A program made the position numbers and the translations under genes. The notes below the pieces were generated by a model. That model was not told the origin of the DNA, made no database searches, and saw nothing but the letters and a program-made list of their open reading frames with translations. DNA of 64,000 bases, from NCBI RefSeq assembly GCF_000739615.1, contig NZ_BATP01000045.1:62001-126000 (forward strand), in the 5' to 3' direction. Below are positions 1-64,000 of the stretch, one piece after another; position 1 is the first letter of the stretch, and the number at the start of each line of letters is the position of its first letter. This stretch comes from Haloferula sp. BvORR071. Its GTDB lineage: Bacteria > Verrucomicrobiota > Verrucomicrobiia > Verrucomicrobiales > Akkermansiaceae.

Positions 1-324
1 GGGGCCGCCGCCGGCAAGGCGGGAGCCGAGGCGGTCAATCCCACTGAGGAAGCCAGCTATTGGCGTGAAAACCACGCCCGCCAGGAGTGGGCGGATCCGG
101 AATACAGCTACGACGATTACGATCCCGCCTACCGGGCCGGTTACGAGGGGGCTGCGAGCCGCGGCACCACTTGGGAAGATGCTGAACCCCATCTCGCCCG
201 CGAATGGGACCAAACGAAGGGCGGATCCCGCCTGACTTGGGAGAAGGCGAAGCACGCCGTGCGTGCGGGTTGGCACCGTGTGGAACGCCGCCTTCCCGGT
301 GACGCGGATGGCGACGGCAGGTGA
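1..324 (+). CDS. C-terminal end of a hypothetical protein (5' truncated)
   Basis: An open frame runs in from the window edge and stops at TGA 322-324, giving 107 visible residues. The tail is Tyr/Trp-rich and acidic (for example SYDDYDPAYRAGYEG, then WEKAKHAVRAGWHRVER). This resembles the C-terminal segment of small, widespread bacterial stress-type proteins of unknown function, where a YWRE..YDDY..YRYG block is followed by a W-x-x-A-K-H-A helix. That likeness is recalled, not computed. The start and any N-terminal domain lie outside the window. It is followed by a 112-base gap and then by the phospholipase-D gene on the same strand. Function unknown. Confidence 0.6.
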   Translation, partial: GAAAGKAGAEAVNPTEEASYWRENHARQEWADPEYSYDDYDPAYRAGYEGAASRGTTWEDAEPHLAREWDQTKGGSRLTWEKAKHAVRAGWHRVERRLPGDADGDGR

Positions 325-436
325 GAAATCAATCGTCCCACGCTTGCGGCAGGTCAGGTTTTCCACTTGGCCTGCCGTGCTTGCGATGACAGCGAATGAT
401 ACTGGCGCATTAAAAGATCCCGGCGCAATATGAACA

Positions 437-1711
437 ATGAGCAAGGGCCGCGACCACCTCTGGACCATCGGAATCACCGCAGCGGCGACAGCGGCGCTGA
501 CCATCATTGTCCGGAACTTCATATCCGGGGAGGAAAAGATCACCCACCGCATCGCTCAGCGCTATGGGATTTCCGACCCGCAGTTCGAGCGAGCGATGAG
601 CCAGTTGCTCGGGCCGCCGATTCTTTCCGGAAACGCGGTCAAGCCCCTGCAGAATGGCCGCGAGATATTCCCTGCCATGCTCGCCGCAATCGCGGAGGCC
701 GAGCGAAGCATTACCTTTGAAACCTTCATCTACTGGGAGGGAGAGATCGCCGACCGCTTTGCGGATGCGCTGGCGGCCAAAGCCCGGCAGGGCGTCAAGG
801 TGCACGTGCTGATCGATGGCGTGGGCTGTGATTGCGTTAATGGCGAGGCGCTGCGGCGGATGACTCGTGCGGGCGTGGAGTTGGAACTCTATCATACCGC
901 GAATCTCGCCCGGACCAATGAACGTACGCACCGCAAGCTGCTGGTGATCGATGGCCGGCTGGGCTTCACGGGCGGCGTGGGTATTGCCGACAATTGGGAC
1001 GGCGATGCTGAGGATCCTGAACACTTCCGCGACACCCAGTACCGGGTTGAGGGCCCCGTGGTCGCCCAGATGCAAGCGGCCTTCCTGGACAATTGGATGA
1101 AGACGCGTGCCGTGGTGCTGCATGGGGAGGACTATTTCCCGGAGCTGCATGAGGCCGGTGAGCTGCGCTGCCAGATGTTCAAGAGTTCCCCGATGGAGGG
1201 TAGCGAGAGCGCTCGCTTGATGTACCTGCTGTCGATCGCCGCTGCCGAGAAAAACATCAAGATCGGCAATGCCTATTTCCTGCCCGACGATCTGACTACC
1301 CAAACCCTGCTGGAAGCCGTCGAGCGCGGCGTGAGCGTGGAGGTGCTGCTTCCCGGGCGGACCATCGATTCCAAGTCGGTTCGGCTGGCGGCACGGCAAC
1401 GGTTGGGCCGCCTGCTGGAGGGAGGGGTGAAAGTATACGAATTCGAACCCACGATGTACCACTGCAAGTGCATGATGATCGATGATCTCTGGACCTCCGT
1501 GGGATCGGCGAACTTCGACAACCGTTCGTTCCGGATCAACGACGAGGCGAACCTGAATGTCATCGATGAGGAATTCACGCGGCGCGAAGTGGAGGTCTTC
1601 AGTTGCGACGTTGCGCGCGCAGGGGAGTTCACCTATGACGATTGGCAGAACCGTTCGCTTGGCGAGAAGCTTGTCGGCGGAACTGCCGCGCTGCTGCGGT
1701 CGCAACTTTGA
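437..1711 (+). CDS. Phospholipase D family / cardiolipin synthase-like protein
   Basis: Predicted membrane-bound phosphatidyltransferase of the PLD superfamily, 424 residues. An N-terminal hydrophobic segment (about residues 8-26) is followed by two PLDc domains. The first HKD motif has H165, K167 and D172, followed by GFTGG. The second has H342, K344 and D349, followed by SANFDNRS. Paired HKD motifs at this spacing and length fit ClsA/ClsB-type cardiolipin synthases, which join two phospholipids or phosphatidylglycerol with phosphatidylethanolamine. The single N-terminal helix is closest to ClsB-like or 'phospholipase D-like' proteins. A nearby ATG at 430 is in another frame, so 437 was taken. 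Substrate is inferred; the PLD fold is certain. Confidence 0.88.
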   Translation: MSKGRDHLWTIGITAAATAALTIIVRNFISGEEKITHRIAQRYGISDPQFERAMSQLLGPPILSGNAVKPLQNGREIFPAMLAAIAEAERSITFETFIYWEGEIADRFADALAAKARQGVKVHVLIDGVGCDCVNGEALRRMTRAGVELELYHTANLARTNERTHRKLLVIDGRLGFTGGVGIADNWDGDAEDPEHFRDTQYRVEGPVVAQMQAAFLDNWMKTRAVVLHGEDYFPELHEAGELRCQMFKSSPMEGSESARLMYLLSIAAAEKNIKIGNAYFLPDDLTTQTLLEAVERGVSVEVLLPGRTIDSKSVRLAARQRLGRLLEGGVKVYEFEPTMYHCKCMMIDDLWTSVGSANFDNRSFRINDEANLNVIDEEFTRREVEVFSCDVARAGEFTYDDWQNRSLGEKLVGGTAALLRSQL

Positions 1712-1780
1712 CGTTTAGAGCCGTTTCTCAAGAGTTCCGGCGCGAATTCCAGTTACACCCCGGTTCTGCCATGTTAGACC

Positions 1781-2989
1781 ATGGCTGCACTGATGGACAT
1801 GGAACCAAGCATCGCGCTGATCGCCGACGGCAGATTGATCCTGGCCCGCATGGATGGCCAATCGAAGCGGCACGATTGCGAGTTCGCGGCGGAAATCGAG
1901 CGGCGCGAGCAGCGCTCGGCGGAGAAGAATTCCTGGCTGCAGGGTGAGGAAGGTGCCGGCGGCATGAATCCCTTTGGGCGCTCCTCGGTCTGGGGCCGGC
2001 GCTCGATGGCGGGTCCCTCCTTGCGGCCGCAGATTGTTGCCGTGGAGGGAGGCGAGCGCCCCGGGTCCATGGTCTATGCTCTGTGGACCGGCGTGGTGGG
2101 TGCGGTGCTGGAGTATGATTTCGAGGAAGGCTACGAGCGCCGCGTCTTCCATCGCGAGCGCTTTCATGCCTCCGAGTTCGACCGCCATCCGGACGATGGC
2201 CGCTTGGTCTGCCGCTTCGGCGAGCCGATGTCGTCGAGTCTCGCCGTGCTAGATGCGGATGGCCGCAATGCCCGCGCGGTCACTGAAGGTGACTCGATCG
2301 ATGCGGCACCGAGCTGGGTGCCCGGAGGAGAGGCGGTGGTCTATCATTCCGCGGGTCTATCTCGCGATCCGAATGGCGCGGTGCGCGGCCTCGGGCCGAG
2401 TTCGATCCACCGCATCGATTTGAAGTCCGGCGAGCTGGAGACTTTGGTGGAGTATCCGGAAAAGGATCTGCTCTCGCCTCGCGCCGATGTGGCGGGGAAC
2501 CTGTACTATATCCGTCGTAATTATGAGGGGCCGCACGGTGTCCGCCCGCCGCTGTGGGTGACTTTGAAGGATGCGGTCCTTTTTCCATTCCGGATCATCC
2601 GGGCGATGGTCGATTTCTTCCAGATCTTCTCGATGATGGTCAGCAAGAAGCCTCTGACCAGCGCAGGCGGGCCGAAGGCTCAGGGCCCGGAGCCGGTGCG
2701 CATGTGGATCTACGGCCGGATGATCGATGTCCAGAAAGCCTCCGCGGCGAATGGCCCGGATGGTGCGCTGGCTCCCGCGGACTGGGAGCTCGTGAAGCGT
2801 TCTCCGGATGGCACGGAGACGGTAATGGCGAAGCACGTGCTGGCCTACGACATCGCCAAGGACGGCCGGATCGCATGGAGCGACGGCAAGAACCTTCACC
2901 TCGTCGAGAACGGCGCGAAGAAGAAGCTGCTCTCCGAGCCGCTTATCGATGCCGTGAAGTGGCTGGAGCCGCTCGATGTGCAGGCTTGA
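1781..2989 (+). CDS. Hypothetical protein with TolB/PD40-like beta-propeller blades
   Basis: 402 residues, no signal peptide. The middle contains propeller-like strands: SSLAVLDADGRNARAVTEG, then DAAPSWVPGGEAVVYHSAG, then SIHRIDLKSGELETLVEYP. This is the D-x-D-G...P-x-W-x-P-D/G-G pattern of PD40/TolB blades. After the blades comes an amphipathic hydrophobic stretch (about residues 264-287, from AVLFPFRIIRAMVDFF), then another blade-like segment near the C-terminus. I do not recognise a named family. A start at the second ATG, 1793, is equally possible because no Shine-Dalgarno motif decides between them. It follows the PLD gene by 69 bases on the same strand, so the two may be co-transcribed. 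Confidence 0.7.
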   Translation: MAALMDMEPSIALIADGRLILARMDGQSKRHDCEFAAEIERREQRSAEKNSWLQGEEGAGGMNPFGRSSVWGRRSMAGPSLRPQIVAVEGGERPGSMVYALWTGVVGAVLEYDFEEGYERRVFHRERFHASEFDRHPDDGRLVCRFGEPMSSSLAVLDADGRNARAVTEGDSIDAAPSWVPGGEAVVYHSAGLSRDPNGAVRGLGPSSIHRIDLKSGELETLVEYPEKDLLSPRADVAGNLYYIRRNYEGPHGVRPPLWVTLKDAVLFPFRIIRAMVDFFQIFSMMVSKKPLTSAGGPKAQGPEPVRMWIYGRMIDVQKASAANGPDGALAPADWELVKRSPDGTETVMAKHVLAYDIAKDGRIAWSDGKNLHLVENGAKKKLLSEPLIDAVKWLEPLDVQA

Positions 2990-3024
2990 GATGAGCGGCT
3001 TTGAAGGCCGCTTTTGTCACCACA

Positions 3025-3100
3025 GGGTGCGCCGACTTTAGTCGGCACGGGTGATGTATGCGCTTGCCGACCGGTGAGGCCGACTAAAGTCGGTGCACCC
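3025..3100. repeat. REP/BIME-like inverted repeat (GCCGACTTTAGTCGGC type)
   Basis: Two 22-base arms (3025-3046 and 3079-3100) are inverted copies differing at one position. Each arm contains its own palindrome, GCCGAC-TTTA-GTCGGC or GCCGAC-TAAA-GTCGGT. The loop is 32 bases. A palindrome within each arm plus a larger inverted pair is the architecture of REP/BIME elements mobilised by RAYT transposases. It lies between two same-strand genes, downstream of the propeller gene, and might also act as a transcript end, although no T-run follows. Confidence 0.75.
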
Positions 3101-3276
3101 AGTGTCCTAGCCGCGAAATCTCCCGTCACAAAATCCCGTCCCTCCTTCAATGTTTTGAAGGAGGCCCCCTCTGCCCGTTCGCGATTTACGCACCCTTTAC
3201 CAAAGAAAGGTCTGGCGGCGGTGTCTTCCCTTATGGACGCGGGGCAATCCAGCTTCGCGGATGACTCTGAGACGCC

Positions 3277-4776
3277 ATGAAACTGAGAATTCTGCCATGT
3301 GCGGCGAGCCTGCTCTTCGCCGCCCGTTTCCTCCTCGCCGAGCCCTTGCCCTCTCCGGCGCTTGCCGAAGTCACGAAGGATGCCCCGCCTGCCCAAGCGG
3401 TGGTGGAGGCATCTCCCGCTCCTGCTCCTGCCCCTGCCCCTGCCAAAGTGGATCCGGCTCCGCCAGCGACCGCCTCCGCCACCGTGGAAGCCAAACCTGC
3501 CGATCCCGCGAAGCCGAGCGATACGGCAAGCACGGCCCAGGCAAAGCCGACCGATACTCCCAAGCCCGCCGATCTTCCTCCGCCGAAGCCCTTGGGCGAT
3601 CCCGTGAAGAAGGGCCTCGCTTGGTTGGTCTCGAAACAAAACTCCGATGGCGGCTGGGGCCAAGGCGGCGGCTGGCGGATCAATGTGCAGAACCAAGGTG
3701 AAGGCAACGGCAGGGTCGAGGGCGACAACGTGCCCGACCCCTCGGACATCGGCAACACCGCCATTGCCCTGCAGGCCTTCCTCCGTGCCGGAGCGAAACT
3801 CGATACCGGAGAGTATGCGGACAACGCCAGGAAGGCCGCCGAGTTCATCCTGAAGCGGGTCGAAGCGGCGGACAGCGACAGCCTCTACGTGACCGATGTC
3901 CGCGACACCCAGCTTCAATCGAAGATCGGCCGCTATGTGGACACCTTCCTCGCGGCGCAGATCCTCTCCGATCTCAAGGGGCGCTTCCCGAACGCTTCTG
4001 ATGAGGATCGCCGGGCCAAGCTGCTCGACAAGGTGGTGGCGAAGATCCAGAAGCACCAGCAGGAGAATGGAGCCTTCGCGGGCAACAGCGGCTGGGCCTC
4101 CACCCTCTCGCAGGGGATGTGCAGTGGTGCCCTGAATTCGGCCTGGGCCGCAGGCGCGAAGGTGGATCTCGCGGCGCTGGACAAGGACCATCGCCAGAAC
4201 GCCGAGGGCTTGGACCGCGCGACTGGAGCTGTGTCCGGTAGCGCCGGTGTGGCGGATGCAGGCGTGGAGATCTATCGCTATGCCTCGAAGCTCGGCGGCA
4301 TGTCGAAGTTTGCTGCGAACAATGTTTCGCGTCGTGGTGAGTTGGAGAAGGCCGCCAACGCGCCGGAAGCCACACCGCAGCAAAGAGACGAGGCCAAGCA
4401 GGAGATCGCGAAGCTCGACCGCTCCGATGCGGACCAGAAGGTCCTGCTTCAGCAGGTCGCCGGCCGAGCCTCTGAGGCCGGCTTTGTGAGCGGCTTTGGC
4501 AACAACGGCGGCGAGGAGTTCATCAGCTACATGAACATCGGCGAGGCTCTCCGCAACAAAGGCGGCGACGAGTGGACCAAGTGGGACAAGTCGATGACCA
4601 CCACGGTCAATGGTGCTCAGAATGCCGACGGTTCCTGGGCTGGGCAGCACTGCATCACCGGGCGGACCTTTTGCACCGCGAGTGCCTTGATGGTGTTGAT
4701 GACCGACCGGGCTCCTGCCCCGGTGACTCCGCCGGTCGCGAAGAACGGGGAAGAAGAGAAGAAGCCCGCACCGTGA
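3277..4776 (+). CDS. Secreted prenyltransferase/squalene-oxidase-repeat protein with Pro/Ala linker
   Basis: 499 residues. A signal peptide (residues 1-22) is followed by a low-complexity Ala/Pro linker to about residue 105, including several PA repeats. An alpha/alpha-toroid domain then begins at GLAWLVSKQNSDGGWGQ, a typical Q-x-x-x-G-x-W repeat of the squalene cyclase/prenyltransferase fold. A second such repeat near the C-terminus reads QNADGSWAGQ. The D-x-D-D catalytic motif of squalene-hopene cyclases is absent, so cyclase activity is not expected. The stop overlaps the start of the next gene, which has the same fold, pointing to translational coupling and joint action. Such secreted repeat proteins are common in Verrucomicrobia and Planctomycetes, with unknown function. 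Confidence 0.82.
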   Translation: MKLRILPCAASLLFAARFLLAEPLPSPALAEVTKDAPPAQAVVEASPAPAPAPAPAKVDPAPPATASATVEAKPADPAKPSDTASTAQAKPTDTPKPADLPPPKPLGDPVKKGLAWLVSKQNSDGGWGQGGGWRINVQNQGEGNGRVEGDNVPDPSDIGNTAIALQAFLRAGAKLDTGEYADNARKAAEFILKRVEAADSDSLYVTDVRDTQLQSKIGRYVDTFLAAQILSDLKGRFPNASDEDRRAKLLDKVVAKIQKHQQENGAFAGNSGWASTLSQGMCSGALNSAWAAGAKVDLAALDKDHRQNAEGLDRATGAVSGSAGVADAGVEIYRYASKLGGMSKFAANNVSRRGELEKAANAPEATPQQRDEAKQEIAKLDRSDADQKVLLQQVAGRASEAGFVSGFGNNGGEEFISYMNIGEALRNKGGDEWTKWDKSMTTTVNGAQNADGSWAGQHCITGRTFCTASALMVLMTDRAPAPVTPPVAKNGEEEKKPAP

Positions 4777-5798
4777 ATCGCGCCGCATTCCTCCGTCTGC
4801 TGGTGGCTGCCCCCTTGGCGGGGTGGCCGCCGCTTCGCGCGGGCGGATCGCAGCTCTCTCCGCGCAGTCGCGCGATTCAGTGGCTCGTCTCGATGCAGTC
4901 CGCAGACGGCGCGTGGCGCTCCTCCACCTACGGAGCCTTTCGGGATGGCCGGGCCCTTACTCCGCTGGTGCTGCGGGCCTTGGCGGGAGATGCCGAGGCG
5001 GCCGAAGTCTGCCGGAAAGCAGCGGAATGGATCACTGGGCAAGGAGCGGCCATCCTTGAAGAGTATCCCGTTCATCATGCTGCCGCGATTCTGGAGGCTG
5101 CCCCCCTTTGTCCCGGCTTGGCAGTTCCGGCGGTGTTCGCGCGGCGCAAGCTGCAGGAACTCCAGTGCCCACGTACCGGCGGCTGGTCCTACTCGACTGT
5201 GGCACCGCCTGCGACCGGTGAGCTGGCACCGATGCAGCAGGCGAATCTTGCCGCCACCACGATGGCTGTCGATGGCTTGAAGTCGGCCAAGCTGGAGGAT
5301 GCCGCCCTGTTCTCCTGTGCCTTGGCCTTCGTGAAATCCTGCCAGAACTTCGGAATCGGAGAGACCACCTTCGATGACGGCGGATTCTTCCAGATGCCCG
5401 ACGACCCCGCCCGCAACAAGGCCGGCCAAGCCGGCAAAGACAACCGCGGGGTCATGTGCTATCTTTCCTACGCCAGTGCCACCGCCGATGGCCTGCGGGC
5501 GATACTGCACTGCGGGGAGTCAGCGGATTCGCCACGGGTGAAGGCCGCGGTGAAGTGGCTGGAGAAATTCCGCTGGGGCGCAGTGGGTGGCAAGAATGCG
5601 CCCGCGGATTTGTGCTACTATACAGCTCGTAGTTTGAAGGTGACGAGCAAGCTTTGTCCGGCGGTGAAGTCTGTTCCTGAAGATGCCTTGGTCGCCGCGC
5701 GTGAAGAAGACGGGTCTTGGAAGAATCGCGCAGGGGAGATGCGCGAAGACTGTCCGATCGTGGCCACTGCTCTGGCGGTGGAAGCTCTGCCTGCTTGA
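4773..5798 (+). CDS. Secreted prenyltransferase/squalene-oxidase-repeat protein, coupled to upstream paralogue
   Basis: 341 residues from a GTG start at 4773, chosen because it overlaps the upstream stop (GTGA) and is preceded by a purine-rich AAGAAGAGAAG stretch. Reading further upstream would overlap the previous gene by about 200 bases with no domain support. The N-terminus (NRAAFLRLLVAAPLAGWP) looks like a signal peptide. The repeat region begins at IQWLVSMQSADGAWRSSTYG, a Q-x-x-x-G-x-W motif, with further repeats at CPRTGGWSYS and EEDGSWKNR. No D-x-D-D motif is visible. It probably forms a pair or complex with the product of the upstream gene. Role unknown. Confidence 0.8.
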   Translation: MNRAAFLRLLVAAPLAGWPPLRAGGSQLSPRSRAIQWLVSMQSADGAWRSSTYGAFRDGRALTPLVLRALAGDAEAAEVCRKAAEWITGQGAAILEEYPVHHAAAILEAAPLCPGLAVPAVFARRKLQELQCPRTGGWSYSTVAPPATGELAPMQQANLAATTMAVDGLKSAKLEDAALFSCALAFVKSCQNFGIGETTFDDGGFFQMPDDPARNKAGQAGKDNRGVMCYLSYASATADGLRAILHCGESADSPRVKAAVKWLEKFRWGAVGGKNAPADLCYYTARSLKVTSKLCPAVKSVPEDALVAAREEDGSWKNRAGEMREDCPIVATALAVEALPA

Positions 5799-5799
5799 T

Positions 5800-5904
5800 G
5801 TAGGCGCGTTCGTGAGAACGCGGAAGCCACGGAAAGGTGGCTCCTTTCTTCCGTGGCAATGAGCGCCTTCATGGACCGTGCCGCGTTGTCACCAACGCGC
5901 CTAC
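5800..5904. repeat. REP/BIME-like inverted repeat (GTAGGCGCGTT type) between convergent genes
   Basis: Arms of 24 bases at 5800-5823 and 5881-5904 are inverted copies with two differences. Each arm itself folds (GCGTTC-GTGA-GAACGC). Inside the loop a second perfect 9-base hairpin is present (GCCACGGAA at 5826-5834 with TTCCGTGGC at 5849-5857). The whole element fills the space between the end of the squalene-repeat gene and the end of the convergent DUF2126 gene. The design matches REP/BIME elements but the sequence family differs from the one at 3025-3100. Confidence 0.75.
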
Positions 5905-5912
5905 GGGAAAAG

Positions 5913-8900
5913 CTACCTCCTCAAATCCAGCGTCACCGGGAACTCCATCGTCGGATCCTCCATTGGCACCTCCGTGTAAGTCACCGCCGGTCCACCCGCG
6001 CGGTCCTCCACGCGATGATACCCAAACCCACCGGTAGAGGCAGGCTCCATCACGCCGGACGTATGCCCATGCTGCCAGAAGCGGTTCACCCTTCGCGACT
6101 CCGCCTCATACGCATTCACCGGGAAGCTGTCGTAGCTCCGGCCGCCGGGATGAACGACATGATACACGCAGCCACCCAGCGAGCGCCGGTTCCAGATGTC
6201 CATCACGTCGAAGGTCAGTGGCGTGTGCACGCCGATCGTCGGATGCATCGCGGACCACGGATCCCAAGCCTTGTAGCGCACGCCCGCAACAAACTCGCCC
6301 CGCCGCCCGGTCGCCTGCAGTGGAATCCGGCGACCATTGCAGACCAGCACATGGCGGCCTTCCACCATGTTGCGGATTTTCACCTGCACGCGTTCCACCG
6401 AGGAATCCACATAGCGCGCCGTGCCCTGCGAGCCACTCTCTTCGCCTAGCACATGCCAGGGCTCCAGCGCCGCGCGGATCTCCAGATCCACGCCATCGTG
6501 GCAGACGCGCCCATAGACCGGGAAGCGGAACTCATGGAAGGGCTCCAGCCATGAGGCCTCAAAGGGGATGCCCGAAAGCTTCAGATCTGCCGCCACATCG
6601 ATGAGGTCCTGCCGGACGAAGTGCGGCAGCATGAAGCGGTCGTGCAACTCGGTGCCCCAGCGGACCAGCTTCTTGTGATAAGGCTCGTTCCAGAACTTCG
6701 CGACCAGTGAGCGGACCAAAAGCATCTGCACCAGTGACATTCGCGCATGCGGCGGCATCTCAAAGGCCCGCAGCTCCAGGATGCCCAGTCGGCCGCTGGC
6801 AGCACCGGGAGCGTAGAGCTTATCGATGCAGAATTCCGCCCGGTGCGTGTTGCCCGTCAGGTCGGTTAGCATGTTCCGCAGAATGCGATCCACCATCCAC
6901 GGCGGATCGCCGCTTTCGGGAAGCTGTTCGAAGGCGATCTCCAGTTCGAAAAGGCGATCGTCACGGCCTTCATCGGCCCGCGGGGCTTGGCTGGTAGGGC
7001 CCAGGAAAAGCCCTGAGAAAAGGTAGGAAAGGCCCGGGTGGTGCTGCCAGTAGGTGATCAGACTGCGCAGCAGGCCCGGCTTGCGCAAGAAGGGGCTGCG
7101 CTCCGGGGTCGCGCCGCCGAGCGTCACGTGATTGCCGCCACCGGTGCCGGTATGGCGGCCATCCAGCATGAACTTCTCCGTGCCCAAGCGTGATTGCTTT
7201 GCGGCTTCGTAGAGCGTGGTGGTGTTCTCGACGAGGTCGCGCCAGTTCGTCACTGGGTGGACGTTCACCTCGATCACCCCGGGATCGGGCGTGACCTTGA
7301 TGCGGTCCACTCGCTTGTCCCACGGCATCTCGTAGCCCTCGATGACGACCGGCAGCTTGAGCCGCGCGGCAACGTTCTCCACCGCTTCCAACAAAAGGAT
7401 GTAATGCTCCAGATGCGTGACCGGCGGGAAGAAAACGTGGAGCTTGCCATTCCGCGGCTCGAAGCAGAGCGCGGTTTGGGTGAGTGGCTTGCCGGAATCC
7501 GCGGGTTCCGGAGAATCCGGGGTGAAGGGCGTGCTGGCCTGCAGGGTGCGGCCGGCCGGCAGCAGCGCGCCGTGTGCAGGGAGCGCCTTGACCGGCTCCA
7601 GCGGCGAGGCTTCTAACAGGGCCTGCTTGGTCCGTGCTTCCTCATCGACCTTCGGCAGCGAATCGAGCGGTAGGCGGAAGCCCATCGGCGAACCGCCGGG
7701 GGTCAGCGACATCCGGCCGCGGCGGAAGGTCCACAGCGCGCTTTGCCAAATCTCTTTCTCCGCATCCCACTCCACCGGCAGGGCAAAGCCAGTCGGCTTC
7801 GAGAGCCCGCGGTCTAGTAAGTTCGCCAAGTAGCGGCGCTCCAGCGGGTCATCCAGATCCGCCGAGTAGGGATCGACATTCAGTGGCAGGGTGCTTTCCC
7901 GCCAGGCATAGTAGAAGGCATCCTCGAAGCCCGCGATCAGGTGGCCCTGCTGGCAGGAGAGCTCGTCCGTGACCATGGTGGCGAAACGCCGCGCGTCCTC
8001 AATGCCGTGGCCGGGATTGGAATTCGGGTCCGCCAGCAGGCGCTCGTCCTTCCACAGCGGCTCGCCGTCCTTGCGCCAGACCACCGTGTAGGCCCAGCGC
8101 GGCAGTGGCTCGCCGGGGTACCACTTGCCCTCCCCATAGTGCAGTAGGCCGCCGGGGCCGAAGACATTCTTCAGGCGATTCAGGAGATTCAGCGCCAGCT
8201 TGCGCTTGGCCGGGCTATCCGCGGAAATGTTCCACTCCGCGCCTTCCATGTCGTCGATTGAGACGAAGGTCGGCTCACCGCCCATCGTCAGCGCGACATC
8301 ACCGGCGTCTAACAGCTCGTCCACTTTTGCGCCCAGGGCATCGATGGCGTCCCACTCGGTATCCGAATAGGGCTTGGTCACCCGCGGGTCCTCATGGACG
8401 CGGGTCACCACGTTCGCCCAGATGAACTCGCTCTCGCAGGGATCGACTCCGCCGACCACTGGCGCGGCGCTGGCCGGCTCCGGCGTGCAGGAGAGGGGAA
8501 TGTGGCCTTCTCCTGCAAAGAGGCCCGAAGTCGCATCAAGCCCAACCCAGCCGGCACCCGGGATGAAAACCTCTGCCCAAGCGTGCAGGTCAGTCACGTC
8601 TTCCGTGACGCCAGCGGGCCCTTCGAGCGGCTTCTCGTCCGGTGTGAGCTGCACCGAGTAGCCGGAGACGAAACGCGCCGCGAGTCCTAGGTGACGCAGT
8701 GCCTGCACCAGCAGGTAGGCGAAGTCGCGGCAGGAGCCCTTGCCGACCTCGAAGGTCTGCTCGCAGCTCTGCACCCCGGCCTCCAGGCGGATCACGTAGC
8801 CGAGCGCCTGGTTGATCCGCGAGTTTACATCGACCAGGAAGTCGATAGTGCGACGCTTCTCCCGGGAGATGCCCTCCAGCCATTGCATTAGGCGCGGGCC

Positions 8901-9269
8901 GCTCTCCCGGATCTTCAGGTAGGGCGAGAGTTCGTGGGCGAGGTTTGGTGGGTATTGGAAGGGGAATTCTTCCGCGTATTCCTCTAGGAAGAAATCGAAG
9001 GGGTTGATGACGGTCATGTCCGCCACTAGGTCGACCACGATCTTCAGGTGGCGGGTCTTCTCCGGAAAAACCACCCGGGCGTTCCAGTTGCCGAAGGGGT
9101 CCTGCTGCCAATTCAGGAAGTGGTTCGCGGGCTCAATCGTAAGCGAGTAGGCGAGTATCGGCGTGCGCGAGTGGACACAGGGGCGGAGCCGGATCACGTG
9201 CGGCGACAGGTTGACCTCGCGGTCGTAACGATACTCGGTGAGGTGATGAAGGCCGACGCGAATTGCCAT
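5913..9269 (-). CDS. Transglutaminase-like / DUF2126 protein
   Basis: 1118 residues from ATG 9269. Longer in-frame starts exist up to 9371, but homologues begin at MAIRV..HH.T.YRYDR, so this start was chosen. The first 250 residues are a bacterial transglutaminase-like N-terminal domain plus the papain-like core, with catalytic C180 (GKGSCRDFA), H229 (DLHAWAEV) and D245 (GLDATSG). The rest is the long DUF2126 region, whose YEMPWDKRVD, TPDPGVIEVNVHP and TGTGGGNHVTLGG segments are typical of this family. Proteins of about 1100 residues with this layout are widespread and often sit beside circularly permuted ATP-grasp (DUF404/407) and alpha-E genes in a predicted peptide ligase/transglutaminase system. 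Those partners are not next to it here. Confidence 0.9.
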   Translation of the reverse strand: MAIRVGLHHLTEYRYDREVNLSPHVIRLRPCVHSRTPILAYSLTIEPANHFLNWQQDPFGNWNARVVFPEKTRHLKIVVDLVADMTVINPFDFFLEEYAEEFPFQYPPNLAHELSPYLKIRESGPRLMQWLEGISREKRRTIDFLVDVNSRINQALGYVIRLEAGVQSCEQTFEVGKGSCRDFAYLLVQALRHLGLAARFVSGYSVQLTPDEKPLEGPAGVTEDVTDLHAWAEVFIPGAGWVGLDATSGLFAGEGHIPLSCTPEPASAAPVVGGVDPCESEFIWANVVTRVHEDPRVTKPYSDTEWDAIDALGAKVDELLDAGDVALTMGGEPTFVSIDDMEGAEWNISADSPAKRKLALNLLNRLKNVFGPGGLLHYGEGKWYPGEPLPRWAYTVVWRKDGEPLWKDERLLADPNSNPGHGIEDARRFATMVTDELSCQQGHLIAGFEDAFYYAWRESTLPLNVDPYSADLDDPLERRYLANLLDRGLSKPTGFALPVEWDAEKEIWQSALWTFRRGRMSLTPGGSPMGFRLPLDSLPKVDEEARTKQALLEASPLEPVKALPAHGALLPAGRTLQASTPFTPDSPEPADSGKPLTQTALCFEPRNGKLHVFFPPVTHLEHYILLLEAVENVAARLKLPVVIEGYEMPWDKRVDRIKVTPDPGVIEVNVHPVTNWRDLVENTTTLYEAAKQSRLGTEKFMLDGRHTGTGGGNHVTLGGATPERSPFLRKPGLLRSLITYWQHHPGLSYLFSGLFLGPTSQAPRADEGRDDRLFELEIAFEQLPESGDPPWMVDRILRNMLTDLTGNTHRAEFCIDKLYAPGAASGRLGILELRAFEMPPHARMSLVQMLLVRSLVAKFWNEPYHKKLVRWGTELHDRFMLPHFVRQDLIDVAADLKLSGIPFEASWLEPFHEFRFPVYGRVCHDGVDLEIRAALEPWHVLGEESGSQGTARYVDSSVERVQVKIRNMVEGRHVLVCNGRRIPLQATGRRGEFVAGVRYKAWDPWSAMHPTIGVHTPLTFDVMDIWNRRSLGGCVYHVVHPGGRSYDSFPVNAYEAESRRVNRFWQHGHTSGVMEPASTGGFGYHRVEDRAGGPAVTYTEVPMEDPTMEFPVTLDLRR

Positions 9270-9415
9270 GGGGTGGATGCCCATGTAGCGCCCGCCATGC
9301 CAAATCATGCAAGGACCGATGCATGACCCTTCCGCCTCTAGAAGGCCGGGGTATCTTGCGAGGCGGGGCAAGATGCTGAGAATCAGTCGGATCGGCTGGG
9401 AGTGAAGGACAAATA

Positions 9416-9450
9416 CGCAAAAAGGCCGCGCGACCTGAAGTCGCGCGGCC
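9416..9450 (-). terminator. Intrinsic terminator of the PATR gene
   Basis: On the minus strand a perfect 11-base stem (GGCCGCGCGAC / GTCGCGCGGCC, plus-strand arms 9424-9434 and 9440-9450) with a 5-base loop is followed by TTTTTGCG. It lies 19 bases past the stop of the PATR gene and before the DUF2126 gene, so the two are probably separate transcription units. Confidence 0.8.
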
Positions 9451-9468
9451 CGGAAGTTCGCCCTTGGA

Positions 9469-12400
9469 TCAAGGTGCCGCGGTCACATTCACGCGCAGGA
9501 AGCCGTGGCCCGCCAAGCCCTCGGAGGCATCCAGCTTGAAGGTGTGGTACTCCCAGTCCGTGCCAGCCAGCGAAGGCAGGCCGGGCGCGGTGTCCGAGAC
9601 GGAGAGGTGGGACACGGCGGAGTCGAAGCCAGCCAGCCCTAGCGAGCCTTCGACCCGATAGACGACCCCGGCTACCGTGGCGGTCTGGGCGTTGCCCGTT
9701 CCGGTGCTGAAGGTCGCACCATCCCGGACCGCGATGGTCAAGGTCAGCTCCTTGCCGGCTGGCGCGGACGCATCCTGGAGGGAGCTTGCCTGCTTGCCTT
9801 GGTCGGCACCGCTCTTCGGATCACCGTTGAGCGCGAACTCCAGCAGGTTGCTGGTGCCATCCTTGTCCGGATCGGCGGTGGCGAGTGCATCGGGGCCGGT
9901 CAGCCCATTGGCGGATGCCCACGAATCGTAATTCGAAGCTGTGGCCAGTTGGGTAACCTTGATCAGGCCGTCACCGGTGATCGACGGCGAGGTGAAGTCC
10001 GCCCCGATGGCGTCAGGTCCGCCCCAGGTTCCCACTGCGGCAGGCACGCCGCCGATGGTCAGGGTCTTCACCGTGTCGATATCCGCGGTGAGGAGATCAA
10101 GCGTGGCACCGCCGGCAATCTTCACGTTGGAGTCGTCGGCCAGCGTGGCGTAGTGCAGCCGGAGCGTGCCCTCCGCGACCGTGGTGTCGCCGGTGTAGTT
10201 GGTCTCGAACCCGCTCAGGTCGAGCACGCCCGCGCCGAGCTTGGTCAGGCCGCCATCAACGGCGGCGTCGCCAGGGATTTCCGAGTGCTTCAGCTCTTGG
10301 TTGATGGCCACGTCCTTGCCATTGGTGTCGATCACCGCGCCGCCATTGCGGACATTCGCGCGGGTCAGGCCCTGCATGACGTTGGTGAAGCTGTTGTTCA
10401 GCTTCAGGGTGCCACCGTTGAAGTTGACGGTGGAAGTCCCCCCGGGAGCGGTGGTGGTGCCCACGCGGCTGAGCAGCAGGGTGCCGCCGTTCAGGTTGAG
10501 CGTCGCATTGTCCGCCGCGGTGGTAGCCATGAGGATGCCGTAGAAAATGCCGCCGATGGCGCTTCCGCCGGTGCTGTTGGTGGCGTTCACAGTGCCTCCA
10601 TTGATCGTCAGGGTGCCGGTGCTGCCCTGCTCCGCGATTACCATGTTGCGGGAGACGCCTGCTCCGCCGCTGGCGTTGAAGGTCCCGCCATTGATCACAT
10701 ACTCGCCGGTGGTGGCGGCGGTGCGGCCGATCACGGAGTAAGAACCGCTGTTCACCGTTCCTCCGGTCTGGAGGAAGGTGCCTTCGTGCACGTAGAAGTT
10801 CTGGTTCGCCGCGATGGTCAGCGAGCCCGAGGGTATGGTTAGGGTACCGGTGCCAAGCTTGTTGAACTGGCCGATGGCGGAGGTGCCGGTGAGGCTGAGA
10901 TTGCCAGCTCCCACGATGTTCAGCGTCTGGTTGCCGGTGATGTTTCCACCGTAGCTATAGGTGCCCGTGGTATTCAGGGCCAGGATGCCACCGCTGGAGA
11001 CGATGCCGCCGGTAAAGGTCTGGGTGGTGAGGTCCACCGTGAGGGTATTCGCACCGACCTTGGCCAGGGTGATATTGGTTCCGAGATTGGTGACGGTGCC
11101 GATGTTCGTGGTCAGGACCGTGTCCGCGCCGCCGCTATCAACGGCGACACGTGAGCCCGGCGCGAAAACCGCCGCGCCCATCAAGGTCAGGAAATCGGCA
11201 TCGCTTACATTGGCCGCGCCGAGACGCGCCCCGTAACCGGCTCCGCTTGCGACCGAGACCTTGGCGGGGTTCGGAATCGCAGTCATTACGTTTGCGACCA
11301 GGTTACCACCTTGGATGACGGTATCGCCCGTGTAGTCGTTCACGCCGCCGAGTCCCAGGACGCCTGCACCCTGCTTGGTCAGACCGCCGGTGCCGGTGCC
11401 CGCGGTCAGATTGGTGCTGATGGTGTCGAAGAAGCCATTGGTATCCACGATCGCGCCGCCCGCATTGATGACCGGGTTGAGCCCGCCGGTGAAGAGATTC
11501 GCACTGCCGGCCGTCGAGCGCAGGGTTCCACCATCGAAGTTGAAGGTGGCATTGCCCGCCCCCTTGTTGATGGCGACGCCGTTGATGTTGAAAGTTCCGC
11601 CCGCCAGCAGGTTGATGGTGCCGGTTTGGGCTGCCACGTTGGTGAGCTTGATCACGCCGGCGCTGGCGTGGGTGTAGCTGCCGGTCCCGGAGATCGTCAG
11701 AATCCCGGTCGAAGCGGTGGTCTGGGCTCCGTTGTAACCGGGGCCGACATAGAGTGCTCCCGCATTCACGGTGACGCTGCCCGAGGTGATGTTCATGGTG
11801 CCGGTGACAGGGCCGGTGCCAAGGAAGAGGGCGAGGCTCCCTGTGCCGAGGACCAGCGATCCACCTTGAACATTGATTGTGCCGCTGACGCCATCCCCCG
11901 CACCGACGTTGTCACTGCTGGTGGTGACGGTTCCGCCCGTGAGATTCAGCGTGGCCGGGCTGCTGCCTGCCCCATTGCCGACGATGAACTTTTTGATCGC
12001 GAAGGAAGGCGAAGAGAGATTCACGGTGGAGCTGGAGACGGTGAAATTCTTGCCCGTGCCCGCGTAGGTGCCGCTGAGGTTCAGGGTGCCAGTGCCGGCG
12101 GTCGTGACTGCGCCCGTGATCGCGGTGATCGCCGAGGAGATCGTGGTGCTGGTGCCGTTGGCAACCGTGATGATATTGTTGGTGGCGTTGTTGAAAGTCA
12201 GGCTGCCACCTCCCACCATGTAGCTGGTGGTTTGGAAGCTGAGATCGTTCGCGGAGATACCCCCGGCAGCGATGGTCACGGCACCGCCGGCACCGCCGAA
12301 GACAGCATCGTTGTCGGTGCCCGTGGCGGGCCATGCGCTGTTGGTGCCGGCCGTAGCGGCGCTGTCCCAATTAGGGGTCGTGGCGGCATCCCAAGTGCCG

Positions 12401-12522
12401 GCACCGCCATCGGCATCGGCGGTGGTGTCGGTGCCGTCCCAGTAGAGCGGAGCGGCGGAGACGGGGAGACTGAAGAGGGCGGTGGTTGAGGCTAAGGCTA
12501 GGAGAGCTTGGCGCGGGGTCAT
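9469..12522 (-). CDS. Autotransporter-associated beta-strand repeat (PATR) protein
   Basis: 1017 residues from ATG 12522, chosen because a clean signal peptide follows (MTPRQALLALASTTALF...SAAP). The body is Gly/Thr/Asn-rich beta-helix sequence. PATR signatures are visible, such as GGLTKQGAGVLGLGG then YTGDTVIQGG, and GGLTKLGAGVLDLSGF then YTGDTTVAEG. The end carries a short module common in Verrucomicrobia (YDSWASANGL...DPDKDGTSNLLEFALNGDP). No C-terminal outer-membrane autotransporter barrel is apparent, and no PEP-CTERM anchor is visible. It is probably exported and released or cell-surface bound. Long open frames on the opposite strand here are by-products of the repetitive, GC-rich coding sequence. 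Confidence 0.85.
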   Translation of the reverse strand: MTPRQALLALASTTALFSLPVSAAPLYWDGTDTTADADGGAGTWDAATTPNWDSAATAGTNSAWPATGTDNDAVFGGAGGAVTIAAGGISANDLSFQTTSYMVGGGSLTFNNATNNIITVANGTSTTISSAITAITGAVTTAGTGTLNLSGTYAGTGKNFTVSSSTVNLSSPSFAIKKFIVGNGAGSSPATLNLTGGTVTTSSDNVGAGDGVSGTINVQGGSLVLGTGSLALFLGTGPVTGTMNITSGSVTVNAGALYVGPGYNGAQTTASTGILTISGTGSYTHASAGVIKLTNVAAQTGTINLLAGGTFNINGVAINKGAGNATFNFDGGTLRSTAGSANLFTGGLNPVINAGGAIVDTNGFFDTISTNLTAGTGTGGLTKQGAGVLGLGGVNDYTGDTVIQGGNLVANVMTAIPNPAKVSVASGAGYGARLGAANVSDADFLTLMGAAVFAPGSRVAVDSGGADTVLTTNIGTVTNLGTNITLAKVGANTLTVDLTTQTFTGGIVSSGGILALNTTGTYSYGGNITGNQTLNIVGAGNLSLTGTSAIGQFNKLGTGTLTIPSGSLTIAANQNFYVHEGTFLQTGGTVNSGSYSVIGRTAATTGEYVINGGTFNASGGAGVSRNMVIAEQGSTGTLTINGGTVNATNSTGGSAIGGIFYGILMATTAADNATLNLNGGTLLLSRVGTTTAPGGTSTVNFNGGTLKLNNSFTNVMQGLTRANVRNGGAVIDTNGKDVAINQELKHSEIPGDAAVDGGLTKLGAGVLDLSGFETNYTGDTTVAEGTLRLHYATLADDSNVKIAGGATLDLLTADIDTVKTLTIGGVPAAVGTWGGPDAIGADFTSPSITGDGLIKVTQLATASNYDSWASANGLTGPDALATADPDKDGTSNLLEFALNGDPKSGADQGKQASSLQDASAPAGKELTLTIAVRDGATFSTGTGNAQTATVAGVVYRVEGSLGLAGFDSAVSHLSVSDTAPGLPSLAGTDWEYHTFKLDASEGLAGHGFLRVNVTAAP

Positions 12523-12642
12523 GGATTTGATGGGTACGGTTCTCCGTCCCGGCCGTGGGGTTGAGTTGTTGGGTTGGGTTCGGCCGGAACGAGCATTCAC
12601 CAGACGTTTGTCCTGGCGAACGCATTTCAATTTCCCCCGTAG

Positions 12643-12726
12643 ATGTCAGACAACTACGGGAAGCCCCGCATATCTCGGGGATCCGGCGACCTGGGACATC
12701 CCCCTTTGGAGGGGGCTCCGCTCGAC
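12643..12726. repeat. Hairpin-rich intergenic segment, REP-like
   Basis: Two short GC hairpins lie side by side: CCCCG/CGGGG at 12664-12680 and CCCCC-TTTGGA-GGGGG at 12700-12715. They sit between the end of the membrane-protein gene and the start of the PATR gene, both on the minus strand. No T-run follows on either strand, so this is more likely a REP-like fragment or structured 3' region than a classic terminator. Confidence 0.4.
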
Positions 12727-13980
12727 TCAGGTGGAGGCGATCCGCTTGCTGCTCCGCAGCACATCCTTCAGCCAGCCTTTCACCGCAGCAAAGCCACGGG
12801 AAAGTGCATGATCGCGCACGCCATTGCACTTCATGCGTCCGGCAATCATTTCCTCATGGCCGCGATAACGCGGCAAGAAAAGCAGGATCTCGGTCTCCTT
12901 GTCCGCTTCCTTGCGCTGGACTAGCGAGGGCGAGAGCAGGCCCTTGGCGACCAGCTTGTGGCCATCCGGCAGGGGCACGCTGCGTTCCTCAAGGAAGCAC
13001 ATGCGGCGATAGCGGAAGACCGCGGAACCATTGTCCAGGATCACCACCCGGCCGCCGGTGCGGGCCGGCAGGTCGCCGAGGCGGCCCAAGGTGAAAGCGT
13101 GCGGGCTCTCCGGCGCGGCGCGGCGCCGGCCCCGCCCGGGCAGCAGGATATCCGCAGCGAAGCGGCTGCCGAAGATCGCGAGGCGCATGGCGGAAGGCGC
13201 AAGCCACGCGGCCAGCGCGATGATGACGAGGCAGGCAAGGGCGGCGAGCCACGGGGCGACCACATACATCAGGACGACGGAGGCCAGCACCGAGGAGCGC
13301 ACCAGCTTGAGCAGGGCATCCAGTGTGGAGAAGGGTGAAAGGATGATCAGCACGTTGATCGCGTGGCTGCAGATCCAGACCAGCAGGAAGGCGAAGATCG
13401 AGATCGGCACAATCAGCCACAGAAAATCGATCGTTGCGAAGCTCTGCCCGAAGAGCGAGACGGCGGCAGCCGGCACCGCGGTGCCGGCTGCCTCCGGGTG
13501 CTCCGCCTTGAAGTGCTGCATCATGTCATTGGCCACGAAGGGCACAAAGGCGGCGCTGGCCACGAGGGCGCTGGCCTTGTTCTCGAAGAGTTCGACCATG
13601 TCGAAGGGCTTCTTCAGTACGCCGGGCATGGCAGTGCCGAGCGAGTCCTTCAGGAAGCACAAAGCCAGCAGCGCCAGCCCGCAGCCCCAAGCCCAAGGCT
13701 GGCAGAACCAGGGTAGATCGGCGCGTGCGGCGGGATCGGTATGCCAGTAGCGCCAGGCACCCACGGCGCTGACACCGAGCAGCGGCGAGATTGCCACGCC
13801 GGTGATCTCGGTGATGCCCTGGCTGAGGGCCACGCCGGGGATATACTTCTCCTGCTTCGCTTCCACCTTGGCGGCAGGAGCTGGCGGCGCGGCCGTGCCG
13901 CGCTCGACCTCCTGCGCTTGCAAGGGAGCAATGGCCATGAGCGCGATCGCGAGGATGGCGCGGCAGATCCGGGACTTCAT
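12727..13980 (-). CDS. Hypothetical multi-pass membrane protein with signal peptide
   Basis: 417 residues. A signal peptide (to about residue 22, ending APLQAQ) is followed by a short Pro/Ala segment and about six to seven hydrophobic helices between residues 50 and 280. The C-terminal 130 residues are soluble and basic. The LSQGITEITGVAISPLLGVS segment slightly recalls DUF4126-like membrane proteins, but this is too weak to name. It stands alone on the minus strand, 204 bases upstream of the PATR gene. Function not recognised. Confidence 0.65.
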   Translation of the reverse strand: MKSRICRAILAIALMAIAPLQAQEVERGTAAPPAPAAKVEAKQEKYIPGVALSQGITEITGVAISPLLGVSAVGAWRYWHTDPAARADLPWFCQPWAWGCGLALLALCFLKDSLGTAMPGVLKKPFDMVELFENKASALVASAAFVPFVANDMMQHFKAEHPEAAGTAVPAAAVSLFGQSFATIDFLWLIVPISIFAFLLVWICSHAINVLIILSPFSTLDALLKLVRSSVLASVVLMYVVAPWLAALACLVIIALAAWLAPSAMRLAIFGSRFAADILLPGRGRRRAAPESPHAFTLGRLGDLPARTGGRVVILDNGSAVFRYRRMCFLEERSVPLPDGHKLVAKGLLSPSLVQRKEADKETEILLFLPRYRGHEEMIAGRMKCNGVRDHALSRGFAAVKGWLKDVLRSSKRIAST

Positions 13981-14090
13981 GCCGCGCGTGGTAACAAATC
14001 GCGGGGGGCCCGGCTATCCGAGAATGACCTCCGGGCGGTGGAAAGGGCGGGGGATTTTCCACACTCCGCGTGGAGGAAGAAAAGCACCCC

Positions 14091-14339
14091 ATGTTGGTAG
14101 TGCTACAGTGCGAACTTGCCATCACGGCGGCACTTGTTCACGGCTTCACGCGCCATTTTTTCCTCCCAATGGACAATCATTCCGAATTCGAAAGCCTCTT
14201 GGGCCGCGACGTGGACCCGTCGCATCTGCCACCGGCGGAACGCCTGTGTGCCATCTTGCGCGGCTTGTTCGATTGCTTGCAGGATCTCAACCAGCGCTTG
14301 GCCGATCTGGAGGCAAGGGAGGACGGACGCCGGTATTGA
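14091..14339 (+). CDS. Small hypothetical protein
   Basis: About 82 residues from ATG 14091, preceded by GGAGGAAG. Alternative starts are GTG 14070 and ATG 14169. The 14169 start gives a 56-residue protein made only of the well-behaved part (MDNHSEFESLLG...LADLEAREDGRRY). That part is predicted helical, with a heptad-like C-terminal helix (RLCAILRGLFDCLQDLNQRL). No family is recognised. It ends 18 bases from the convergent small membrane-protein gene. Confidence 0.4.
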   Translation: MLVVLQCELAITAALVHGFTRHFFLPMDNHSEFESLLGRDVDPSHLPPAERLCAILRGLFDCLQDLNQRLADLEAREDGRRY

Positions 14340-14357
14340 GCGGTCTGCCGCTCAAGC

Positions 14358-14606
14358 TCAAAACAGGTGCCCGATGAGGGTGAAGAGGAGTTCGAGCAGA
14401 GCCCCGGCACCTTCGGCGCTCGTCGCATCCAGAATCGCGTCGAGGCTCCGGCGCAGCCCGAAGATCGAGAAGACGGCAGTCAGGGCACCTGCGATGTCGA
14501 GCAAGACTTGTTTCGCGACTTCATCAATGGGCCAGCCGGTGAGGCCGGCGAACAGCATCGCGAGGCCCGCGGTGAAGAAGATAAGGCGCAGCGCGCCTGG
14601 AAGCAT
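14358..14606 (-). CDS. Small hypothetical membrane protein
   Basis: 82 residues from ATG 14606, which has AAGG about 8 bases upstream. A longer reading from 14720 adds 38 hydrophilic residues without a ribosome site. Two hydrophobic segments are visible (residues 3-20, LPGALRLIFFTAGLAMLF, and about 30-48, LLDIAGALTAVFSIFG), followed by a third near the end (ALLELLFTLIGHLF). No family recognised. Confidence 0.45.
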   Translation of the reverse strand: MLPGALRLIFFTAGLAMLFAGLTGWPIDEVAKQVLLDIAGALTAVFSIFGLRRSLDAILDATSAEGAGALLELLFTLIGHLF

Positions 14607-14788
14607 CAGGACCTTGGGCCTGCGGTGTTCCGGCTCGCCGGACGTCCGATGCGTCCCCCCGGCGACGTGGAGGCCGGCCTCGATCGTGTGGGTTCGCAGC
14701 TTGTCCTGACCACCGGGCATGGGGACTTTTATTCAAGTCCCGCAAAGTCGGCTGCTGCAATTGAACGGGAATTTTCCACCACGCCGCT

Positions 14789-15967
14789 TCACTCGCCTTC
14801 CTTCTCCAGCTTGAAGTCATATTCTCCCGGCGCGCCGAAGACCGGTTCGCTCGATTCGAAGTCCTCGTTCGCTTCCTTGAAGCCCGGGGCTGCCACAGTG
14901 ATGAAGCGCAAGTAGGGCGCGGAGGCGCGCAGTTCGTAGGCACCGTCCTCACCGCTCGTGGTCGATTCAAAGTTGTGGTCGTCCGAGTAGCTCAGGGGTT
15001 CGCTGTGGCGGGAAATGCCGGCAGTGACCTTCGCGCCGGACAAGGGTTTGCCATCCGGGCCGGTGATGTGGCCGTGGAAAAGGTGGGGGCTTTCCGGCGC
15101 GATCACGCAGCGGATCTCGATTTCTTTTTCGTCCTCGCGCGGCGTGATACGGTCCACGATCGTATCGACCCACTGGGTGCGGAGCCGGGTCTTGATCCAA
15201 ACCGGCTCCTTGTCGTCTTTCATATCGATCCGGGCGGAGAACTGGAAGGTCGCTGGATAGACGCCTTCGAGCGCGAACTTGCCACTGGCATCGCTATCCG
15301 TCTCGCGGCGGAGTATCCCGCCGCCGTAGCCGGTATGGGATTCCATCTGCAGATCTGTCCACGCAGTGACGTGGCCGACAAGGGGCTTGCCGGCTGGATC
15401 TACGAGCATGCCGGTGATGCGCATGGCAAGCAGGAGTTGGAGCGCAAGTGGCGTGCTGTCTTCGGTTAGCAGCCGGCGCCGGCGGAGAAATTCGCCGAGC
15501 TCATCGCGGGCCTCGGATTGCTCCAATTGCTCCTCCTCTTTTGCTCCGTCCACGTCGTTCTCCGGGTGATAGATCCGCGGGCTGATCACGAAGCCCGCCT
15601 TCCCGGCATCGGCGACGAGGTGATAGGTTCCCCAGCCCGGTAGATCTTCGCCGGTGAGTTCCTTGGCCTTGTAACAGGAAAAGCGGCCGAGGCGCACCTG
15701 GCAGTGCCCGCCGGCATCCGTCTTGAAGTGCCAGCCCGGGTGCGGCTCCTCGCCTTCATCGAGGCTCGCGGGATTGTACATCGACTGGCGGGCGACGCCG
15801 ACCAAATCGACCGGCACGTCAGCGGCGGGCTTGCCTGCGGTGTCGGTGAGGCTGACTTCGATCGTGCGCCATGCGACCTTGGTGGGCTTGTCCTCCTCCG
15901 CCTGCGCCATGGCCATCCACGATCCTGAAGCGATGGCCAGCAGGGCGGCGAGTGGGCGAATTTTCAT
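14789..15967 (-). CDS. Secreted carboxypeptidase-regulatory-like-domain protein
   Basis: 392 residues from ATG 15967, where a signal peptide starts (MKIRPLAALLAIASGSWMAM, cleavage near AQAEE). Three immunoglobulin-like CarboxypepD_reg/SdrD-B-like modules are recognisable by V-x-D-x-x-G-K-P-L/A-x-x-x-V starts: VSLTDTAGKPAADVPVDLVG near residue 40, VDPAGKPLVGHVTAWTD near 190, and TGPDGKPLSGAKVTAG near 300. Each is followed by a D-x-x-G-x-F/Y-x-L strand. Such proteins are exported and usually bind carbohydrate or protein partners; no enzyme motif is seen. It is divergent from the plus-strand gene beginning at 16063. Confidence 0.75.
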   Translation of the reverse strand: MKIRPLAALLAIASGSWMAMAQAEEDKPTKVAWRTIEVSLTDTAGKPAADVPVDLVGVARQSMYNPASLDEGEEPHPGWHFKTDAGGHCQVRLGRFSCYKAKELTGEDLPGWGTYHLVADAGKAGFVISPRIYHPENDVDGAKEEEQLEQSEARDELGEFLRRRRLLTEDSTPLALQLLLAMRITGMLVDPAGKPLVGHVTAWTDLQMESHTGYGGGILRRETDSDASGKFALEGVYPATFQFSARIDMKDDKEPVWIKTRLRTQWVDTIVDRITPREDEKEIEIRCVIAPESPHLFHGHITGPDGKPLSGAKVTAGISRHSEPLSYSDDHNFESTTSGEDGAYELRASAPYLRFITVAAPGFKEANEDFESSEPVFGAPGEYDFKLEKEGE

Positions 15968-16062
15968 CTGGCGGTGATACGAAGCATTTCGTGCTCCTTG
16001 CTCAAGAGCCGAGCAGCGACCGACAAGGAACTGTGCGGGCGGAGTTATCCCCACGACATTGC

Positions 16063-17193
16063 ATGCTGACGAAAGGACCGATCCGGGAAACGCTCCTCAC
16101 ACTGCTCCTGCTGGCCAATGTGGCAGTGCTGGCGCTGCTGTGGACGGCGCAGCAACGCGTCCTGCGTGAGAACGAGGCACTGCGTAGCGAAGTCAAAAAA
16201 TGGCGATACGTGGCGGAAGCTCCCGCTGGGGATCGAGCCCGGGCCGCCGCGCAACCCAGCGACTACGAGTTGGAGGGATACCGCAAATCGGCGCGCGAGA
16301 AGGTGGCGGAACTGAAGGCGACGAAGGATGCAGCGCGGAAGCACGAGTTGTTGGGCGCGATTTCAGCAATGCCGGAAGGATCCGTGGAGCCTGGGACCCT
16401 GCTGGAACTGATTGGCGAACTTCCGGAAGGCGAGCGATCGGCGGTCTATGCTCAATACGCTCAGTATTTCGCTGCCAGGGAGCCGGCCAAGTATTTCGAG
16501 ATGCTCGCGAAGCTGGGCCCGGGGGATCGCCGCCAAGATGCGGTGCGCGACGGACTGCCGGAGCTTGATTCTCCGAATCTGAAAAAGTTGTTCGCGATTG
16601 TGCAGGCTTGGGGCAGCCAAGAGGAGATCGAGGATCTTGCGCAGTGTTTTCACTCCCTCGACGAGGCGAAGTTCAGTGCCGTGGACCTCTTGGCGTGCGC
16701 CAAGGACCTCCCTTCAGGGAACGAAGCGGAGCGCTACGACCTCCGTGGCTCCTTGACCTTCGGCGCGGGCGAGCTTGATGCCCACGCTGGAGTGTATCGT
16801 GATCCCGGGATCCTTCGTGCGGACTTCGGCGAGGCAGCCGCTGATCGCTACCTCGAGGCGAATCTAACTGAGTTGCTGGGCACGGGCGACGAGGGCCCGG
16901 AGGCCTTCCTCGGTATGATGGCACGCGGAAAAATTGGCGCGGAAACGCGGCGGGGCCTTTGGAACCAGATGGCCAGCATCGCGCTGAACCGCAGCAATGG
17001 CGAGGCGCTGGCCTGGGGCTGGAAGCTGCCGGAGGCAGACGCCGGAACCTACTTTGAGATGCTGGGCCGGGGTCTGGCTCGGCAAGACATCGATCAGGCC
17101 GCCAAGGTGGTGGCAGAGATGCCGACCGGGAAGGCCCGCGAGGCGATGGCGGCGGCAGTGGAAGAGCGCCGGCAGGAGAGCGGCGCGAGGTAG
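16063..17193 (+). CDS. Hypothetical membrane-anchored helical protein
   Basis: 376 residues from ATG 16063. Starting further upstream would overlap the divergent gene's promoter region. An N-terminal transmembrane helix (about residues 9-27, TLLTLLLLANVAVLALLW) leads into a predicted coiled coil (QQRVLRENEALRSEVKKW). The soluble part is an all-helical repeat-like domain, with PEGERSAVYAQYAQYFAARE and two YFEMLxxxLxxxD segments reminiscent of TPR/HEAT-type scaffolds. It resembles lineage-specific Verrucomicrobia proteins of unknown role. Two more small membrane-protein genes follow on the same strand. Confidence 0.65.
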   Translation: MLTKGPIRETLLTLLLLANVAVLALLWTAQQRVLRENEALRSEVKKWRYVAEAPAGDRARAAAQPSDYELEGYRKSAREKVAELKATKDAARKHELLGAISAMPEGSVEPGTLLELIGELPEGERSAVYAQYAQYFAAREPAKYFEMLAKLGPGDRRQDAVRDGLPELDSPNLKKLFAIVQAWGSQEEIEDLAQCFHSLDEAKFSAVDLLACAKDLPSGNEAERYDLRGSLTFGAGELDAHAGVYRDPGILRADFGEAAADRYLEANLTELLGTGDEGPEAFLGMMARGKIGAETRRGLWNQMASIALNRSNGEALAWGWKLPEADAGTYFEMLGRGLARQDIDQAAKVVAEMPTGKAREAMAAAVEERRQESGAR

Positions 17194-17289
17194 GCTGCGG
17201 GCACTTGCTTGCGCGCGAATCCGGCTTCTGCTTTGGATCGTGGCGGAGAGAATGGCGGAGTCCGATGCGGCACCAGCCAGCGATTGCCG

Positions 17290-17442
17290 ATGAAAGGAAA
17301 CATCAAGGGGAAGATCCTCGCGCTGCTGCTGCTGGGCGGCGTCGTGGCGCTGATTGTGTTGTGGTTCGTGCAGCAAAAGGCGGCGCGGGAAGATGACCAG
17401 TTGCCGGCTCCGGCATCGGGCTCTGCGGTCGCGCCGCGCTGA
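17290..17442 (+). CDS. Short single-span membrane protein
   Basis: 50 residues from ATG 17290 (MKGNIKGKILALLLLGGVVA). One transmembrane helix (residues 9-27) has a basic N-terminus and a Pro/Ala/Ser-rich tail. A reading from 17209 would add 27 residues with no domain. No family recognised. The same-strand spacing suggests it is co-transcribed with the flanking hypothetical genes. Confidence 0.45.
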   Translation: MKGNIKGKILALLLLGGVVALIVLWFVQQKAAREDDQLPAPASGSAVAPR

Positions 17443-17520
17443 CGGCTCGCATTGGGATTTCCCGGGGATTTCACCGGCGCTTCCTCGTGGCTTCGCGGTC
17501 ACGATGGACTGTCCGCTGCG

Positions 17521-18183
17521 ATGAACGAGGCGGGATGGAACCATGGGTGGCGGAAGGCGCTGCGGATCTCGCTCGCGGTGCTGCTGATCCCGGTGTCGCT
17601 CTATGCTGCCTGTTTCGTCTGGCGCTTCTGGAGTCCGCAGCTTGGAAAGATTGAGCTGCGGGGGCCTGCCTGCGATTCGAATCGTGTCCTCGTCAAGGTG
17701 AGCAATTCCGGTGAGGGCGGGGGAGGGCTTGACCTGAAGGTTGTGGACTGGCCTTGGACCTTTTGGGAACCGGCGCAGGTTGATCGCTATGTGCCCTTCG
17801 ATGAACCGCCGCGGATGATCCATTGGAGCGGGGACGGCTCAGTGATCGCGGTACGCTCGGAGTATCGGGCCAATCAGCCCGATCCCTTCCAAAAGGCCTA
17901 TGACTTCAAGAATCACCAACTACTGGCGAGCTATAGTCCACCAGGATCGGATGCCTACATCCGGAGGCTGATGGAGGAGCGCGGTGGGATCGGGCTGGAT
18001 GTCGCTGCAAGCGTCGATCATCAGCCGTTGGCGAGGTGGGACGCATGGCTGCCGGGTCGTGCGCTGCCAGCAGGGGTCATGTTGGCAGGGCTGCTGGGAT
18101 CTTGGTGGCTGGTGAGGGGATCGCGGCGGACCCCAATGATCCAAGCTGGCATTCTGCAATTCGCGAAAAGCGGAAGGTCCTGA
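17521..18183 (+). CDS. Hypothetical protein with N- and C-terminal membrane helices
   Basis: 220 residues from ATG 17521. A reading from TTG 17452 is possible but adds no domain. An N-terminal hydrophobic helix (about residues 16-36, ISLAVLLIPVSLYAACFVW) is followed by an extracytoplasmic domain containing W/P-rich strands (VVDWPWTFWEP, then IHWSGDGSVIAVRSEY). A second helix (about 180-197, LPAGVMLAGLLGSWWLV) and a basic tail complete it. No family recognised. It precedes the secreted protease by 51 bases. Confidence 0.55.
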   Translation: MNEAGWNHGWRKALRISLAVLLIPVSLYAACFVWRFWSPQLGKIELRGPACDSNRVLVKVSNSGEGGGGLDLKVVDWPWTFWEPAQVDRYVPFDEPPRMIHWSGDGSVIAVRSEYRANQPDPFQKAYDFKNHQLLASYSPPGSDAYIRRLMEERGGIGLDVAASVDHQPLARWDAWLPGRALPAGVMLAGLLGSWWLVRGSRRTPMIQAGILQFAKSGRS

Positions 18184-18234
18184 TATTCTGGAAAGTCGGC
18201 TCGACCTTTGGCCTCCAGTAGAGATGGTGCGCCC

Positions 18235-20634
18235 ATGCTGCTGCGGACCACCCTTTTGACGACGGTTCTGGGAAGTCTGGCGATCTTGCCGGGTGCGGTG
18301 AAGGCCGAGGAGGGGCCGGGACGTCACCGGGTGACGCCGCTGGAAATCCGTCGCAAGCGGGAAGCGGCGGAGGAAAAAGCGGAGCGGGCCGGGGGCGATT
18401 TCAGCCCGCTGCCACGGGTGCCGCGGATCATCGGCGGCAACCAAGCCATGAGCGGCGAGTATCCGTGGATGGCGGCGCTGGTGAGCGCGGATGAGCCGAG
18501 CAACTACGATGCTTTCTTCTGTGGCGGCTCCCTGATCCATCCCTACTGGGTGCTCACGGCATCGCACTGTGTCGTCGGCAGCAAGGCGGAGGATCTGGAA
18601 GTGGTACTGGGGGCGACGAATTTGAACAGCTCCGCAGGAGTCCAGCGGATCCCGGTGGCGGAGATTGTGATGTCGCCGAAGTTCAATGACTTCACGCTGG
18701 ACCAGGACTTCGCGCTGCTGCGCTTGGCGCAACCGGCGAACGCCTCACTCACACCAATCCCGATGCTTGATGCCGCGGAACTGGCGGTGCCCGGGACCTT
18801 CGCGACAGTGACCGGCTGGGGCGACACGACTGATGGCAACCGCCAGTACCCGGCGCAATTGCAGGAGGTGCAGGTGCCGATCGTGGATCTGGCGGTGGCG
18901 AACGCCACGGCGGCCTACGAGGGCACCCTGACCGAGAACATGCTGCCGGCGGGCTATCAGGCGGGTGGCAAGGATTCCTGCTCGGGCGACAGCGGCGGCC
19001 CGCTGCTGGTGCCCTCGGCGGCGAGTCCGACCGGCTTCATGCAGGCGGGAATCGTGAGCTTCGGCAGCGACCAAGGCTGCGCGGTTCCGGATGCGTATGG
19101 GATTTACTCGCGGGTGGAGAAGTTCCGCCGCTTCATCCTCGGCCATACCTTGCCGAATTATGCGGCTTGGGAGCTGGCGAATGGCCGCAGCGGCGAGCTG
19201 CGCGATCCGGATGGCAATGGTTTCACGAACTTCGAGGACTTCGCCCTGCCCGGGCATGTGCTGGAGAAGACGGTGAGCGGAGGGTTTGCAAAGTTCACCT
19301 GGGTGCGCCCGGCGCTGTCCGGAGAGGTTGACTATATCCTCGAGAATGCGCCATCCACGGCGGGACCGTGGACGGCAAAGGCGGCGACTTTCGTTGGCGT
19401 GGAGCAGATCGCAAGTGACCGTTTGCGGTGGACCGTGCAGCTGCCGCAGGCGCAGGACACCGGGGTCTTCCGGGTGCGGGCAGCGGTTGCCCAGCGAGTG
19501 GAGCGCGGGCCGCGGTTGATCACCTTTGGTAGCGGCGTTAATGGGTCTTTTGATAACACGGGCCTCTTTCCAGCGCCAGTTCCGCCCACGGATTACCAAG
19601 GCTACCGCCTGACGGGCATGACCCCGGGCCAAACAGCGACGGTGACGCTACGCTCGAATGATTTCGATGCCGGGCTGATTCTTCAGGACGCCGCAAACCG
19701 GAGCGTGGATCTGCAGACTTCCTACGGGAATAATGCCGGCGGCGGGACCGGTAAGGACGAGAGCTTGAGCTTCGTTGTTCAGCCGGGAATCGACTATCTG
19801 GTGCAGGTCGTGGGTGTCGGCGGAGCGGGTGGCGACTACGAGCTGAGTTTGTGGAACTCCGCGGCGCAGGCCGCCCTTCCGGCACTGACGATTCCGGCGA
19901 CGGGTAAGCCGAAGAGTGTGAAGGGCCGTATCACGGTGGACGATGCCTATGATCCCTTCTTCCTCCCCGGCGGGGAATATTTGAAGGACGACTATCGTCT
20001 GGAGCTGACTCTCGAGGCCTGGGGCAAGATGCTGGAACTGAGGATGAACTCGAAGGGCCGCGGAGCCGCAGGGATCGATGACTTCATCGGTCTGGTGGAT
20101 GCGGAGAGCGGCAGGCTGGTGACCGGGAATGACAACCTGAACCTCAAGTCGAACAACGCGGTGCTGCGCTTCCTACCGATCCCGGGGAAAGCCTATACGG
20201 TGCGCGCTTCCTCCGCGGAGGAGAATGACACCGGCACCTACGGCTTGAGCGGGGGAGTGCCGAAATTGAGCCCGAAGACGCCGCTGGCGACGATCGCGCT
20301 CGGGGCCACGGCGGCGGGCAAGCTGGGCAAGAGCTCCGAGGTCGACGAACACTACTTCACACCGAAGCGCGACTATCTGCTGGATGCGGTGAACTCGCCG
20401 ACGAGTGTGTTCGTGACCTTGGCGTCGGGGAGTTTCGACGCCTACCTTTTCGTCTTGGATGCGAGCACGCTGCAAATCGTGAAGGAGGCCGACAGCGGCG
20501 GCCCGGCGGGCGGGCTCGACAATGCGCGGGTGGAATTCACCGCCGAACCGGGCAAGCGCTACCTGCTGCGCGCCGCCACCTACAAGGAGACTGAATCGGG
20601 CTCGTATGTGATCGCCACCGGAGTGAACCCCTGA
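18235..20634 (+). CDS. Secreted trypsin-like serine protease with pre-peptidase C-terminal domains
   Basis: 799 residues from ATG 18235, which opens a signal peptide (MLLRTTLLTTVLGSLAI...). A propeptide is followed by a chymotrypsin-fold (S1) domain with the activation site R64-IIGG. The triad is H111 (LTASHCV), D158 (DQDFALL) and S253 (CSGDSGGPL). D247, six residues before the serine, predicts cleavage after Arg/Lys. After the protease domain comes a short linker with DPDGNGFTNFEDFALPG, an EF-hand-like motif common in Verrucomicrobia secreted proteins. Two or more bacterial pre-peptidase C-terminal (PPC) beta-domains fill residues about 410-799. It is probably an extracellular degradative enzyme. 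The next small gene starts 12 bases later. Confidence 0.92.
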   Translation: MLLRTTLLTTVLGSLAILPGAVKAEEGPGRHRVTPLEIRRKREAAEEKAERAGGDFSPLPRVPRIIGGNQAMSGEYPWMAALVSADEPSNYDAFFCGGSLIHPYWVLTASHCVVGSKAEDLEVVLGATNLNSSAGVQRIPVAEIVMSPKFNDFTLDQDFALLRLAQPANASLTPIPMLDAAELAVPGTFATVTGWGDTTDGNRQYPAQLQEVQVPIVDLAVANATAAYEGTLTENMLPAGYQAGGKDSCSGDSGGPLLVPSAASPTGFMQAGIVSFGSDQGCAVPDAYGIYSRVEKFRRFILGHTLPNYAAWELANGRSGELRDPDGNGFTNFEDFALPGHVLEKTVSGGFAKFTWVRPALSGEVDYILENAPSTAGPWTAKAATFVGVEQIASDRLRWTVQLPQAQDTGVFRVRAAVAQRVERGPRLITFGSGVNGSFDNTGLFPAPVPPTDYQGYRLTGMTPGQTATVTLRSNDFDAGLILQDAANRSVDLQTSYGNNAGGGTGKDESLSFVVQPGIDYLVQVVGVGGAGGDYELSLWNSAAQAALPALTIPATGKPKSVKGRITVDDAYDPFFLPGGEYLKDDYRLELTLEAWGKMLELRMNSKGRGAAGIDDFIGLVDAESGRLVTGNDNLNLKSNNAVLRFLPIPGKAYTVRASSAEENDTGTYGLSGGVPKLSPKTPLATIALGATAAGKLGKSSEVDEHYFTPKRDYLLDAVNSPTSVFVTLASGSFDAYLFVLDASTLQIVKEADSGGPAGGLDNARVEFTAEPGKRYLLRAATYKETESGSYVIATGVNP

Positions 20635-20646
20635 TAGCCCGCAGTC

Positions 20647-20985
20647 ATGCCGCCTGAGATCCCGATTTACGAAGAAACCTGGTTTGTGCCCGCGCTCTTG
20701 GGCGGGCTGCTGCTTTTCCAAGTGCTGTTGCTGCTTGTGGTGCTGGCGCTCTCCGGAAAGGTCTCGCGGCTGGCGCGGATGATCGCCGCGCGGGATGCCG
20801 GGCCGGCGGCCGGCCCCGAACTGACGCAGAAGAAGGAGGAGAACTCCGAGCAGAAGAAGCAGTTCGCCAAGTTCCTGGAGGAAAATCCCTCCCGCAAGGA
20901 ACTGCCGAAGAAGGAGCAATTCGCCGAATTTCGTAAGTGGCGGGATGAGAAGGGCTTGAATTGGAAATCGGCAGGGGAGGGGTGA
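20647..20985 (+). CDS. Small membrane-anchored hypothetical protein with charged tail
   Basis: 112 residues. A transmembrane helix at about residues 13-37 (FVPALLGGLLLFQVLLLLVV) is followed by a highly charged helical tail (QKKEENSEQKKQFAKFLEE, EFRKWRDEKGLNWK) that may form a coiled coil. It starts 12 bases after the protease gene and is probably co-transcribed. Family not recognised. Confidence 0.55.
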   Translation: MPPEIPIYEETWFVPALLGGLLLFQVLLLLVVLALSGKVSRLARMIAARDAGPAAGPELTQKKEENSEQKKQFAKFLEENPSRKELPKKEQFAEFRKWRDEKGLNWKSAGEG

Positions 20986-21217
20986 GATTCAGCCCGCCGA
21001 GCTGGGCTAACGATGGCTCCAAGTCTCCCGGCTGACATGTGGGGATGCAGGGAAATCCATTGCGTTTTCGGCGATTGGGGTGGGGAAACCATGAAGCTTC
21101 CTCATTCGTTCGGAGGGTTTTTGGATTCCTTGAGGTTTTTCCGGTTGCCAGTGCGGAGTGGTCTAATCAACCTTCTCGCCCGCCGCCGGAAATACACTCC
21201 GGTTGCACTGCAAAAAC

Positions 21218-21239
21218 GCTTGTGAAAAATTTCACAAGC
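21218..21239. promoter_or_regulatory. CRP/FNR-family operator-like palindrome upstream of the ACIII operon
   Basis: A perfect 22-base palindrome with 10-base arms (21218-21227 and 21230-21239). Its core TGTGA-AAAATT-TCACA (21221-21236) is exactly the TGTGA-N6-TCACA consensus for CRP/FNR-superfamily regulators. Its centre is 52 bases before the actA start codon. A TTGCAC at 21203-21208 with AAAATT 17 bases later could be a weak promoter overlapped by the site. Whether it activates or represses cannot be read from sequence. The rest of the 295-base gap (20986-21280) shows nothing clear. Confidence 0.65.
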
Positions 21240-21280
21240 ACCCAGATTTTCCCCGCCGAGCACCTCGTCGCAGCACTGTC

Positions 21281-21994
21281 ATGGCCAATTTCTTCCCGCG
21301 CTGGACCAATTTTCTGCCCCTGAAAATCGCCATTTGTGCAGGTGCCGTGGCCACTGGCGCGGTCTTCGCCTTCACTTACTACGCGACGCCGAAGACCCTT
21401 GCCGCGGGCTACCAGCCTTCGCAGCCGATCCCGTTTTCACACAAAATTCACGTGGATCAGTTGGGTTTGGATTGCCGCTACTGCCACTCCTTCGAGGATG
21501 TTTCGGGCACTTCGAACGTTCCGGGCAGCAACACCTGCTGGAACTGTCACCAGCACGTCCGCAAGGACAGCCCGAAGCTGCAGCCGCTGCGTGACCGCAT
21601 GGATCCGACCCTGAAGTCCCCGGACTTCGGCAAGCCAGTGAAGTGGGTGCGGGTCCACAAGCTGCCCGACTACGTCTATTTCAACCACTCCGCGCACTTG
21701 AACCGCGGGATTTCCTGCCAGAGCTGCCACGGCGACGTGGATCGCATGGAAACGGTCTACCAGAAGAACAGCCTCTCGATGGGCTGGTGCCTGGAGTGCC
21801 ACCGCGCGCCGGAGAATCACCTCCGTCCGCTGGAAGAAGTCTTCAACCTGAAGTACGACCCGCAAGTCTACTTCAACGAGCATCAGGCGGAAATGCAGAA
21901 CCTGGGCGTCAAGAAGCCCGAGGATCTCGGCAAGGTGCTCAAGGAGCACTGGAACATCCACTCCAAGGAGACCTGCGCGACCTGCCACCATTGA
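21281..21994 (+). CDS. actA: ACIII pentaheme cytochrome c subunit ActA
   Basis: 237 residues from ATG 21281. An N-terminal membrane anchor (about residues 12-32) is followed by five heme c sites: CRYCH (65-69), CWNCH (86-90), CQSCH (146-150), CLECH (170-174) and CATCH (232-236). Five CxxCH motifs at this length, right before a fused molybdopterin-fold/Fe-S gene and an NrfD-like gene, identify ActA of Alternative Complex III. It relays electrons from the quinol-oxidising core to soluble or membrane cytochrome c on the periplasmic side. It is the first gene of a 15-gene plus-strand operon. The upstream in-frame start at 21203 lies inside the regulatory palindrome region and was rejected. Confidence 0.93.
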   Translation: MANFFPRWTNFLPLKIAICAGAVATGAVFAFTYYATPKTLAAGYQPSQPIPFSHKIHVDQLGLDCRYCHSFEDVSGTSNVPGSNTCWNCHQHVRKDSPKLQPLRDRMDPTLKSPDFGKPVKWVRVHKLPDYVYFNHSAHLNRGISCQSCHGDVDRMETVYQKNSLSMGWCLECHRAPENHLRPLEEVFNLKYDPQVYFNEHQAEMQNLGVKKPEDLGKVLKEHWNIHSKETCATCHH

Positions 21995-22072
21995 TCTGAT
22001 CCATTCGTTCCCGCTGCGGCACGAGCCGATTCCTTTCCTTCTTTTTCTGATTCTTCGTCCGATCCATCGCCC

Positions 22073-25000
22073 ATGAGCAAGCGCATCTGGCAACACCCCG
22101 AAGTTCCCGCCGATGAAACCACCGTTTCGTGGCGGAGCGTCGGTCAGCTTGAGGACACCCCGCACTTCCGCTCCTGGATGGAGCGCGAGTTCCCGCAGGG
22201 CGTGGCGGAAATGGCGAATGAGGAAGATGCCGAGGTTTCCCGGCGCTCCTTCATGAAGCTGATGGGCGCCTCGACCGCACTGGCAGGTTTCGGCCTCGCC
22301 GCTTGCCGTCGCCCGGAAAGCTACATCATTCCCTACAACAAGGCGCCGGAGTGGGTGATCCCGGGCAAGGCGACCTACTACGCATCCAGCATGCCGCGCC
22401 CCGGTGGTGCCGTGCCGCTGGTGGTGACCACTTTTGAAGGCCGCCCGACCAAGGTCGCGCCGAACTCGCTGCACCCGGACATGAGCGGCACGGATGCCTT
22501 CGCTCAGGCCTCGGTGCTGGATCTCTACTCGCCCTCACGCTCGCGCACGGTGCTCAACAACGCCCAGGCTTCCAGCCGCGCGGAGTTCGAGAAGGTGTTG
22601 GCGACGGTGGCAGCGGATGGCGCGGCGAAAGTTGCCTTCGTCTTCGGCCACGATGATTCCCCGACCCGGGCACGCCTGATCAAGGACCTGAAGGCCAAGT
22701 TCAAGGCCGCTGAGTTCTTCGCCTACGAGGCGCTTGAAGGGACCCAGGTGCTCGCCGATGGCGTGGCCCAAGTGGTTGATTTCGAGAAAGCGGATAAGAT
22801 CCTCTCGCTCGACAGCGATTTCCTCTGCCTCGACGGGCAAGGCAAGACCAGTGCCTTCTTCAATCGCCGCAAGCCGGAAGGCGCGGCCTACGACAAGAAG
22901 GCCAATCCGGATTCGATGAACCGCCTCTACGTGGTGGAGAGCGTCTACTCGATGACCGGTGGTATGGCCGACCACCGCCTGCGCGTGGCCCCGAGCCAAG
23001 TGCTGCGGGTGGCCGCCCAGATCGCCCGCGAACTGGGCGTGAACGCCGGCTCCGCGGTGGAAGCGATCACTGACGAGAAGCATCTCAAGTGGATCAAGGC
23101 GCTGGCCGCCGACCTCAAGGCCTCCGGCAGCAAGTCGGTGGTGCTGGCCGGTTCCCGCCAATCGGCTGCGGTGCAGCAGATTGCGCTGGCCATCAACGCG
23201 GCGCTCAGCAGCGCGGCGGTGAAGGGCGTGAAGCGCGATACCAGCGGTCTCGGCAACTTCGACGGGCTGGTGGAAAAGCTGAAGGGCGGCGCGATCGACA
23301 CGCTGTTCCTTTTGACCCCGGCCAACCCGGTTTACGATGCGCCGGCGAATGCTGGATTCGAGGCCGCGATGGCCAAGGCCAAGACCGTGATTCATCTCGG
23401 CAGCCGCACCGATGCCACCGCCCACAAGGCGACTTGGCACGTGCCGGTAACCCACTATCTGGAGAGCTGGGGCGACGGGCGGACCCTGACCGGGGTCTAC
23501 ACCGTGGTGCAGCCGATGATCCTGCCGCTCTACGGCGATTGCGTGAGCGAGCTGGAATTGCTGGCAGCGTTGCTGACCGCCGATGGCAAGCTGATCACCG
23601 GCGAGACCGCGGATGGCAAGCCTTCCCCGGCCTACGACGCGGTGCGCGCGACCTTCGAAGCGATCGGCGGCAAGGGCGACGAGCCTTGGAAGAAGCTGCT
23701 GCGCGACGGTTTCCACGCCAAGTCCACTTACGAATCGGCTGAGCTCACCGCAGCGGCTGGAACCATCTCGGCGCCGCCGGCGGCGAGCGGAGTGGAAGTG
23801 ATTTTCTCGACCGACGGTTCGGTCTATGACGGCCGTTGGATCGACAATGGCTGGCTGCAAGAAGCCCCCGATCCGATCTCGAAGATTTCCTGGGACAATG
23901 CCGCGCTGATCGCGCCGGAGACCGCGAAGAACCTCGGGATCTACGATGAGATCGTGCAACTGGAGACCGAGCGTGCGGCCAAGAGCCCGGACGCGGAAGG
24001 TCCTCAACGCACCGGTCCGCTGATCAAGGTCAAGGTCAACGGCGAAGAGCTGGTCCTGCCAGCCATGATCGCTTTCGGCCAAGCCGAGAACACGGTGGTG
24101 ATCCCGCTGGGTTACGGCCAAGGCTTCGACAAGGAAGACAAGTTCAACCGGAATGCCAAGGGCAACTCCCCGGCCAGCCACGTCGGCTTGGTGGGTGTGA
24201 ACTCGGGCTTCAATGCCTACCCGCTGCGCCACTCGGAGACGAAGTACTTCGCCACCGGCGCAAGCGTCGAGAAGGCGGAAGGCAAGTATCCGCTGGCCCT
24301 CGTGCAGGAGCACTTCGCGATGTATGGCCGCGCGCTGGCCCGCGAGATCTCCACGATGGAGGACGAGAAGAAGGGGGATTTCGCCGAGCAGCTCCAGAAC
24401 GTCGCGAAGCAGGGCAACGACGCCCACGCGCCGGAAAACATTTCTCTCTACAAGCAGGAAGACAAGAAGGGTGATCCCCACCTGAGTGACAAGATTCACC
24501 AGTGGGGGATGACGATCGACCTGTCGTCCTGCATGGGCTGCAACGCCTGTCTCGTCGCCTGCCAGGCCGAGAACAACATCCCGATCGTGGGCAAGGAGCA
24601 GGTCATGAAGGGCCGCGAAATGCACTGGATCCGGATGGACCGCTACTTCGCCATCGAGAAGCCCGAGGCCGGCAAGGAAAAGGACGTCTTCGACCTCGGC
24701 AACCCGGCGCTGGTTCCGCAACCGGTGGCCTGCATGCAGTGCGAAAGCGCGCCTTGCGAAACGGTTTGCCCGGTGAACGCCACGGTTCACGACCAGGAAG
24801 GCCTGAACGTGATGGCCTACAACCGCTGCATCGGCACCCGCTACTGCGCGAACAACTGCCCGTATAAGGCCCGCCGTTTCAACTTCTTCGACTACAACAA
24901 GCGCAACCCGCTGATCGCCCACAACCTCTACAAGGGTCCCTTCGGCGAGAAGCAAGTCGGGACCGCGCCGCACCTGCAGCGCAACCCGAACGTCTCGGTC

Positions 25001-25393
25001 CGCATGCGCGGCGTGATGGAAAAGTGCACCTACTGCGTGCAGCGCCTGAAGGACGCCAAGATCCGCCAGAAGCGCGGCCAGAAGCAGGAAGTCCTGCTGA
25101 CCGGCGAGCGTTCCTCGCAGCTCAGCGTGAGCAACGAGACCCTGCGGATCCCAGTGGACTCCGTGAAGGTCGCCTGCCAAGAGGCCTGCCCGGCCGGTGG
25201 CATCGAGTTCGGCAACCTGCTCGACGAGGATAAGTCCGTGATGGGCCGCGCCAAGAAGAGCGAGCGCAACTACGAGCTTCTGCACTACATCGGCACCAAG
25301 CCGCGCACGACCTACCTGGCGCGGGTGAAGAATCCGAATCCGACGATGCCGGACGCGCCTTCCATCGGCAAGGCGACGATCCACATGCACTAA
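22073..25393 (+). CDS. actB: ACIII iron-sulfur/molybdopterin-fold subunit ActB
   Basis: 1106 residues. A Tat-like segment ([20 protein letters not shown], near residues 57-76) precedes a molybdopterin-oxidoreductase-like domain (about residues 80-800). In characterised ACIII this domain binds no Mo cofactor. The C-terminal ferredoxin-like domain has four cysteine clusters: [12 protein letters not shown] near residue 820, [24 protein letters not shown], and CTYCVQRL with CQEACPAGG. This is the B1-B2 fusion typical of ActB. It carries electrons within the periplasmic arm to the ActA hemes. Long open frames on the opposite strand are coding shadows. Confidence 0.93.
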
Positions 25394-25418
25394 GACGCAT
25401 CTCCAATTTCCAATTACC

Positions 25419-26906
25419 ATGGGAGCCACTTCCACAGAACATGCGCCGAGCGAGACGCGGCAGGGACCAAAGATCCCGGTGCTGGAGCGCGAGAACCTTA
25501 TCCTGAGCGGTCGTTCGTACCACTGGATCACCGAGCGCATCGTCGGCGTGGTGGAGAACCGCCAGCCCTTCTTGTGGTGGCTGCTCTTCATCCCCTGCGC
25601 GCTGATCGCGATGGTCGGCGTCGGCATGGGCCTGACCTACCTCGTTTCGACGGGTGTCGGTGTCTGGGGCATGTCGAACCGCGTCTTCTGGGGTTGGGAC
25701 ATCACCAACTTCGTGTTCTGGATCGGTATCGGTCACGCGGGAACCCTGATCTCCGCGGTGCTCTTCCTAACCCGGCAGAATTGGCGAACGTCAATTAACC
25801 GAGCGGCGGAGGCCATGACCATCTTCGCGGTGATGTGCGCCGGCATTTTCCCGGCATTCCACGTCGGTCGTGTCTGGATGGCCTGGTTCCTGGCCCCGAT
25901 CCCGAACGCCAACGCGATCTGGCAGAACTTCAAGTCGCCGCTGCTGTGGGATGTGTTCGCGGTTTCGACCTACTTCACGATCTCGCTGATCTTCTGGTAT
26001 CTCGGCATGGTGCCGGACCTCGCGACCATCCGCGACCGCTGCAAGCCGGGCCTGCGCAAGATGCTCTACGGCATCTTCTCCCTCGGCTGGCGCGGTGGTA
26101 ACCGCCAGTGGAGCCACTACGAAATGGCCTACCTGTTGCTGGCCTCGCTCTCGACCCCGCTGGTGCTTTCCGTGCACTCGGTCGTGTCCTTCGACTTCGC
26201 CACCTCGATTGTTCCCGGCTGGCACACCACCATCTTCCCGCCGTACTTCGTCGCAGGCGCCATCTTCGGTGGCTTCGCGATGGTGCTCACCATCATGGTC
26301 CCAGCTCGCCAGATCTACGGCCTGCACGACCTGATCACGATGAAGCACATCGACAACATGGCGAAGATCATCCTGCTGACCGGCACGATCGTCGGCTACG
26401 CCTACCTGATGGAGCTCTTCGTGGCCTACTACTCGGGTGCGAAGTATGAGATGGACGCCTTCAAGTATCGCATCACCGGTCCTTACTGGTGGGCTTACCT
26501 GGCGATGATGAGCTGCAACGTGCTGTCGCCCCAGATCTTCTGGTTCAAGGCTGCTCGCGAGAACCTGTGGGTAATCATGGGAGTCTCCATGTGCGTGAAC
26601 GCCGGCATGTGGTTCGAGCGCTTCGTGATCATTGTGACCACCTTGGCGCGCATGTTCCTGCCGGGTGACTGGAAGTCCTACAGCCCGAGCTACGTGGAGA
26701 TGGCCCTGTTCATCGGCACCATCGGCATGTTCCTGGCGCTCTTCCTCCTCTTCCTGCGCTTCCTGCCTTGCATCAACATTGCCGAAGTGAAGTGGACCCT
26801 CAAGGAGTCCGACCCGCACTTCGACGACCACCACGACCATCCGGATGAAGGGGTCCAGACGATCCCTTCCTATCAGCACGAGCTGCACTCGAATGCCAAG
26901 GCATGA
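25419..26906 (+). CDS. actC: ACIII integral membrane subunit ActC (NrfD/PsrC family)
   Basis: 495 residues with about ten transmembrane helices of the NrfD/PsrC type, beginning near residue 47 ([20 protein letters not shown]) and ending near residue 450. [20 protein letters not shown] and [14 protein letters not shown] are characteristic of ActC. The family provides the quinol-binding site and a proposed proton path. It starts 25 bases after actB. The C-terminal His/Asp-rich tail ([14 protein letters not shown]) is extramembranous. Confidence 0.92.
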
Positions 26907-26956
26907 GCCGCCCGGGGCCAGTGATTTGAAATTTCAGATTTAAGAATTCCTAGAAC

Positions 26957-27511
26957 GTGAGCACCACCCGCAAACGAGTTTACGGATACCTCGCCGAGTT
27001 CGGCAGCGCTTCCGCCCTGTACAAGGCGGCGGAGAAGGTGCGCGATGCCGGCTTCCGCAAGTGGGATTGCCACACGCCGTACCCGGTCCACGGACTGGAT
27101 GGGGCGATGGGGATGAAGCGCTCGATCCTGCCGTGGTTCGTGTTCTTCGGCGGCATGCTGGGGACCGCGACCGGCTTCGGCTTGGCCTACATCACCCAGG
27201 TGGAGATCTACCCGACGGTGGTGCAAGCAAAGCCGGCCAACCTCTTCACCGTGCCGGCTTTCTTCCCGATCATGTTCGAGCTGACGATCCTGTTCTCGGG
27301 TTTCACCACGCTCTTCGGCCTGCTGGCACTGATGAAGCTGCCGCGCCTCAACCACCCGCTGTTCGCCAGCCGCCAATTCCACCGCGCGACGGACGACGCC
27401 TTCTTCATCGCGCTCGAAGCGCGCGACCCGAAGTTCCACTTCGATAAGACCCGGGCCTTCCTTGAGGAGATCGGTGGCAAGAGCATCGAACTCGTCGAAG
27501 AGGAGGACTGA
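26957..27511 (+). CDS. actD: ACIII membrane subunit ActD (DUF3341)
   Basis: 184 residues from a GTG start at 26957 (next residues STTRKRVYGYLAEF). The DUF3341 pattern is clear: VYGYLAEFGSASALYKAA near the start, then DCHTPYPVHGLD, then two transmembrane helices (about residues 57-80 and 95-120), and a C-terminal globular part ending IELVEEED. In ACIII structures ActD is a two-helix peripheral subunit packed beside ActC/ActF. It lies in the expected position between actC and actE. Confidence 0.9.
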   Translation: MSTTRKRVYGYLAEFGSASALYKAAEKVRDAGFRKWDCHTPYPVHGLDGAMGMKRSILPWFVFFGGMLGTATGFGLAYITQVEIYPTVVQAKPANLFTVPAFFPIMFELTILFSGFTTLFGLLALMKLPRLNHPLFASRQFHRATDDAFFIALEARDPKFHFDKTRAFLEEIGGKSIELVEEED

Positions 27512-27559
27512 TCCTCGCTATCCCTTTCCGCTTACCGCCTTCCGAATACCGATTTCGCC

Positions 27560-28264
27560 GTGAAATACTTCTTCATCGCCTACGCGATTATCGCGGCCCT
27601 GTTCATCGGCTTGATGCCGGCACGGGGTTCGAAGAGCCCGAACGCACCCTTCCGCCTGTTCCCGGACATGGATGAGCAGGACAAGCTGAAGGCGCAGAAG
27701 CCGGATGACTTCTTCGCGGACGGCCAGGGCGGGCGCTTGCCGGTGCACGGCACGCAGGCACTGGGCTTCAATCCCGAAGGCTCGAAAGAGATCGGCGGCA
27801 TTCCAGAAATGGAATTCGGCGGTGGCACTGGCTACTACGCAACCGGCGGGATCGACGGCTACTACGCCAACGGCATGCCCGAGGAGCTTGGGCTCACCGA
27901 CGAGAACGTGGGTGCTTTCCTGCGCCGCGGCGAGGAAGCCTTCAACATCAACTGCTCGATCTGCCACGGCAAGTCGGCGGACGGGCAGGGGATCACCGGC
28001 CAGTTCGGCGTTCCCGGCATCGCCAACCTGACCGACGATACCAAGAAGCAGACGGTCTATCCGGACGGCCGGATGTTTGAGGTGATCACCAACGGCAAGG
28101 GCCAGATGGGCTCCTACAAACACAACGTGCCGCTGCGCGACCGCTGGGCGATCATCGCCTACGTCCGCACGCTGCAATACGCCCGCAAGGCTCCCTATGA
28201 AGGTGCGGTGAAGGCCGCCTACGACAAGGGCATCGCCGAACAGCAAGCCAAGGCAGGCAAGTAA
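27560..28264 (+). CDS. actE: ACIII monoheme cytochrome c subunit ActE
   Basis: 234 residues from GTG 27560 (KYFFIAYAIIAALFIGLMPA is the anchor or signal). A single heme c site, CSICH, lies at residues 132-136, followed by GKSADGQG and downstream Met residues that can supply the sixth ligand. Length, one heme and position before actF fit ActE. It is thought to sit at the periplasmic face and to mediate electron exit with ActA. Confidence 0.9.
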   Translation: MKYFFIAYAIIAALFIGLMPARGSKSPNAPFRLFPDMDEQDKLKAQKPDDFFADGQGGRLPVHGTQALGFNPEGSKEIGGIPEMEFGGGTGYYATGGIDGYYANGMPEELGLTDENVGAFLRRGEEAFNINCSICHGKSADGQGITGQFGVPGIANLTDDTKKQTVYPDGRMFEVITNGKGQMGSYKHNVPLRDRWAIIAYVRTLQYARKAPYEGAVKAAYDKGIAEQQAKAGK

Positions 28265-28284
28265 GAAACCTTTTCCCCAACGAG

Positions 28285-29664
28285 ATGTCTCATCACTTTG
28301 TCACATCAGCCGACATCCCGGCGGAAGGCGAGCGGATCTCCAGCAGTAAGCTGGACTCGGTCCGGCGCATCGCCGGCGGCGCGGCCGCGATCACGGGCCT
28401 GATCAGCGCTTACCTGCTGTTCGTTGCGCCGCCCAATATCGCCGGTCCTTTCGCCTACTCTTGGCTCTTCGCGCTCTTCTTCTTCTTCACGCTGGCGATC
28501 GGCGGTTGCTTCTGGACCCTGCTCCACAACGTCTCGAATTCGAGCTGGGGCACCTCGGTCCGCCGCATCATGGAAAACCTCGGCGCCGTCTTCCCGTGGA
28601 TGGCGATCTTCGCTGCGCCGCTGCTCTTCCCGCAGGTCCAGAAGTGGCTCTTCGAGTGGATGAACATCCACAACGCCGCGGGTGGCAGTCCCTTCGATGG
28701 TTTCCTCTTCGGCTTCTACGGCAGTGATTCCGTGAAGCATGGCTTGGAAGAACAGGGTCAAGCCCTGCTGGTGAACAAGGCTTGGTACATGAACAAGGTG
28801 GCCTGGTATATCCGCTTCGCCTTCTACTTCATCGGCATGGGTCTCGTGATCAATGGTCTGCGCAAGCTCTCCACTGCCCAGGACGTGGACCCGAATCCGG
28901 GCACCGGCAACCTGTTCAAGGCCCGCGCTCGTTCCAGCTACAGCCTGATCATCTTCGCAATCACCATCACCTTCGCCGGCATCGATTGGCTGCAAGGCCT
29001 GAAGTATGAGTGGTTCTCCACGATGTGGGGTGTCTACCTCTTCGCCGGTGCCGCGCTGAACTCGATGGCAGTGATCATCATCACCGCGACGCTCTTGCAG
29101 AAGGGCGGCTACCTAAAGCGCGTAGTGGGCCCCGAGCACTACCACATCATGGGCAAGCTGCTGCTGGCCTTCACGATCTTCTGGGCCTATGTCTCCTTCT
29201 CCCAGTTCTTCCTGATCTGGTATGCGAACATCGCGGAAGAAACCCAATGGTTTACCATCCGTAACACGGAAGGCTGGAACACCGGCAGCATCGCCTTGGT
29301 CTTCTGCCACTTCGTGATTCCTTTCGTGATCTTGCTCCAGGCCTGGCTGAAGAAGAACCCGAAGCTCCTGAGCATCGTGTGCGCTTACACCCTGGTGATG
29401 CACATCCTCGATCACTACCTGATCGTGATCCCGGAGCGCTCGGTCTCCCTGGGCAACATGCTTCCCGATATCTTCCCGCTGAAGAGCGATGCGCATCCCG
29501 ATGGCATCACGACCGTGATTCCGGGTGCCTTCTGGGGTGACATCTTCGCCTTTGTGGCGGTGGGCTCCGGCTTCCTGTTCTTCTACCTGCGGGCCCTGTC
29601 TCAGACGGCGACCTACCCGCACCGTGACCCGCGGATCCTCGAGTCCGCCAACGTTTCCAACTGA
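28285..29664 (+). CDS. actF: ACIII integral membrane subunit ActF (NrfD-like)
   Basis: 459 residues, about ten transmembrane helices, paralogous to ActC. Segments such as GCFWTLLHNVSNSSWGTSVR and LLLAFTIFWAYVSFSQFFLIWYA are characteristic of ActF. It completes the actABCDEF set. The gene follows actE by 20 bases and is followed 39 bases later by a monoheme cytochrome c gene, so the operon continues beyond ACIII. Confidence 0.92.
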   Translation: MSHHFVTSADIPAEGERISSSKLDSVRRIAGGAAAITGLISAYLLFVAPPNIAGPFAYSWLFALFFFFTLAIGGCFWTLLHNVSNSSWGTSVRRIMENLGAVFPWMAIFAAPLLFPQVQKWLFEWMNIHNAAGGSPFDGFLFGFYGSDSVKHGLEEQGQALLVNKAWYMNKVAWYIRFAFYFIGMGLVINGLRKLSTAQDVDPNPGTGNLFKARARSSYSLIIFAITITFAGIDWLQGLKYEWFSTMWGVYLFAGAALNSMAVIIITATLLQKGGYLKRVVGPEHYHIMGKLLLAFTIFWAYVSFSQFFLIWYANIAEETQWFTIRNTEGWNTGSIALVFCHFVIPFVILLQAWLKKNPKLLSIVCAYTLVMHILDHYLIVIPERSVSLGNMLPDIFPLKSDAHPDGITTVIPGAFWGDIFAFVAVGSGFLFFYLRALSQTATYPHRDPRILESANVSN

Positions 29665-29703
29665 TCCCTTTCCGGCACTTTTCTACCTCGCCCATTTTCA
29701 GCG

Positions 29704-30504
29704 ATGTCTTCCCAAAACGACAATCCCCTGATCCGCTTCGTCGCCTTCTGGTGGGCGCTCGGCGTGTTCTCGCTCTTCGCGGTGATCCTGCTAGCGTTGA
29801 AGCTGCTCGGTGGTGGCAAAGCGGAGTCCAACCCGCTTGAAGAAGCTGCTGCGGCGAAGCGCTATGAGGCGGCTGCCAAGGTGAAGTCTGCCCAAGCTGC
29901 GAATTTGGCCTATAAGGAAGTGGAAGCCGGCAAGGTTGTGCAGGTGCCGCCGCACGATGTGTTTCCGATCATTGGCAAGGAGTTGGTGGCCTCCAAGGGT
30001 GTGGCGGTAAAGGATCCCGCGCAGATCATTCCGGGTGGGCCTGCCGTCAATACCTCGGCTGATGCGGACTTCGGCGCTATCGACAAGATGAGCCCGCCTG
30101 CTGGCACTGCTCCGGACGAAGCCGCAATGGCCGCGGGCAAGGCAATGTTTACGGTTTGCGCCGCCTGCCACGGCATGGACGGCAAGGGCACCCCGATGGT
30201 CGGTCCGCCGCTGGCGGGTTCCGAGTGGGTGGACGGCCCGGTTTCGAACCTCATCCGCATCCAGTTCCGCGGCCTGACTGGCCCGATCCACGTTGGCGGT
30301 CAGGAGCTGACCTTCGCCGCACCGATGATGCCGGTGATCGCGGCGATGGATGATGCCACCATCGCGAACGTGCTGACCTACGTCCGCAATAGCTTTGGCC
30401 ACAGCGCTGGTCCTGTCCTGCCGGATCAAGTGAAGGCACTGCGCTCGGAAACCGGCAAGCCGCCGCTGACCGAGGCCGACCTGATCAAGCCGACCAAGCC
30501 CTGA
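29704..30504 (+). CDS. Membrane-anchored monoheme cytochrome c, first gene of the cbb3-like module
   Basis: 266 residues. An N-terminal anchor (residues 13-35, VAFWWALGVFSLFAVILLAL) is followed by an Ala/Lys/Glu-rich linker and a class I cytochrome c domain. One heme site, CAACH, is at residues 152-156, followed by GMDGKGTPMVGPPLAGSEW. Met308-like residues in APMMPVIAAM can be the axial ligand. It lies directly before the CcoN-like gene rather than after it, unlike standard ccoNOQP order. It could be an ACIII electron acceptor or an extra subunit of the cbb3-like complex. Confidence 0.85.
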   Translation: MSSQNDNPLIRFVAFWWALGVFSLFAVILLALKLLGGGKAESNPLEEAAAAKRYEAAAKVKSAQAANLAYKEVEAGKVVQVPPHDVFPIIGKELVASKGVAVKDPAQIIPGGPAVNTSADADFGAIDKMSPPAGTAPDEAAMAAGKAMFTVCAACHGMDGKGTPMVGPPLAGSEWVDGPVSNLIRIQFRGLTGPIHVGGQELTFAAPMMPVIAAMDDATIANVLTYVRNSFGHSAGPVLPDQVKALRSETGKPPLTEADLIKPTKP

Positions 30505-30532
30505 GCCGAATTACGACTCCCACGAATTTCCC

Positions 30533-32056
30533 ATGTCCACACCATCCCAGACTCCGGTGAACGACGCGCTACGGCGCGCGGAGATCGACCTGTCGTTGCG
30601 CCACCCGGTGATGTTCTTCTTCACCAGCGGTGCCGCATGGCTGGCAGTGGCGATCCTGCTCGGGATCATCGCCTCGGCCAAGACGCACAGCCCGGATTTC
30701 CTTTCCAGTTGCTCCTTCCTGACCTACGGGCGGGTGCAGAGCGCGCACATCTCGGCGCTGGTTTATGGCTGGGGTTGCCAGGCGGCCTTCGGGGCCCTGA
30801 TCTGGCTGATGGCGCGCCTCTCGCGCCAGGAATGCCGCGCAGCCGGGATCATTCTGGTGGCAGGCCACGTTTGGAACTTTGCGATCTCGCTGGGCCTCAT
30901 CTCGATTCTTGCCGGTGAAGGAACAGGCATGCCGTGGATGGAATTCCCGGTCTTCGCCTGGGTGCCGATGCTGCTCGCCTATGCAGCGATCGCAATCTGG
31001 TCGATGGTCCAGTTCAAGCTGCGCCCCGCCGGTCACGTCTTCATCTCGCAGTGGTATATTCTGGCGGCACTGATCTGGTTCCCTTGGGTTTTCGCCAGCT
31101 CGCACCTGATGATCCACGCCTTCGCCGGTAACCCGGTCATGGCTGCGGCGATCAACGCTTGGTATCGCTCCGGGATGCTGCTGCTGTTCTTCGTGCCGAC
31201 TGGCATCGCGGCTGCCTACTATCTGGTGCCGAAGGTGACGGGTCGCCCGGTTTACAGCTACTCGCTGTCCTCGCTTGGTTTCTGGTCGCTGGCGATCATC
31301 GCTCCTTGGGCTGGCATGCAGAAGCTTGCCGGTGCGCCGATCCCGAACTTCCTGCCTTACCTCGGTGCCGCTGCGACGATCCTGTTCGCGATCCCGGCGA
31401 TCGCGGTATCGGTGAATCTTCTCAAGACCGCCTCCGGTGCGCCGGAAACGGTGGCGAACAGCCCTTCGCTGCACTTCACCTTGGCCGGTGTGATCGGCCT
31501 GCTGGTGCTGGGTGGCGCGGCGGTGTTCCTGAACAATCCGGCGGTCCTGCCGGGCACCCAGTTCTCGATGGCCAACTACGGCTTCGATCTGCTGGGCCTG
31601 TATGGCTTCTTCAGCTTCATCGCCTTCGGCGTGATCTACTTCGTGGTGCCGCGCATCACCCGCCGTGAGTGGCTGTCCAGCCGCCTGATCAAGATGCACT
31701 TCTACTTCTCGATCTACGGAGTGGCGCTCGTGGTGCTGGTGGCAGTCTTCGGTGGCGCGATGCAGGGCATCGGCCTGGAGGCTTACAAGCAGCCCTTTGA
31801 AGACGCGATGACCCGTGCGAACCCCTATGCGGTGGCAACCACGCTGGCCTGGTGCTTCCTGCTCTTCTCGAACGTCTTCTTCTTCTTCCACCTGACGCTG
31901 ATGTGGCTGCGCCTCGGCCGTCGCAGCTCGCACCCGACCCTGCTGGGTGCACACCACGCGGATGATCTCCACGACGCGACCCACGGTCCGGAAGGGGATA
32001 TCGACAACGGCGGTCCCGGCACGGTGATCCAGAATCCGCATCCGCACGCCCACTAA
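30533..32056 (+). CDS. CcoN-like heme-copper oxidase subunit I lacking active-site ligands
   Basis: 507 residues, about twelve transmembrane helices, clearly homologous to cbb3 oxidase subunit I. YGRVQSAHISALVYGWG aligns with the CcoN helix II motif and keeps the low-spin heme histidine as H72. RPVYSYSLSSLGFW and GVIYFVVPRI also match. The metal-centre residues are gone. WYGHN is WYRSG (S213 for the CuB His). The catalytic Tyr is A257. WAGPHHLH is WAGMQKLA (Q263, K264 for the two CuB His). GHVH is GFDL (F351, L353 for the heme ligands). All substitutions fall in gap-free aligned segments, so a frameshift is not the cause. The gene is intact and inside the operon. The alignment uses remembered CcoN sequence, not a computed one. 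Confidence 0.88.
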   Translation: MSTPSQTPVNDALRRAEIDLSLRHPVMFFFTSGAAWLAVAILLGIIASAKTHSPDFLSSCSFLTYGRVQSAHISALVYGWGCQAAFGALIWLMARLSRQECRAAGIILVAGHVWNFAISLGLISILAGEGTGMPWMEFPVFAWVPMLLAYAAIAIWSMVQFKLRPAGHVFISQWYILAALIWFPWVFASSHLMIHAFAGNPVMAAAINAWYRSGMLLLFFVPTGIAAAYYLVPKVTGRPVYSYSLSSLGFWSLAIIAPWAGMQKLAGAPIPNFLPYLGAAATILFAIPAIAVSVNLLKTASGAPETVANSPSLHFTLAGVIGLLVLGGAAVFLNNPAVLPGTQFSMANYGFDLLGLYGFFSFIAFGVIYFVVPRITRREWLSSRLIKMHFYFSIYGVALVVLVAVFGGAMQGIGLEAYKQPFEDAMTRANPYAVATTLAWCFLLFSNVFFFFHLTLMWLRLGRRSSHPTLLGAHHADDLHDATHGPEGDIDNGGPGTVIQNPHPHAH

Positions 32057-32104
32057 GACCTTCACGTTTCGAACTTCCGAACTGGGATTTCAAAATCACT
32101 TTTC

Positions 32105-32839
32105 ATGAGCTTCCGCCAATTCGCATTCGGCCTCACTGCCTGCTTCCTCGTCCCGTGGGTGGCCATCGTGATCATTCCTTTCTTCATGATGCACCACCTG
32201 AAGCCGGTGGCATACAATGAAGCGACCGATGGCAAGGATGGCCTTTACAGGCCACAAGCGACCGGCCGTCTGGTGAACGGTTCGGAAGTCTATGCCGCGA
32301 ACGGCTGCTATCACTGCCACAGCCAGCTCATCCGTCCGGTCTATGCTGGCAATGACTTGGGCCGTCCGGACTGGGCTGGCCTGAAGAGCGACGAGGAGCG
32401 TGGCGACACCCGCCGCCAATCGAACATTTTCGACTATCAATTCGAGAAGTTCGCCCAGATCGGGGAGAACCGCTTTGGTCCTGACCTTTCGAATGTCGGC
32501 CTCCGGGTCGAGAAGGAGTATGCCAAGGGTAGCGATCCGAAGGTCTGGCTGCTGAACCATCTCTACAATCCGCGTGCGAATCCGAAGCTGGTGACCTCGA
32601 AGTGCCCGTCCTTCCCCTTCCTGTTCGAGACCAAGAAGATCCAAGGTCAGACACCGGCCAACGCCATCGTGGTCAAGGATGGCGAAGCCGTGGTGCCGAG
32701 CTTTGAAGCCGATGTGCTGGTGGACTACCTGATGTCCATGAAACACGACGACGCGGTTCCAGGTTCGATGAACCACCTGCCGCCCGCCCCGAAGGGTGGT
32801 GCCAAGGCTGCCGCCCCCGCCGCCGCTCCCAAGGGCTAA
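32105..32839 (+). CDS. CcoO-like monoheme cytochrome c subunit
   Basis: 244 residues. An N-terminal transmembrane helix (about residues 9-29) precedes the conserved CcoO motif GCYHCHSQLIRPV, with heme site CYHCH at residues 68-72. The FGPDLSNVGLR segment and HLYNPRANPK are also typical CcoO features. The C-terminus has an Ala/Pro/Lys tail. CcoO normally pairs with CcoN, feeding electrons to its low-spin heme. Here its partner keeps only one of that heme's two ligands. The CcoO itself looks fully functional. Confidence 0.88.
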   Translation: MSFRQFAFGLTACFLVPWVAIVIIPFFMMHHLKPVAYNEATDGKDGLYRPQATGRLVNGSEVYAANGCYHCHSQLIRPVYAGNDLGRPDWAGLKSDEERGDTRRQSNIFDYQFEKFAQIGENRFGPDLSNVGLRVEKEYAKGSDPKVWLLNHLYNPRANPKLVTSKCPSFPFLFETKKIQGQTPANAIVVKDGEAVVPSFEADVLVDYLMSMKHDDAVPGSMNHLPPAPKGGAKAAAPAAAPKG

Positions 32840-32866
32840 CATCGCAATTTTCCTTTTTCCTTTCCG

Positions 32867-33625
32867 ATGCACGATCCTACCAAGCCCGACCTCGAGGAAT
32901 CGGTGAATGTCACCGAGGCCCACGAGCGCGTCCTCCGCGGTGCGGCCGCGGCATCCCGTGAAAACCGGCTCACCGAGAACGGTGCCGAGCCGGTCTCGAT
33001 GTGGGTGATGGCGCTGTGCTTCATTCCGGTGATGTTCGCCGGCTGGACTGCCTTCGGCTACGGCACGCCGCTGTTCTCCTACAAGGATACGGTCCGCGAA
33101 GGCTACGTGCAGGTGATTCCTCCGGATGACGATGGTGCGAAGGCTGAGCCAATGACCGCCGTCCTAGCCTACTCCAAGAAAGGCGCGAAGATTTACTCGA
33201 AGTGCAGCGGTTGCCACGGCCCGGACGGCAAGGGTGACGGCAATGCCTATCCTTCGCTGGCGGGTTCCGCCTTCGCGCAGGGCGAGAACGAGCGCTTTGC
33301 GATGATCGTTCTCAACGGCCTGACCGGACCGACTTCGTATGGCAAGACCTTCGGCGTGATGCCAGCGCAGGGCGCGGGCATGAGCCCCGAAGACCTCGCC
33401 TGCGTGATGACCTACGTCCGCAACAACTTCGGCAACAAGGTTGGCGATGTGGTGAGCAAGGCCCAGGCCGCCGAGGCCATCAAGATTTCCGCCGGCCGCG
33501 CCAAGGCCGGTGCAGCCGTCACCGGCGACGAGTTGAACGCCGATCACAAGAAGACCCTGTCGGGTGCCGCCGTCAAAGCGGACGACATGGTCGATCCGAT
33601 CACCCTCGAGGCGGTCGCCAAGTAA
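32867..33625 (+). CDS. CcoP-like membrane-anchored monoheme cytochrome c
   Basis: 252 residues. A hydrophilic N-terminus (1-43) is followed by one transmembrane helix (about 44-62, VSMWVMALCFIPVMFAGW) and a cytochrome c domain with one heme site, CSGCH, at residues 113-117, then GPDGKGDGNAYPSLAGS. CcoP proteins usually carry two hemes; only one is present. The last 60 residues are Ala/Lys-rich and low in hydrophobics. It follows the CcoO-like gene by 27 bases and precedes the aa3 oxidase subunit I gene, so it could deliver electrons to either. Confidence 0.82.
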   Translation: MHDPTKPDLEESVNVTEAHERVLRGAAAASRENRLTENGAEPVSMWVMALCFIPVMFAGWTAFGYGTPLFSYKDTVREGYVQVIPPDDDGAKAEPMTAVLAYSKKGAKIYSKCSGCHGPDGKGDGNAYPSLAGSAFAQGENERFAMIVLNGLTGPTSYGKTFGVMPAQGAGMSPEDLACVMTYVRNNFGNKVGDVVSKAQAAEAIKISAGRAKAGAAVTGDELNADHKKTLSGAAVKADDMVDPITLEAVAK

Positions 33626-33651
33626 CCTGACTTTTTCCCTTTACGCCAAGC

Positions 33652-35592
33652 ATGAGCGCCCACGCCGCACACGCCGATCACCACTCCGACCATGAGCACG
33701 GCCATGGTCACGGTCACGATGACCATCACCATCACGATCCGGGGTTCTGGAAGAAGTACGTCTTCTCCACGGACCACAAGACGATCGGGATCCAGTATGG
33801 CCTGACGGCGATGGCCTTCTTGGCCTTCGGCTTCTACCTGATGATGGTGATGCGCTGGAGCATCGCCTACCCGCACCGGCCGCTGCCGGAGTGGATGGCC
33901 TGGATCTTCACGGACACGTGGAAGGCACGCTGGCTGGTGGACGGCAAGGTGACGGGTGAGACTTACAACATGTTCGGTGCCATGCACGGCACGATCATGG
34001 TGTTCCTTGGGATTGTGCCGCTTGGCTTCGGTGCCTTTGGCAACTACGTCACGCCCCTCCAGATCGGTGCGGTGGACATGGCCTTCCCGAAGCTGAACAT
34101 GACGAGCTACTGGCTCTACCTGCTCGGCGGCCTGACGATGTGCCTTTCCTTCTTCATGGAGTCCGGTGCGGCCAAGTCCGGTTGGACGAACTACTCACCG
34201 CTGGCGGGATTCGCTGACGGGCAGATCGTGAACCAGTGGCTGGCCGGTCAGACGCAATGGCTGATCGGTCTGGTGCTGCTGATTTCATCCTCGCTGCTCG
34301 GTTCGGTAAACTTCGTCACCACGATCATCAACCTGCGGGCCCGCGGGATGACCTGGATGCGCATGCCCTTCTTCGTGTGGGCGATGCTGGTAACAGGCTT
34401 CTTGCTCCTGCTGGCCTTCCCTCCGCTGGAAGCCGCTGGCATTATGCAGCTCATGGACCGGGTTTCGCACTCGTCCTTCTTCATGCCTTCCGGCCTGTTC
34501 TCGAAGAGCGAGGGCCTGGCTGACCTTTCCGGTGGTGGTTCGCCGCTGCTGTTCCAGCACTTGTTCTGGTTCCTCGGTCACCCGGAGGTGTACGTTCTCT
34601 TGCTCCCGGCGATCGCCTGTGTGGCGGAAATCATTCCGGTGAACACCCGCCGTCCGCTGTGGGGTTACAAGGCGATGGTCTACGGGGTGATGACCTTGGG
34701 CTTCCTGTCCTTCATCGTGTGGGCTCACCACATGTATCTGACCGGCATGGGTCCGGTGGTTTCGACCTTCTTCCAGACCACCACGGTGCTGATCTCGATC
34801 CCGTCGGTGATTCTGCTCACCTCGATGATCATCTCGCTGTGGGGCGGTTCGATCCGCTTCACCCCGGCGATGATCTGGGCCTGCGCCTTCCTGCCGATGT
34901 TCGGTATCGGCGGTCTGACCGGTCTGCCGCTGGCCTTCAACCTGGTGGACCTGCACCTGCACGACACCTACTATGTGATCGGCCACTTCCACTACGTGGT
35001 GGCGCCAGGGATTCTCTTCGGCCTCTTCGCAGGGGTCTACCACTGGTATCCGAAGATCACTGGCAAGCACATGAGCAAGTTCCTCGCTCACTTGCACTTC
35101 TGGCCGAGCCTGATCTGCATGAACCTGATCTTCTTCCCGATGCTGACGCAGGGGATGGCCGGCTTCCACCGCCGCTGGTATAACGGTGGTGATGCCTACA
35201 TGCCGAGCGGCGAGGGCAGCACGAACGTCTTCAGCCTGATCGTCGAGAAGCACATCGACCTGAACATCCTGATGTCGATGGCGGCATGGGCGATGGCACT
35301 GGCACAGCTTCCCTTCGTGATCAACCTGTTCGGCTCGCTCTTCTTCGGCCGCAAGGTCGAGAACGACAACCCGTACGACGCGACGACGCTGGAATGGGCG
35401 ACGCCGACGCCTCCGGGCCACGGCAACTTCCTGACCGAGCCTTCCGTTTACCGCGGCCCGTATGAATACAGCCGCCCCGACTGCGAGGATGACTATCTGC
35501 CGCAGTGGGAAGAGCCCAAGCGTGAGGCAGGTGCCGTTCCTGCCGCCTCTGAGCTGCCCGGCCAAGCATCCACCCATCCTTCCGCCCACTGA
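33652..35592 (+). CDS. ctaD: aa3-type cytochrome c oxidase subunit I
   Basis: 646 residues, catalytic subunit of a proton-pumping type A heme-copper oxidase. Low-spin heme ligand H112 lies in AMHGTIMVFLG. The CuB site is H310 (LGHPEVY, with E312 and cross-linked Y314) plus H359 and H360 (WAHHMY). The heme pair is H445/H447 in GHFHYVV. The glutamate in HPEVY marks subclass A1. Everything the neighbouring CcoN-like protein lacks is present here. The first 29 residues are extraordinarily His-rich (HGHGHGHDDHHHH), unlike most subunit I proteins, and might bind copper or other metal. It starts 26 bases after the CcoP-like gene. Confidence 0.95.
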   Translation: MSAHAAHADHHSDHEHGHGHGHDDHHHHDPGFWKKYVFSTDHKTIGIQYGLTAMAFLAFGFYLMMVMRWSIAYPHRPLPEWMAWIFTDTWKARWLVDGKVTGETYNMFGAMHGTIMVFLGIVPLGFGAFGNYVTPLQIGAVDMAFPKLNMTSYWLYLLGGLTMCLSFFMESGAAKSGWTNYSPLAGFADGQIVNQWLAGQTQWLIGLVLLISSSLLGSVNFVTTIINLRARGMTWMRMPFFVWAMLVTGFLLLLAFPPLEAAGIMQLMDRVSHSSFFMPSGLFSKSEGLADLSGGGSPLLFQHLFWFLGHPEVYVLLLPAIACVAEIIPVNTRRPLWGYKAMVYGVMTLGFLSFIVWAHHMYLTGMGPVVSTFFQTTTVLISIPSVILLTSMIISLWGGSIRFTPAMIWACAFLPMFGIGGLTGLPLAFNLVDLHLHDTYYVIGHFHYVVAPGILFGLFAGVYHWYPKITGKHMSKFLAHLHFWPSLICMNLIFFPMLTQGMAGFHRRWYNGGDAYMPSGEGSTNVFSLIVEKHIDLNILMSMAAWAMALAQLPFVINLFGSLFFGRKVENDNPYDATTLEWATPTPPGHGNFLTEPSVYRGPYEYSRPDCEDDYLPQWEEPKREAGAVPAASELPGQASTHPSAH

Positions 35593-35654
35593 GCCTGAGA
35601 TCGATCCGGCTTCAAGCCTGCGGGCTTGAAGCGGGAAGCTGAACATTTTTCCCC

Positions 35655-37376
35655 ATGGAAATCCCCTACATCTTCACCCCGCGCAAGGACACGGGGCTGG
35701 TCAACTCGAAGATCGCCATCTGGCTCTTCCTGGCCTCGGAAGTCATGCTCTTCGGCGGCTTTTTCTCCGCCTACATCTTCCTGCGCCTGGGTGCGGACTA
35801 TCCGTGGCCGGAGCGCACCCTGCCGGTGCTGCCGGGTCTGATTAACACCTTCGTTCTGATCGGTTCCTCCGTGACCGTGATCTTTGCGTGGATGTCGCTG
35901 AAGCTGCGCAAGTGGCGCCAGTTCCAGATCTTCATGGCGATCACTGTGGTCTGCGCGGGGATCTTCATGGTGCTGAAGGGCATCGAGTACAACGTGAAGT
36001 TCCACCACCAGGCGGTGCGCCTGAAGGACTATGCGATCCTCGAAGGTCACTTGGGCTTTGAGCTCAAGGAAGGCGTGCACGTCGGCCACGGCGAGCAGCC
36101 GAAGGAAGAGGATTTCGCGCTGAACCACCACGGCAAGAAGATCGAGGAAGACACGATCAACTATAGCACCAGTGAAGTGAGCTTCAACACGGTGCGCTAC
36201 CACCACGACTGGGTGGAGGAGATCATCGCCCACGCGGAAGCTGGCGGCACGGCCGTGACGCTGAAGGAAGACGTGGTGATGGGTAAAGGTGAGCAGGTCA
36301 AGGTGGACAAGGACGGCAACACCGAGCCGGCGACCACCCCGCTTTCCCGCGCTGACAATTTCGCCAAGGGTAGTGCGCTTTCGATGAAGCTGCTGGAGCG
36401 CATCACCGAGCTGCACAAGGACGCCCGCGCCCACAATGCCGACTTGCGGATCACCGCCTTCCGCAAGGCTTGGACCGTGGCCGACGAAAACTCCTCGGGC
36501 AAGACCGACCGCCAACTGGCGCCGGACGTGAAGATCGACGAAAGCCAGCTCGACCTGCATCACGAGCAGCCCGCGATTGCCTTCACGGTGGCTCCGGAGA
36601 CAGTGTTCCATTTCCGCCCGCGTGACATCCAGGAAAACGGCAGCCCCGCTACCCTGCGCGACGGCACGGCCCTGACCGGCAAGCTTGAGGAAAGCCCGAT
36701 GGTGTTCCACTACGTGGATGCGCTCGACTTCCGCTACCTGGCACTGAAGGTCCGCCAGAAGCTGGGCGTGGACGAACACTCCGACGCTGCTGACGGTGCG
36801 ATCGAAAAGGCGATCGAAGAAAGCTGGGTGATGGCAAAGAACCCGGAGCTCAAGGAGATCTGGGAGAAGCAGCAGAAGGCTGTGGGGCTCTTGGCTGCCG
36901 AGCTCGCCGCCCACAAGCGGGTGCCGACCGAGAAGGACAAGTACCGGATCAACTGGCAGGAGATGGCCTACTATGCGACCACTCCGCTGGCGGATATCAA
37001 GATCGATGCGGGCAAGTATGTGATGCCGCACGTGGACACCCAGCCCAAGGAGCAATTCTTCGGCCCGAACTACGAAGGCCGCGCCGAGCAACATGCCTTC
37101 CCGCATTTGGAAATCCCGCGCGAGCAGGTGGCCTTCGCCTCGAAGTTCGCGCCGGCATGGAACACCTACTACGCGATCTACTTCACGATGACCGGTCTGC
37201 ACGGCCTGCACGTCATCGGTGGCGCGCTGGTGCTCGCCTACTACCTGTTCTTCGGCAAGAAGATGTATCTGAGCAACCCGGAGTGGTTGGCCAACCGCGT
37301 GGAAGTGGGCGGCCTGTTCTGGCACTTCGTGGACTTGGTGTGGATCTTCCTCTTCCCGATCCTGTATTTGATGTAA
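35655..37376 (+). CDS. ctaE: Cytochrome c oxidase subunit III with a very large internal insertion
   Basis: 573 residues, where family members usually have about 200-270. Residues 17-115 hold the first three helices (IAIWLFLASEVMLFGGFFSA is diagnostic). Residues from about 488 hold the last two (FTMTGLHGLHVIGGAL, then VGGLFWHFVDLVWIFLFP). Between them lies a hydrophilic block of about 340-370 residues, without cysteines or transmembrane segments and rich in Glu, Lys and His. In this family the loop after the third (canonical fifth) helix faces the periplasm, so the insert should be periplasmic, where cytochrome c docks. The reading frame is continuous and in operon register, so the insert is real coding sequence. 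Confidence 0.9.
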   Translation: MEIPYIFTPRKDTGLVNSKIAIWLFLASEVMLFGGFFSAYIFLRLGADYPWPERTLPVLPGLINTFVLIGSSVTVIFAWMSLKLRKWRQFQIFMAITVVCAGIFMVLKGIEYNVKFHHQAVRLKDYAILEGHLGFELKEGVHVGHGEQPKEEDFALNHHGKKIEEDTINYSTSEVSFNTVRYHHDWVEEIIAHAEAGGTAVTLKEDVVMGKGEQVKVDKDGNTEPATTPLSRADNFAKGSALSMKLLERITELHKDARAHNADLRITAFRKAWTVADENSSGKTDRQLAPDVKIDESQLDLHHEQPAIAFTVAPETVFHFRPRDIQENGSPATLRDGTALTGKLEESPMVFHYVDALDFRYLALKVRQKLGVDEHSDAADGAIEKAIEESWVMAKNPELKEIWEKQQKAVGLLAAELAAHKRVPTEKDKYRINWQEMAYYATTPLADIKIDAGKYVMPHVDTQPKEQFFGPNYEGRAEQHAFPHLEIPREQVAFASKFAPAWNTYYAIYFTMTGLHGLHVIGGALVLAYYLFFGKKMYLSNPEWLANRVEVGGLFWHFVDLVWIFLFPILYLM

Positions 37377-37439
37377 GTTTTCCCGGATCGCGAGGTCCGA
37401 ACGATCTGATTCTTTTTCCCACTCTTCTAATCGACTCCC

Positions 37440-37823
37440 ATGGCTGGTGATTCTCCAGAAGCTATCAAGAAGGCCGTCCGGCTTTACCTGTTGATCGGCG
37501 CTGTCCTCTTCGGCGGCACGCTGCTCACGGTGGCGGTGGCAATGGTCCCGTGGCTGGACTTCGGCCAGCATGGCTTCGACACCGCGGACCTTTGCATCGG
37601 CTTGGCGATCGCCACGGTGAAGGCGACGCTGGTGGCGCTGATCTTCATGCACCTTAACCACGAGCGGCGCCTGGTTTACTGGCTTTTCGGCTTTGGTTTG
37701 GTCGCCGCGTTTTTCTTGGTCGCCCTCATCGGCCTCGCGAAGTGGGATCCGATCCATTACAATGGTTTCAAGACCGGCGTTCCGGGCTCGGAGCACGTGG
37801 TGCCCTTCAAGGAAAACCGGTAA
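37440..37823 (+). CDS. ctaF: Cytochrome c oxidase subunit IV (prokaryotic type)
   Basis: 127 residues with three transmembrane helices (about 15-35, 55-72, 80-100). The VKATLVALIFMHLNHERRL segment is the hallmark of the prokaryotic COX4/CtaF-CyoD family, a small subunit that stabilises subunits I and III. It is located 63 bases after subunit III. Confidence 0.85.
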   Translation: MAGDSPEAIKKAVRLYLLIGAVLFGGTLLTVAVAMVPWLDFGQHGFDTADLCIGLAIATVKATLVALIFMHLNHERRLVYWLFGFGLVAAFFLVALIGLAKWDPIHYNGFKTGVPGSEHVVPFKENR

Positions 37824-37855
37824 GCAACGAACCTTAATTCCAACCGCCCAAGCGT

Positions 37856-38056
37856 ATGTCCCTGAAAGCTTTCCATATTGTTTTCGTGACGGTGAGCACC
37901 TTGCTCTTCGCGTTCTTGGCGGTCTGGGCCTTCGCTTTCGCGGCGGACCGCACGGCGATCATTACAGGACTCGGCGCGGTGAGCGCGGCCGCGGCTCTGG
38001 GGATGCCGGTTTACGGGGTCTATTTCTACCGCAAGGCCCGCAAGATCATCGTCTAA
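37856..38056 (+). CDS. Small two-helix membrane protein in the oxidase operon
   Basis: 66 residues, almost entirely two transmembrane helices (about 5-27 and 33-53), ending with a basic tail (YRKARKIIV). No family recognised. It is positioned 32 bases after subunit IV and 25 bases before another short membrane protein, within the operon. It could be an accessory oxidase subunit or an assembly peptide. Confidence 0.6.
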   Translation: MSLKAFHIVFVTVSTLLFAFLAVWAFAFAADRTAIITGLGAVSAAAALGMPVYGVYFYRKARKIIV

Positions 38057-38081
38057 CCGAACCGAACACCCTCGAACGGCC

Positions 38082-38294
38082 ATGGACAGCTTTTCCCTGA
38101 TCGCTTGCGCGACCTGCCAGCTCAACAACCAGAACGACACGACCAATGCCGCTGGCTGGTCGATCTTCTTCATGCTGGGAGTGATCCTGCCGATGCTGGG
38201 CACCGTGGTATTCTTCCTGGTGCGGATGGCCCGCCGCAGCGCCCAAACCCTGGACCCGGAGCTCTGCGATCCGCGTGATCTGGCCCCGCACTAG
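38082..38294 (+). CDS. Small single-helix membrane protein with an N-terminal CxxC
   Basis: 70 residues. The N-terminus holds a C-A-T-C pair (residues 9-12, in SLIACATCQLNNQN), followed by a transmembrane helix (about 25-47, GWSIFFMLGVILPMLGTVVFF) and a charged tail. No family recognised. Its place just before the CuA subunit gene suggests a role in the oxidase or its copper loading, but that is inference from position and the CxxC only. Confidence 0.6.
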   Translation: MDSFSLIACATCQLNNQNDTTNAAGWSIFFMLGVILPMLGTVVFFLVRMARRSAQTLDPELCDPRDLAPH

Positions 38295-38335
38295 TTCTCC
38301 TTTCTCTTTCCTTCCCGACCGACCGACCGATCTTC

Positions 38336-39157
38336 ATGAGTCCTTCGAAATTCCTCAGCATCCCGGAATGCTTTTCCGCCCACGGCGGCCGCGTGGATCA
38401 CCTGATTGACGTGGTCCACTGGTTCATGATCGCGCTTGGCGCCGGGTGGTTCCTGTTCTTCGCCTACTGCCTGATCCGTTTCCGGGCCTCGGTGCATCCG
38501 CGTGCCTCGTATCACGGCGTGCGCAACCACATCTCGAGCCACCTCGAAATCGCGGTGGTGATCATTGAGGCCGTGCTGCTGCTCGGCTTCGCCTTTCCGC
38601 TCTGGCACGAGCGCACGGATAGCTGGACGGACGTGCAGAAGCTCGACCCGATCCGGGTGCGGGTGGTTGGCTGGCAGTTCGGCTGGACCTACCACTATGC
38701 CGGCAAGGACGGCAAGTTCGGCCGCATCAATCCGCAGAAGATCACCAGCAACAGCGACCCGGGCATCGACTTCGATGATCCGAACGCCCAGGACGACTTC
38801 ATCACGCCGACCCTGAAGATCGCCAAGGACCGCCCGGCGATTCTGGCCATCACCTCGAACGATGTGATCCACAACTACGCGATCGTGCCGATGCGCATCC
38901 AGCAGGACGCGATCCCCGGCAAGGAGATCCCGATGTGGTTCACGCCGATCAAGACGCTGGAAACCGCAGTCGTCTGTGCCCAGCTCTGTGGCGAAGGTCA
39001 CGGCAACATGGTCGGCCAGATGGAAGTGGTGGAAAACAAGGCCTTCCAAAGCTGGTTTGACGAGCAGTCGGCTTCCGCGCTGAAGACCCACGCTCCGGCG
39101 GCTCCCGCAACGGCGGAAGCCCAGAGAGCTCCGGCAGTGGAGACGGTGAGCCGCTAA
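38336..39157 (+). CDS. ctaC: Cytochrome c oxidase subunit II (CuA)
   Basis: 273 residues. Two transmembrane helices (about 28-48 and 70-90) precede the cupredoxin domain with VVGWQFGWTYHY. The CuA ligands are H179 (VIHNYAIVPM), C214, C218, H222 and M225, in CAQLCGEGHGNM. The usual Glu between the cysteines is Gln, which is tolerable because only its backbone carbonyl binds copper. There is no fused cytochrome c domain, so the enzyme is aa3-like, not strictly caa3. The operon's separate cytochromes c may supply that role. It is the last gene, an unusual place for subunit II, which more often comes first. Confidence 0.93.
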   Translation: MSPSKFLSIPECFSAHGGRVDHLIDVVHWFMIALGAGWFLFFAYCLIRFRASVHPRASYHGVRNHISSHLEIAVVIIEAVLLLGFAFPLWHERTDSWTDVQKLDPIRVRVVGWQFGWTYHYAGKDGKFGRINPQKITSNSDPGIDFDDPNAQDDFITPTLKIAKDRPAILAITSNDVIHNYAIVPMRIQQDAIPGKEIPMWFTPIKTLETAVVCAQLCGEGHGNMVGQMEVVENKAFQSWFDEQSASALKTHAPAAPATAEAQRAPAVETVSR

Positions 39158-39180
39158 GGCACACCAAGAAGAGATTTCCC

Positions 39181-39215
39181 AAGGGCGGAGGGGCAAAGAT
39201 CCTTCCGCCCTTTTT
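39181..39215 (+). terminator. Intrinsic terminator ending the respiratory operon
   Basis: AAGGGCGGA (39181-39189) pairs perfectly with TCCGCCCTT (39204-39212) across a 14-base loop. The T-run starts inside the stem end and gives TTTTTCG. It lies 24 bases past the subunit II stop and before the convergent AraC-type gene. Confidence 0.85.
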
Positions 39216-39220
39216 CGTGC

Positions 39221-40078
39221 CTAGCCCGCCCGCCAGTCGGAGGGGCGTTGGCCCTTCTCAGTAACGAAGGCCTTGGTGAAGTGGCTCAGGCTATTGTAGC
39301 CGACCTCGAAGGCGGCCTCGGTGACATTGCAACTGCCGTCGCGCAGCAGCACGGCCGCGCGGTCGATGCGGATCTCGCGGAGCTTCTGGCTGAGCGTCTT
39401 GCCGCTGTGCTGGCGGAAGAGACGGCTCAGGTAATGCGGCGCACAGCCGACGTGGCGGGCGACGGCGTGCAGGTCGAGGTCTTCGCGGAAGTGCTCGCGC
39501 AGCCAGAGGGTGGCGGTATCGATCCGTTGACGGAGCGGATCGTTGGAGGTGCTGCCCGGCTTTGGGGCTGCACCGAATAGGCTGAAGCATTCGAGGCCCT
39601 TGCCGCGGAACCAAGCGGCGCGGAGCGAGCGGGGGACCGGCGGCTGGAGCAGGGATTCGCAGAGGTCGCGCTCCGCGAGGTTCATGGAGCGCAGTTGGCC
39701 GAACTGCGGGAGACCGCTTGGGTCAGCGCTTTGCAAGACCGGATGCAGGGCTGATGCGGAGTCTCCGAAATTGGTTTCCAGCCAAGCAGGAGTGGCGGAG
39801 AGGACCACGAAGCGGTGGCGGCCACCGCCGGGCAGACGGCTGGCGTGAATGCTCTCGCGCTCGCCGGGTCTCAACAGGGAAACCGTGCCAGGCACGATGC
39901 CGAGGCGGATGCGGTGACCCAAAATCACCGCGTGGCCGTCGAGATTCAGGACCAAATGCCCGGTGGCGGGGCGAAGGAGGGCGCTCCAATCCACCGCGTG
40001 AGTGAGCTCGACGTCGATGCCGGTGACCGCAACGCCCTCTCCTTGGTGAAGAATGGTGGGGTGGAGGAAGGCAGACAT
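39221..40078 (-). CDS. AraC-family transcriptional regulator, PchR-like
   Basis: 285 residues. The N-terminal cupin-like sensor domain is followed by LLQPPVPRSLRAAWFRGKGL, a pattern typical of the linker of PchR-type iron regulators (Q..P..G..R..Y.E.KALEL). The C-terminal 100 residues contain both helix-turn-helix motifs of AraC/XylS (DLHAVARHVGCAPHYLSRLF, then VTEAAFEVGYNSLSHFTKAF). It is divergent from the PEP-CTERM/DUF6607/TonB-receptor genes, with a 17-base palindrome in between, so it probably controls that cluster. It is convergent with the respiratory operon and separated from it by the terminator. Confidence 0.9.
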   Translation of the reverse strand: MSAFLHPTILHQGEGVAVTGIDVELTHAVDWSALLRPATGHLVLNLDGHAVILGHRIRLGIVPGTVSLLRPGERESIHASRLPGGGRHRFVVLSATPAWLETNFGDSASALHPVLQSADPSGLPQFGQLRSMNLAERDLCESLLQPPVPRSLRAAWFRGKGLECFSLFGAAPKPGSTSNDPLRQRIDTATLWLREHFREDLDLHAVARHVGCAPHYLSRLFRQHSGKTLSQKLREIRIDRAAVLLRDGSCNVTEAAFEVGYNSLSHFTKAFVTEKGQRPSDWRAG

Positions 40079-40107
40079 GGGGTGGCTCGGGGCAGATTGG
40101 GCCTTAA

Positions 40108-40124
40108 TTGCGATTGAGTCGCAA
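40108..40124. promoter_or_regulatory. Perfect palindrome in the divergent araC/PEP-CTERM intergenic region
   Basis: TTGCGATTGAGTCGCAA has perfect 6-base arms (TTGCGA, TCGCAA) around a 5-base centre, 30 bases upstream of the AraC-type start codon. The form resembles iron-responsive Fur-like operators of some Gram-negative bacteria, which is an inference. The rest of the 209-base gap shows no other obvious site. Confidence 0.45.
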
Positions 40125-40287
40125 GAAGAAGATTTCGGGATGTCGCCAGATTGCGCCGGACTAGCGGCGGCTTATAGGGAAGGAGGGCCGGGCGCAAGCC
40201 ATCGCCACGGAAAGGCAAGTCGGCGGGAGCGGAGTGGGGGAGCGCGCGGGAGCATCGCGCATCGGCTGCAGCCAGCCGTCCGAACAC

Positions 40288-41061
40288 ATGAAAGCACCCC
40301 GCCGTTCTCGCCGCCCGCTCTTCCTTTTGCCTGCGCTTGCCGCCGTTCTGGCTGGCCCCAGCGCCTCCGCCGCGTTTGTGGTGTACGAGGGGACCGGATT
40401 GTTTGCCCCCTCCTTCCGGAATGGTCCCGCGGCGACCTACTTCGGTTGGGCTTATGGCACTTGGGATGGCAATCCGCCGCCAGCGGTGGGTGAGCCGGAT
40501 CCCAGCCCGGACATTATCAATGGCACGCCCTCGATCAACCCGGGTGGCCTGCCTGGCGCCGGGTTCATCACCCAAGGGTCGAGCATCGATATCGTCTCCG
40601 GCAGCAACAACATCTACTCCGATGTGAACACCATCAATGGTGCCGACTTGCAACTCCACATCCCGACCGCCGGAACGGTGGGGACTGAAGGTTTCACGAC
40701 GATCATTATCCAGGGCTCCGGTTTGTCCGGCGCGCTGTTTGGTTTCAGTGGCGCGCTGGATGGCTTCGGCTTCGGCGAGATCAATGGCATCGAACCGGAG
40801 TATCTGATCACCCGGAATGCCAGCGGAACGGCCCAGTGGTGGGCGAAGTGGGAGCTGCCGGGCAATGCGGCCAGCTACACCGTGGATATCTTCGGGCAAG
40901 AGGGCTCAAGCGGTGGCTCGGTGCTGTCGGTGACCGACCTGCAGGTGGACACTGTGTTCTCGAGCAGCGGCTATGCACCGGATACGGCGATCGTGCCGGA
41001 GCCTTCGGGGATGTTGCTGTCGCTCCTGGGTGTGGGTCTGCTGATCCGTCGCCGCCGATAG
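40288..41061 (+). CDS. PEP-CTERM-anchored secreted protein
   Basis: 257 residues from ATG 40288, which begins a signal peptide (MKAPRRSRRPLFLLPALAAV, cleavage near ASA-AF). The mature part is Gly/Ser/Thr-rich, with no recognised domain. The C-terminus shows the full PEP-CTERM signal: VPEPSG, a hydrophobic helix (MLLSLLGVGLLI), and a final RRRR. This marks it for cleavage by an exosortase and export to the cell surface or matrix. No exosortase gene is in the window. It starts the cluster that contains DUF6607 and the TonB receptor. Confidence 0.88.
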   Translation: MKAPRRSRRPLFLLPALAAVLAGPSASAAFVVYEGTGLFAPSFRNGPAATYFGWAYGTWDGNPPPAVGEPDPSPDIINGTPSINPGGLPGAGFITQGSSIDIVSGSNNIYSDVNTINGADLQLHIPTAGTVGTEGFTTIIIQGSGLSGALFGFSGALDGFGFGEINGIEPEYLITRNASGTAQWWAKWELPGNAASYTVDIFGQEGSSGGSVLSVTDLQVDTVFSSSGYAPDTAIVPEPSGMLLSLLGVGLLIRRRR

Positions 41062-41102
41062 GCCCCATAAGACTGATAGGAGCTATGAGACCTATAGTAT
41101 TT
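41058..41102. repeat. Degenerate 9-bp tandem repeat across a stop/start junction
   Basis: Five consecutive 9-base units each begin ATA or ATG: ATAGGCCCC, ATAAGACTG, ATAGGAGCT, ATGAGACCT, ATAGTATTT. The first unit includes the PEP-CTERM gene's TAG stop. The third contains the GGAG ribosome-binding core. The fourth supplies the ATG of the DUF6607 gene. Confidence 0.55.
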
Positions 41103-41921
41103 TCGATGTTGCTGGCCCTCGTTCTGCCAGCTGCCGCCGACGAGAAGTTCGATCAGGATCGCAAGGCGATCCTCGCGATGGCGGGGGAGTTCAAGGTGGG
41201 CTTCTACTTTAGGGAGACCTTCTCGCTGCGGGATGACTACAAGCCGGTGGAGAAGCCCTACGAAGAGGAGGCCTTCGAGACCGTGAAGGTGGTGGAAGAC
41301 TCCGGGAAGCGGATCATCCTCCAGCACATCCTGTTGGCTGGGCCGGCGGTGGTGAAGCATTGGGCCCAGATCTGGACTTATGAGGACACGGAGATCCTCG
41401 AATTTCAGGGCAACCGGGTGTGGACTACCAAGAAGATCGAGCCCGCCGAGGTGAAGGGCAAGTGGAGCCAGCGCGTGACGCAGGTCGATGATTCGCCGCG
41501 CTACGAGGGCATCGCTGCCTGGGAGCATCATGAGCAAGCGAGCGAGTGGACCGCTCAGGCCAATCGACCCAAGCCGCGGCGCGAAGAGAAGCGCGAGGAC
41601 TACGATCTCCTGGTCGTGACCAACCGCCACACGATCACTTCCGAGGGTTGGTTCCACGAGCAGGACAACACCAAGTGGGTGAAGCGTGAAGGGAAGGAGT
41701 ATCCGCTGGTGCGGGAGATCGGCTTCAATCCCTATACTAAGGTGAAGGACCATGACTTCGCCAAGGCGAATGCCTATTGGGACAAGACCTCCGCCTTCTG
41801 GAAAGATGTGCGTCAAGTCTGGGAGGAGTTCTACGCCGCCCAAGGCAGCGTCAAAGTGCAAACCAAGGCCGACCCCGGGCTGCTCATGGACGTGGTCGCG
41901 GATCTGGTGGAAGAGACGTAA
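41085..41921 (+). CDS. DUF6607 family protein, apparently shortened by an in-frame stop
   Basis: 278 residues from ATG 41085 (signal peptide MRPIVFSMLLALVLPAAA), preceded by GGAG. The body, with KFDQDRKAILAMAGEFKVGF, YEDTEILEFQGNRVW and REGKEYPLVREIGFNPYTK, is typical of DUF6607, a periplasmic family often encoded next to TonB-dependent receptors. The TAA at 41919-41921 interrupts a frame that continues for 21 more sensible residues (GKAPDLAKIREKLKPFVV) to TGA 41985-41987. The lost piece is a short C-terminal helix, so the protein may still fold. Either a recent nonsense change or a base error could explain this. Confidence 0.8.
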   Translation: MRPIVFSMLLALVLPAAADEKFDQDRKAILAMAGEFKVGFYFRETFSLRDDYKPVEKPYEEEAFETVKVVEDSGKRIILQHILLAGPAVVKHWAQIWTYEDTEILEFQGNRVWTTKKIEPAEVKGKWSQRVTQVDDSPRYEGIAAWEHHEQASEWTAQANRPKPRREEKREDYDLLVVTNRHTITSEGWFHEQDNTKWVKREGKEYPLVREIGFNPYTKVKDHDFAKANAYWDKTSAFWKDVRQVWEEFYAAQGSVKVQTKADPGLLMDVVADLVEET

Positions 41922-42036
41922 GACGGCAAGGCACCGGACCTCGCGAAGATCCGCGAGAAGCTGAAGCCTTTTGTGGTGGCGCAGTGAAGGATCCATCCCT
42001 GCCGCGCAGTGGCGGCGGGGACATCCCCTCGATTCA

Positions 42037-44376
42037 ATGATGTCGATTTTCTCCGGAGACTCGCCCCGCCTGAAGGGGGCAGCCCTTCCACTATCTTTCC
42101 TGGTAATTGTCGCCATTGGTATGGCGCTGCAACCCGCTCCGGCGGCGGATCCTGAGGAGGAGTCCGCCGCCGGGGATGAGGGTGGCGGCCTGAATGAGGT
42201 GGTGGTGGTCGGAACTCGGACCGAGCAGCCGTGGATCGATGCCAGTGGTTCGGTGCTGCAGATCACTGCGGATGACCTTTTGCGCAGCGGCGCACAGGAT
42301 CTCGGAGGCTTTGCGAAGTATGATCCGACGGTTTCATTGCCCTTCGATTTCGCCAGCGGTGATGGAGCCTTTGCCTACGGGCAATCCGGCTACGGAAGCA
42401 TCAACATCCGCGGCGCAGAGGGCAACCGCGTGGCGATCGAGCTGGATGGAATCCGCCAGCCGCCAGAGTACGTCTCCACTTCCTTCGACATGGGCAGCGG
42501 CGACGGTGCGGGCGGCATTGGCCGGGATTATTTCGACCCGGCGATGTTCGATCTGGTGGAGGTCTTGAAGGGCGGTACCAGTGCTCTCTACGGCAGCGAT
42601 GCCTTGGGCGGCGTGGTCACCTTCAGGACCCCGGAGCCGGAGAGTCTGCTGAAGGGTCACAAGGTGGGAGGCTTGGCGCGAGCCCAGTATTTCTCGGTGA
42701 ATGAGAGTGTGGCAGGACAGTTCGGCGGAGCTTTCAAGGAAGGCGATACCGCGGTGATGCTGCTGTATGCCGGACGCGAGGGTCAGGAAACGGCGAACAA
42801 CGGTGTGGAGCCGCCGAATCCCACGGACTTCACCTCGCACTCCGCGCTGCTGAAGGCGGAGCACCGGACGAATGAGCATTTCCTGCAGCTGGCCCTGGAG
42901 ATCTTCGAGCGCGATACCTCGATCAATGCGCGGAGTGCGGTGGTCTCGCCCTTCCCGGTCTTCACAGACCACGTTTACAATGACCAATTGTTGGACCGGC
43001 AGCGCGCCAGCCTGAAGTGGCAATACACGCCACAGGCCGGCTGGGTGGATCAACTCGATAGCCTGGTCTACTGGCAGCATGCAGGAAGCCAGAGCGACAA
43101 CGATTCGGCGTCGAAGCCGCGGGTGATCGGCGGTGTGCCGATTCCGGGGACCCAGCGCACCCGGCAGCAGCGCATCAACTTCGATACGGATATCGCCGGT
43201 GTGAATTCAACGGCTCGCCGGGACTTCGGCAGTGAGGATGCCGTGCTGCACGCGGTGATGGCAGGTCTCGATTTCTCGATTGAGGGCGGCGACAACCGCT
43301 ACACTCGCGTCGATTCCGGCGCGCCCTTGGACCACAATCGGACGGCCTTCGCGCCGACCGATACCACGCGGCTTGGCTTCTTCCTCCAGGATGAGGTGAA
43401 GATCGCGCGGCGCTGGTTCATTACGCCGGGGCTGCGCTTTGACTGGCAGAAGATCGAGCCGGATCCGAATCAGGAATATCTGGATCGCTTGGCAAGCCTG
43501 GGGCGCTTCGCGCAAGAGCCGCCGGATGAGTATGAGAATTTCTCGATCGCGCCGCGGCTGAACCTTGCATGGAAGCCAGTCGATACCATGCAGGTCTACG
43601 GAAGCTGGTCGCGTGGGGTACGCAATCCTTCTGCGGAGGAGCTGTCGATGATCTTTGATCACCCGCCGTCCGGAGGTAGTCCGGCTGGTGCCCTGACCGT
43701 GCCGAATCCGAATTTGAAGGAGGAGCAGAGCGATTCCTTCGAGCTGGGCTACAAGGCGGAAGGCAGTGCCGGGCGCTTCCAGACGGCGCTCTTCTATACC
43801 CGCTACCGCGACTTCATTGAGAACGGAGTCTTCACCGGTGAACTGGATGAGGATGGCCGCGAGATCGTGACCACGATGAACCGCGGTGAGGCGGAGATCT
43901 ACGGCTTCGAACTCGGCGGTGTGCATAATCTTGGCTACTGGTCGAGCAAGGTAGAGGGCTGGCAACTCGGGCTGAGCACCGGCAAGACGATCGGTACCAA
44001 TCTAACGGACGACGTCCCTCTCAATTCGATCGAGCCATGGAAAACCGCCGCATTCGCCGGATACGAAGATCCGAATGGCAAGTTCGGCGCGCGCTTGACC
44101 GGCATCTATACCGCGGAGGTCGACCGCGTTGACGACAGCACCAACCAAGGGGCCTTCTTCCGGCCGCCGGCGTGGTTTACGCTGGATCTCGCGGCCTGGT
44201 GGCAGCCGACCGAGACGCTCGCGATCAATGCGGGGCTGAACAACATCTTCGACGAGAAATACTGGGCCTGGGGATCGGTGCGCCGTGGCAACGGCCACCT
44301 CGGTGGCAATGGCACCACGGATCGTAGCACCGCGCCCGGCCGGAATTTCAGCGTCTCGATCACCAAGACATTCTAA
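42037..44376 (+). CDS. TonB-dependent receptor, heme/hemoglobin type
   Basis: 779 residues from ATG 42037. Export sequence is followed by a Ton-box-like region (LNEVVVVGTRTEQ), a plug domain (GSINIRGAEGNRVAIELDGI, then YGSDALGGVVTFRTPEP) and a beta-barrel ending in an aromatic residue (FSVSITKTF). SRGVRNPSAEEL followed by VPNPNLKEEQSDSFELGYK matches the FRAP and NPNL boxes of heme receptors. An intervening His (FDHPP) sits where heme-receptor histidines lie. It would import heme, or another iron source, across the outer membrane with TonB-ExbB-ExbD, which are not in this window. It lies just after the DUF6607 gene. Confidence 0.88.
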   Translation: MMSIFSGDSPRLKGAALPLSFLVIVAIGMALQPAPAADPEEESAAGDEGGGLNEVVVVGTRTEQPWIDASGSVLQITADDLLRSGAQDLGGFAKYDPTVSLPFDFASGDGAFAYGQSGYGSINIRGAEGNRVAIELDGIRQPPEYVSTSFDMGSGDGAGGIGRDYFDPAMFDLVEVLKGGTSALYGSDALGGVVTFRTPEPESLLKGHKVGGLARAQYFSVNESVAGQFGGAFKEGDTAVMLLYAGREGQETANNGVEPPNPTDFTSHSALLKAEHRTNEHFLQLALEIFERDTSINARSAVVSPFPVFTDHVYNDQLLDRQRASLKWQYTPQAGWVDQLDSLVYWQHAGSQSDNDSASKPRVIGGVPIPGTQRTRQQRINFDTDIAGVNSTARRDFGSEDAVLHAVMAGLDFSIEGGDNRYTRVDSGAPLDHNRTAFAPTDTTRLGFFLQDEVKIARRWFITPGLRFDWQKIEPDPNQEYLDRLASLGRFAQEPPDEYENFSIAPRLNLAWKPVDTMQVYGSWSRGVRNPSAEELSMIFDHPPSGGSPAGALTVPNPNLKEEQSDSFELGYKAEGSAGRFQTALFYTRYRDFIENGVFTGELDEDGREIVTTMNRGEAEIYGFELGGVHNLGYWSSKVEGWQLGLSTGKTIGTNLTDDVPLNSIEPWKTAAFAGYEDPNGKFGARLTGIYTAEVDRVDDSTNQGAFFRPPAWFTLDLAAWWQPTETLAINAGLNNIFDEKYWAWGSVRRGNGHLGGNGTTDRSTAPGRNFSVSITKTF

Positions 44377-44380
44377 CAAG

Positions 44381-45184
44381 ATGATGAAAGCCGCATTGCC
44401 TTTTCTTACGCTCCTGGGGAGCGCCGCCGCGGAGACCGTGACGCTCACTCCTTCCCAGGATAGCGATGTCTATGCCTTCTTCGATGCGCCATCCTTTACG
44501 CCGGACTCGCTGAATGTGGGCGCGGATCCGAATCAGGCTCACGGGCACCGCTCGCTGATCCAGTTCAATATTGCATCGCTCACGATACCCGCAGCGGAGA
44601 TCGGCACGGCCAAGATCCGCTTGTTCTCGATGATCCCGAACTCGACGAACGGCGGTGGTTACCGACCGGGGAATGTTTCCATCCACCGTCAAGGTACGGC
44701 GTGGAACCTGAACACCACCTTGCGCTGGAATAACATCCAACCGCAGGAGCTGGCGGGAACCCTGGTGATGACGGCGACAACCAAGGACGCGTGGGTGGAA
44801 GCCGACATCACTGAACTGGTGAAGCAGTGGGCCTCCGGAGCGAAACCGAATTACGGGGTGGCACTCAAGCCGGAGAGTGAAAGCGCGGAGCCGTGGCTGA
44901 ACGTCGAGTTCGCCTCCATGGAGCTGACCAACTTCAAGCCGCAACTGGTGGTGACACGGGCGGAGCCGCTTGCCGTGCCGCCGGTGCTATCCCTCACCCA
45001 GCAGGACGCCCAAGTCGCGCTCGAATGGCCGGTGAGCGGGAGCAGCGGGTGGGTCTTGCAGGAGGCGCTATCTCCCGCAGGGCCGTGGGTGGCCAGCGGA
45101 GCCAGCGCGACTTCGGCGAGCGGCTTGTGGCGGGTGACACAGCCTGTGAGCGGAGGCTCGAAATATTACCGCCTGAGCAAATAG
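44381..45184 (+). CDS. Secreted DNRLRE-domain protein
   Basis: 267 residues from ATG 44381 (a second ATG follows at 44384), with a short signal peptide (MMKAALPFLTLLGSAAAE). The DNRLRE (PF-type beta-sandwich) signature is clear: TPSQDSDVYAFFDAPSFTPD, a later HRSLIQFNI, RLFSMIP, then TTKDAWVEADITELVKQW. It ends with a short Ig-like part (LEWPVSGSSGWVLQEALSPA). The gene follows the TonB receptor by 4 bases, so it belongs to the same transcript. Its link to iron acquisition is by position only. Confidence 0.8.
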   Translation: MMKAALPFLTLLGSAAAETVTLTPSQDSDVYAFFDAPSFTPDSLNVGADPNQAHGHRSLIQFNIASLTIPAAEIGTAKIRLFSMIPNSTNGGGYRPGNVSIHRQGTAWNLNTTLRWNNIQPQELAGTLVMTATTKDAWVEADITELVKQWASGAKPNYGVALKPESESAEPWLNVEFASMELTNFKPQLVVTRAEPLAVPPVLSLTQQDAQVALEWPVSGSSGWVLQEALSPAGPWVASGASATSASGLWRVTQPVSGGSKYYRLSK

Positions 45185-45202
45185 GCGCCCCCTCGCATCA
45201 CA

Positions 45203-45946
45203 TCAGGCCGCGGGGGCCGACAAGCGAACGGCTTGGCGACGACTCTCACGGCAGATCTTCAAGTGACCGGGAGCGAGACTTTGGAAATGGAGTTCGGCGC
45301 TGCCGGCATCGGCGAAGACCACATGCTTGCGACTGGCATCGGCGATGCGGATGACGCTGCCATCGGTATCAAGGAAAGCGGGGCGGAAGGCGACAGCGCA
45401 ACGATGCAGGCCGGAGTGGATCTCCAGCTCAAGGCAGCGGCAGGCGTCGAGCGCGGAAAGTAGATTCCAATCGGTGGTCTGGGTGAGGGTGCTGCTCGTC
45501 TTCCAATCGTCGAGCCACGCACCCGCTCCTAGGCAGCGGCCTTCGCGCGGATCGATGGGGATGGCCTGACATTGGTCGAGCAATCCGAGAATCGGCCGCG
45601 AGCGCCAGTTCAGCGACTCGAAGCGGAGCGAGAGATCGACCTCGCCACTGATGCCGGCAGTGGCGAAGACGGGCACGCCGTCATCGGGATCCGGCAGGAG
45701 ATAAGCATTGCGCGCGGAGCAGAGATCGGTCTCCAAGCCGCTGATGGCGTCGCGTAGTAGATGCCAGCCTTGGCGGCCATCAGTGACGCAGAGGCCGAAG
45801 GAAGTCACCTTTGCGAGGCTCAGGCCTTCCTCGCGAAGGATAAGGGTGCCCTCGCCGAGCAAGCAGAGATGGTTGAGAACTTGGGCCAGCGGTCCTTGCA
45901 AACGATGAGCGACTCCGGTGTTGCGGGAATGAAATGTTCCGGACAT
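45203..45946 (-). CDS. Hypothetical protein, possibly HemS/ChuX-like
   Basis: 247 residues from ATG 45946 (GTG 45970 is an alternative). Not confidently recognised. Segments VTSFGLCVTDGRQGWHLLRD and GEVDLSLRFESLNWRSRPIL recall the strands of HemS/HmuS heme-handling proteins (the SL..FD..G and DLRL...W patterns), and it lies against the heme-receptor cluster. No axial histidine can be assigned, so this is only a suggestion. It is convergent with the DNRLRE gene and 18 bases away from it. Confidence 0.5.
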   Translation of the reverse strand: MSGTFHSRNTGVAHRLQGPLAQVLNHLCLLGEGTLILREEGLSLAKVTSFGLCVTDGRQGWHLLRDAISGLETDLCSARNAYLLPDPDDGVPVFATAGISGEVDLSLRFESLNWRSRPILGLLDQCQAIPIDPREGRCLGAGAWLDDWKTSSTLTQTTDWNLLSALDACRCLELEIHSGLHRCAVAFRPAFLDTDGSVIRIADASRKHVVFADAGSAELHFQSLAPGHLKICRESRRQAVRLSAPAA

Positions 45947-46086
45947 GTGAGCACCATAGCCGCGACCCACGGTGCCTGCTCCCGCGGCCTTGCGAAAGTC
46001 TGGCGCTGGATTGTCGGCTTGTGGGAAACGGAAAGTGCTACCGGATGAAAGGGGCGGCGGCTCTCCCGCGTACCCTCCGCCTGCCC

Positions 46087-46875
46087 ATGAAACGCGTCCT
46101 GATTGCCCTACTACTTTCCTTCCTCACGCTGCGGAGTGCGAAGGCCACGGACTTCGCCACGGAGATGCTGGGGGCAACCTTCAAGTTCTTCCACCCGGAC
46201 TCGACTTCGACTTGCGTATTGGTGCGCCGCGAGGCCGACCCGGCGCTCTATCTGGTGACCTGCGCACACACGCTGGAGCGAACGAAGGGGGATACCGCCA
46301 CCTTGGTGCTGCGCCAGGCCGAGGAGGACGGATCCTATAGTCGCCATGACCACACGATCACGATCCGCCGTGGCGAGCAGGCCTTGTGGACACGCCATGC
46401 GAAGGAGGACGTGGCGGTGCTCAAGCTGGAGGGCGAGCTGCCGGTGAAGGTGGCAGGTCTGCCGGAGTCGGCACTGTTAGATGAAGCGGGCTTGAGGGCC
46501 TCGGGCGTGCACCTGTGCAGCCCGCTCTTCGTGCTGACCTTTCCGGAGCGCTTCGAGGCGAATGGTGCAGGCTTTCCGGTGGCGCGGCAGGGGATTTTTG
46601 CGAGTCCGCCGCTATTGCCGGAGAAGAGCCACCCGACCTTCCTGGGCGACTTCACCACCTTCGCGGGCGACAGTGGCGGACCGGTCTTCATTCCAGGCGA
46701 GGGCGATCATCCGCGCGTGGCGGGAATCGTGATCGGCCAGCACCATCACGAGATCAAGACGACGAGCGCCTTCGAGGAGAGCACGGTCAAGCTGCCCTTG
46801 GGGATGGGCATCATCCTGCATGCGAGCTTTGTGCGGGAGACGCTGGCGGCTGCTGCAGCCGCGGCCCCAAAGTGA
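46087..46875 (+). CDS. Secreted trypsin-like peptidase
   Basis: 262 residues from ATG 46087 (MKRVLIALLLSFLTLRSAKA is the signal peptide; upstream starts add no domain). A trypsin-like two-barrel peptidase with triad H61 (TCAHTL), D108 (KEDVAVLKL) and S196 (FAGDSGGPVF). Cysteines are few and there is no activation site of the IIGG type, so it resembles HtrA/V8-like trypsin-2 peptidases without a PDZ domain. It ends 9 bases from the convergent pseudopilin-like gene. Confidence 0.8.
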   Translation: MKRVLIALLLSFLTLRSAKATDFATEMLGATFKFFHPDSTSTCVLVRREADPALYLVTCAHTLERTKGDTATLVLRQAEEDGSYSRHDHTITIRRGEQALWTRHAKEDVAVLKLEGELPVKVAGLPESALLDEAGLRASGVHLCSPLFVLTFPERFEANGAGFPVARQGIFASPPLLPEKSHPTFLGDFTTFAGDSGGPVFIPGEGDHPRVAGIVIGQHHHEIKTTSAFEESTVKLPLGMGIILHASFVRETLAAAAAAAPK

Positions 46876-46884
46876 GTGATCACT

Positions 46885-47415
46885 TCACTTCGCTTGTTCT
46901 TGCGCGCCGTTCGGGCTGAGCACGAGGTCGTCCATCGTGTAGGGCGAACGGTCGGGGCCAGCAGAGCGCAGGCCGATGCGCCGGAACTCCTCCGGATGGA
47001 CGACGATCGGCGAACCCCAACGGTCGACGATGCTGCCGTCCTTGCCGAAGATCGGGTTGCTATCGTGCACGAAGACCTCGCGGTTCGGGTTCTCCCCGCG
47101 CAGGGCAGCGGCGAGATCGAGATTGCCGCCGATGGGGTTGCGGCTGGCGTCCTTCACCACCGAGAAGTAGCCGGTAATCACGCGATGGATTTTGCGCAGG
47201 TCTTCGATCGGCGAGGTGTCTGGCTCGCCGTAGCCTTCAAGCAGCTTTTCCGCAGCCGTCGCTCCTTGTGCTGCGGCGGGAGCGATGCCCTGGCCACGGC
47301 TGTCCTCGCGAGAGGTCTCGGGCGGGGCAGCCTTTCGAGAAGGAAAGAAACGCCAGGCGAGGAGGGCGATCAGGGCAAGGGTAACAGCAATGAGCAGCGC
47401 GCGCGGGTGGGTCAT
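46885..47415 (-). CDS. Membrane-anchored protein with a pseudopilin (GspG)-like C-terminus
   Basis: 176 residues. One N-terminal helix (about 5-23, RALLIAVTLALIALLAW) is followed by a Pro/Ala linker and a soluble domain. The end (IVDRWGSPIVVHPEEFRRIG, then LRSAGPDRSPYTMDDLVLS) matches the calcium-binding C-terminal loop of type II secretion major pseudopilins, D-x-W-G-x-P...S-x-G-P-D-x...D-D. The N-terminus is not a type IV prepilin leader (no G-F/M-T-L-x-E), so it is not a true pilin. It is the last gene of the DUF1800/DUF1501 operon. Confidence 0.65.
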   Translation of the reverse strand: MTHPRALLIAVTLALIALLAWRFFPSRKAAPPETSREDSRGQGIAPAAAQGATAAEKLLEGYGEPDTSPIEDLRKIHRVITGYFSVVKDASRNPIGGNLDLAAALRGENPNREVFVHDSNPIFGKDGSIVDRWGSPIVVHPEEFRRIGLRSAGPDRSPYTMDDLVLSPNGAQEQAK

Positions 47416-47570
47416 GACCGGGCAGCCAGGGCTAGGGTTCAGGGTGGGCTGGACAAGCTGTACGTTAGCCGGCCCGGCTTGGCAAATTGGATCGGTCGAC
47501 CCACCGCGGATAACGGTTCTTGTGGCCGGTTAGACGCGGGGGAATTCCGCTGAGCCGGCCATGCCCAAGT

Positions 47571-49037
47571 TCAGGCGAGGAAGCCGACCGGATGGGCACT
47601 ACTAGCCGGATCGTAGAAGTTCCGGATATTCGGCAGGACATCGTCCATGTCACCGGCTGTCACGCCGAACCAGCGGAGCAGCTCGCAGAAATAGGCGTCT
47701 GCGGAGACCTTCGGGAAGATCCGTCCACCGCGGCCGATGTCGTCCGCACCGTCGATGACCAGAGAGGGAAAGCTGCCGCGGACCTGGCCACCGAGGATCG
47801 GACCACCCATCACGAGCTGATTGCTGGACCAGGCATGGTCGGTGCCTTGGCCGTTCGAGCGCAAGGTGCGGCCGAAGTCGGAGCAGGTGAAGGTGATCAC
47901 GTCATTGGCCAGGCCAAGTTCTTCGAAGCAGGACTGGAGCGCATAGAGGGCTCCATCCAGCACGGAGAGCATGTTCTTGTGATTCTCCAGCAGCTCGGCG
48001 TGATGATCCCAGCCACCGAACTCGATGAAGATCGTCTGGCGCGCGAGCTTGAGCTGCTGGCGGATGGCGATGGTCTTCACCGCGGCTCGGAATTGCGCGG
48101 AGATGTAGTGAGCGGGGAATGGCGCATTGGCCACCACCGTGGCGACGCTCTTGCCATTCAGTGTGCCGGGAGCGGTGTAGGATTGCTGGAACTGCGCGCC
48201 GCGCTCCACGCTATTGGCGGTGGTGCGGGCGTGGGTGCGGTGGAAGAGATTGCTGTAATGATCCTCGACCGGGCTGGCGATGATATCTCGCATCGCCTGG
48301 TCCTTCGCCACGAGGGCGGGCGACGTGCCGCCGGTACCGGTGAAGCTCAGCGCTCCTTCGCCCGTGATGACGAATTGTCCTTCGCTCTGGCCGATCTGGA
48401 AGGCGGAGTTGCCAGCCATCGAGAAATTCATCGGCATGTAGTAGCCGGCGGTTTGCTCGGTATTCAGCGTGGAGTGGATGATGTCCGCCGCGCGGCCTCC
48501 CCAGCCGCTCAGCACATTCATGCCTTGGGGGACCGAGGTCTGCCACTGTTCGATCTGGTCGCGGTGGGAGAAGAGCGCCTTGGGAATCTTGATGCTACCG
48601 TTGAGATAGGCCTGCTTGTTGGTGATCGGTTCGATCAGGGTGCCGACATTCGAGACGAAGGACAGGCGCTTCTTGCCGGCGAAGGCACCGGTGCCATTGA
48701 ACATCTCGGCGAGCTTGCCGCAGGAGGGATGGACGCCGAAGCCGGTGCCGGTGAGCGGCTTCACGCTCTTGGTCGGATCCGCATGGTTGAGGGGGATCGC
48801 GAGGTTCGAGCGGGAGGCCGCGTATTCCGCATAGCGCGCATCCGTGGGAATCAGGAGGTTGAAGGTGTCGCAGCCACCGGAGAGGAAGACGCAGACCAGG
48901 GTTTTGCGCTGCCCGCCGAAGCCCCCTTGGGCCGCGGCGTGGTTGGCCATGGTCAGGTTCAGCAAGGTGGATAGCACCGAGGTAGAGCCGATGGCGGCAC
49001 AACTGGCTTCCCCGAGGAATTTGCGGCGGCTACGCAT
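47571..49037 (-). CDS. DUF1501 domain protein (sulfatase-like fold), Tat-exported
   Basis: 488 residues. A Tat-type signal (MRSRRKFLGEASCAAIGSTS) precedes the DUF1501 domain, with typical KTLVCVFLSGGCDTFNLLIP near residue 44 and FTCSDFGRTLRSNGQGTDHAW near residue 385. DUF1501 belongs to the alkaline-phosphatase-like superfamily, and members are usually encoded next to DUF1800 genes in Planctomycetes and Verrucomicrobia. Its biochemical role is not established. It lies downstream of the DUF1800 gene, with one unrelated gene between them. Confidence 0.88.
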   Translation of the reverse strand: MRSRRKFLGEASCAAIGSTSVLSTLLNLTMANHAAAQGGFGGQRKTLVCVFLSGGCDTFNLLIPTDARYAEYAASRSNLAIPLNHADPTKSVKPLTGTGFGVHPSCGKLAEMFNGTGAFAGKKRLSFVSNVGTLIEPITNKQAYLNGSIKIPKALFSHRDQIEQWQTSVPQGMNVLSGWGGRAADIIHSTLNTEQTAGYYMPMNFSMAGNSAFQIGQSEGQFVITGEGALSFTGTGGTSPALVAKDQAMRDIIASPVEDHYSNLFHRTHARTTANSVERGAQFQQSYTAPGTLNGKSVATVVANAPFPAHYISAQFRAAVKTIAIRQQLKLARQTIFIEFGGWDHHAELLENHKNMLSVLDGALYALQSCFEELGLANDVITFTCSDFGRTLRSNGQGTDHAWSSNQLVMGGPILGGQVRGSFPSLVIDGADDIGRGGRIFPKVSADAYFCELLRWFGVTAGDMDDVLPNIRNFYDPASSAHPVGFLA

Positions 49038-49081
49038 GGGTGGCGAAATTTGAAATCTGATGTCCGGGGGGCGACAGGCGG

Positions 49082-49687
49082 CTACTTGGTGCCTTGCTCG
49101 TCTTGGTTGTCAGGCGGAGTTTTTACCTGAAATGTGTTCTTACTGAGATCGTAGCTGACCAAGGCCTCGAGGCCGTCTGAGAAGTGGGAGCCGCCGATCT
49201 TGAGCACGAGAGTCTTCGAGTCGGGAGACCAGCTCACCCTGTAGATTGCAGCGGTGTAGAGGTCCTTGAACTTGATGGGCGAAACAGCATCGGAAGCTGC
49301 CCACATCCTTTCGTCGAATCCTTGGATCGAACCCACGCGGCCGTTTTCCTCGACGCGGTAGAGCATTGCGATGCTGTTGCCCAACTCGGTCTTTTGATGG
49401 CGGAGAATCCAGCGCTCATCGGGTGAGACGAAGTAGATTCCGCGGCAAGTCATGACCTCAAGAGGGGCCTCGCCAAGGCTGGTCTTGGCGAAGACCACCT
49501 TCTCCGCGATACAATGTGGATCTTCCCAAGCCGGCTCCCTGTTCACCCTCACGATCGAGAATGCCTTGCCGGGAGATGTGAGCGGGGTTTCTCCCGGAGG
49601 TTTCCCGCCAGCCTCCGCCTCCTCCGCGCCGTGGCAAAGGCGGCAAGAGAACAAGAGTGTGAGCACAAGATAGAGGAACGCGCGCAT
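49082..49687 (-). CDS. Hypothetical secreted protein between DUF1800 and DUF1501 genes
   Basis: 201 residues from ATG 49687, which begins a signal peptide (MRAFLYLVLTLLFSCRLCHG). Further upstream starts overlap the DUF1800 gene. Part of it (FVSPDERWILRHQKTELGNS, and VSWSPDSKTLVLKIGG) looks like beta-propeller blades. No family named. Base composition appears less GC-rich than its neighbours. It begins 5 bases after the DUF1800 stop, so it is co-transcribed. Confidence 0.6.
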   Translation of the reverse strand: MRAFLYLVLTLLFSCRLCHGAEEAEAGGKPPGETPLTSPGKAFSIVRVNREPAWEDPHCIAEKVVFAKTSLGEAPLEVMTCRGIYFVSPDERWILRHQKTELGNSIAMLYRVEENGRVGSIQGFDERMWAASDAVSPIKFKDLYTAAIYRVSWSPDSKTLVLKIGGSHFSDGLEALVSYDLSKNTFQVKTPPDNQDEQGTK

Positions 49688-49692
49688 CGGTT

Positions 49693-52600
49693 TCAGCGTT
49701 GGATACTGCCCTCCGGACAGCACATGGCGAGCCACGCGGCGAGCGCCACGCGATCCTTGGCGGTGAGCGCGGAGTTGGAGATCGCGTTGACGATGATCCC
49801 TCGGGTCCGAGTGGTCATGGAGCCGGCGCAGATCAGGAGGTTCATGTGGTCGACCAGTGCTGCGGGATTCTCGGCGAGTAGCAGGGCACCGCTGTAGTCG
49901 AGTGGGTAGTTCCACTCCCACGCGGAGGTGAAGCCGCGGTGCAGGTAGTCCCAGGCGAGATTCGGGAAGGAGATCGAGGAGAAGGTGTCCACGATCTGGA
50001 AGCCGGGGCTGACGAGGCCGCTGTTGCGGATCTCACCAGGCGCTTGGTAGACGGGCGTATAGAAGTTGAAGACACTCGGTGAGTTCAGCGGCTCCTGCTT
50101 GGTGTAGCCGTAGTAGTTTTCCGGCCAGTTCCACCAGACGAAGTCCGGGTGGGCCTCGGCGAGCTTGAAGATACGGCCGAGGTGCATGGTGCGGATCACC
50201 GGTTCACGGACCTTGCCATAGGTCGGAGAGGCCGGCTGGGAGCGCGCCTCCGGATCGAGCAGGATCGTCTTCACCACGGCGGCCAGGTTGCCGCGCTTGC
50301 CTGTGCCGTCATTGACGAAGACATCGTGCACGCGCTTCACGTAAGCGGGCGAGGGATTGTCCGTGACAAGGAATTGAATCAGCTGCCTGCCAACGAAGGT
50401 CGGCGTGTTGGGATGGCGGAACATCGCCTCGACCGCGTCCCGGACGTCTTGGAGGCCGTTGGTCTCGTTCTCCTCGCGCGCGGGCACCACGAAGCCACCG
50501 GGGATATGCTTCACGCCGAAGTCATGGCGCTCAGGATACATCACCATCGGCAGCGTGAGGTGCGAGTCCTCCCAGCCGCCGCCGCCCCAGCCGTAGGGCG
50601 AGGCGAAGTAGAGGCCGGTGAAGACGCGAGCCATCTCGGTGATGCCGCCATTGTCATAGGTCGGGATCGGCTCGCCATGGATATCGAGCTTGCGGCTGCC
50701 ATCGGGATTGAGCTCCCACAGGCCGATGCTGAAGAGCTGCATGAGCTCGCGGGCGAAGTTCTCGTCCGGGTAGCGCGGGATCGATGGATCGGCCTTCTGA
50801 TTGCCCGCGTGGCTGAGATACCAGCCCATCGCCGGGTGCATGGCCACCTCGCGCAGGAGGTCGCCATAGTTCCCCAGCGAGTTGCGGATCAGCATGTCGT
50901 AGTAGTTCGCCATGCCTTCCGGCTTGTCCTCGAGATTGGCATCGCGGCGCGAGACCACGAGGATCTGGGACAGCGCGAAGGCCACGCGCTGGCGCAACTG
51001 GTCCTCACCACCGATCGCGGCACGCGCGAAGGGAGTGGTCATATTGTTGCCGAAGACGTATTTATCGAGCTGGTTGAAATTGTAGGTGGGATCGACATGC
51101 GACCCTGCAGCATCCGCCTTGATTTGCTTGATGTAGGGCGAGAGATAGGATGGTGGCGCGGCAATCTGCTGATCGATCCAGCCAGCGTATCCCAAGGCGC
51201 GAACCTGAGCGATGTCCTGAGGCACGGGGCCGAAGCTCGCTTGCATCAGGAAGCGCGCGGCATTCGTGGCTGAAGGCGTGTCCGGGGTAGTGGTGCCGGG
51301 GCTGCCTCCGTTCACGGCCGCTCCTTGCATCCGCTCTAACAGAGCAACAGCATCCCCGCTGAGGGACTGGCCATTGGCGCGGGTGATCGTCTGGCCCGCC
51401 GAGGTGGCGGAGCTGGTGGATGTGCCGAGCACCTTGGCCTCCACCCAATCCTCGACGCCATCGCCATCGCTATCGATCGGGTTCACCGTGGCGCGGTAGA
51501 AGCCCTTGCTCGGGGTCAATTGATTCGAGGGAATAGTCAAGCGGCGCAGACCGCCTGATACCGTGGGCGTGCCGCCGACAGTGCTCCACCCCGTGAGCGC
51601 ATCGCTCTTCTCGATGGCATGCGCCTTGAAGGGAAGATCGGTCCATGCCAAGTCGAAGCCGCTGGGGCCAATCGTGCCGGTGAGGGTGATCCGCGAGTTG
51701 GGATCGCCCGGATCGGTGCCAGCCTGGCTCTCGGAGAGGTTGCTCATGCCGTCACCGTCATCGTCAGCCAATGGCGCGCGAGGCGTGCCGCCAGCCCACA
51801 GGGTCCAAGCATCGGAGAGGCCATCGCCATTGAGGTCGGCGAGATTCCCGGTGAAGTTGAAACCCGCGGGCCTGCTGGCGGCGGCCAGCGGATCGGAGCC
51901 ATAGTTGATCTCCAGGCCGTCGTTCGCGCCATCGTCGTCGCTATCGCTATCCCGCGGGAAGGTGCCTGCGAGGAACTCGCGCAGGTTGCTCAATCCGTCG
52001 CCGTCAGCGTCGAGGTTGGCATCGCTGGCGCTGTTTGGATTGAAGCTGTTCGCCGTTTCCCAAGCGTCCGGCATGCCGTCGCTATCGGTATCAAGGACGC
52101 CCACCGCCGTGGGCGTGATGAAGGCCTGAACGCCCGGCTCGATCGCCAGGTCGAAGTGGCCCGGGTTGCCGTTCGCATCAGTCCAAACCGTGTTGCCGCT
52201 CATTAGCGAAGGATCGGTGGCAATCGCATTCGCAGCCGAATAGGTCGCCAGGGTCACCGGGCTGTTCGGATTGCTCAGATCCGCCAACAGGAACTTGAGA
52301 GTCCAGGAATTGCTGCCATTTGCCGCGCGCACCGCCGTGAATTCCATGCGCAGTGGCTTCGAGTCATCCGCCTCGCCGAAGCCGCTGAATCCATAGGTTT
52401 TGGTGTGGTCCGTGACGCCATCCCACTCGAAGTCGGTGTCCCAGTAACCATCGCCATTCGCCTGGTGGAAGACTTCCTGGATGCAGCGGAAGCGGTGCAT
52501 CAGCTTGCCCTTCGAGTAAGCAAGGCCGATGCCGATCTGATGATTCCAGCCGCCGCCGTTGATCGTCGCGACAGCCTCACAGAGCATCGCGTCGTTGTTG

Positions 52601-54681
52601 GGGATGGCCCCGAGCATCGACTGCGAGTGGTTCCAGAGCAGGCGGATGTTATCGATCCGCCAGCGCCAGGTATTGGTGGCGGCATCCCACTGCGGCACGG
52701 AGGGCGGGAAGTTCGTGGCCGACATCGGGTTTGATCCGATGGCGTGCTCGACCGCATCGGAATAGCCGTCGCCATCGCTATCGGCCGAAGTGGGCAGCGA
52801 GTTGAAGGGCGTGGCGTGGACCTCCGCGCCGTCGGTCAGCGTGTCGTTGTCGCTGTCGGGATCGAGAGGAGAGGTGCCGTAAGCGGCTTCCTCGCCGTCT
52901 AGCAAGCCGTCCTTGTCCGTATCCCGATCGTGGGGATCGCAACCGGCGGCGATCTCGGCGCTGTTCGACATGCCGTCGCCATCGGCATCGGCGTTTGCGT
53001 CGGGAAGCAGGGGATTGAAGCCAAACTCCACCTCGGTGGCATCCTTCATCCCGTCGTTGTCGCTGTCGGTGAGGGTATCGATGATCTGGATGCCGTGGAT
53101 GCAGGCCGGCGTATTGACCGGCGGTGATTGCACCGAGACGGTCTGCGTGCTGCCGCTCAAGTTGGGATAGCGCACGTAGTTCGCCGGCCGGTAGTCGCCA
53201 TCCGTGGTGCTGGTCGCTTCGATGAAGCCGTGGAAGGGCGGTGCGGAAGCGGCACCAAAGTAGCGCTTGCTCGCCGCATCGCTGCCGCGCTGCACATAGC
53301 CGATCCTGCGATTCGGGGCGCTGTCGCCCGCGCTGTCCGGATAGACGGCTCCGACATACACCAGCAGATCATAGGTCGCGTAGGGAATGTTGCTAAGCGT
53401 GACGGTTGCTGGAGTGACCACGCTGCCGTTGTTCTCGCTGCGGATCATCCCGTCATAGAGCCGCTCATTGCCCGGACCCTTGTGCAGCCCGTCCTGCGCA
53501 TAGTGATAAGTCCACGAAGCACCGATCGAGGTGGTCAAGCCGCGGTGATTCTTCAGCGCGGTCATGCTGCCGGTCAGGGTGGTCCCTGTCTCGCGCCAGG
53601 CGGGAAGCCAGGGCGTCACGTTCCACCACGGCAGCCGGAAGTAGCCGGCGGGCTCATGCACGGGAAGAGCGGCGGAGGACTGCGCTTCCGAGATGAATTG
53701 CAGGCTGACCGCATTCGGGAAGTTGAAGGGGCGCGAGGCGTCGCTATTGGGATCGCTACCCTGCTCCAGCTCCACGTTGTCCGGGTAGCTGTCGTTGTCG
53801 GTGTCGATGAGCAGGGGGCTGCTGCCGGTCTCCTCGCCATCTGCGAGGCCATCGCCATCCGTATCCCGCTTGAGTGGATTGGTGGTGATTTCCTGCGCGT
53901 CCGTCAGACCGTCGTTGTCCGTGTCCGGATCAGTCGGGTTGGTGCCGGCTTGGAATTCCTGGAGATTTGTCAGGCCATCGCCGTCGGTATCCAGCGTGGC
54001 GTCTGCGAGGGCCGGATTCAGCTCGTAGTCCTCCTCGAACCATAGTGGCAGGCCGTCACCATCGGCATCGGAAAGAGCGTCGGGATCGACCTCGAGTTTC
54101 AGGTAGTCGAGTTGGATGTAGCCGCCGTTGCTTCCGCCGGTGCGCTCGATCTGGAGGACATTCGCGCCAGCCACGGCATTCACTGCCGAAGCTGGCACCG
54201 TGAAGCTGAGGAGCGTGTTCCAGGTGATGCCGTTGCGGGTGCCGACCGGCTGCCCGTTGAAAGTGATGCTGATATCGTGGCTGGAGAAGCCGGGAATCGA
54301 TTGGCTTATCCACGCACCGCCGCCGAAGAGATCCACCGTCATTTTCAAGCGGCTGCTGGAAGCGGCTTGAGCCGCGCTGAGCATGAAGTGGACCCTCTTG
54401 CGTGGGTCGCCCTGGCTAGCGGCGCGTTCGAAATTCGCGAGGCTTTCGGCGCTGGCGACCGTGCCGACCCCCGGATAGGTGCCGGCGAAGTAGTAGTCGT
54501 CGTCCTTCACCGATGCCGAGCCGGGGGCGCTGTTAGGCCCGAAGCTCTCCTGCGAGAAGGGTGCAGTGCTGTTGTCATCCGACCCCAGTTGCCAGACCGG
54601 GTCATAGGTGGCTGCGGGAACCTGACCCGCCGCGCATGCGAGGATCGACAACAGGACCAGGCGACTATCCGGGTGAGCCAT
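49693..54681 (-). CDS. Large secreted DUF1800 protein with thrombospondin type-3 repeats
   Basis: 1662 residues from ATG 54681 (signal MAHPDSRLVLLSILACAAGQ). A carbohydrate-binding-like N-terminal beta-sandwich leads into calcium-binding TSP3/DxDxDG repeats (DADGDGLPLWFEEDYELNP, DTDGDGLTNLQEF, DTDNDGLTDAQE and others) in two or three blocks to about residue 1000. The C-terminal 480 residues form DUF1800, recognisable by ARFLMQASFGPVPQDIAQVR, YPDENFARELMQLFSIGLW and MYPERHDFGVKHIPG. It is probably a surface or extracellular matrix-degrading or structural protein of unknown activity. It is the first gene of the minus-strand operon with DUF1501. Confidence 0.88.
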   Translation of the reverse strand: MAHPDSRLVLLSILACAAGQVPAATYDPVWQLGSDDNSTAPFSQESFGPNSAPGSASVKDDDYYFAGTYPGVGTVASAESLANFERAASQGDPRKRVHFMLSAAQAASSSRLKMTVDLFGGGAWISQSIPGFSSHDISITFNGQPVGTRNGITWNTLLSFTVPASAVNAVAGANVLQIERTGGSNGGYIQLDYLKLEVDPDALSDADGDGLPLWFEEDYELNPALADATLDTDGDGLTNLQEFQAGTNPTDPDTDNDGLTDAQEITTNPLKRDTDGDGLADGEETGSSPLLIDTDNDSYPDNVELEQGSDPNSDASRPFNFPNAVSLQFISEAQSSAALPVHEPAGYFRLPWWNVTPWLPAWRETGTTLTGSMTALKNHRGLTTSIGASWTYHYAQDGLHKGPGNERLYDGMIRSENNGSVVTPATVTLSNIPYATYDLLVYVGAVYPDSAGDSAPNRRIGYVQRGSDAASKRYFGAASAPPFHGFIEATSTTDGDYRPANYVRYPNLSGSTQTVSVQSPPVNTPACIHGIQIIDTLTDSDNDGMKDATEVEFGFNPLLPDANADADGDGMSNSAEIAAGCDPHDRDTDKDGLLDGEEAAYGTSPLDPDSDNDTLTDGAEVHATPFNSLPTSADSDGDGYSDAVEHAIGSNPMSATNFPPSVPQWDAATNTWRWRIDNIRLLWNHSQSMLGAIPNNDAMLCEAVATINGGGWNHQIGIGLAYSKGKLMHRFRCIQEVFHQANGDGYWDTDFEWDGVTDHTKTYGFSGFGEADDSKPLRMEFTAVRAANGSNSWTLKFLLADLSNPNSPVTLATYSAANAIATDPSLMSGNTVWTDANGNPGHFDLAIEPGVQAFITPTAVGVLDTDSDGMPDAWETANSFNPNSASDANLDADGDGLSNLREFLAGTFPRDSDSDDDGANDGLEINYGSDPLAAASRPAGFNFTGNLADLNGDGLSDAWTLWAGGTPRAPLADDDGDGMSNLSESQAGTDPGDPNSRITLTGTIGPSGFDLAWTDLPFKAHAIEKSDALTGWSTVGGTPTVSGGLRRLTIPSNQLTPSKGFYRATVNPIDSDGDGVEDWVEAKVLGTSTSSATSAGQTITRANGQSLSGDAVALLERMQGAAVNGGSPGTTTPDTPSATNAARFLMQASFGPVPQDIAQVRALGYAGWIDQQIAAPPSYLSPYIKQIKADAAGSHVDPTYNFNQLDKYVFGNNMTTPFARAAIGGEDQLRQRVAFALSQILVVSRRDANLEDKPEGMANYYDMLIRNSLGNYGDLLREVAMHPAMGWYLSHAGNQKADPSIPRYPDENFARELMQLFSIGLWELNPDGSRKLDIHGEPIPTYDNGGITEMARVFTGLYFASPYGWGGGGWEDSHLTLPMVMYPERHDFGVKHIPGGFVVPAREENETNGLQDVRDAVEAMFRHPNTPTFVGRQLIQFLVTDNPSPAYVKRVHDVFVNDGTGKRGNLAAVVKTILLDPEARSQPASPTYGKVREPVIRTMHLGRIFKLAEAHPDFVWWNWPENYYGYTKQEPLNSPSVFNFYTPVYQAPGEIRNSGLVSPGFQIVDTFSSISFPNLAWDYLHRGFTSAWEWNYPLDYSGALLLAENPAALVDHMNLLICAGSMTTRTRGIIVNAISNSALTAKDRVALAAWLAMCCPEGSIQR

Positions 54682-54725
54682 TAGCGGCCCGTGATCCTTC
54701 ACAAGAACGCCCTTTTTGCAATTCA

Positions 54726-54781
54726 ACGATTCCGGAAAGCCGCCGGCATGCTGAATTTCAGGGGAAATGCGGCGGAATCGT
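54726..54781. repeat. Imperfect inverted repeat in the DUF3293/DUF1800 gap
   Basis: Arms ACGATTCCG (54726-54734) and CGGAATCGT (54773-54781) are perfectly inverted. The partial arm extensions CCGCCGGCAT and ATGCGGCGG, and an internal CTGAA-T-TTCAG palindrome, add more structure. It starts at the DUF3293 stop codon on the minus strand. There is no T-run, so it is either a weak terminator or a repeat remnant. Confidence 0.4.
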
Positions 54782-55176
54782 CACCCGGAAGGCCGAATTT
54801 GCTCCCGGAAGGAACCGAGTGACTCGCCGACACCATCCGAGCAGTCGATTAGAAGCAACTCGTCACCCTCGATTCGCCACAGGGCTCGCTGGCGGAAGTG
54901 GCGGGCGGTCTCCAGCGCTTCCTCCGCACCGGCCGGGAACGCCCAGCCAGGTTCACGGTGGGCAAGGTCCGGTGAACAGCCGATGGCACGGAAGTACTGG
55001 ATCTGTCGTAGTTCAAGCAGAGTCCGGAGTTCATCGTCCCGCTGCTCGTTGGCCTCCTCCGGCGTCGCCTCATCCATCGGATTGTAGGCCGTGATGATCA
55101 CGAAGGAAGCGGGCAGGGGAGAAGGAGAAGCTTCGAGCAGGAAGACGGTGGAATAGTATTCCGGAGGCAGGGACAT
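54781..55176 (-). CDS. DUF3293 protein
   Basis: 131 residues. FVIITAYNPMDEATPEEANEQ is the DUF3293 signature (F-x-I-x-T-A-x-N-P...E-N), followed by the helix RDDELRTLLELRQ and the SPDLAHREPGWAF segment. These are small cytosolic proteins of unknown function. It is 28 bases downstream of the ATP-grasp gene on the same strand and is probably the last gene of that unit. Confidence 0.75.
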   Translation of the reverse strand: MSLPPEYYSTVFLLEASPSPLPASFVIITAYNPMDEATPEEANEQRDDELRTLLELRQIQYFRAIGCSPDLAHREPGWAFPAGAEEALETARHFRQRALWRIEGDELLLIDCSDGVGESLGSFREQIRPSG

Positions 55177-55204
55177 GGGATTCGTTGCTTTGCGATGGAT
55201 GCGA

Positions 55205-56080
55205 TCAGCGGCTCTTGTTCCAAAGCGCCGAGTAGAATCGCTCTGGCTCTAGCCCCACCGGCAAGCCCGAGACCTGCCCGTCTCCAGTCTCCACGATCAT
55301 CCAGCTGCCGTCTTCCAAGCGGGCCACGTCGATGGTGATGAACTGCGAGCGGAATTGCCGCGCGATGGCGGTCCAGCGCCCGATCTCGTCCATCGGGCTC
55401 GGCGGCGTGCGATCCGCCGGCGCCAGGCATTCGCCTTGCCAGAAGAACAAGCGCGATTCCTCGACCAGCGGCAGGCCGTGGATGTCGCTGCCGCGCTCGA
55501 CGATCGGCAGGAACTCGCGCAACACCACGCCGCGGTTGAAGAGCTTGCCGCGCTCCTCGCGGAAGACCCGGAAGATCTCCAGGAAGCGCTCGCGAGTGGT
55601 CCCGGCCGGGATGTAGCAGCCATCCTTCCAGCGTGCCTTGGCGGACTTCACCCAGTCCTTGATGATCGTGTCTTTGTCACGGAAGCCGTGGTAGAGCTCC
55701 CACGCGGTCTCGGGATCATCCCCTTCGATCCACTCGCTGCGGGCCGTATTCCCCATCGTGATAGGGTAGGCGAGCGGCAGGTAGTGAGCCTGGTCGTAGG
55801 CATCCGGGAGAGTGACAGGAAGATAGCCACGCTCTACCGCGGCATCGTGGAAAAGCCGGTAGGTCTCGCCGTTTACCATCCAGCCGCGGATCAGCAGGCT
55901 GCGGTCCGTGCTATCGGCGGGCATTCCGCGCAGGCAGCTCTGCATGTTTCCTTCTTCGAGATCCTCGTGCGAATAGAGCACGCACTGGAAGCCGACGAAG
56001 CGTGCGGCTTCATACTCCGTGACGAAGTCGGGATCCACGCGCTGCGGCGCGAAGGGCTCACAGGGGAATAGCAAGATCAT
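55205..56080 (-). CDS. ATP-grasp domain protein (DUF4343-like)
   Basis: 291 residues from ATG 56080, chosen because it overlaps the upstream gene's stop by 4 bases (ATGA). ATP-grasp features include TIIKDWVKSAKARWKDGC, where K and the following basic residues fit the nucleotide lysine positions, VVLREFLPIVERGSDIHGLP, and the C-terminal ITIDVARLEDGSWMIVETGD, giving the acidic metal-binding residues. It is likely a carboxylate-amine or thiol ligase with unknown substrate. Similar proteins are labelled DUF4343 or 'ATP-grasp domain-containing'. Confidence 0.75.
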   Translation of the reverse strand: MILLFPCEPFAPQRVDPDFVTEYEAARFVGFQCVLYSHEDLEEGNMQSCLRGMPADSTDRSLLIRGWMVNGETYRLFHDAAVERGYLPVTLPDAYDQAHYLPLAYPITMGNTARSEWIEGDDPETAWELYHGFRDKDTIIKDWVKSAKARWKDGCYIPAGTTRERFLEIFRVFREERGKLFNRGVVLREFLPIVERGSDIHGLPLVEESRLFFWQGECLAPADRTPPSPMDEIGRWTAIARQFRSQFITIDVARLEDGSWMIVETGDGQVSGLPVGLEPERFYSALWNKSR

Positions 56081-56625
56081 GGCAGGCGAAGCAGGGGTTT
56101 TCCGAAGTGACGCTTTTTCTTCAGTGGCTTGGGTCCGTAGCGGGCGATTGAGAAACAATAGAAGGCCATCCAGACGCCGAAGATCTGGAGCCCGACGAAC
56201 GCGATGAACTCACTCCACTGCCATTCACGGTCGATGACGCTGTAGCTCGGATCGGAAGGATCGACCCAAGCATCGACCGTTCCGCCCTTTTCAAAAGCGT
56301 TCATCATGAGCAACCTCAGATCCCACCTCTCGACGAAGATGCCGAGATGCTTGCTGGTGAACTGGCGTCCTTCCCATTGGTAGGAGTAGCTTGCGACCAT
56401 GCTGGTGGTCGGGCTCCTCCCCTTGTGGTTGAAGATCTTCAGGGATTCGATCCTGGCGGGCGTCCTGATGGCATCGCGGGCTTTCAGATATTCCCTGACT
56501 TTCATCGTCAGACCAATGGACACCGCGATAAAGATCAGCGCTCCGATGCACCCCATGACAGCCGCGAAAACAGGACCCGTTTCTTGGGTTCGCACTGGCT
56601 CGTACTTTTGCAGTCGGAGGTTCAC
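56077..56625 (-). CDS. DUF3592-like membrane protein
   Basis: 182 residues from a GTG at 56625. A longer TTG start at 56649 would put the ribosome site inside the upstream terminator hairpin, so it was rejected. Two transmembrane helices (about 21-41 and 137-160) flank an extracytoplasmic domain with ASYSYQWEGRQFTSKHLGIF and the following VDAWVDPSDPSYSVIDRE, the usual Y-x-Y...V-x-Y/W-V-x-P...A/S-x-L/V pattern of DUF3592. The stop overlaps the ATP-grasp start, so the two are translationally coupled. Confidence 0.65.
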   Translation of the reverse strand: MNLRLQKYEPVRTQETGPVFAAVMGCIGALIFIAVSIGLTMKVREYLKARDAIRTPARIESLKIFNHKGRSPTTSMVASYSYQWEGRQFTSKHLGIFVERWDLRLLMMNAFEKGGTVDAWVDPSDPSYSVIDREWQWSEFIAFVGLQIFGVWMAFYCFSIARYGPKPLKKKRHFGKPLLRLP

Positions 56626-56646
56626 GGTGTGAATGGCAGCTACTAA

Positions 56647-56680
56647 CAAAAACGGCCCGCAGGATTCCTGCGAGCCGTTT
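56647..56680 (-). terminator. Intrinsic terminator after aspS
   Basis: On the minus strand AAACGGCTCGCAGGA pairs with TCCTGCGGGCCGTTT with one mismatch, and is followed by TTTTTG. It is 24 bases beyond the aspS stop and separates aspS from the DUF3592 gene. Confidence 0.75.
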
Positions 56681-56703
56681 CCGATTAGAATTGTCGCGGG
56701 TGA

Positions 56704-58518
56704 TTATCCTTGTGGCGCAGTAACCACTGCCACCGGCTTCTTCTGCACCTGGATGCGCAGGTCGCGGAGCTGCTTGGGATCCACCTCAGCAGGGGACTGG
56801 CTCATCAAGTCGCTGCCCTTGTTGTTCTTCGGAAAGGCCATGACCTCACGGATCGACTGCTCATTGCAGATCAGCATGACCAAGCGGTCGAGACCGAGGG
56901 CCAGGCCACCGTGCGGCGGTGCACCGAAGCGGAAGGCATCAAGAATGTGGCCGAACTCTTCCGCGGCGGTTTCATCGGAGATACCGAGCGCCTTGAACAT
57001 CGCGGCCTGCAGGGGCGCCTCGTGGATCCGGATCGAGCCGCCACCGAGTTCGGTGCCATTCAGCACGACGTCGTAGGCTTGCGCGCGGAGATCCGTGGAG
57101 AGCTCGCCCTTGAGCAGCTTCTCCTCGTCTTCCTTGAGCGGGCGGGTGAAGGGGTGGTGCACGGCGACGTAGCGGCCGGATTCTTCGTCGAAGGCCAGCA
57201 GCGGGAATTCGGTGACCCAGAGGAAGTTCAGCTCTTCGTTCCCTTCCAAGAGATTCTGCATGTCCGCGCATTCCAAGCGGACGCGGCCGAGCACGTCGCA
57301 GGCAGGTTCCCACTGGTCCGCGGCGAAGAGGATCAGGTCGCCAGCTTGGATGTTGAGCTTGCTGCGCAGCGCCTCCACTTCCGCATCCGTCATGCGCTTC
57401 ACGAAAGGCGAGCGCCAGGACTCGCGGTCATCGCCGCGTGCCTGGATGTAGGCAAGACCCTTGGCCCCGGCGGCTTGGGCGAGCTTGGTCAGCTTGTCGA
57501 TCTGGCCGGTGGAGATGTCGGCGAAGCCCTTGGCATTGATTGCCTTCACCACGCCACCAGCGGCCACCGCACCGGAGAAAACGCGGAATTCGCAGTCCTT
57601 CAGCTCTTCCGAGAGGTCGACGAAGTTCAGGCCGAAACGGCGGTCCGGCTTGTCGGAGCCATAGACATCCATCGCCTCACGCCAAGTGATGCGGTCGAAG
57701 TTCGCCGGGATCTCCGCGCCACGGGCTTCCTTGAAGATCCGGCCAATCAGCCCTTCGACGAGCTTGATGATGTCTTCCTGCTCGACGAAGGAGGCCTCGA
57801 TATCGATCTGCGTGAACTCCGGCTGGCGGTCGGCGCGCAGGTCCTCATCGCGGAAGCACTTGGCGATCTGGAAGTATTTCTCCAAGCCGCCGACCATCAG
57901 TAGCTGCTTGTACTGCTGCGGTGCTTGCGGCAGCGCGTAGAAGGAGCCCGGCTGCAAGCGGGAGGGCACCAGGAAGTCGCGCGCACCTTCCGGCGTGGAC
58001 TTGGAAAGGATCGGAGTTTCGACCTCGCAGAAGCCCTGCTCGTCGAGATAGTCGCGCGTGGTCTTGGTCACGCGGTGGCGCGTGCGCAGGTTGTGGGTCA
58101 TCCGCGGGCGGCGGATGTCCAGGTAGCGGTAGCGCATGCGCAGGTCCTCGTTGGAAAGCTCCTTGTCGAGCTGGAAGGGGAGCACTTCCGCCTTGTTCAC
58201 CATCACCAGTTGCTTGGCCACGACTTCAATCTGGCCCGTGGCCAGCTTGTCGTTGGTAGTGTCCACGGTGTCGGTCTTCAGGCGGGCCGCGACGGTGCCG
58301 ACGACTTGGATCACGTCCTCATCGCGCAGCTTGTGGCTGGCAGTCGCGGCCTCTGGGCTTTCCTCCGGACGGAAGACGCACTGGGTCACGCCCTCGCGGT
58401 CACGGAGGTCCACGAAGATCACGCCGCCTTGGTCGCGCACGGTATTCACCCAGCCGATCAAGGTGACAGTTTCACCGACGTGCGAGGAGCGGAGTTCGTT
58501 GCAATGATGCGTGCGCAT
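56704..58518 (-). CDS. aspS: Aspartyl-tRNA synthetase
   Basis: 604 residues, the usual length for the bacterial enzyme, which charges tRNA-Asp in the cytoplasm. An N-terminal OB-fold anticodon-binding domain (TLIGWVNTVRDQGGVIFVDL) is followed by the class II catalytic core. Motif 2 is FRDEDLRADRQPEFTQIDIE and motif 3 is GLALGLDRLVMLI. The bacterial GAD insertion domain lies between about residues 290 and 420. Discrimination between AspRS and the AsxRS type that also misacylates tRNA-Asn cannot be read reliably here. Its gene follows hisS by 54 bases on the same strand, a common bacterial pairing. Confidence 0.96.
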   Translation of the reverse strand: MRTHHCNELRSSHVGETVTLIGWVNTVRDQGGVIFVDLRDREGVTQCVFRPEESPEAATASHKLRDEDVIQVVGTVAARLKTDTVDTTNDKLATGQIEVVAKQLVMVNKAEVLPFQLDKELSNEDLRMRYRYLDIRRPRMTHNLRTRHRVTKTTRDYLDEQGFCEVETPILSKSTPEGARDFLVPSRLQPGSFYALPQAPQQYKQLLMVGGLEKYFQIAKCFRDEDLRADRQPEFTQIDIEASFVEQEDIIKLVEGLIGRIFKEARGAEIPANFDRITWREAMDVYGSDKPDRRFGLNFVDLSEELKDCEFRVFSGAVAAGGVVKAINAKGFADISTGQIDKLTKLAQAAGAKGLAYIQARGDDRESWRSPFVKRMTDAEVEALRSKLNIQAGDLILFAADQWEPACDVLGRVRLECADMQNLLEGNEELNFLWVTEFPLLAFDEESGRYVAVHHPFTRPLKEDEEKLLKGELSTDLRAQAYDVVLNGTELGGGSIRIHEAPLQAAMFKALGISDETAAEEFGHILDAFRFGAPPHGGLALGLDRLVMLICNEQSIREVMAFPKNNKGSDLMSQSPAEVDPKQLRDLRIQVQKKPVAVVTAPQG

Positions 58519-58572
58519 GGGTCAAAAAGTGGAAGGTGCTCAGTGAGCGGTGATCAGTAAAAAGGCAGAAAA

Positions 58573-59868
58573 TCAGGCGAGTAGCGGGCCGTCGGGTTCC
58601 TTGAGGCGGTCCTTCATCCAATCGGCGAGGTTGAGGACATGGCAGGTTTCCTCGCTCCGGGAGGAGAGGGCCTTGAGCTTGAGCTCCGGCCATTCGCTGC
58701 CGATGACGAGGGCGAAGCGGGCACCGCACTTCTCGGCACTCTGGAATTGCTTGTTCACCTTCGCCGGGGCGAGAGGGATGTCGCAGGAAATCCCGGCGTT
58801 GCGGAGGTCAGCAAGAACCTCCAGGGCCTGGGGGCGCTTTGAATCATCGGCGATCACGACGTAGACCTCGCAGGCGGCAGCATTGCGCTGCATCCATGCG
58901 GACATCAGAAGGTTCGGCTGCGCGGTCTCTTCGATGAGATTGCGGATCACGTAGTCACCCATCGCGAAGCCCGTGGCGGGCATAGAGACGGCACCGTCGG
59001 AGATCGTTTCAACCAGCGTGTCGTAGCGACCTCCGCCAGCGATGGCGCGCATCGACTTCTTCGAGTCGAAGACTTCGAAGACCACGCCGGTGTAGTACGC
59101 CAGTCCTCGTACAATCGAGAGATCCAGCGACAGGAAATCGCCCATGCCGCGGGCTGTCAGTTCTCCGCGAATGGTCTCAAAGGCCTCCGAAGCATTCTCC
59201 GGATTCGCAATGAAGGCATTCACATCGGCGCTGCTCAGACCCAAGGTCGCGAGCTTCTGCTCGGTCGCCTCCGGCTTGTCGCGCTCCAGCTTGTCGATGA
59301 TCTGCAGGAAATCGGTGATGTTCTCCTCCTTCACCCCGCGCTGCGTGGCGAAGTTCACCCATGCCTGCCGGTCGGAGATGCGCACGATGAAGTCGCCCTT
59401 CTCGAACCCGAAAGTAAGCATCGTATCGATCGCCAGCGCGATCAGCTCAGCATCGGCGGTTGGACCGGCTTCGCCGAGGAGGTCCACGTTGAACTGGAAG
59501 AACTCGCGGCCGCGGCCCTTCTGCGGCCGCTCAAAGCGGAAGCACTGGCCGATCTCGAACCACTTCAGCGGCTTCGGGAAATCCCGCTGGTGCTGGGCGA
59601 CCAAGCGCGCCATCGAGGGGGTCACCTCTGGCCGCAAGGTCACGTCTCGGCCACCTTGGTCCTCGAAACGGAAAAGCTGCGAGTTCAACTCCCCGCCGGA
59701 TTTCTTCAGATACAGCGCGGTGTCCTCCAGCAGCGGCGTCTCGTATTCCACGAAGCCGTAGCGGCGTGCTACCGAGCGCCATGTCTCGAACAAATAGTTC
59801 CGGACCGCGGTGTCTTTCGGGAGAAAGTCGCGGAAACCGGGAAGTGCTTGGAGACGAGGAGCTGCCAT
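58573..59868 (-). CDS. hisS: Histidyl-tRNA synthetase
   Basis: 431 residues from ATG 59868 (MAAPRLQALPGFRDFLP); a start 21 bases upstream is also in frame. Class II synthetase with motif 1 at the N-terminus, VTLRPEVTPSMARLV, motif 2 in FRFERPQKGRGREFFQFN, the His-specific LAYYTG sequence, and motif 3 in AIAGGGRYDTLV. The C-terminal anticodon-binding domain ends the protein. It is divergent from recF across a 171-base gap that carries a long inverted repeat. Confidence 0.95.
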   Translation of the reverse strand: MAAPRLQALPGFRDFLPKDTAVRNYLFETWRSVARRYGFVEYETPLLEDTALYLKKSGGELNSQLFRFEDQGGRDVTLRPEVTPSMARLVAQHQRDFPKPLKWFEIGQCFRFERPQKGRGREFFQFNVDLLGEAGPTADAELIALAIDTMLTFGFEKGDFIVRISDRQAWVNFATQRGVKEENITDFLQIIDKLERDKPEATEQKLATLGLSSADVNAFIANPENASEAFETIRGELTARGMGDFLSLDLSIVRGLAYYTGVVFEVFDSKKSMRAIAGGGRYDTLVETISDGAVSMPATGFAMGDYVIRNLIEETAQPNLLMSAWMQRNAAACEVYVVIADDSKRPQALEVLADLRNAGISCDIPLAPAKVNKQFQSAEKCGARFALVIGSEWPELKLKALSSRSEETCHVLNLADWMKDRLKEPDGPLLA

Positions 59869-59926
59869 GAGCGGGCGGGGAGGATGCACGGCGAATCCGG
59901 CATTTCAAGGGCAGAAGCAGCCGGTA

Positions 59927-60035
59927 AAGTTTGCTAGTTTTCAGTTTCCAGTTTTCAGGAACAGCCGGAGAAACTGTCCGCGCGCCACCCCAAGTGCCTT
60001 TCCCTGAGAACTGAACCCTGAAAACCAGCAAACTT
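59927..60035. repeat. 33-base imperfect inverted repeat between hisS and recF
   Basis: Arms 59927-59959 and 60003-60035 are inverted copies with five mismatches in 33 bases, around a 43-base loop. Each arm also contains a direct repetition of a TTTTCAG/CTGAAAAC-like word. The right arm ends 4 bases before the recF start codon, so the structure overlaps its ribosome-binding region. Confidence 0.6.
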
Positions 60036-60039
60036 CTTC

Positions 60040-61113
60040 ATGCTCAGAACCCTCCGCGCCGTTGATTTCCGCTGCTTTTCCGGCCTCGGGCTGGAGATTC
60101 CAGCGGCTGGTGCGGTTTTCACCGGGGACAATGCCCAAGGCAAAACCTCGATTCTGGAGGCTGTCTGCCTGCTGGTCCGCCTGCATTCGCCCCGCACCCG
60201 CCGGATGCCAGCCTTGACCCGGATGGGGACCCCCTCGGGGGGAGGTTTCGGGATTGCGGGGGAGGCATGGGGGATGGAACGCCGGGTGCGCTGGCAAGCG
60301 GGCGGTCTGCAGCTTTCCGCCGATGGCGAGGAGCGGGATGGCCCCGGCGCCTACCTCGCCGATGGCGGGCTGCTGGTCTGGATGGGCAATGAGGACCTCG
60401 ATCTGGTCCGCGGCCCCGCCGAGGGCCGCCGCCGCTACCTCGATTTCGTCGGCTCCCAGATCGAGCCCGGCTACCGCAGCGCCCTCGCCCGCTACCGCCG
60501 TGCCCTGAAGGCCAAAAACCTCCTGCTCAAGGACCCGCGCCCCCGTGAGGAAGAGATCCGCTCTTACGAGGAGGTCATGATCACTGAAGGCGACCTCCTC
60601 GTCGCCGCCCGCGATCGGATCGTCGCCCAACTCCTGCCCCGCGCCGCCACCGCCCAGCGCCAGGTCAGCGGCCGGGAGGAACTGCTCGAACTCGAATACC
60701 GTCCCGCTGGCGGGCACTGCCTGCGCGCCGCGATGGAGCAGGCCCGCGAGCGCGAGCGCCGTCAGCGCCAGAGCTTCGTCGGCCCGCACCGCGATGAACT
60801 CCTGCTCTCCATCAATGGCCTCGTCGCCGCCGAGTTCGCCAGCGAAGGCCAGCAGCGAACCCTCGCCCTCGCCCTCAAGCTGGCCCAAGGCGAAACCCTC
60901 GCCGCCGTCCGTGACAGCCTGCCCGTCTATCTTATCGACGACGTCTTTGGCGAACTCGACCCCGGTCGTCGCAATGCCGTGCTCCACGCCCTGCCCTCCG
61001 CCGCCCAGAAGTGGATCACCACCACCCATCTCGGCTGGCTGGAGGAAGCGCATGGACTTGGAGGAATGGCGCGTTACTCCGTGAGGGCAGGGGAGGTCAC
61101 CACAAATACCTGA
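60040..61113 (+). CDS. recF: DNA replication and repair protein RecF
   Basis: 357 residues. An SMC-like ATPase that loads RecA at gaps together with RecO and RecR. Walker A is GDNAQGKT (residues 29-36), the ABC signature region is ASEGQQRTLALAL, and Walker B is VYLIDDVFGELD. The RHHL..P.R opening and VGPHRDELL fit the family. It is not next to dnaA or dnaN here. The stop overlaps the next gene's start (TGATG), so the VOC gene is coupled to it. Confidence 0.94.
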   Translation: MLRTLRAVDFRCFSGLGLEIPAAGAVFTGDNAQGKTSILEAVCLLVRLHSPRTRRMPALTRMGTPSGGGFGIAGEAWGMERRVRWQAGGLQLSADGEERDGPGAYLADGGLLVWMGNEDLDLVRGPAEGRRRYLDFVGSQIEPGYRSALARYRRALKAKNLLLKDPRPREEEIRSYEEVMITEGDLLVAARDRIVAQLLPRAATAQRQVSGREELLELEYRPAGGHCLRAAMEQARERERRQRQSFVGPHRDELLLSINGLVAAEFASEGQQRTLALALKLAQGETLAAVRDSLPVYLIDDVFGELDPGRRNAVLHALPSAAQKWITTTHLGWLEEAHGLGGMARYSVRAGEVTTNT

Positions 61114-61484
61114 TGTCCTCTTCGCAGCCTCGTCTCAATCTCGTTGTCTTGCGTTCGCCGGATATCCACCGAGCGGCGGAGTTCTATCGCCGCCTCGGCC
61201 TGTCCTTTACTCTCCACAAGCATGGCTCTGGTCCGGAGCACTACGCTTCAGAGAACAGCGGCATGGTCTTCGAGATCTATCCGCTCGGCGCAAAGTCCAC
61301 TCCTACCACCGGCACGCGGATCGGCTTTCGGGTGTACAACGTGGATGCGATCCTTTCAGCGCTCCTAGAGACGGGGACCGAGGTCGTCACCGCTCCCGCG
61401 GACTCCGAATGGGGTCGCCGCGCCGTCGTCCGGGATCGGGACGGTCACTTGGTGGAGCTCGTGGCCCCGGCGGTGGGCGCGTGA
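61113..61484 (+). CDS. VOC-family (glyoxalase-fold) protein
   Basis: 123 residues from ATG 61113, which overlaps the recF stop. The vicinal-oxygen-chelate fold is clear: VLRSPDIHRAAEFYRRLGLS at the N-terminus, then MVFEIYPLG and the C-terminal AVVRDRDGHLVELVAP, with the metal-ligand glutamates typical of glyoxalase/bleomycin-resistance proteins. Substrate unknown. Confidence 0.85.
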   Translation: MSSSQPRLNLVVLRSPDIHRAAEFYRRLGLSFTLHKHGSGPEHYASENSGMVFEIYPLGAKSTPTTGTRIGFRVYNVDAILSALLETGTEVVTAPADSEWGRRAVVRDRDGHLVELVAPAVGA

Positions 61485-61501
61485 TGCGGCACGGGTGGCC
61501 T

Positions 61502-61626
61502 TATGGAGTGCGCGCGGCACGACGCCGCTTTGGCTTGGTGAGGACATGCTCTCCACCAATCCGTGACCTTCAACCACAGCGGCATCTACCCGGAGCCAAA
61601 GCTGCGTTGTGCCGCAGCACTCCATA
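61502..61626. repeat. REP/BIME-like inverted repeat between convergent VOC and sulfatase genes
   Basis: Arms 61502-61535 and 61594-61626 are inverted copies (start TATGGAGTGC, end CTTTGGCT) with one gap and a few mismatches, around a 58-base loop. Each arm has a GCGGCAC..GCCGC self-complementary core. The right arm abuts the sulfatase stop codon. This is the third sequence type of this architecture in the window. Confidence 0.65.
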
Positions 61627-62979
61627 TCACCTCACCCTCCCACCCCACTCCTCCACCAATCCCCGCATCTTCCCGATCTCATCCTTCCACTCCTCATCCC
61701 CGATCCGGTTCTCCACCTCCCCCGGATCCTTCCTCAGATCAAAAAACTCCTCGACCCCATACTCCGGCCAGAGGATGAACTTCGCTTCCTTCGTCACCCA
61801 CGCTTGTGAACTCGGAATGCGCTCTTTGCTCGTGATGGTCGGGTGCTCGTAGTAGAAACCCTCGCGCCATTCCCCACCGCCAGCATAGAGCGGGGAGATG
61901 TCCTTGCCCTGCATCGTCTCCGGCACCTTGGCTCCTGCGGCGGTGAGCAGGGTTTCGGCCAGGTCTACATTCAGGACCAAACGATCGTCCGTCTTCCCCC
62001 GGCGCTCCGCAGGAATCCTTGCATCCTTCACGATCAGCGGCACGCGGATGCTTTCCTCATAGGGATACCATTTGTCCGCCAGGCCATGCTCGCCGTGGAA
62101 GTAACCATTGTCGCCCGTGAAGACCACCAGCGTGTCCTCATATAGCCCTTGGGCCTTCAGCTCGTCCATCACCCGCCCGCAAGTGGTGTCCACCTCCGTG
62201 GCCATGCGGTAGTAGTTTTTCATCATCGCCTGGTATTTCTCCGGCGTATCGAAGCGCCAGCCCCAGCGCGCCCGGCCTTCGTTCTTCGGGTTCTGGAGAA
62301 AGGCGGGCAGTTTCCCGAAGGCTTCCGCGGTGGCGGTCGCAGGTACGGGAATCCTAGTATCCGCATACAGTCCCGTGCTCTCCGGCTGCGGCAGATATTG
62401 CAAGGGGTTCTCATCCTCCGCGTGTGTCGCGAAGAATGCGACGGTCAAGCAGAAGGGTTTGTCCTTCGGTCGCTCTCGCAGGAACTCCAGCGCATCCTGC
62501 TCATTCTTCGCCGTCACATGCACCGGCTTCCCATCATCGCCCTTCAGCCAATGCTTCCCGCTGTAAGCCCGGCCGAAGTCGAAGCCATCCACCGGGAACT
62601 TCCCGCAGTGCCACTTCCCCACATGCCCGGTCCAGTAGCCGTCCTGCCGCAGCAGGGCAGGAAAGGTCTCGGACCACGGAGTCTTGAACATCTCAAAGCT
62701 CCGGTTGCCATGCCGCGACATCCACTGGCCGGTCAAAAGAGAAGCTCGGCTTACCCCACAGATCGAAGTTGTCACGCAGGCATGCGTGAAGCGCAGCCCC
62801 TCCGACGCCAGCGCATCCAGCCGCGGCGTCTTCAGCACCGGATTGCCCGCACAGCCTAGCGTGTCGTGCCGCCAGTCATCCGCATACAGCAACAGGATGT
62901 TCGGCTTTCGCTCTTCCGCTGCTGCCGCGTGCCCCATCGCCATCAGGATCACCCAAAGAACCTTCATGCGCGCCTTCAT
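61627..62979 (-). CDS. Secreted type I sulfatase
   Basis: 450 residues from ATG 62979; ATG 62967 is an alternative. A signal peptide ([14 protein letters not shown]) is followed by the alkaline-phosphatase-fold sulfatase domain. Metal ligands are visible in [13 protein letters not shown] (D34, D35) and in [15 protein letters not shown]. The formylglycine site is [13 protein letters not shown] with C74. The usual C-x-P/A-x-R has V in place of P/A, a variant seen in some heparan-sulfamidase-like Planctomycetes/Verrucomicrobia enzymes. It would release sulfate from polysaccharides outside the cytoplasm. Its start overlaps the stop of the 41-residue gene upstream. Confidence 0.88.
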
Positions 62980-63101
62980 TCGAAGATCTTTTCGACCAGC
63001 CAGACCCAAGCCCCAAAAATCTTGAAAGCACCCCAAGCGACGCCGATGACAACTAAAAGCATCAGCTCCACATTCGCGGGATAGGGCATGCGTCCCTTCA
63101 T
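62976..63101 (-). CDS. 41-residue membrane peptide coupled to the sulfatase gene
   Basis: An open frame from ATG 63101 to TGA 62976-62978 encodes [16 protein letters not shown] and continues to a single transmembrane helix (about residues 12-36, ending [12 protein letters not shown]). Its stop overlaps the sulfatase start (ATGA), the usual sign of translational coupling. AGG lies 12 bases before the start. No family recognised. An assisting or leader role is plausible but unproven. Confidence 0.5.
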
Positions 63102-63119
63102 GGGGCACAACCTATCGCT

Positions 63120-63446
63120 TCAGCCCCGGAAGTGCAATGCCACCCACACCGCATCCACGGAGGTGGACTCCACCCGGTGGCGCTTGCCGGCAGGGATCAG
63201 CACGTGATCGCCGGCCTTCATCTCCATGACACCCTCGTCTTCGAAGCGCAGGATCGCTTCGCCCTTGGCCAGCAAGACCCATTCGTTGCGCTCCTGATCA
63301 TACCAGAAGCCCTCCGGGCTTGCCGCGCCGCGGGAGATGATCTCTTCCAGTTCGAAGTCGTGCCCTTGAACGCGGGGGATGAAGGATTCCTCACCGGGCC
63401 TACCTTTCTCGTGTTCCCCCAGTCTTCCTTTCCGCATCTCCACCAT
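63120..63446 (-). CDS. Cupin-domain protein
   Basis: 108 residues from ATG 63446; a TTG at 63473 and an ATG at 63437 are also in frame. A single cupin barrel: ISRGAASPEGFWYDQERNEW is followed by VLLAKGEAILRF, MKAGDHVLIPAGKRHRVEST and VWVALHF. Metal-binding is partial (H of GKRHRV and a Glu in motif 1), as in the common small stand-alone cupins of this type. Function unknown. Its gene is 18 bases upstream of the 41-residue gene on the same strand. Confidence 0.8.
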   Translation of the reverse strand: MVEMRKGRLGEHEKGRPGEESFIPRVQGHDFELEEIISRGAASPEGFWYDQERNEWVLLAKGEAILRFEDEGVMEMKAGDHVLIPAGKRHRVESTSVDAVWVALHFRG

Positions 63447-63493
63447 CCGGCCGCTTGGAAACTGCGAGTTCAAGGCAGGAATCGAGGTGCCAT

Positions 63494-64000
63494 TTATTCC
63501 CCGCCACGCTCCACTGGCGTCAGGGAAACTGAAATCTCCTTCCCGTCGCGCTTCAGCTTCACGGGGGAGGGGACTCCCGGGCGCAGGAAGTAAAATGCAT
63601 TCACCGCATCGGCATAGTCGGCCAGCGGCCGTGTGCCTACCGAGAGCAGCACATCTCCGGTTTGGATTCCGGCGCGATCCGAAGGCGAGCCTTCCTGAAC
63701 GCCCCGGACTTCCGGAGTGACCGTTTGTGGCAGCAATTTCAGGCCGATCCAGCCCCGCGAGACCTTGCCACTGCCTTGGACATCCTCGACCACGCGCTTC
63801 ACCACGTCGGCAGGGATTGCATAGCCAGCCTTTGGCCCCGCTGCTTGGAAAGCGATTGCGACGACGGCCCCCGTCCCATCCAGCAGGGGCGTCCCGGTCG
63901 GCGGGACATTGCCGGTGTAGTCGATCTTCAGCAGCGAGAGCGGCAGCATCTTGCCGTTCACCTGCTTGAGCCAGCCGCTCGCGCGACCGCTGCCGCCGCT
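63494..64000 (-). CDS. HtrA-like PDZ protein, 5' end outside the window
   Basis: 169 visible residues; the frame runs off the window edge. The visible part is the C-terminal end of a trypsin-like domain followed by a PDZ domain (residues from GWIGLKLLPQTVTPEVRGVQ, with QEGSPSDRAGIQTGDVLLSV). Where HtrA has GNSGGPLL, the sequence reads PPTGTPLLDGTGAVVAIAF, so the catalytic serine is replaced by threonine. AGPKAGYAIPADVVKRVVED fits HtrA after that point. It may be an inactive, regulatory HtrA-like protein. The N-terminal His and Asp cannot be checked here. Confidence 0.75.
   Translation of the reverse strand, partial: SGGSGRASGWLKQVNGKMLPLSLLKIDYTGNVPPTGTPLLDGTGAVVAIAFQAAGPKAGYAIPADVVKRVVEDVQGSGKVSRGWIGLKLLPQTVTPEVRGVQEGSPSDRAGIQTGDVLLSVGTRPLADYADAVNAFYFLRPGVPSPVKLKRDGKEISVSLTPVERGGE

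Follow-up and report, generated by a model that had tools for sequence, protein, structure and literature searches.

The closest described systems are the cbb3-type oxygen reductases, the NO reductases and the complexes built around alternative complex III (ACIII). In cytochrome cbb3 (CcoNOP; P. stutzeri, 3mk7), the catalytic subunit CcoN has a fold of 12 transmembrane helices, carries the CuB histidines, a cross-linked tyrosine and the ligands of hemes b and b3, and is accompanied by CcoO and a diheme CcoP. The NO reductases cNOR and qNOR belong to the same fold superfamily and retain both the metal-B histidines and the ligand of heme b3. Elsewhere, ACIII, as in its solved structures, is not known to need a CcoN-like subunit, and no such subunit is known in the ACIII–aa3 supercomplex of Flavobacterium johnsoniae, where the bridging hemes belong to ActA and ActE. 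That supercomplex combines ACIII with an A-type oxidase by using cytochrome c domains as a bridge (PMC8552683). In Opitutaceae and verrucomicrobial methanotrophs, ACIII genes have also been described beside a C-type oxidase (PMC8498564, which cites Refojo et al., 2010; PMC11102522), and both reports take the ACIII-linked gene as a functional cbb3 oxidase. The Kam1 genome paper ties the Methylacidiphilum cbb3 to high O2 affinity (PMC6688271).

The locus analyzed here includes a CcoN homologue, termed CcoN*, of the same gene family and with the same synteny as the C-type oxidase associated with ACIII in Opitutaceae and the methanotrophs. As in cbb3, adjoining genes encode CcoO- and CcoP-like mono-heme partners (CcoO* and CcoP*) and the 12-helix fold is shared, but CcoN* lacks the CuB ligands, the tyrosine, the heme b3 ligand and one heme b ligand, and its module lacks a canonical diheme CcoP and is embedded in an ACIII operon. 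Whereas the published ACIII-associated oxidases are called functional, about two thirds of the members sampled here have no active site. The association of ACIII with C-type oxidases is already known; the erased state of most sampled members is what is added.

A CcoN homologue within an ACIII operon

The window (the whole 64,000-nt stretch of DNA; coordinates are positions in it) carries a complete ACIII operon, actA to actF, followed by cytX, the genes for CcoN*, CcoO* and CcoP*, and coxA-C-D-B. An earlier note on this DNA dealt with CcoN* and did not include its setting, i.e., the ACIII operon, the CcoO- and CcoP-like partners and the aa3 oxidase genes. The features are as follows.

21281..21994, plus strand: ActA-like multiheme cytochrome c of ACIII with five CXXCH (frame read directly, start MANFFPRW)
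22073..25393, plus strand: ActB, iron-sulfur/molybdoenzyme-like ACIII subunit (Fe-S cysteine motifs in the sequence)
25419..26906, plus strand: ActC, NrfD-like membrane subunit (position and homology to other loci)
26957..27511, plus strand: ActD (Pfam PF11821 ActD, E 4e-60)
27560..28264, plus strand: ActE, mono-heme cytochrome c (Pfam Cytochrome_CBB3, E 9e-12; one CXXCH)
28285..29664, plus strand: ActF, NrfD-like membrane subunit (position and homology)
29704..30504, plus strand: cytX, TM-anchored mono-heme cytochrome c with a CcoP-like 'DNPLIRF' start (Pfam Cytochrom_C, E 6e-11)
30533..32056, plus strand: CcoN*, protein of CcoN fold that has lost the Tyr and the ligands of CuB and heme b3 (ORF, Pfam, alignment and model)
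32105..32839, plus strand: CcoO*, mono-heme cytochrome c resembling FixO/CcoO, with CXXCH at residues 68-72 and the axial Met replaced by Cys167 (Pfam FixO, above cut-off at 50.8 bits)
32867..33625, plus strand: CcoP*, TM-anchored mono-heme cytochrome c with conserved axial Met (Pfam Cytochrom_C, E 1e-12)
33652..35592, plus strand: CoxA, aa3-type cytochrome oxidase subunit I (TIGR02891, E 1e-161)
35655..37376, plus strand: CoxC, oxidase subunit III carrying a large hydrophilic insert (two stretches match Pfam COX3)
37440..37823, plus strand: CoxD, oxidase subunit IV-like (position)
38336..39157, plus strand: CoxB, oxidase subunit II; CuA motif present, heme c absent (Pfam COX2, E 8e-9)

The cytX gene between actF and ccoN* is largely confined to the window's family; about 15 relatives lack its heme domain and have just a short anchor whose start is unchanged. 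CoxC has 573 aa, with a hydrophilic insert of several hundred residues separating the two COX3-matching stretches; it is of similar length across the window's family, shorter in family f2 and absent in f4. The only match of the insert was to eCIS_core, below threshold, and the PDB gave none. CoxB contains the CuA motif in 62/63 cases and CXXCH in none (absent in 63/63), and therefore needs a cytochrome c donor.

CcoN* is encoded by an uninterrupted ORF (507 aa) which matches Pfam COX1 over the cut-off (E 3e-41) and TIGR00780 ccoN with E 4e-30, its 105 bits falling far short of the equivalog cut-off of 583. The closest solved structures are cbb3 CcoN chains, at about 20% identity. The AlphaFold model (pLDDT 82.5, pTM 0.85) superposes on 3mk7_D with Z 43.9 and an rmsd of 2.6 Å over 442 residues, indicating the CcoN fold; the comparison with a cbb3 CcoN structure that the earlier note proposed thus yields a shared fold. 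Against the NO reductase structure 4xyd, Z is 40.1.

An alignment was made of CcoN*, the genuine CcoN that this genome encodes elsewhere (L003, a CcoNO fusion with all ligands present) and 80 homologues. In it, H72, S213, A257, Q263, K264, F351 and L353 of CcoN* correspond to H, H, Y, H, H, H and H of CcoN. All three CuB histidines, the catalytic tyrosine and both heme histidines of helix X are gone, leaving no heme b3 ligand and only H72 of the two heme b ligands; each of these substitutions had been read correctly in the earlier note. The phmmer alignment of CcoN* with 3mk7 concurs at helix X and at the HH pair, and is off by one residue at S213 due to a loop gap; this register is settled because close relatives retain the histidine ('NAWYVHT' in the sister family). 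Offset conserved histidines, which the earlier note had considered as a sign against its reading, do not occur near the lost positions in the window or the 80 homologues. Three histidines conserved in the window's family, H112, H389 and H453, were rejected as displaced ligands: they lie in other helices, and H389 is common to genuine CcoN.

CcoN* thus lacks both the CuB histidines with cross-linked tyrosine of a cbb3 catalytic subunit (S213, Q263, K264 and A257) and, unlike NO reductases, the metal-B (FeB) histidines and heme b3 ligand. Judging from these residues, CcoN* almost certainly does not reduce O2. The alignment and the family-wide loss described below support the earlier proposal that it is a repurposed CcoN homologue binding at most one heme.

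The 80 nearest homologues, taken from genome contigs, are all from Verrucomicrobiota and nearly all labelled Verrucomicrobiales, Verrucomicrobiaceae or Akkermansiaceae. H72 is present in all 81 sequences including that of the window, whereas Tyr at 257 and His at 264, 351 and 353 are absent from every homologue; His occurs at 213 in one and at 263 in six, and position 353 is I, V, L or M throughout the window's family. As H72 is invariant and the other positions are erased in nearly all of the 80 homologues, the ligand loss is not ascribable to chance or sequencing error.

Comparison of ccoN* with its nearest relatives gives a dN/dS (omega) of 0.14-0.19, i.e., purifying selection, between the values of CoxA (0.08-0.11) and ActF (0.21-0.27). 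The ligand columns are retained in 0-37% of erased members (those which have lost the site). More than 20 non-ligand positions are retained in at least 90% of them, including W36, G66, G79, W114, N115, P139, W185, W210, K234, F250, P269, P271, F344, Y369, P373 and G396. R69, H343 and the K-channel tyrosine (L323 in the window), which are conserved in intact members, are relaxed in erased ones.

Intact and erased members across Verrucomicrobiia

A profile search of 388 Verrucomicrobiota genomes, with retrieval of the surroundings of about 80 members, places the CcoN* family throughout the class Verrucomicrobiia. ActF (or ActF-cytX) is encoded directly upstream in 84/86 loci and is unresolved in two; the N gene is immediately followed in 86/86 by a CcoO-like gene with one CXXCH and then, in 84/86, by a CcoP/cytX-like gene, again with one CXXCH. 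The cbb3 partners are therefore encoded alongside, CcoP being mono-heme rather than diheme, and intact and erased members share the ACIII-N-O-P synteny. One genus of the window's family, g2, whose genomes are small (about 20, e.g., G021 and G024; 2.2-3.3 Mb), has no member of the CcoN* family, unlike the rest.

All seven catalytic and ligand residues are kept by 27 of the 87 sampled members; the remaining 60 have no more than three, and counts of four to six do not occur. The ligand at position 72 is lost in 38 of the 60 erased members. Partial states occur in f2, the sister to the window's family, where H213 and sometimes H264 are kept, and in f6, where both low-spin heme ligands (H72 and H353) remain and the CuB and heme b3 ligands are lost. 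These states appear as expected of stepwise loss.

The family forms a single 87-row clade (SH-aLRT 99), distinct from the genuine FixN/CcoN encoded by these genomes, a further difference from cbb3. Erased rows lie inside intact ones twice (L134 within f3, and L133/L188 next to L152), and a third erased group is the large clade containing the window (57 rows, all erased). A clade with the same losses, which the earlier note had thought worth seeking, thus exists and is larger and more varied than expected. A single origin of the loss, with all erased rows forced into one clade, is rejected by the AU test (p-AU 0.002). The tree requires at least three losses, a cautious minimum because it is of a quick type with erased rows on long branches; losses inside the 57-row clade are uncounted because long branches meet among erased rows. 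The loss of the site has recurred in evolution and is family-wide, not a peculiarity of a single genome.

In the small genomes G001 and G146 (98-99% complete), the intact ACIII-linked N is the sole PF00115 protein and cytochrome bd genes are absent, suggesting that it is likely the only O2 reductase there and that the ancestor of CcoN* was probably a real oxidase. A CoxA-type oxidase is present in 50/50 erased genomes examined and absent from 4/26 intact ones (hypergeometric p 0.012), a contrast which depends on four genomes of two genera.

Two further sets of related proteins were seen. Stretches L117, L119 and L120 (f30/f63, other classes of the phylum) have intact CcoN-like and CcoO-like genes beside a protein of about 585 aa with seven CXXCH, and no ActB-F genes, which may represent another oxidase arrangement. 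Proteins of the COX1 family that are about 550-630 aa long and score in between for ccoN (G018:C1:3783959, G099:C1:3668587 and G376:C6:311419) are neither genuine FixN nor the ACIII-linked gene.

Partner cytochromes and a putative scaffold role

The axial ligands of the partner cytochromes differ in their fate. In the CcoO-like protein, the axial Met is present in 27/27 intact rows, is Cys in 79/79 of the window's family (codon of CcoO* Cys167, 32603-32605), and is lost in 10/47 other erased rows (nine substitutions and one gap). As the Cys is invariant and no other Met after the heme motif is conserved in the 79 rows of the window's family, a His/Cys-ligated heme c is predicted in CcoO*; hemes of this type have low potentials and specialist roles (PMC9562282). 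The CcoP-like protein retains its axial Met in 78/78 rows of the window's family and in 45/47 other erased rows. As read from these ligands, redox function fades from N to O and stays whole in P, the erosion tracking the electron path.

The intact version of the ACIII-linked N survives in many Verrucomicrobiia, and the ancestor of CcoN* would be the catalytic subunit of a C-type (cbb3-like) oxygen reductase linked to ACIII. Several lineages having another oxidase, of the CoxA type, lost the site of CuB and heme b3, and usually that of heme b as well, with retention of the 12-helix fold and of the CcoO- and CcoP-like partner genes. CcoN* would now be a cofactor-poor membrane scaffold placing the CcoP-like cytochrome c, together with CcoO*, beside ACIII. 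Electrons would flow from menaquinol through ACIII to the CcoP*-type heme c and on to an acceptor; for the window, the candidate is CuA of the aa3 oxidase whose genes follow immediately. From the lost ligands we infer that CcoN* has neither bound heme nor O2 activity, and from synteny and residue conservation only, that it associates physically with ACIII and that electrons take this route. The probability of the scaffold explanation as a whole is put at about 0.55. The wider proposition is more tentative and rated somewhat below an even chance: that the conversion of an oxidase catalytic subunit to a structural, cofactor-free subunit of ACIII took place three or more times, with a His/Cys-ligated, predicted low-potential CcoO-like heme c in the window's family.

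Some observations restrict the scaffold explanation or count against it. CoxA is missing within about 8 kb in 40/59 erased loci, so that a direct ACIII–scaffold–aa3 assembly may hold only in some orders; in most erased Opitutaceae-like genomes the gene lies elsewhere, and the acceptor may therefore differ between lineages. The conserved partner genes count against it in that CcoO* and CcoP* could serve an acceptor other than aa3. The invariance of H72 in the window's family is likewise unaccounted for by a scaffold. It would be explained if CcoN* held one low-spin heme b, bound by H72 and a second ligand, and relayed electrons from cytochromes c to quinone or another membrane partner, and the retention of H72 and H353 in f6 despite loss of the CuB and heme b3 ligands is consistent with this. 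However, the partner position 353 is I, V, L or M in the window's family, the conserved H112 and H389 are in other helices, R69 and H343 of intact members are replaced too, and H72 is gone from most erased members, which makes a heme b relay unlikely. As a multi-helix membrane protein of an ACIII operon, under constraint comparable to that of ActF, CcoN* might also be an ion or proton channel or an energy-coupling subunit like the cofactor-free ActC and ActF; but the C-family K-channel tyrosine, kept in intact members, is Leu323 in the window, and ACIII elsewhere is not known to need such a subunit, so this reading is given little credence. Of the roles listed in the earlier note (scaffold, electron conduit, or proton or quinone element), the scaffold is thus favored, whereas a heme b conduit and a proton channel are unlikely as the common function because position 72 is lost in 38/60 erased members and the K-channel tyrosine in the window's family.

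A departure of ACIII-CcoN*OP from O2 respiration, by feeding an alternative periplasmic acceptor (e.g., nitrous oxide or nitrite reductase) or by redox sensing via the Cys-ligated CcoO* heme, is suggested by the nos cluster inside the ACIII cluster of Methylacidiphilum caldifontis (PMC11102522), and by the uniform Cys ligand of CcoO* and the specialist roles of low-potential His/Cys hemes (PMC9562282). This is improbable in view of the aa3 oxidase genes directly downstream in the window, its order and Methylacidiphilaceae, and of the confinement of the altered ligand to CcoO*, with CcoP* unaffected. Although ligand loss and several long branches among erased members might be signs of a decaying pseudogene carried by its operon position, the intact ORFs of 80 near homologues, the omega of 0.14-0.19, many invariant W, P, G and R positions, the predicted CcoN fold and the maintained partner genes make decay highly improbable.

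Methylacidiphilaceae and the reading of C-type oxidase genes

All four pmoA-bearing genomes of the class, very probably Methylacidiphilaceae, are erased at the ACIII-linked locus, with Ser or Ala at position 72 and no Tyr or CuB set. No other CcoN was found in these four genomes, which have two A-type oxidases and other COX1-family proteins. The model of an erased N of this type, built from an alignment that included intact relatives, has pLDDT 83.4 and Z 46.0 to 3mk7, suggesting that the fold is kept even without the catalytic set and H72. The published calling of such genes as a high-affinity oxidase is probably wrong.

No description of ligand-free CcoN homologues was found in the openly available literature searched, and an earlier mention may exist. 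A classifier of heme-copper oxidases (HCO) discarded sequences without six conserved histidines (PMC3084760), which may be why the erased forms were overlooked.

Subunit I of heme-copper oxidases is usually read as diagnostic of O2 (or NO) reduction. Here, a large family under selection has an active site that is either complete or almost wholly erased, and because intact relatives are still alive, the conversion of an enzyme to a scaffold is open to direct study. The family also makes the non-catalytic contribution of the C-type scaffold testable. Genome papers have counted erased forms as cbb3 oxidases, e.g., in Methylacidiphilum (PMC6688271; PMC8498564), and inferences on O2 affinity and respiratory chains of such bacteria need revision.
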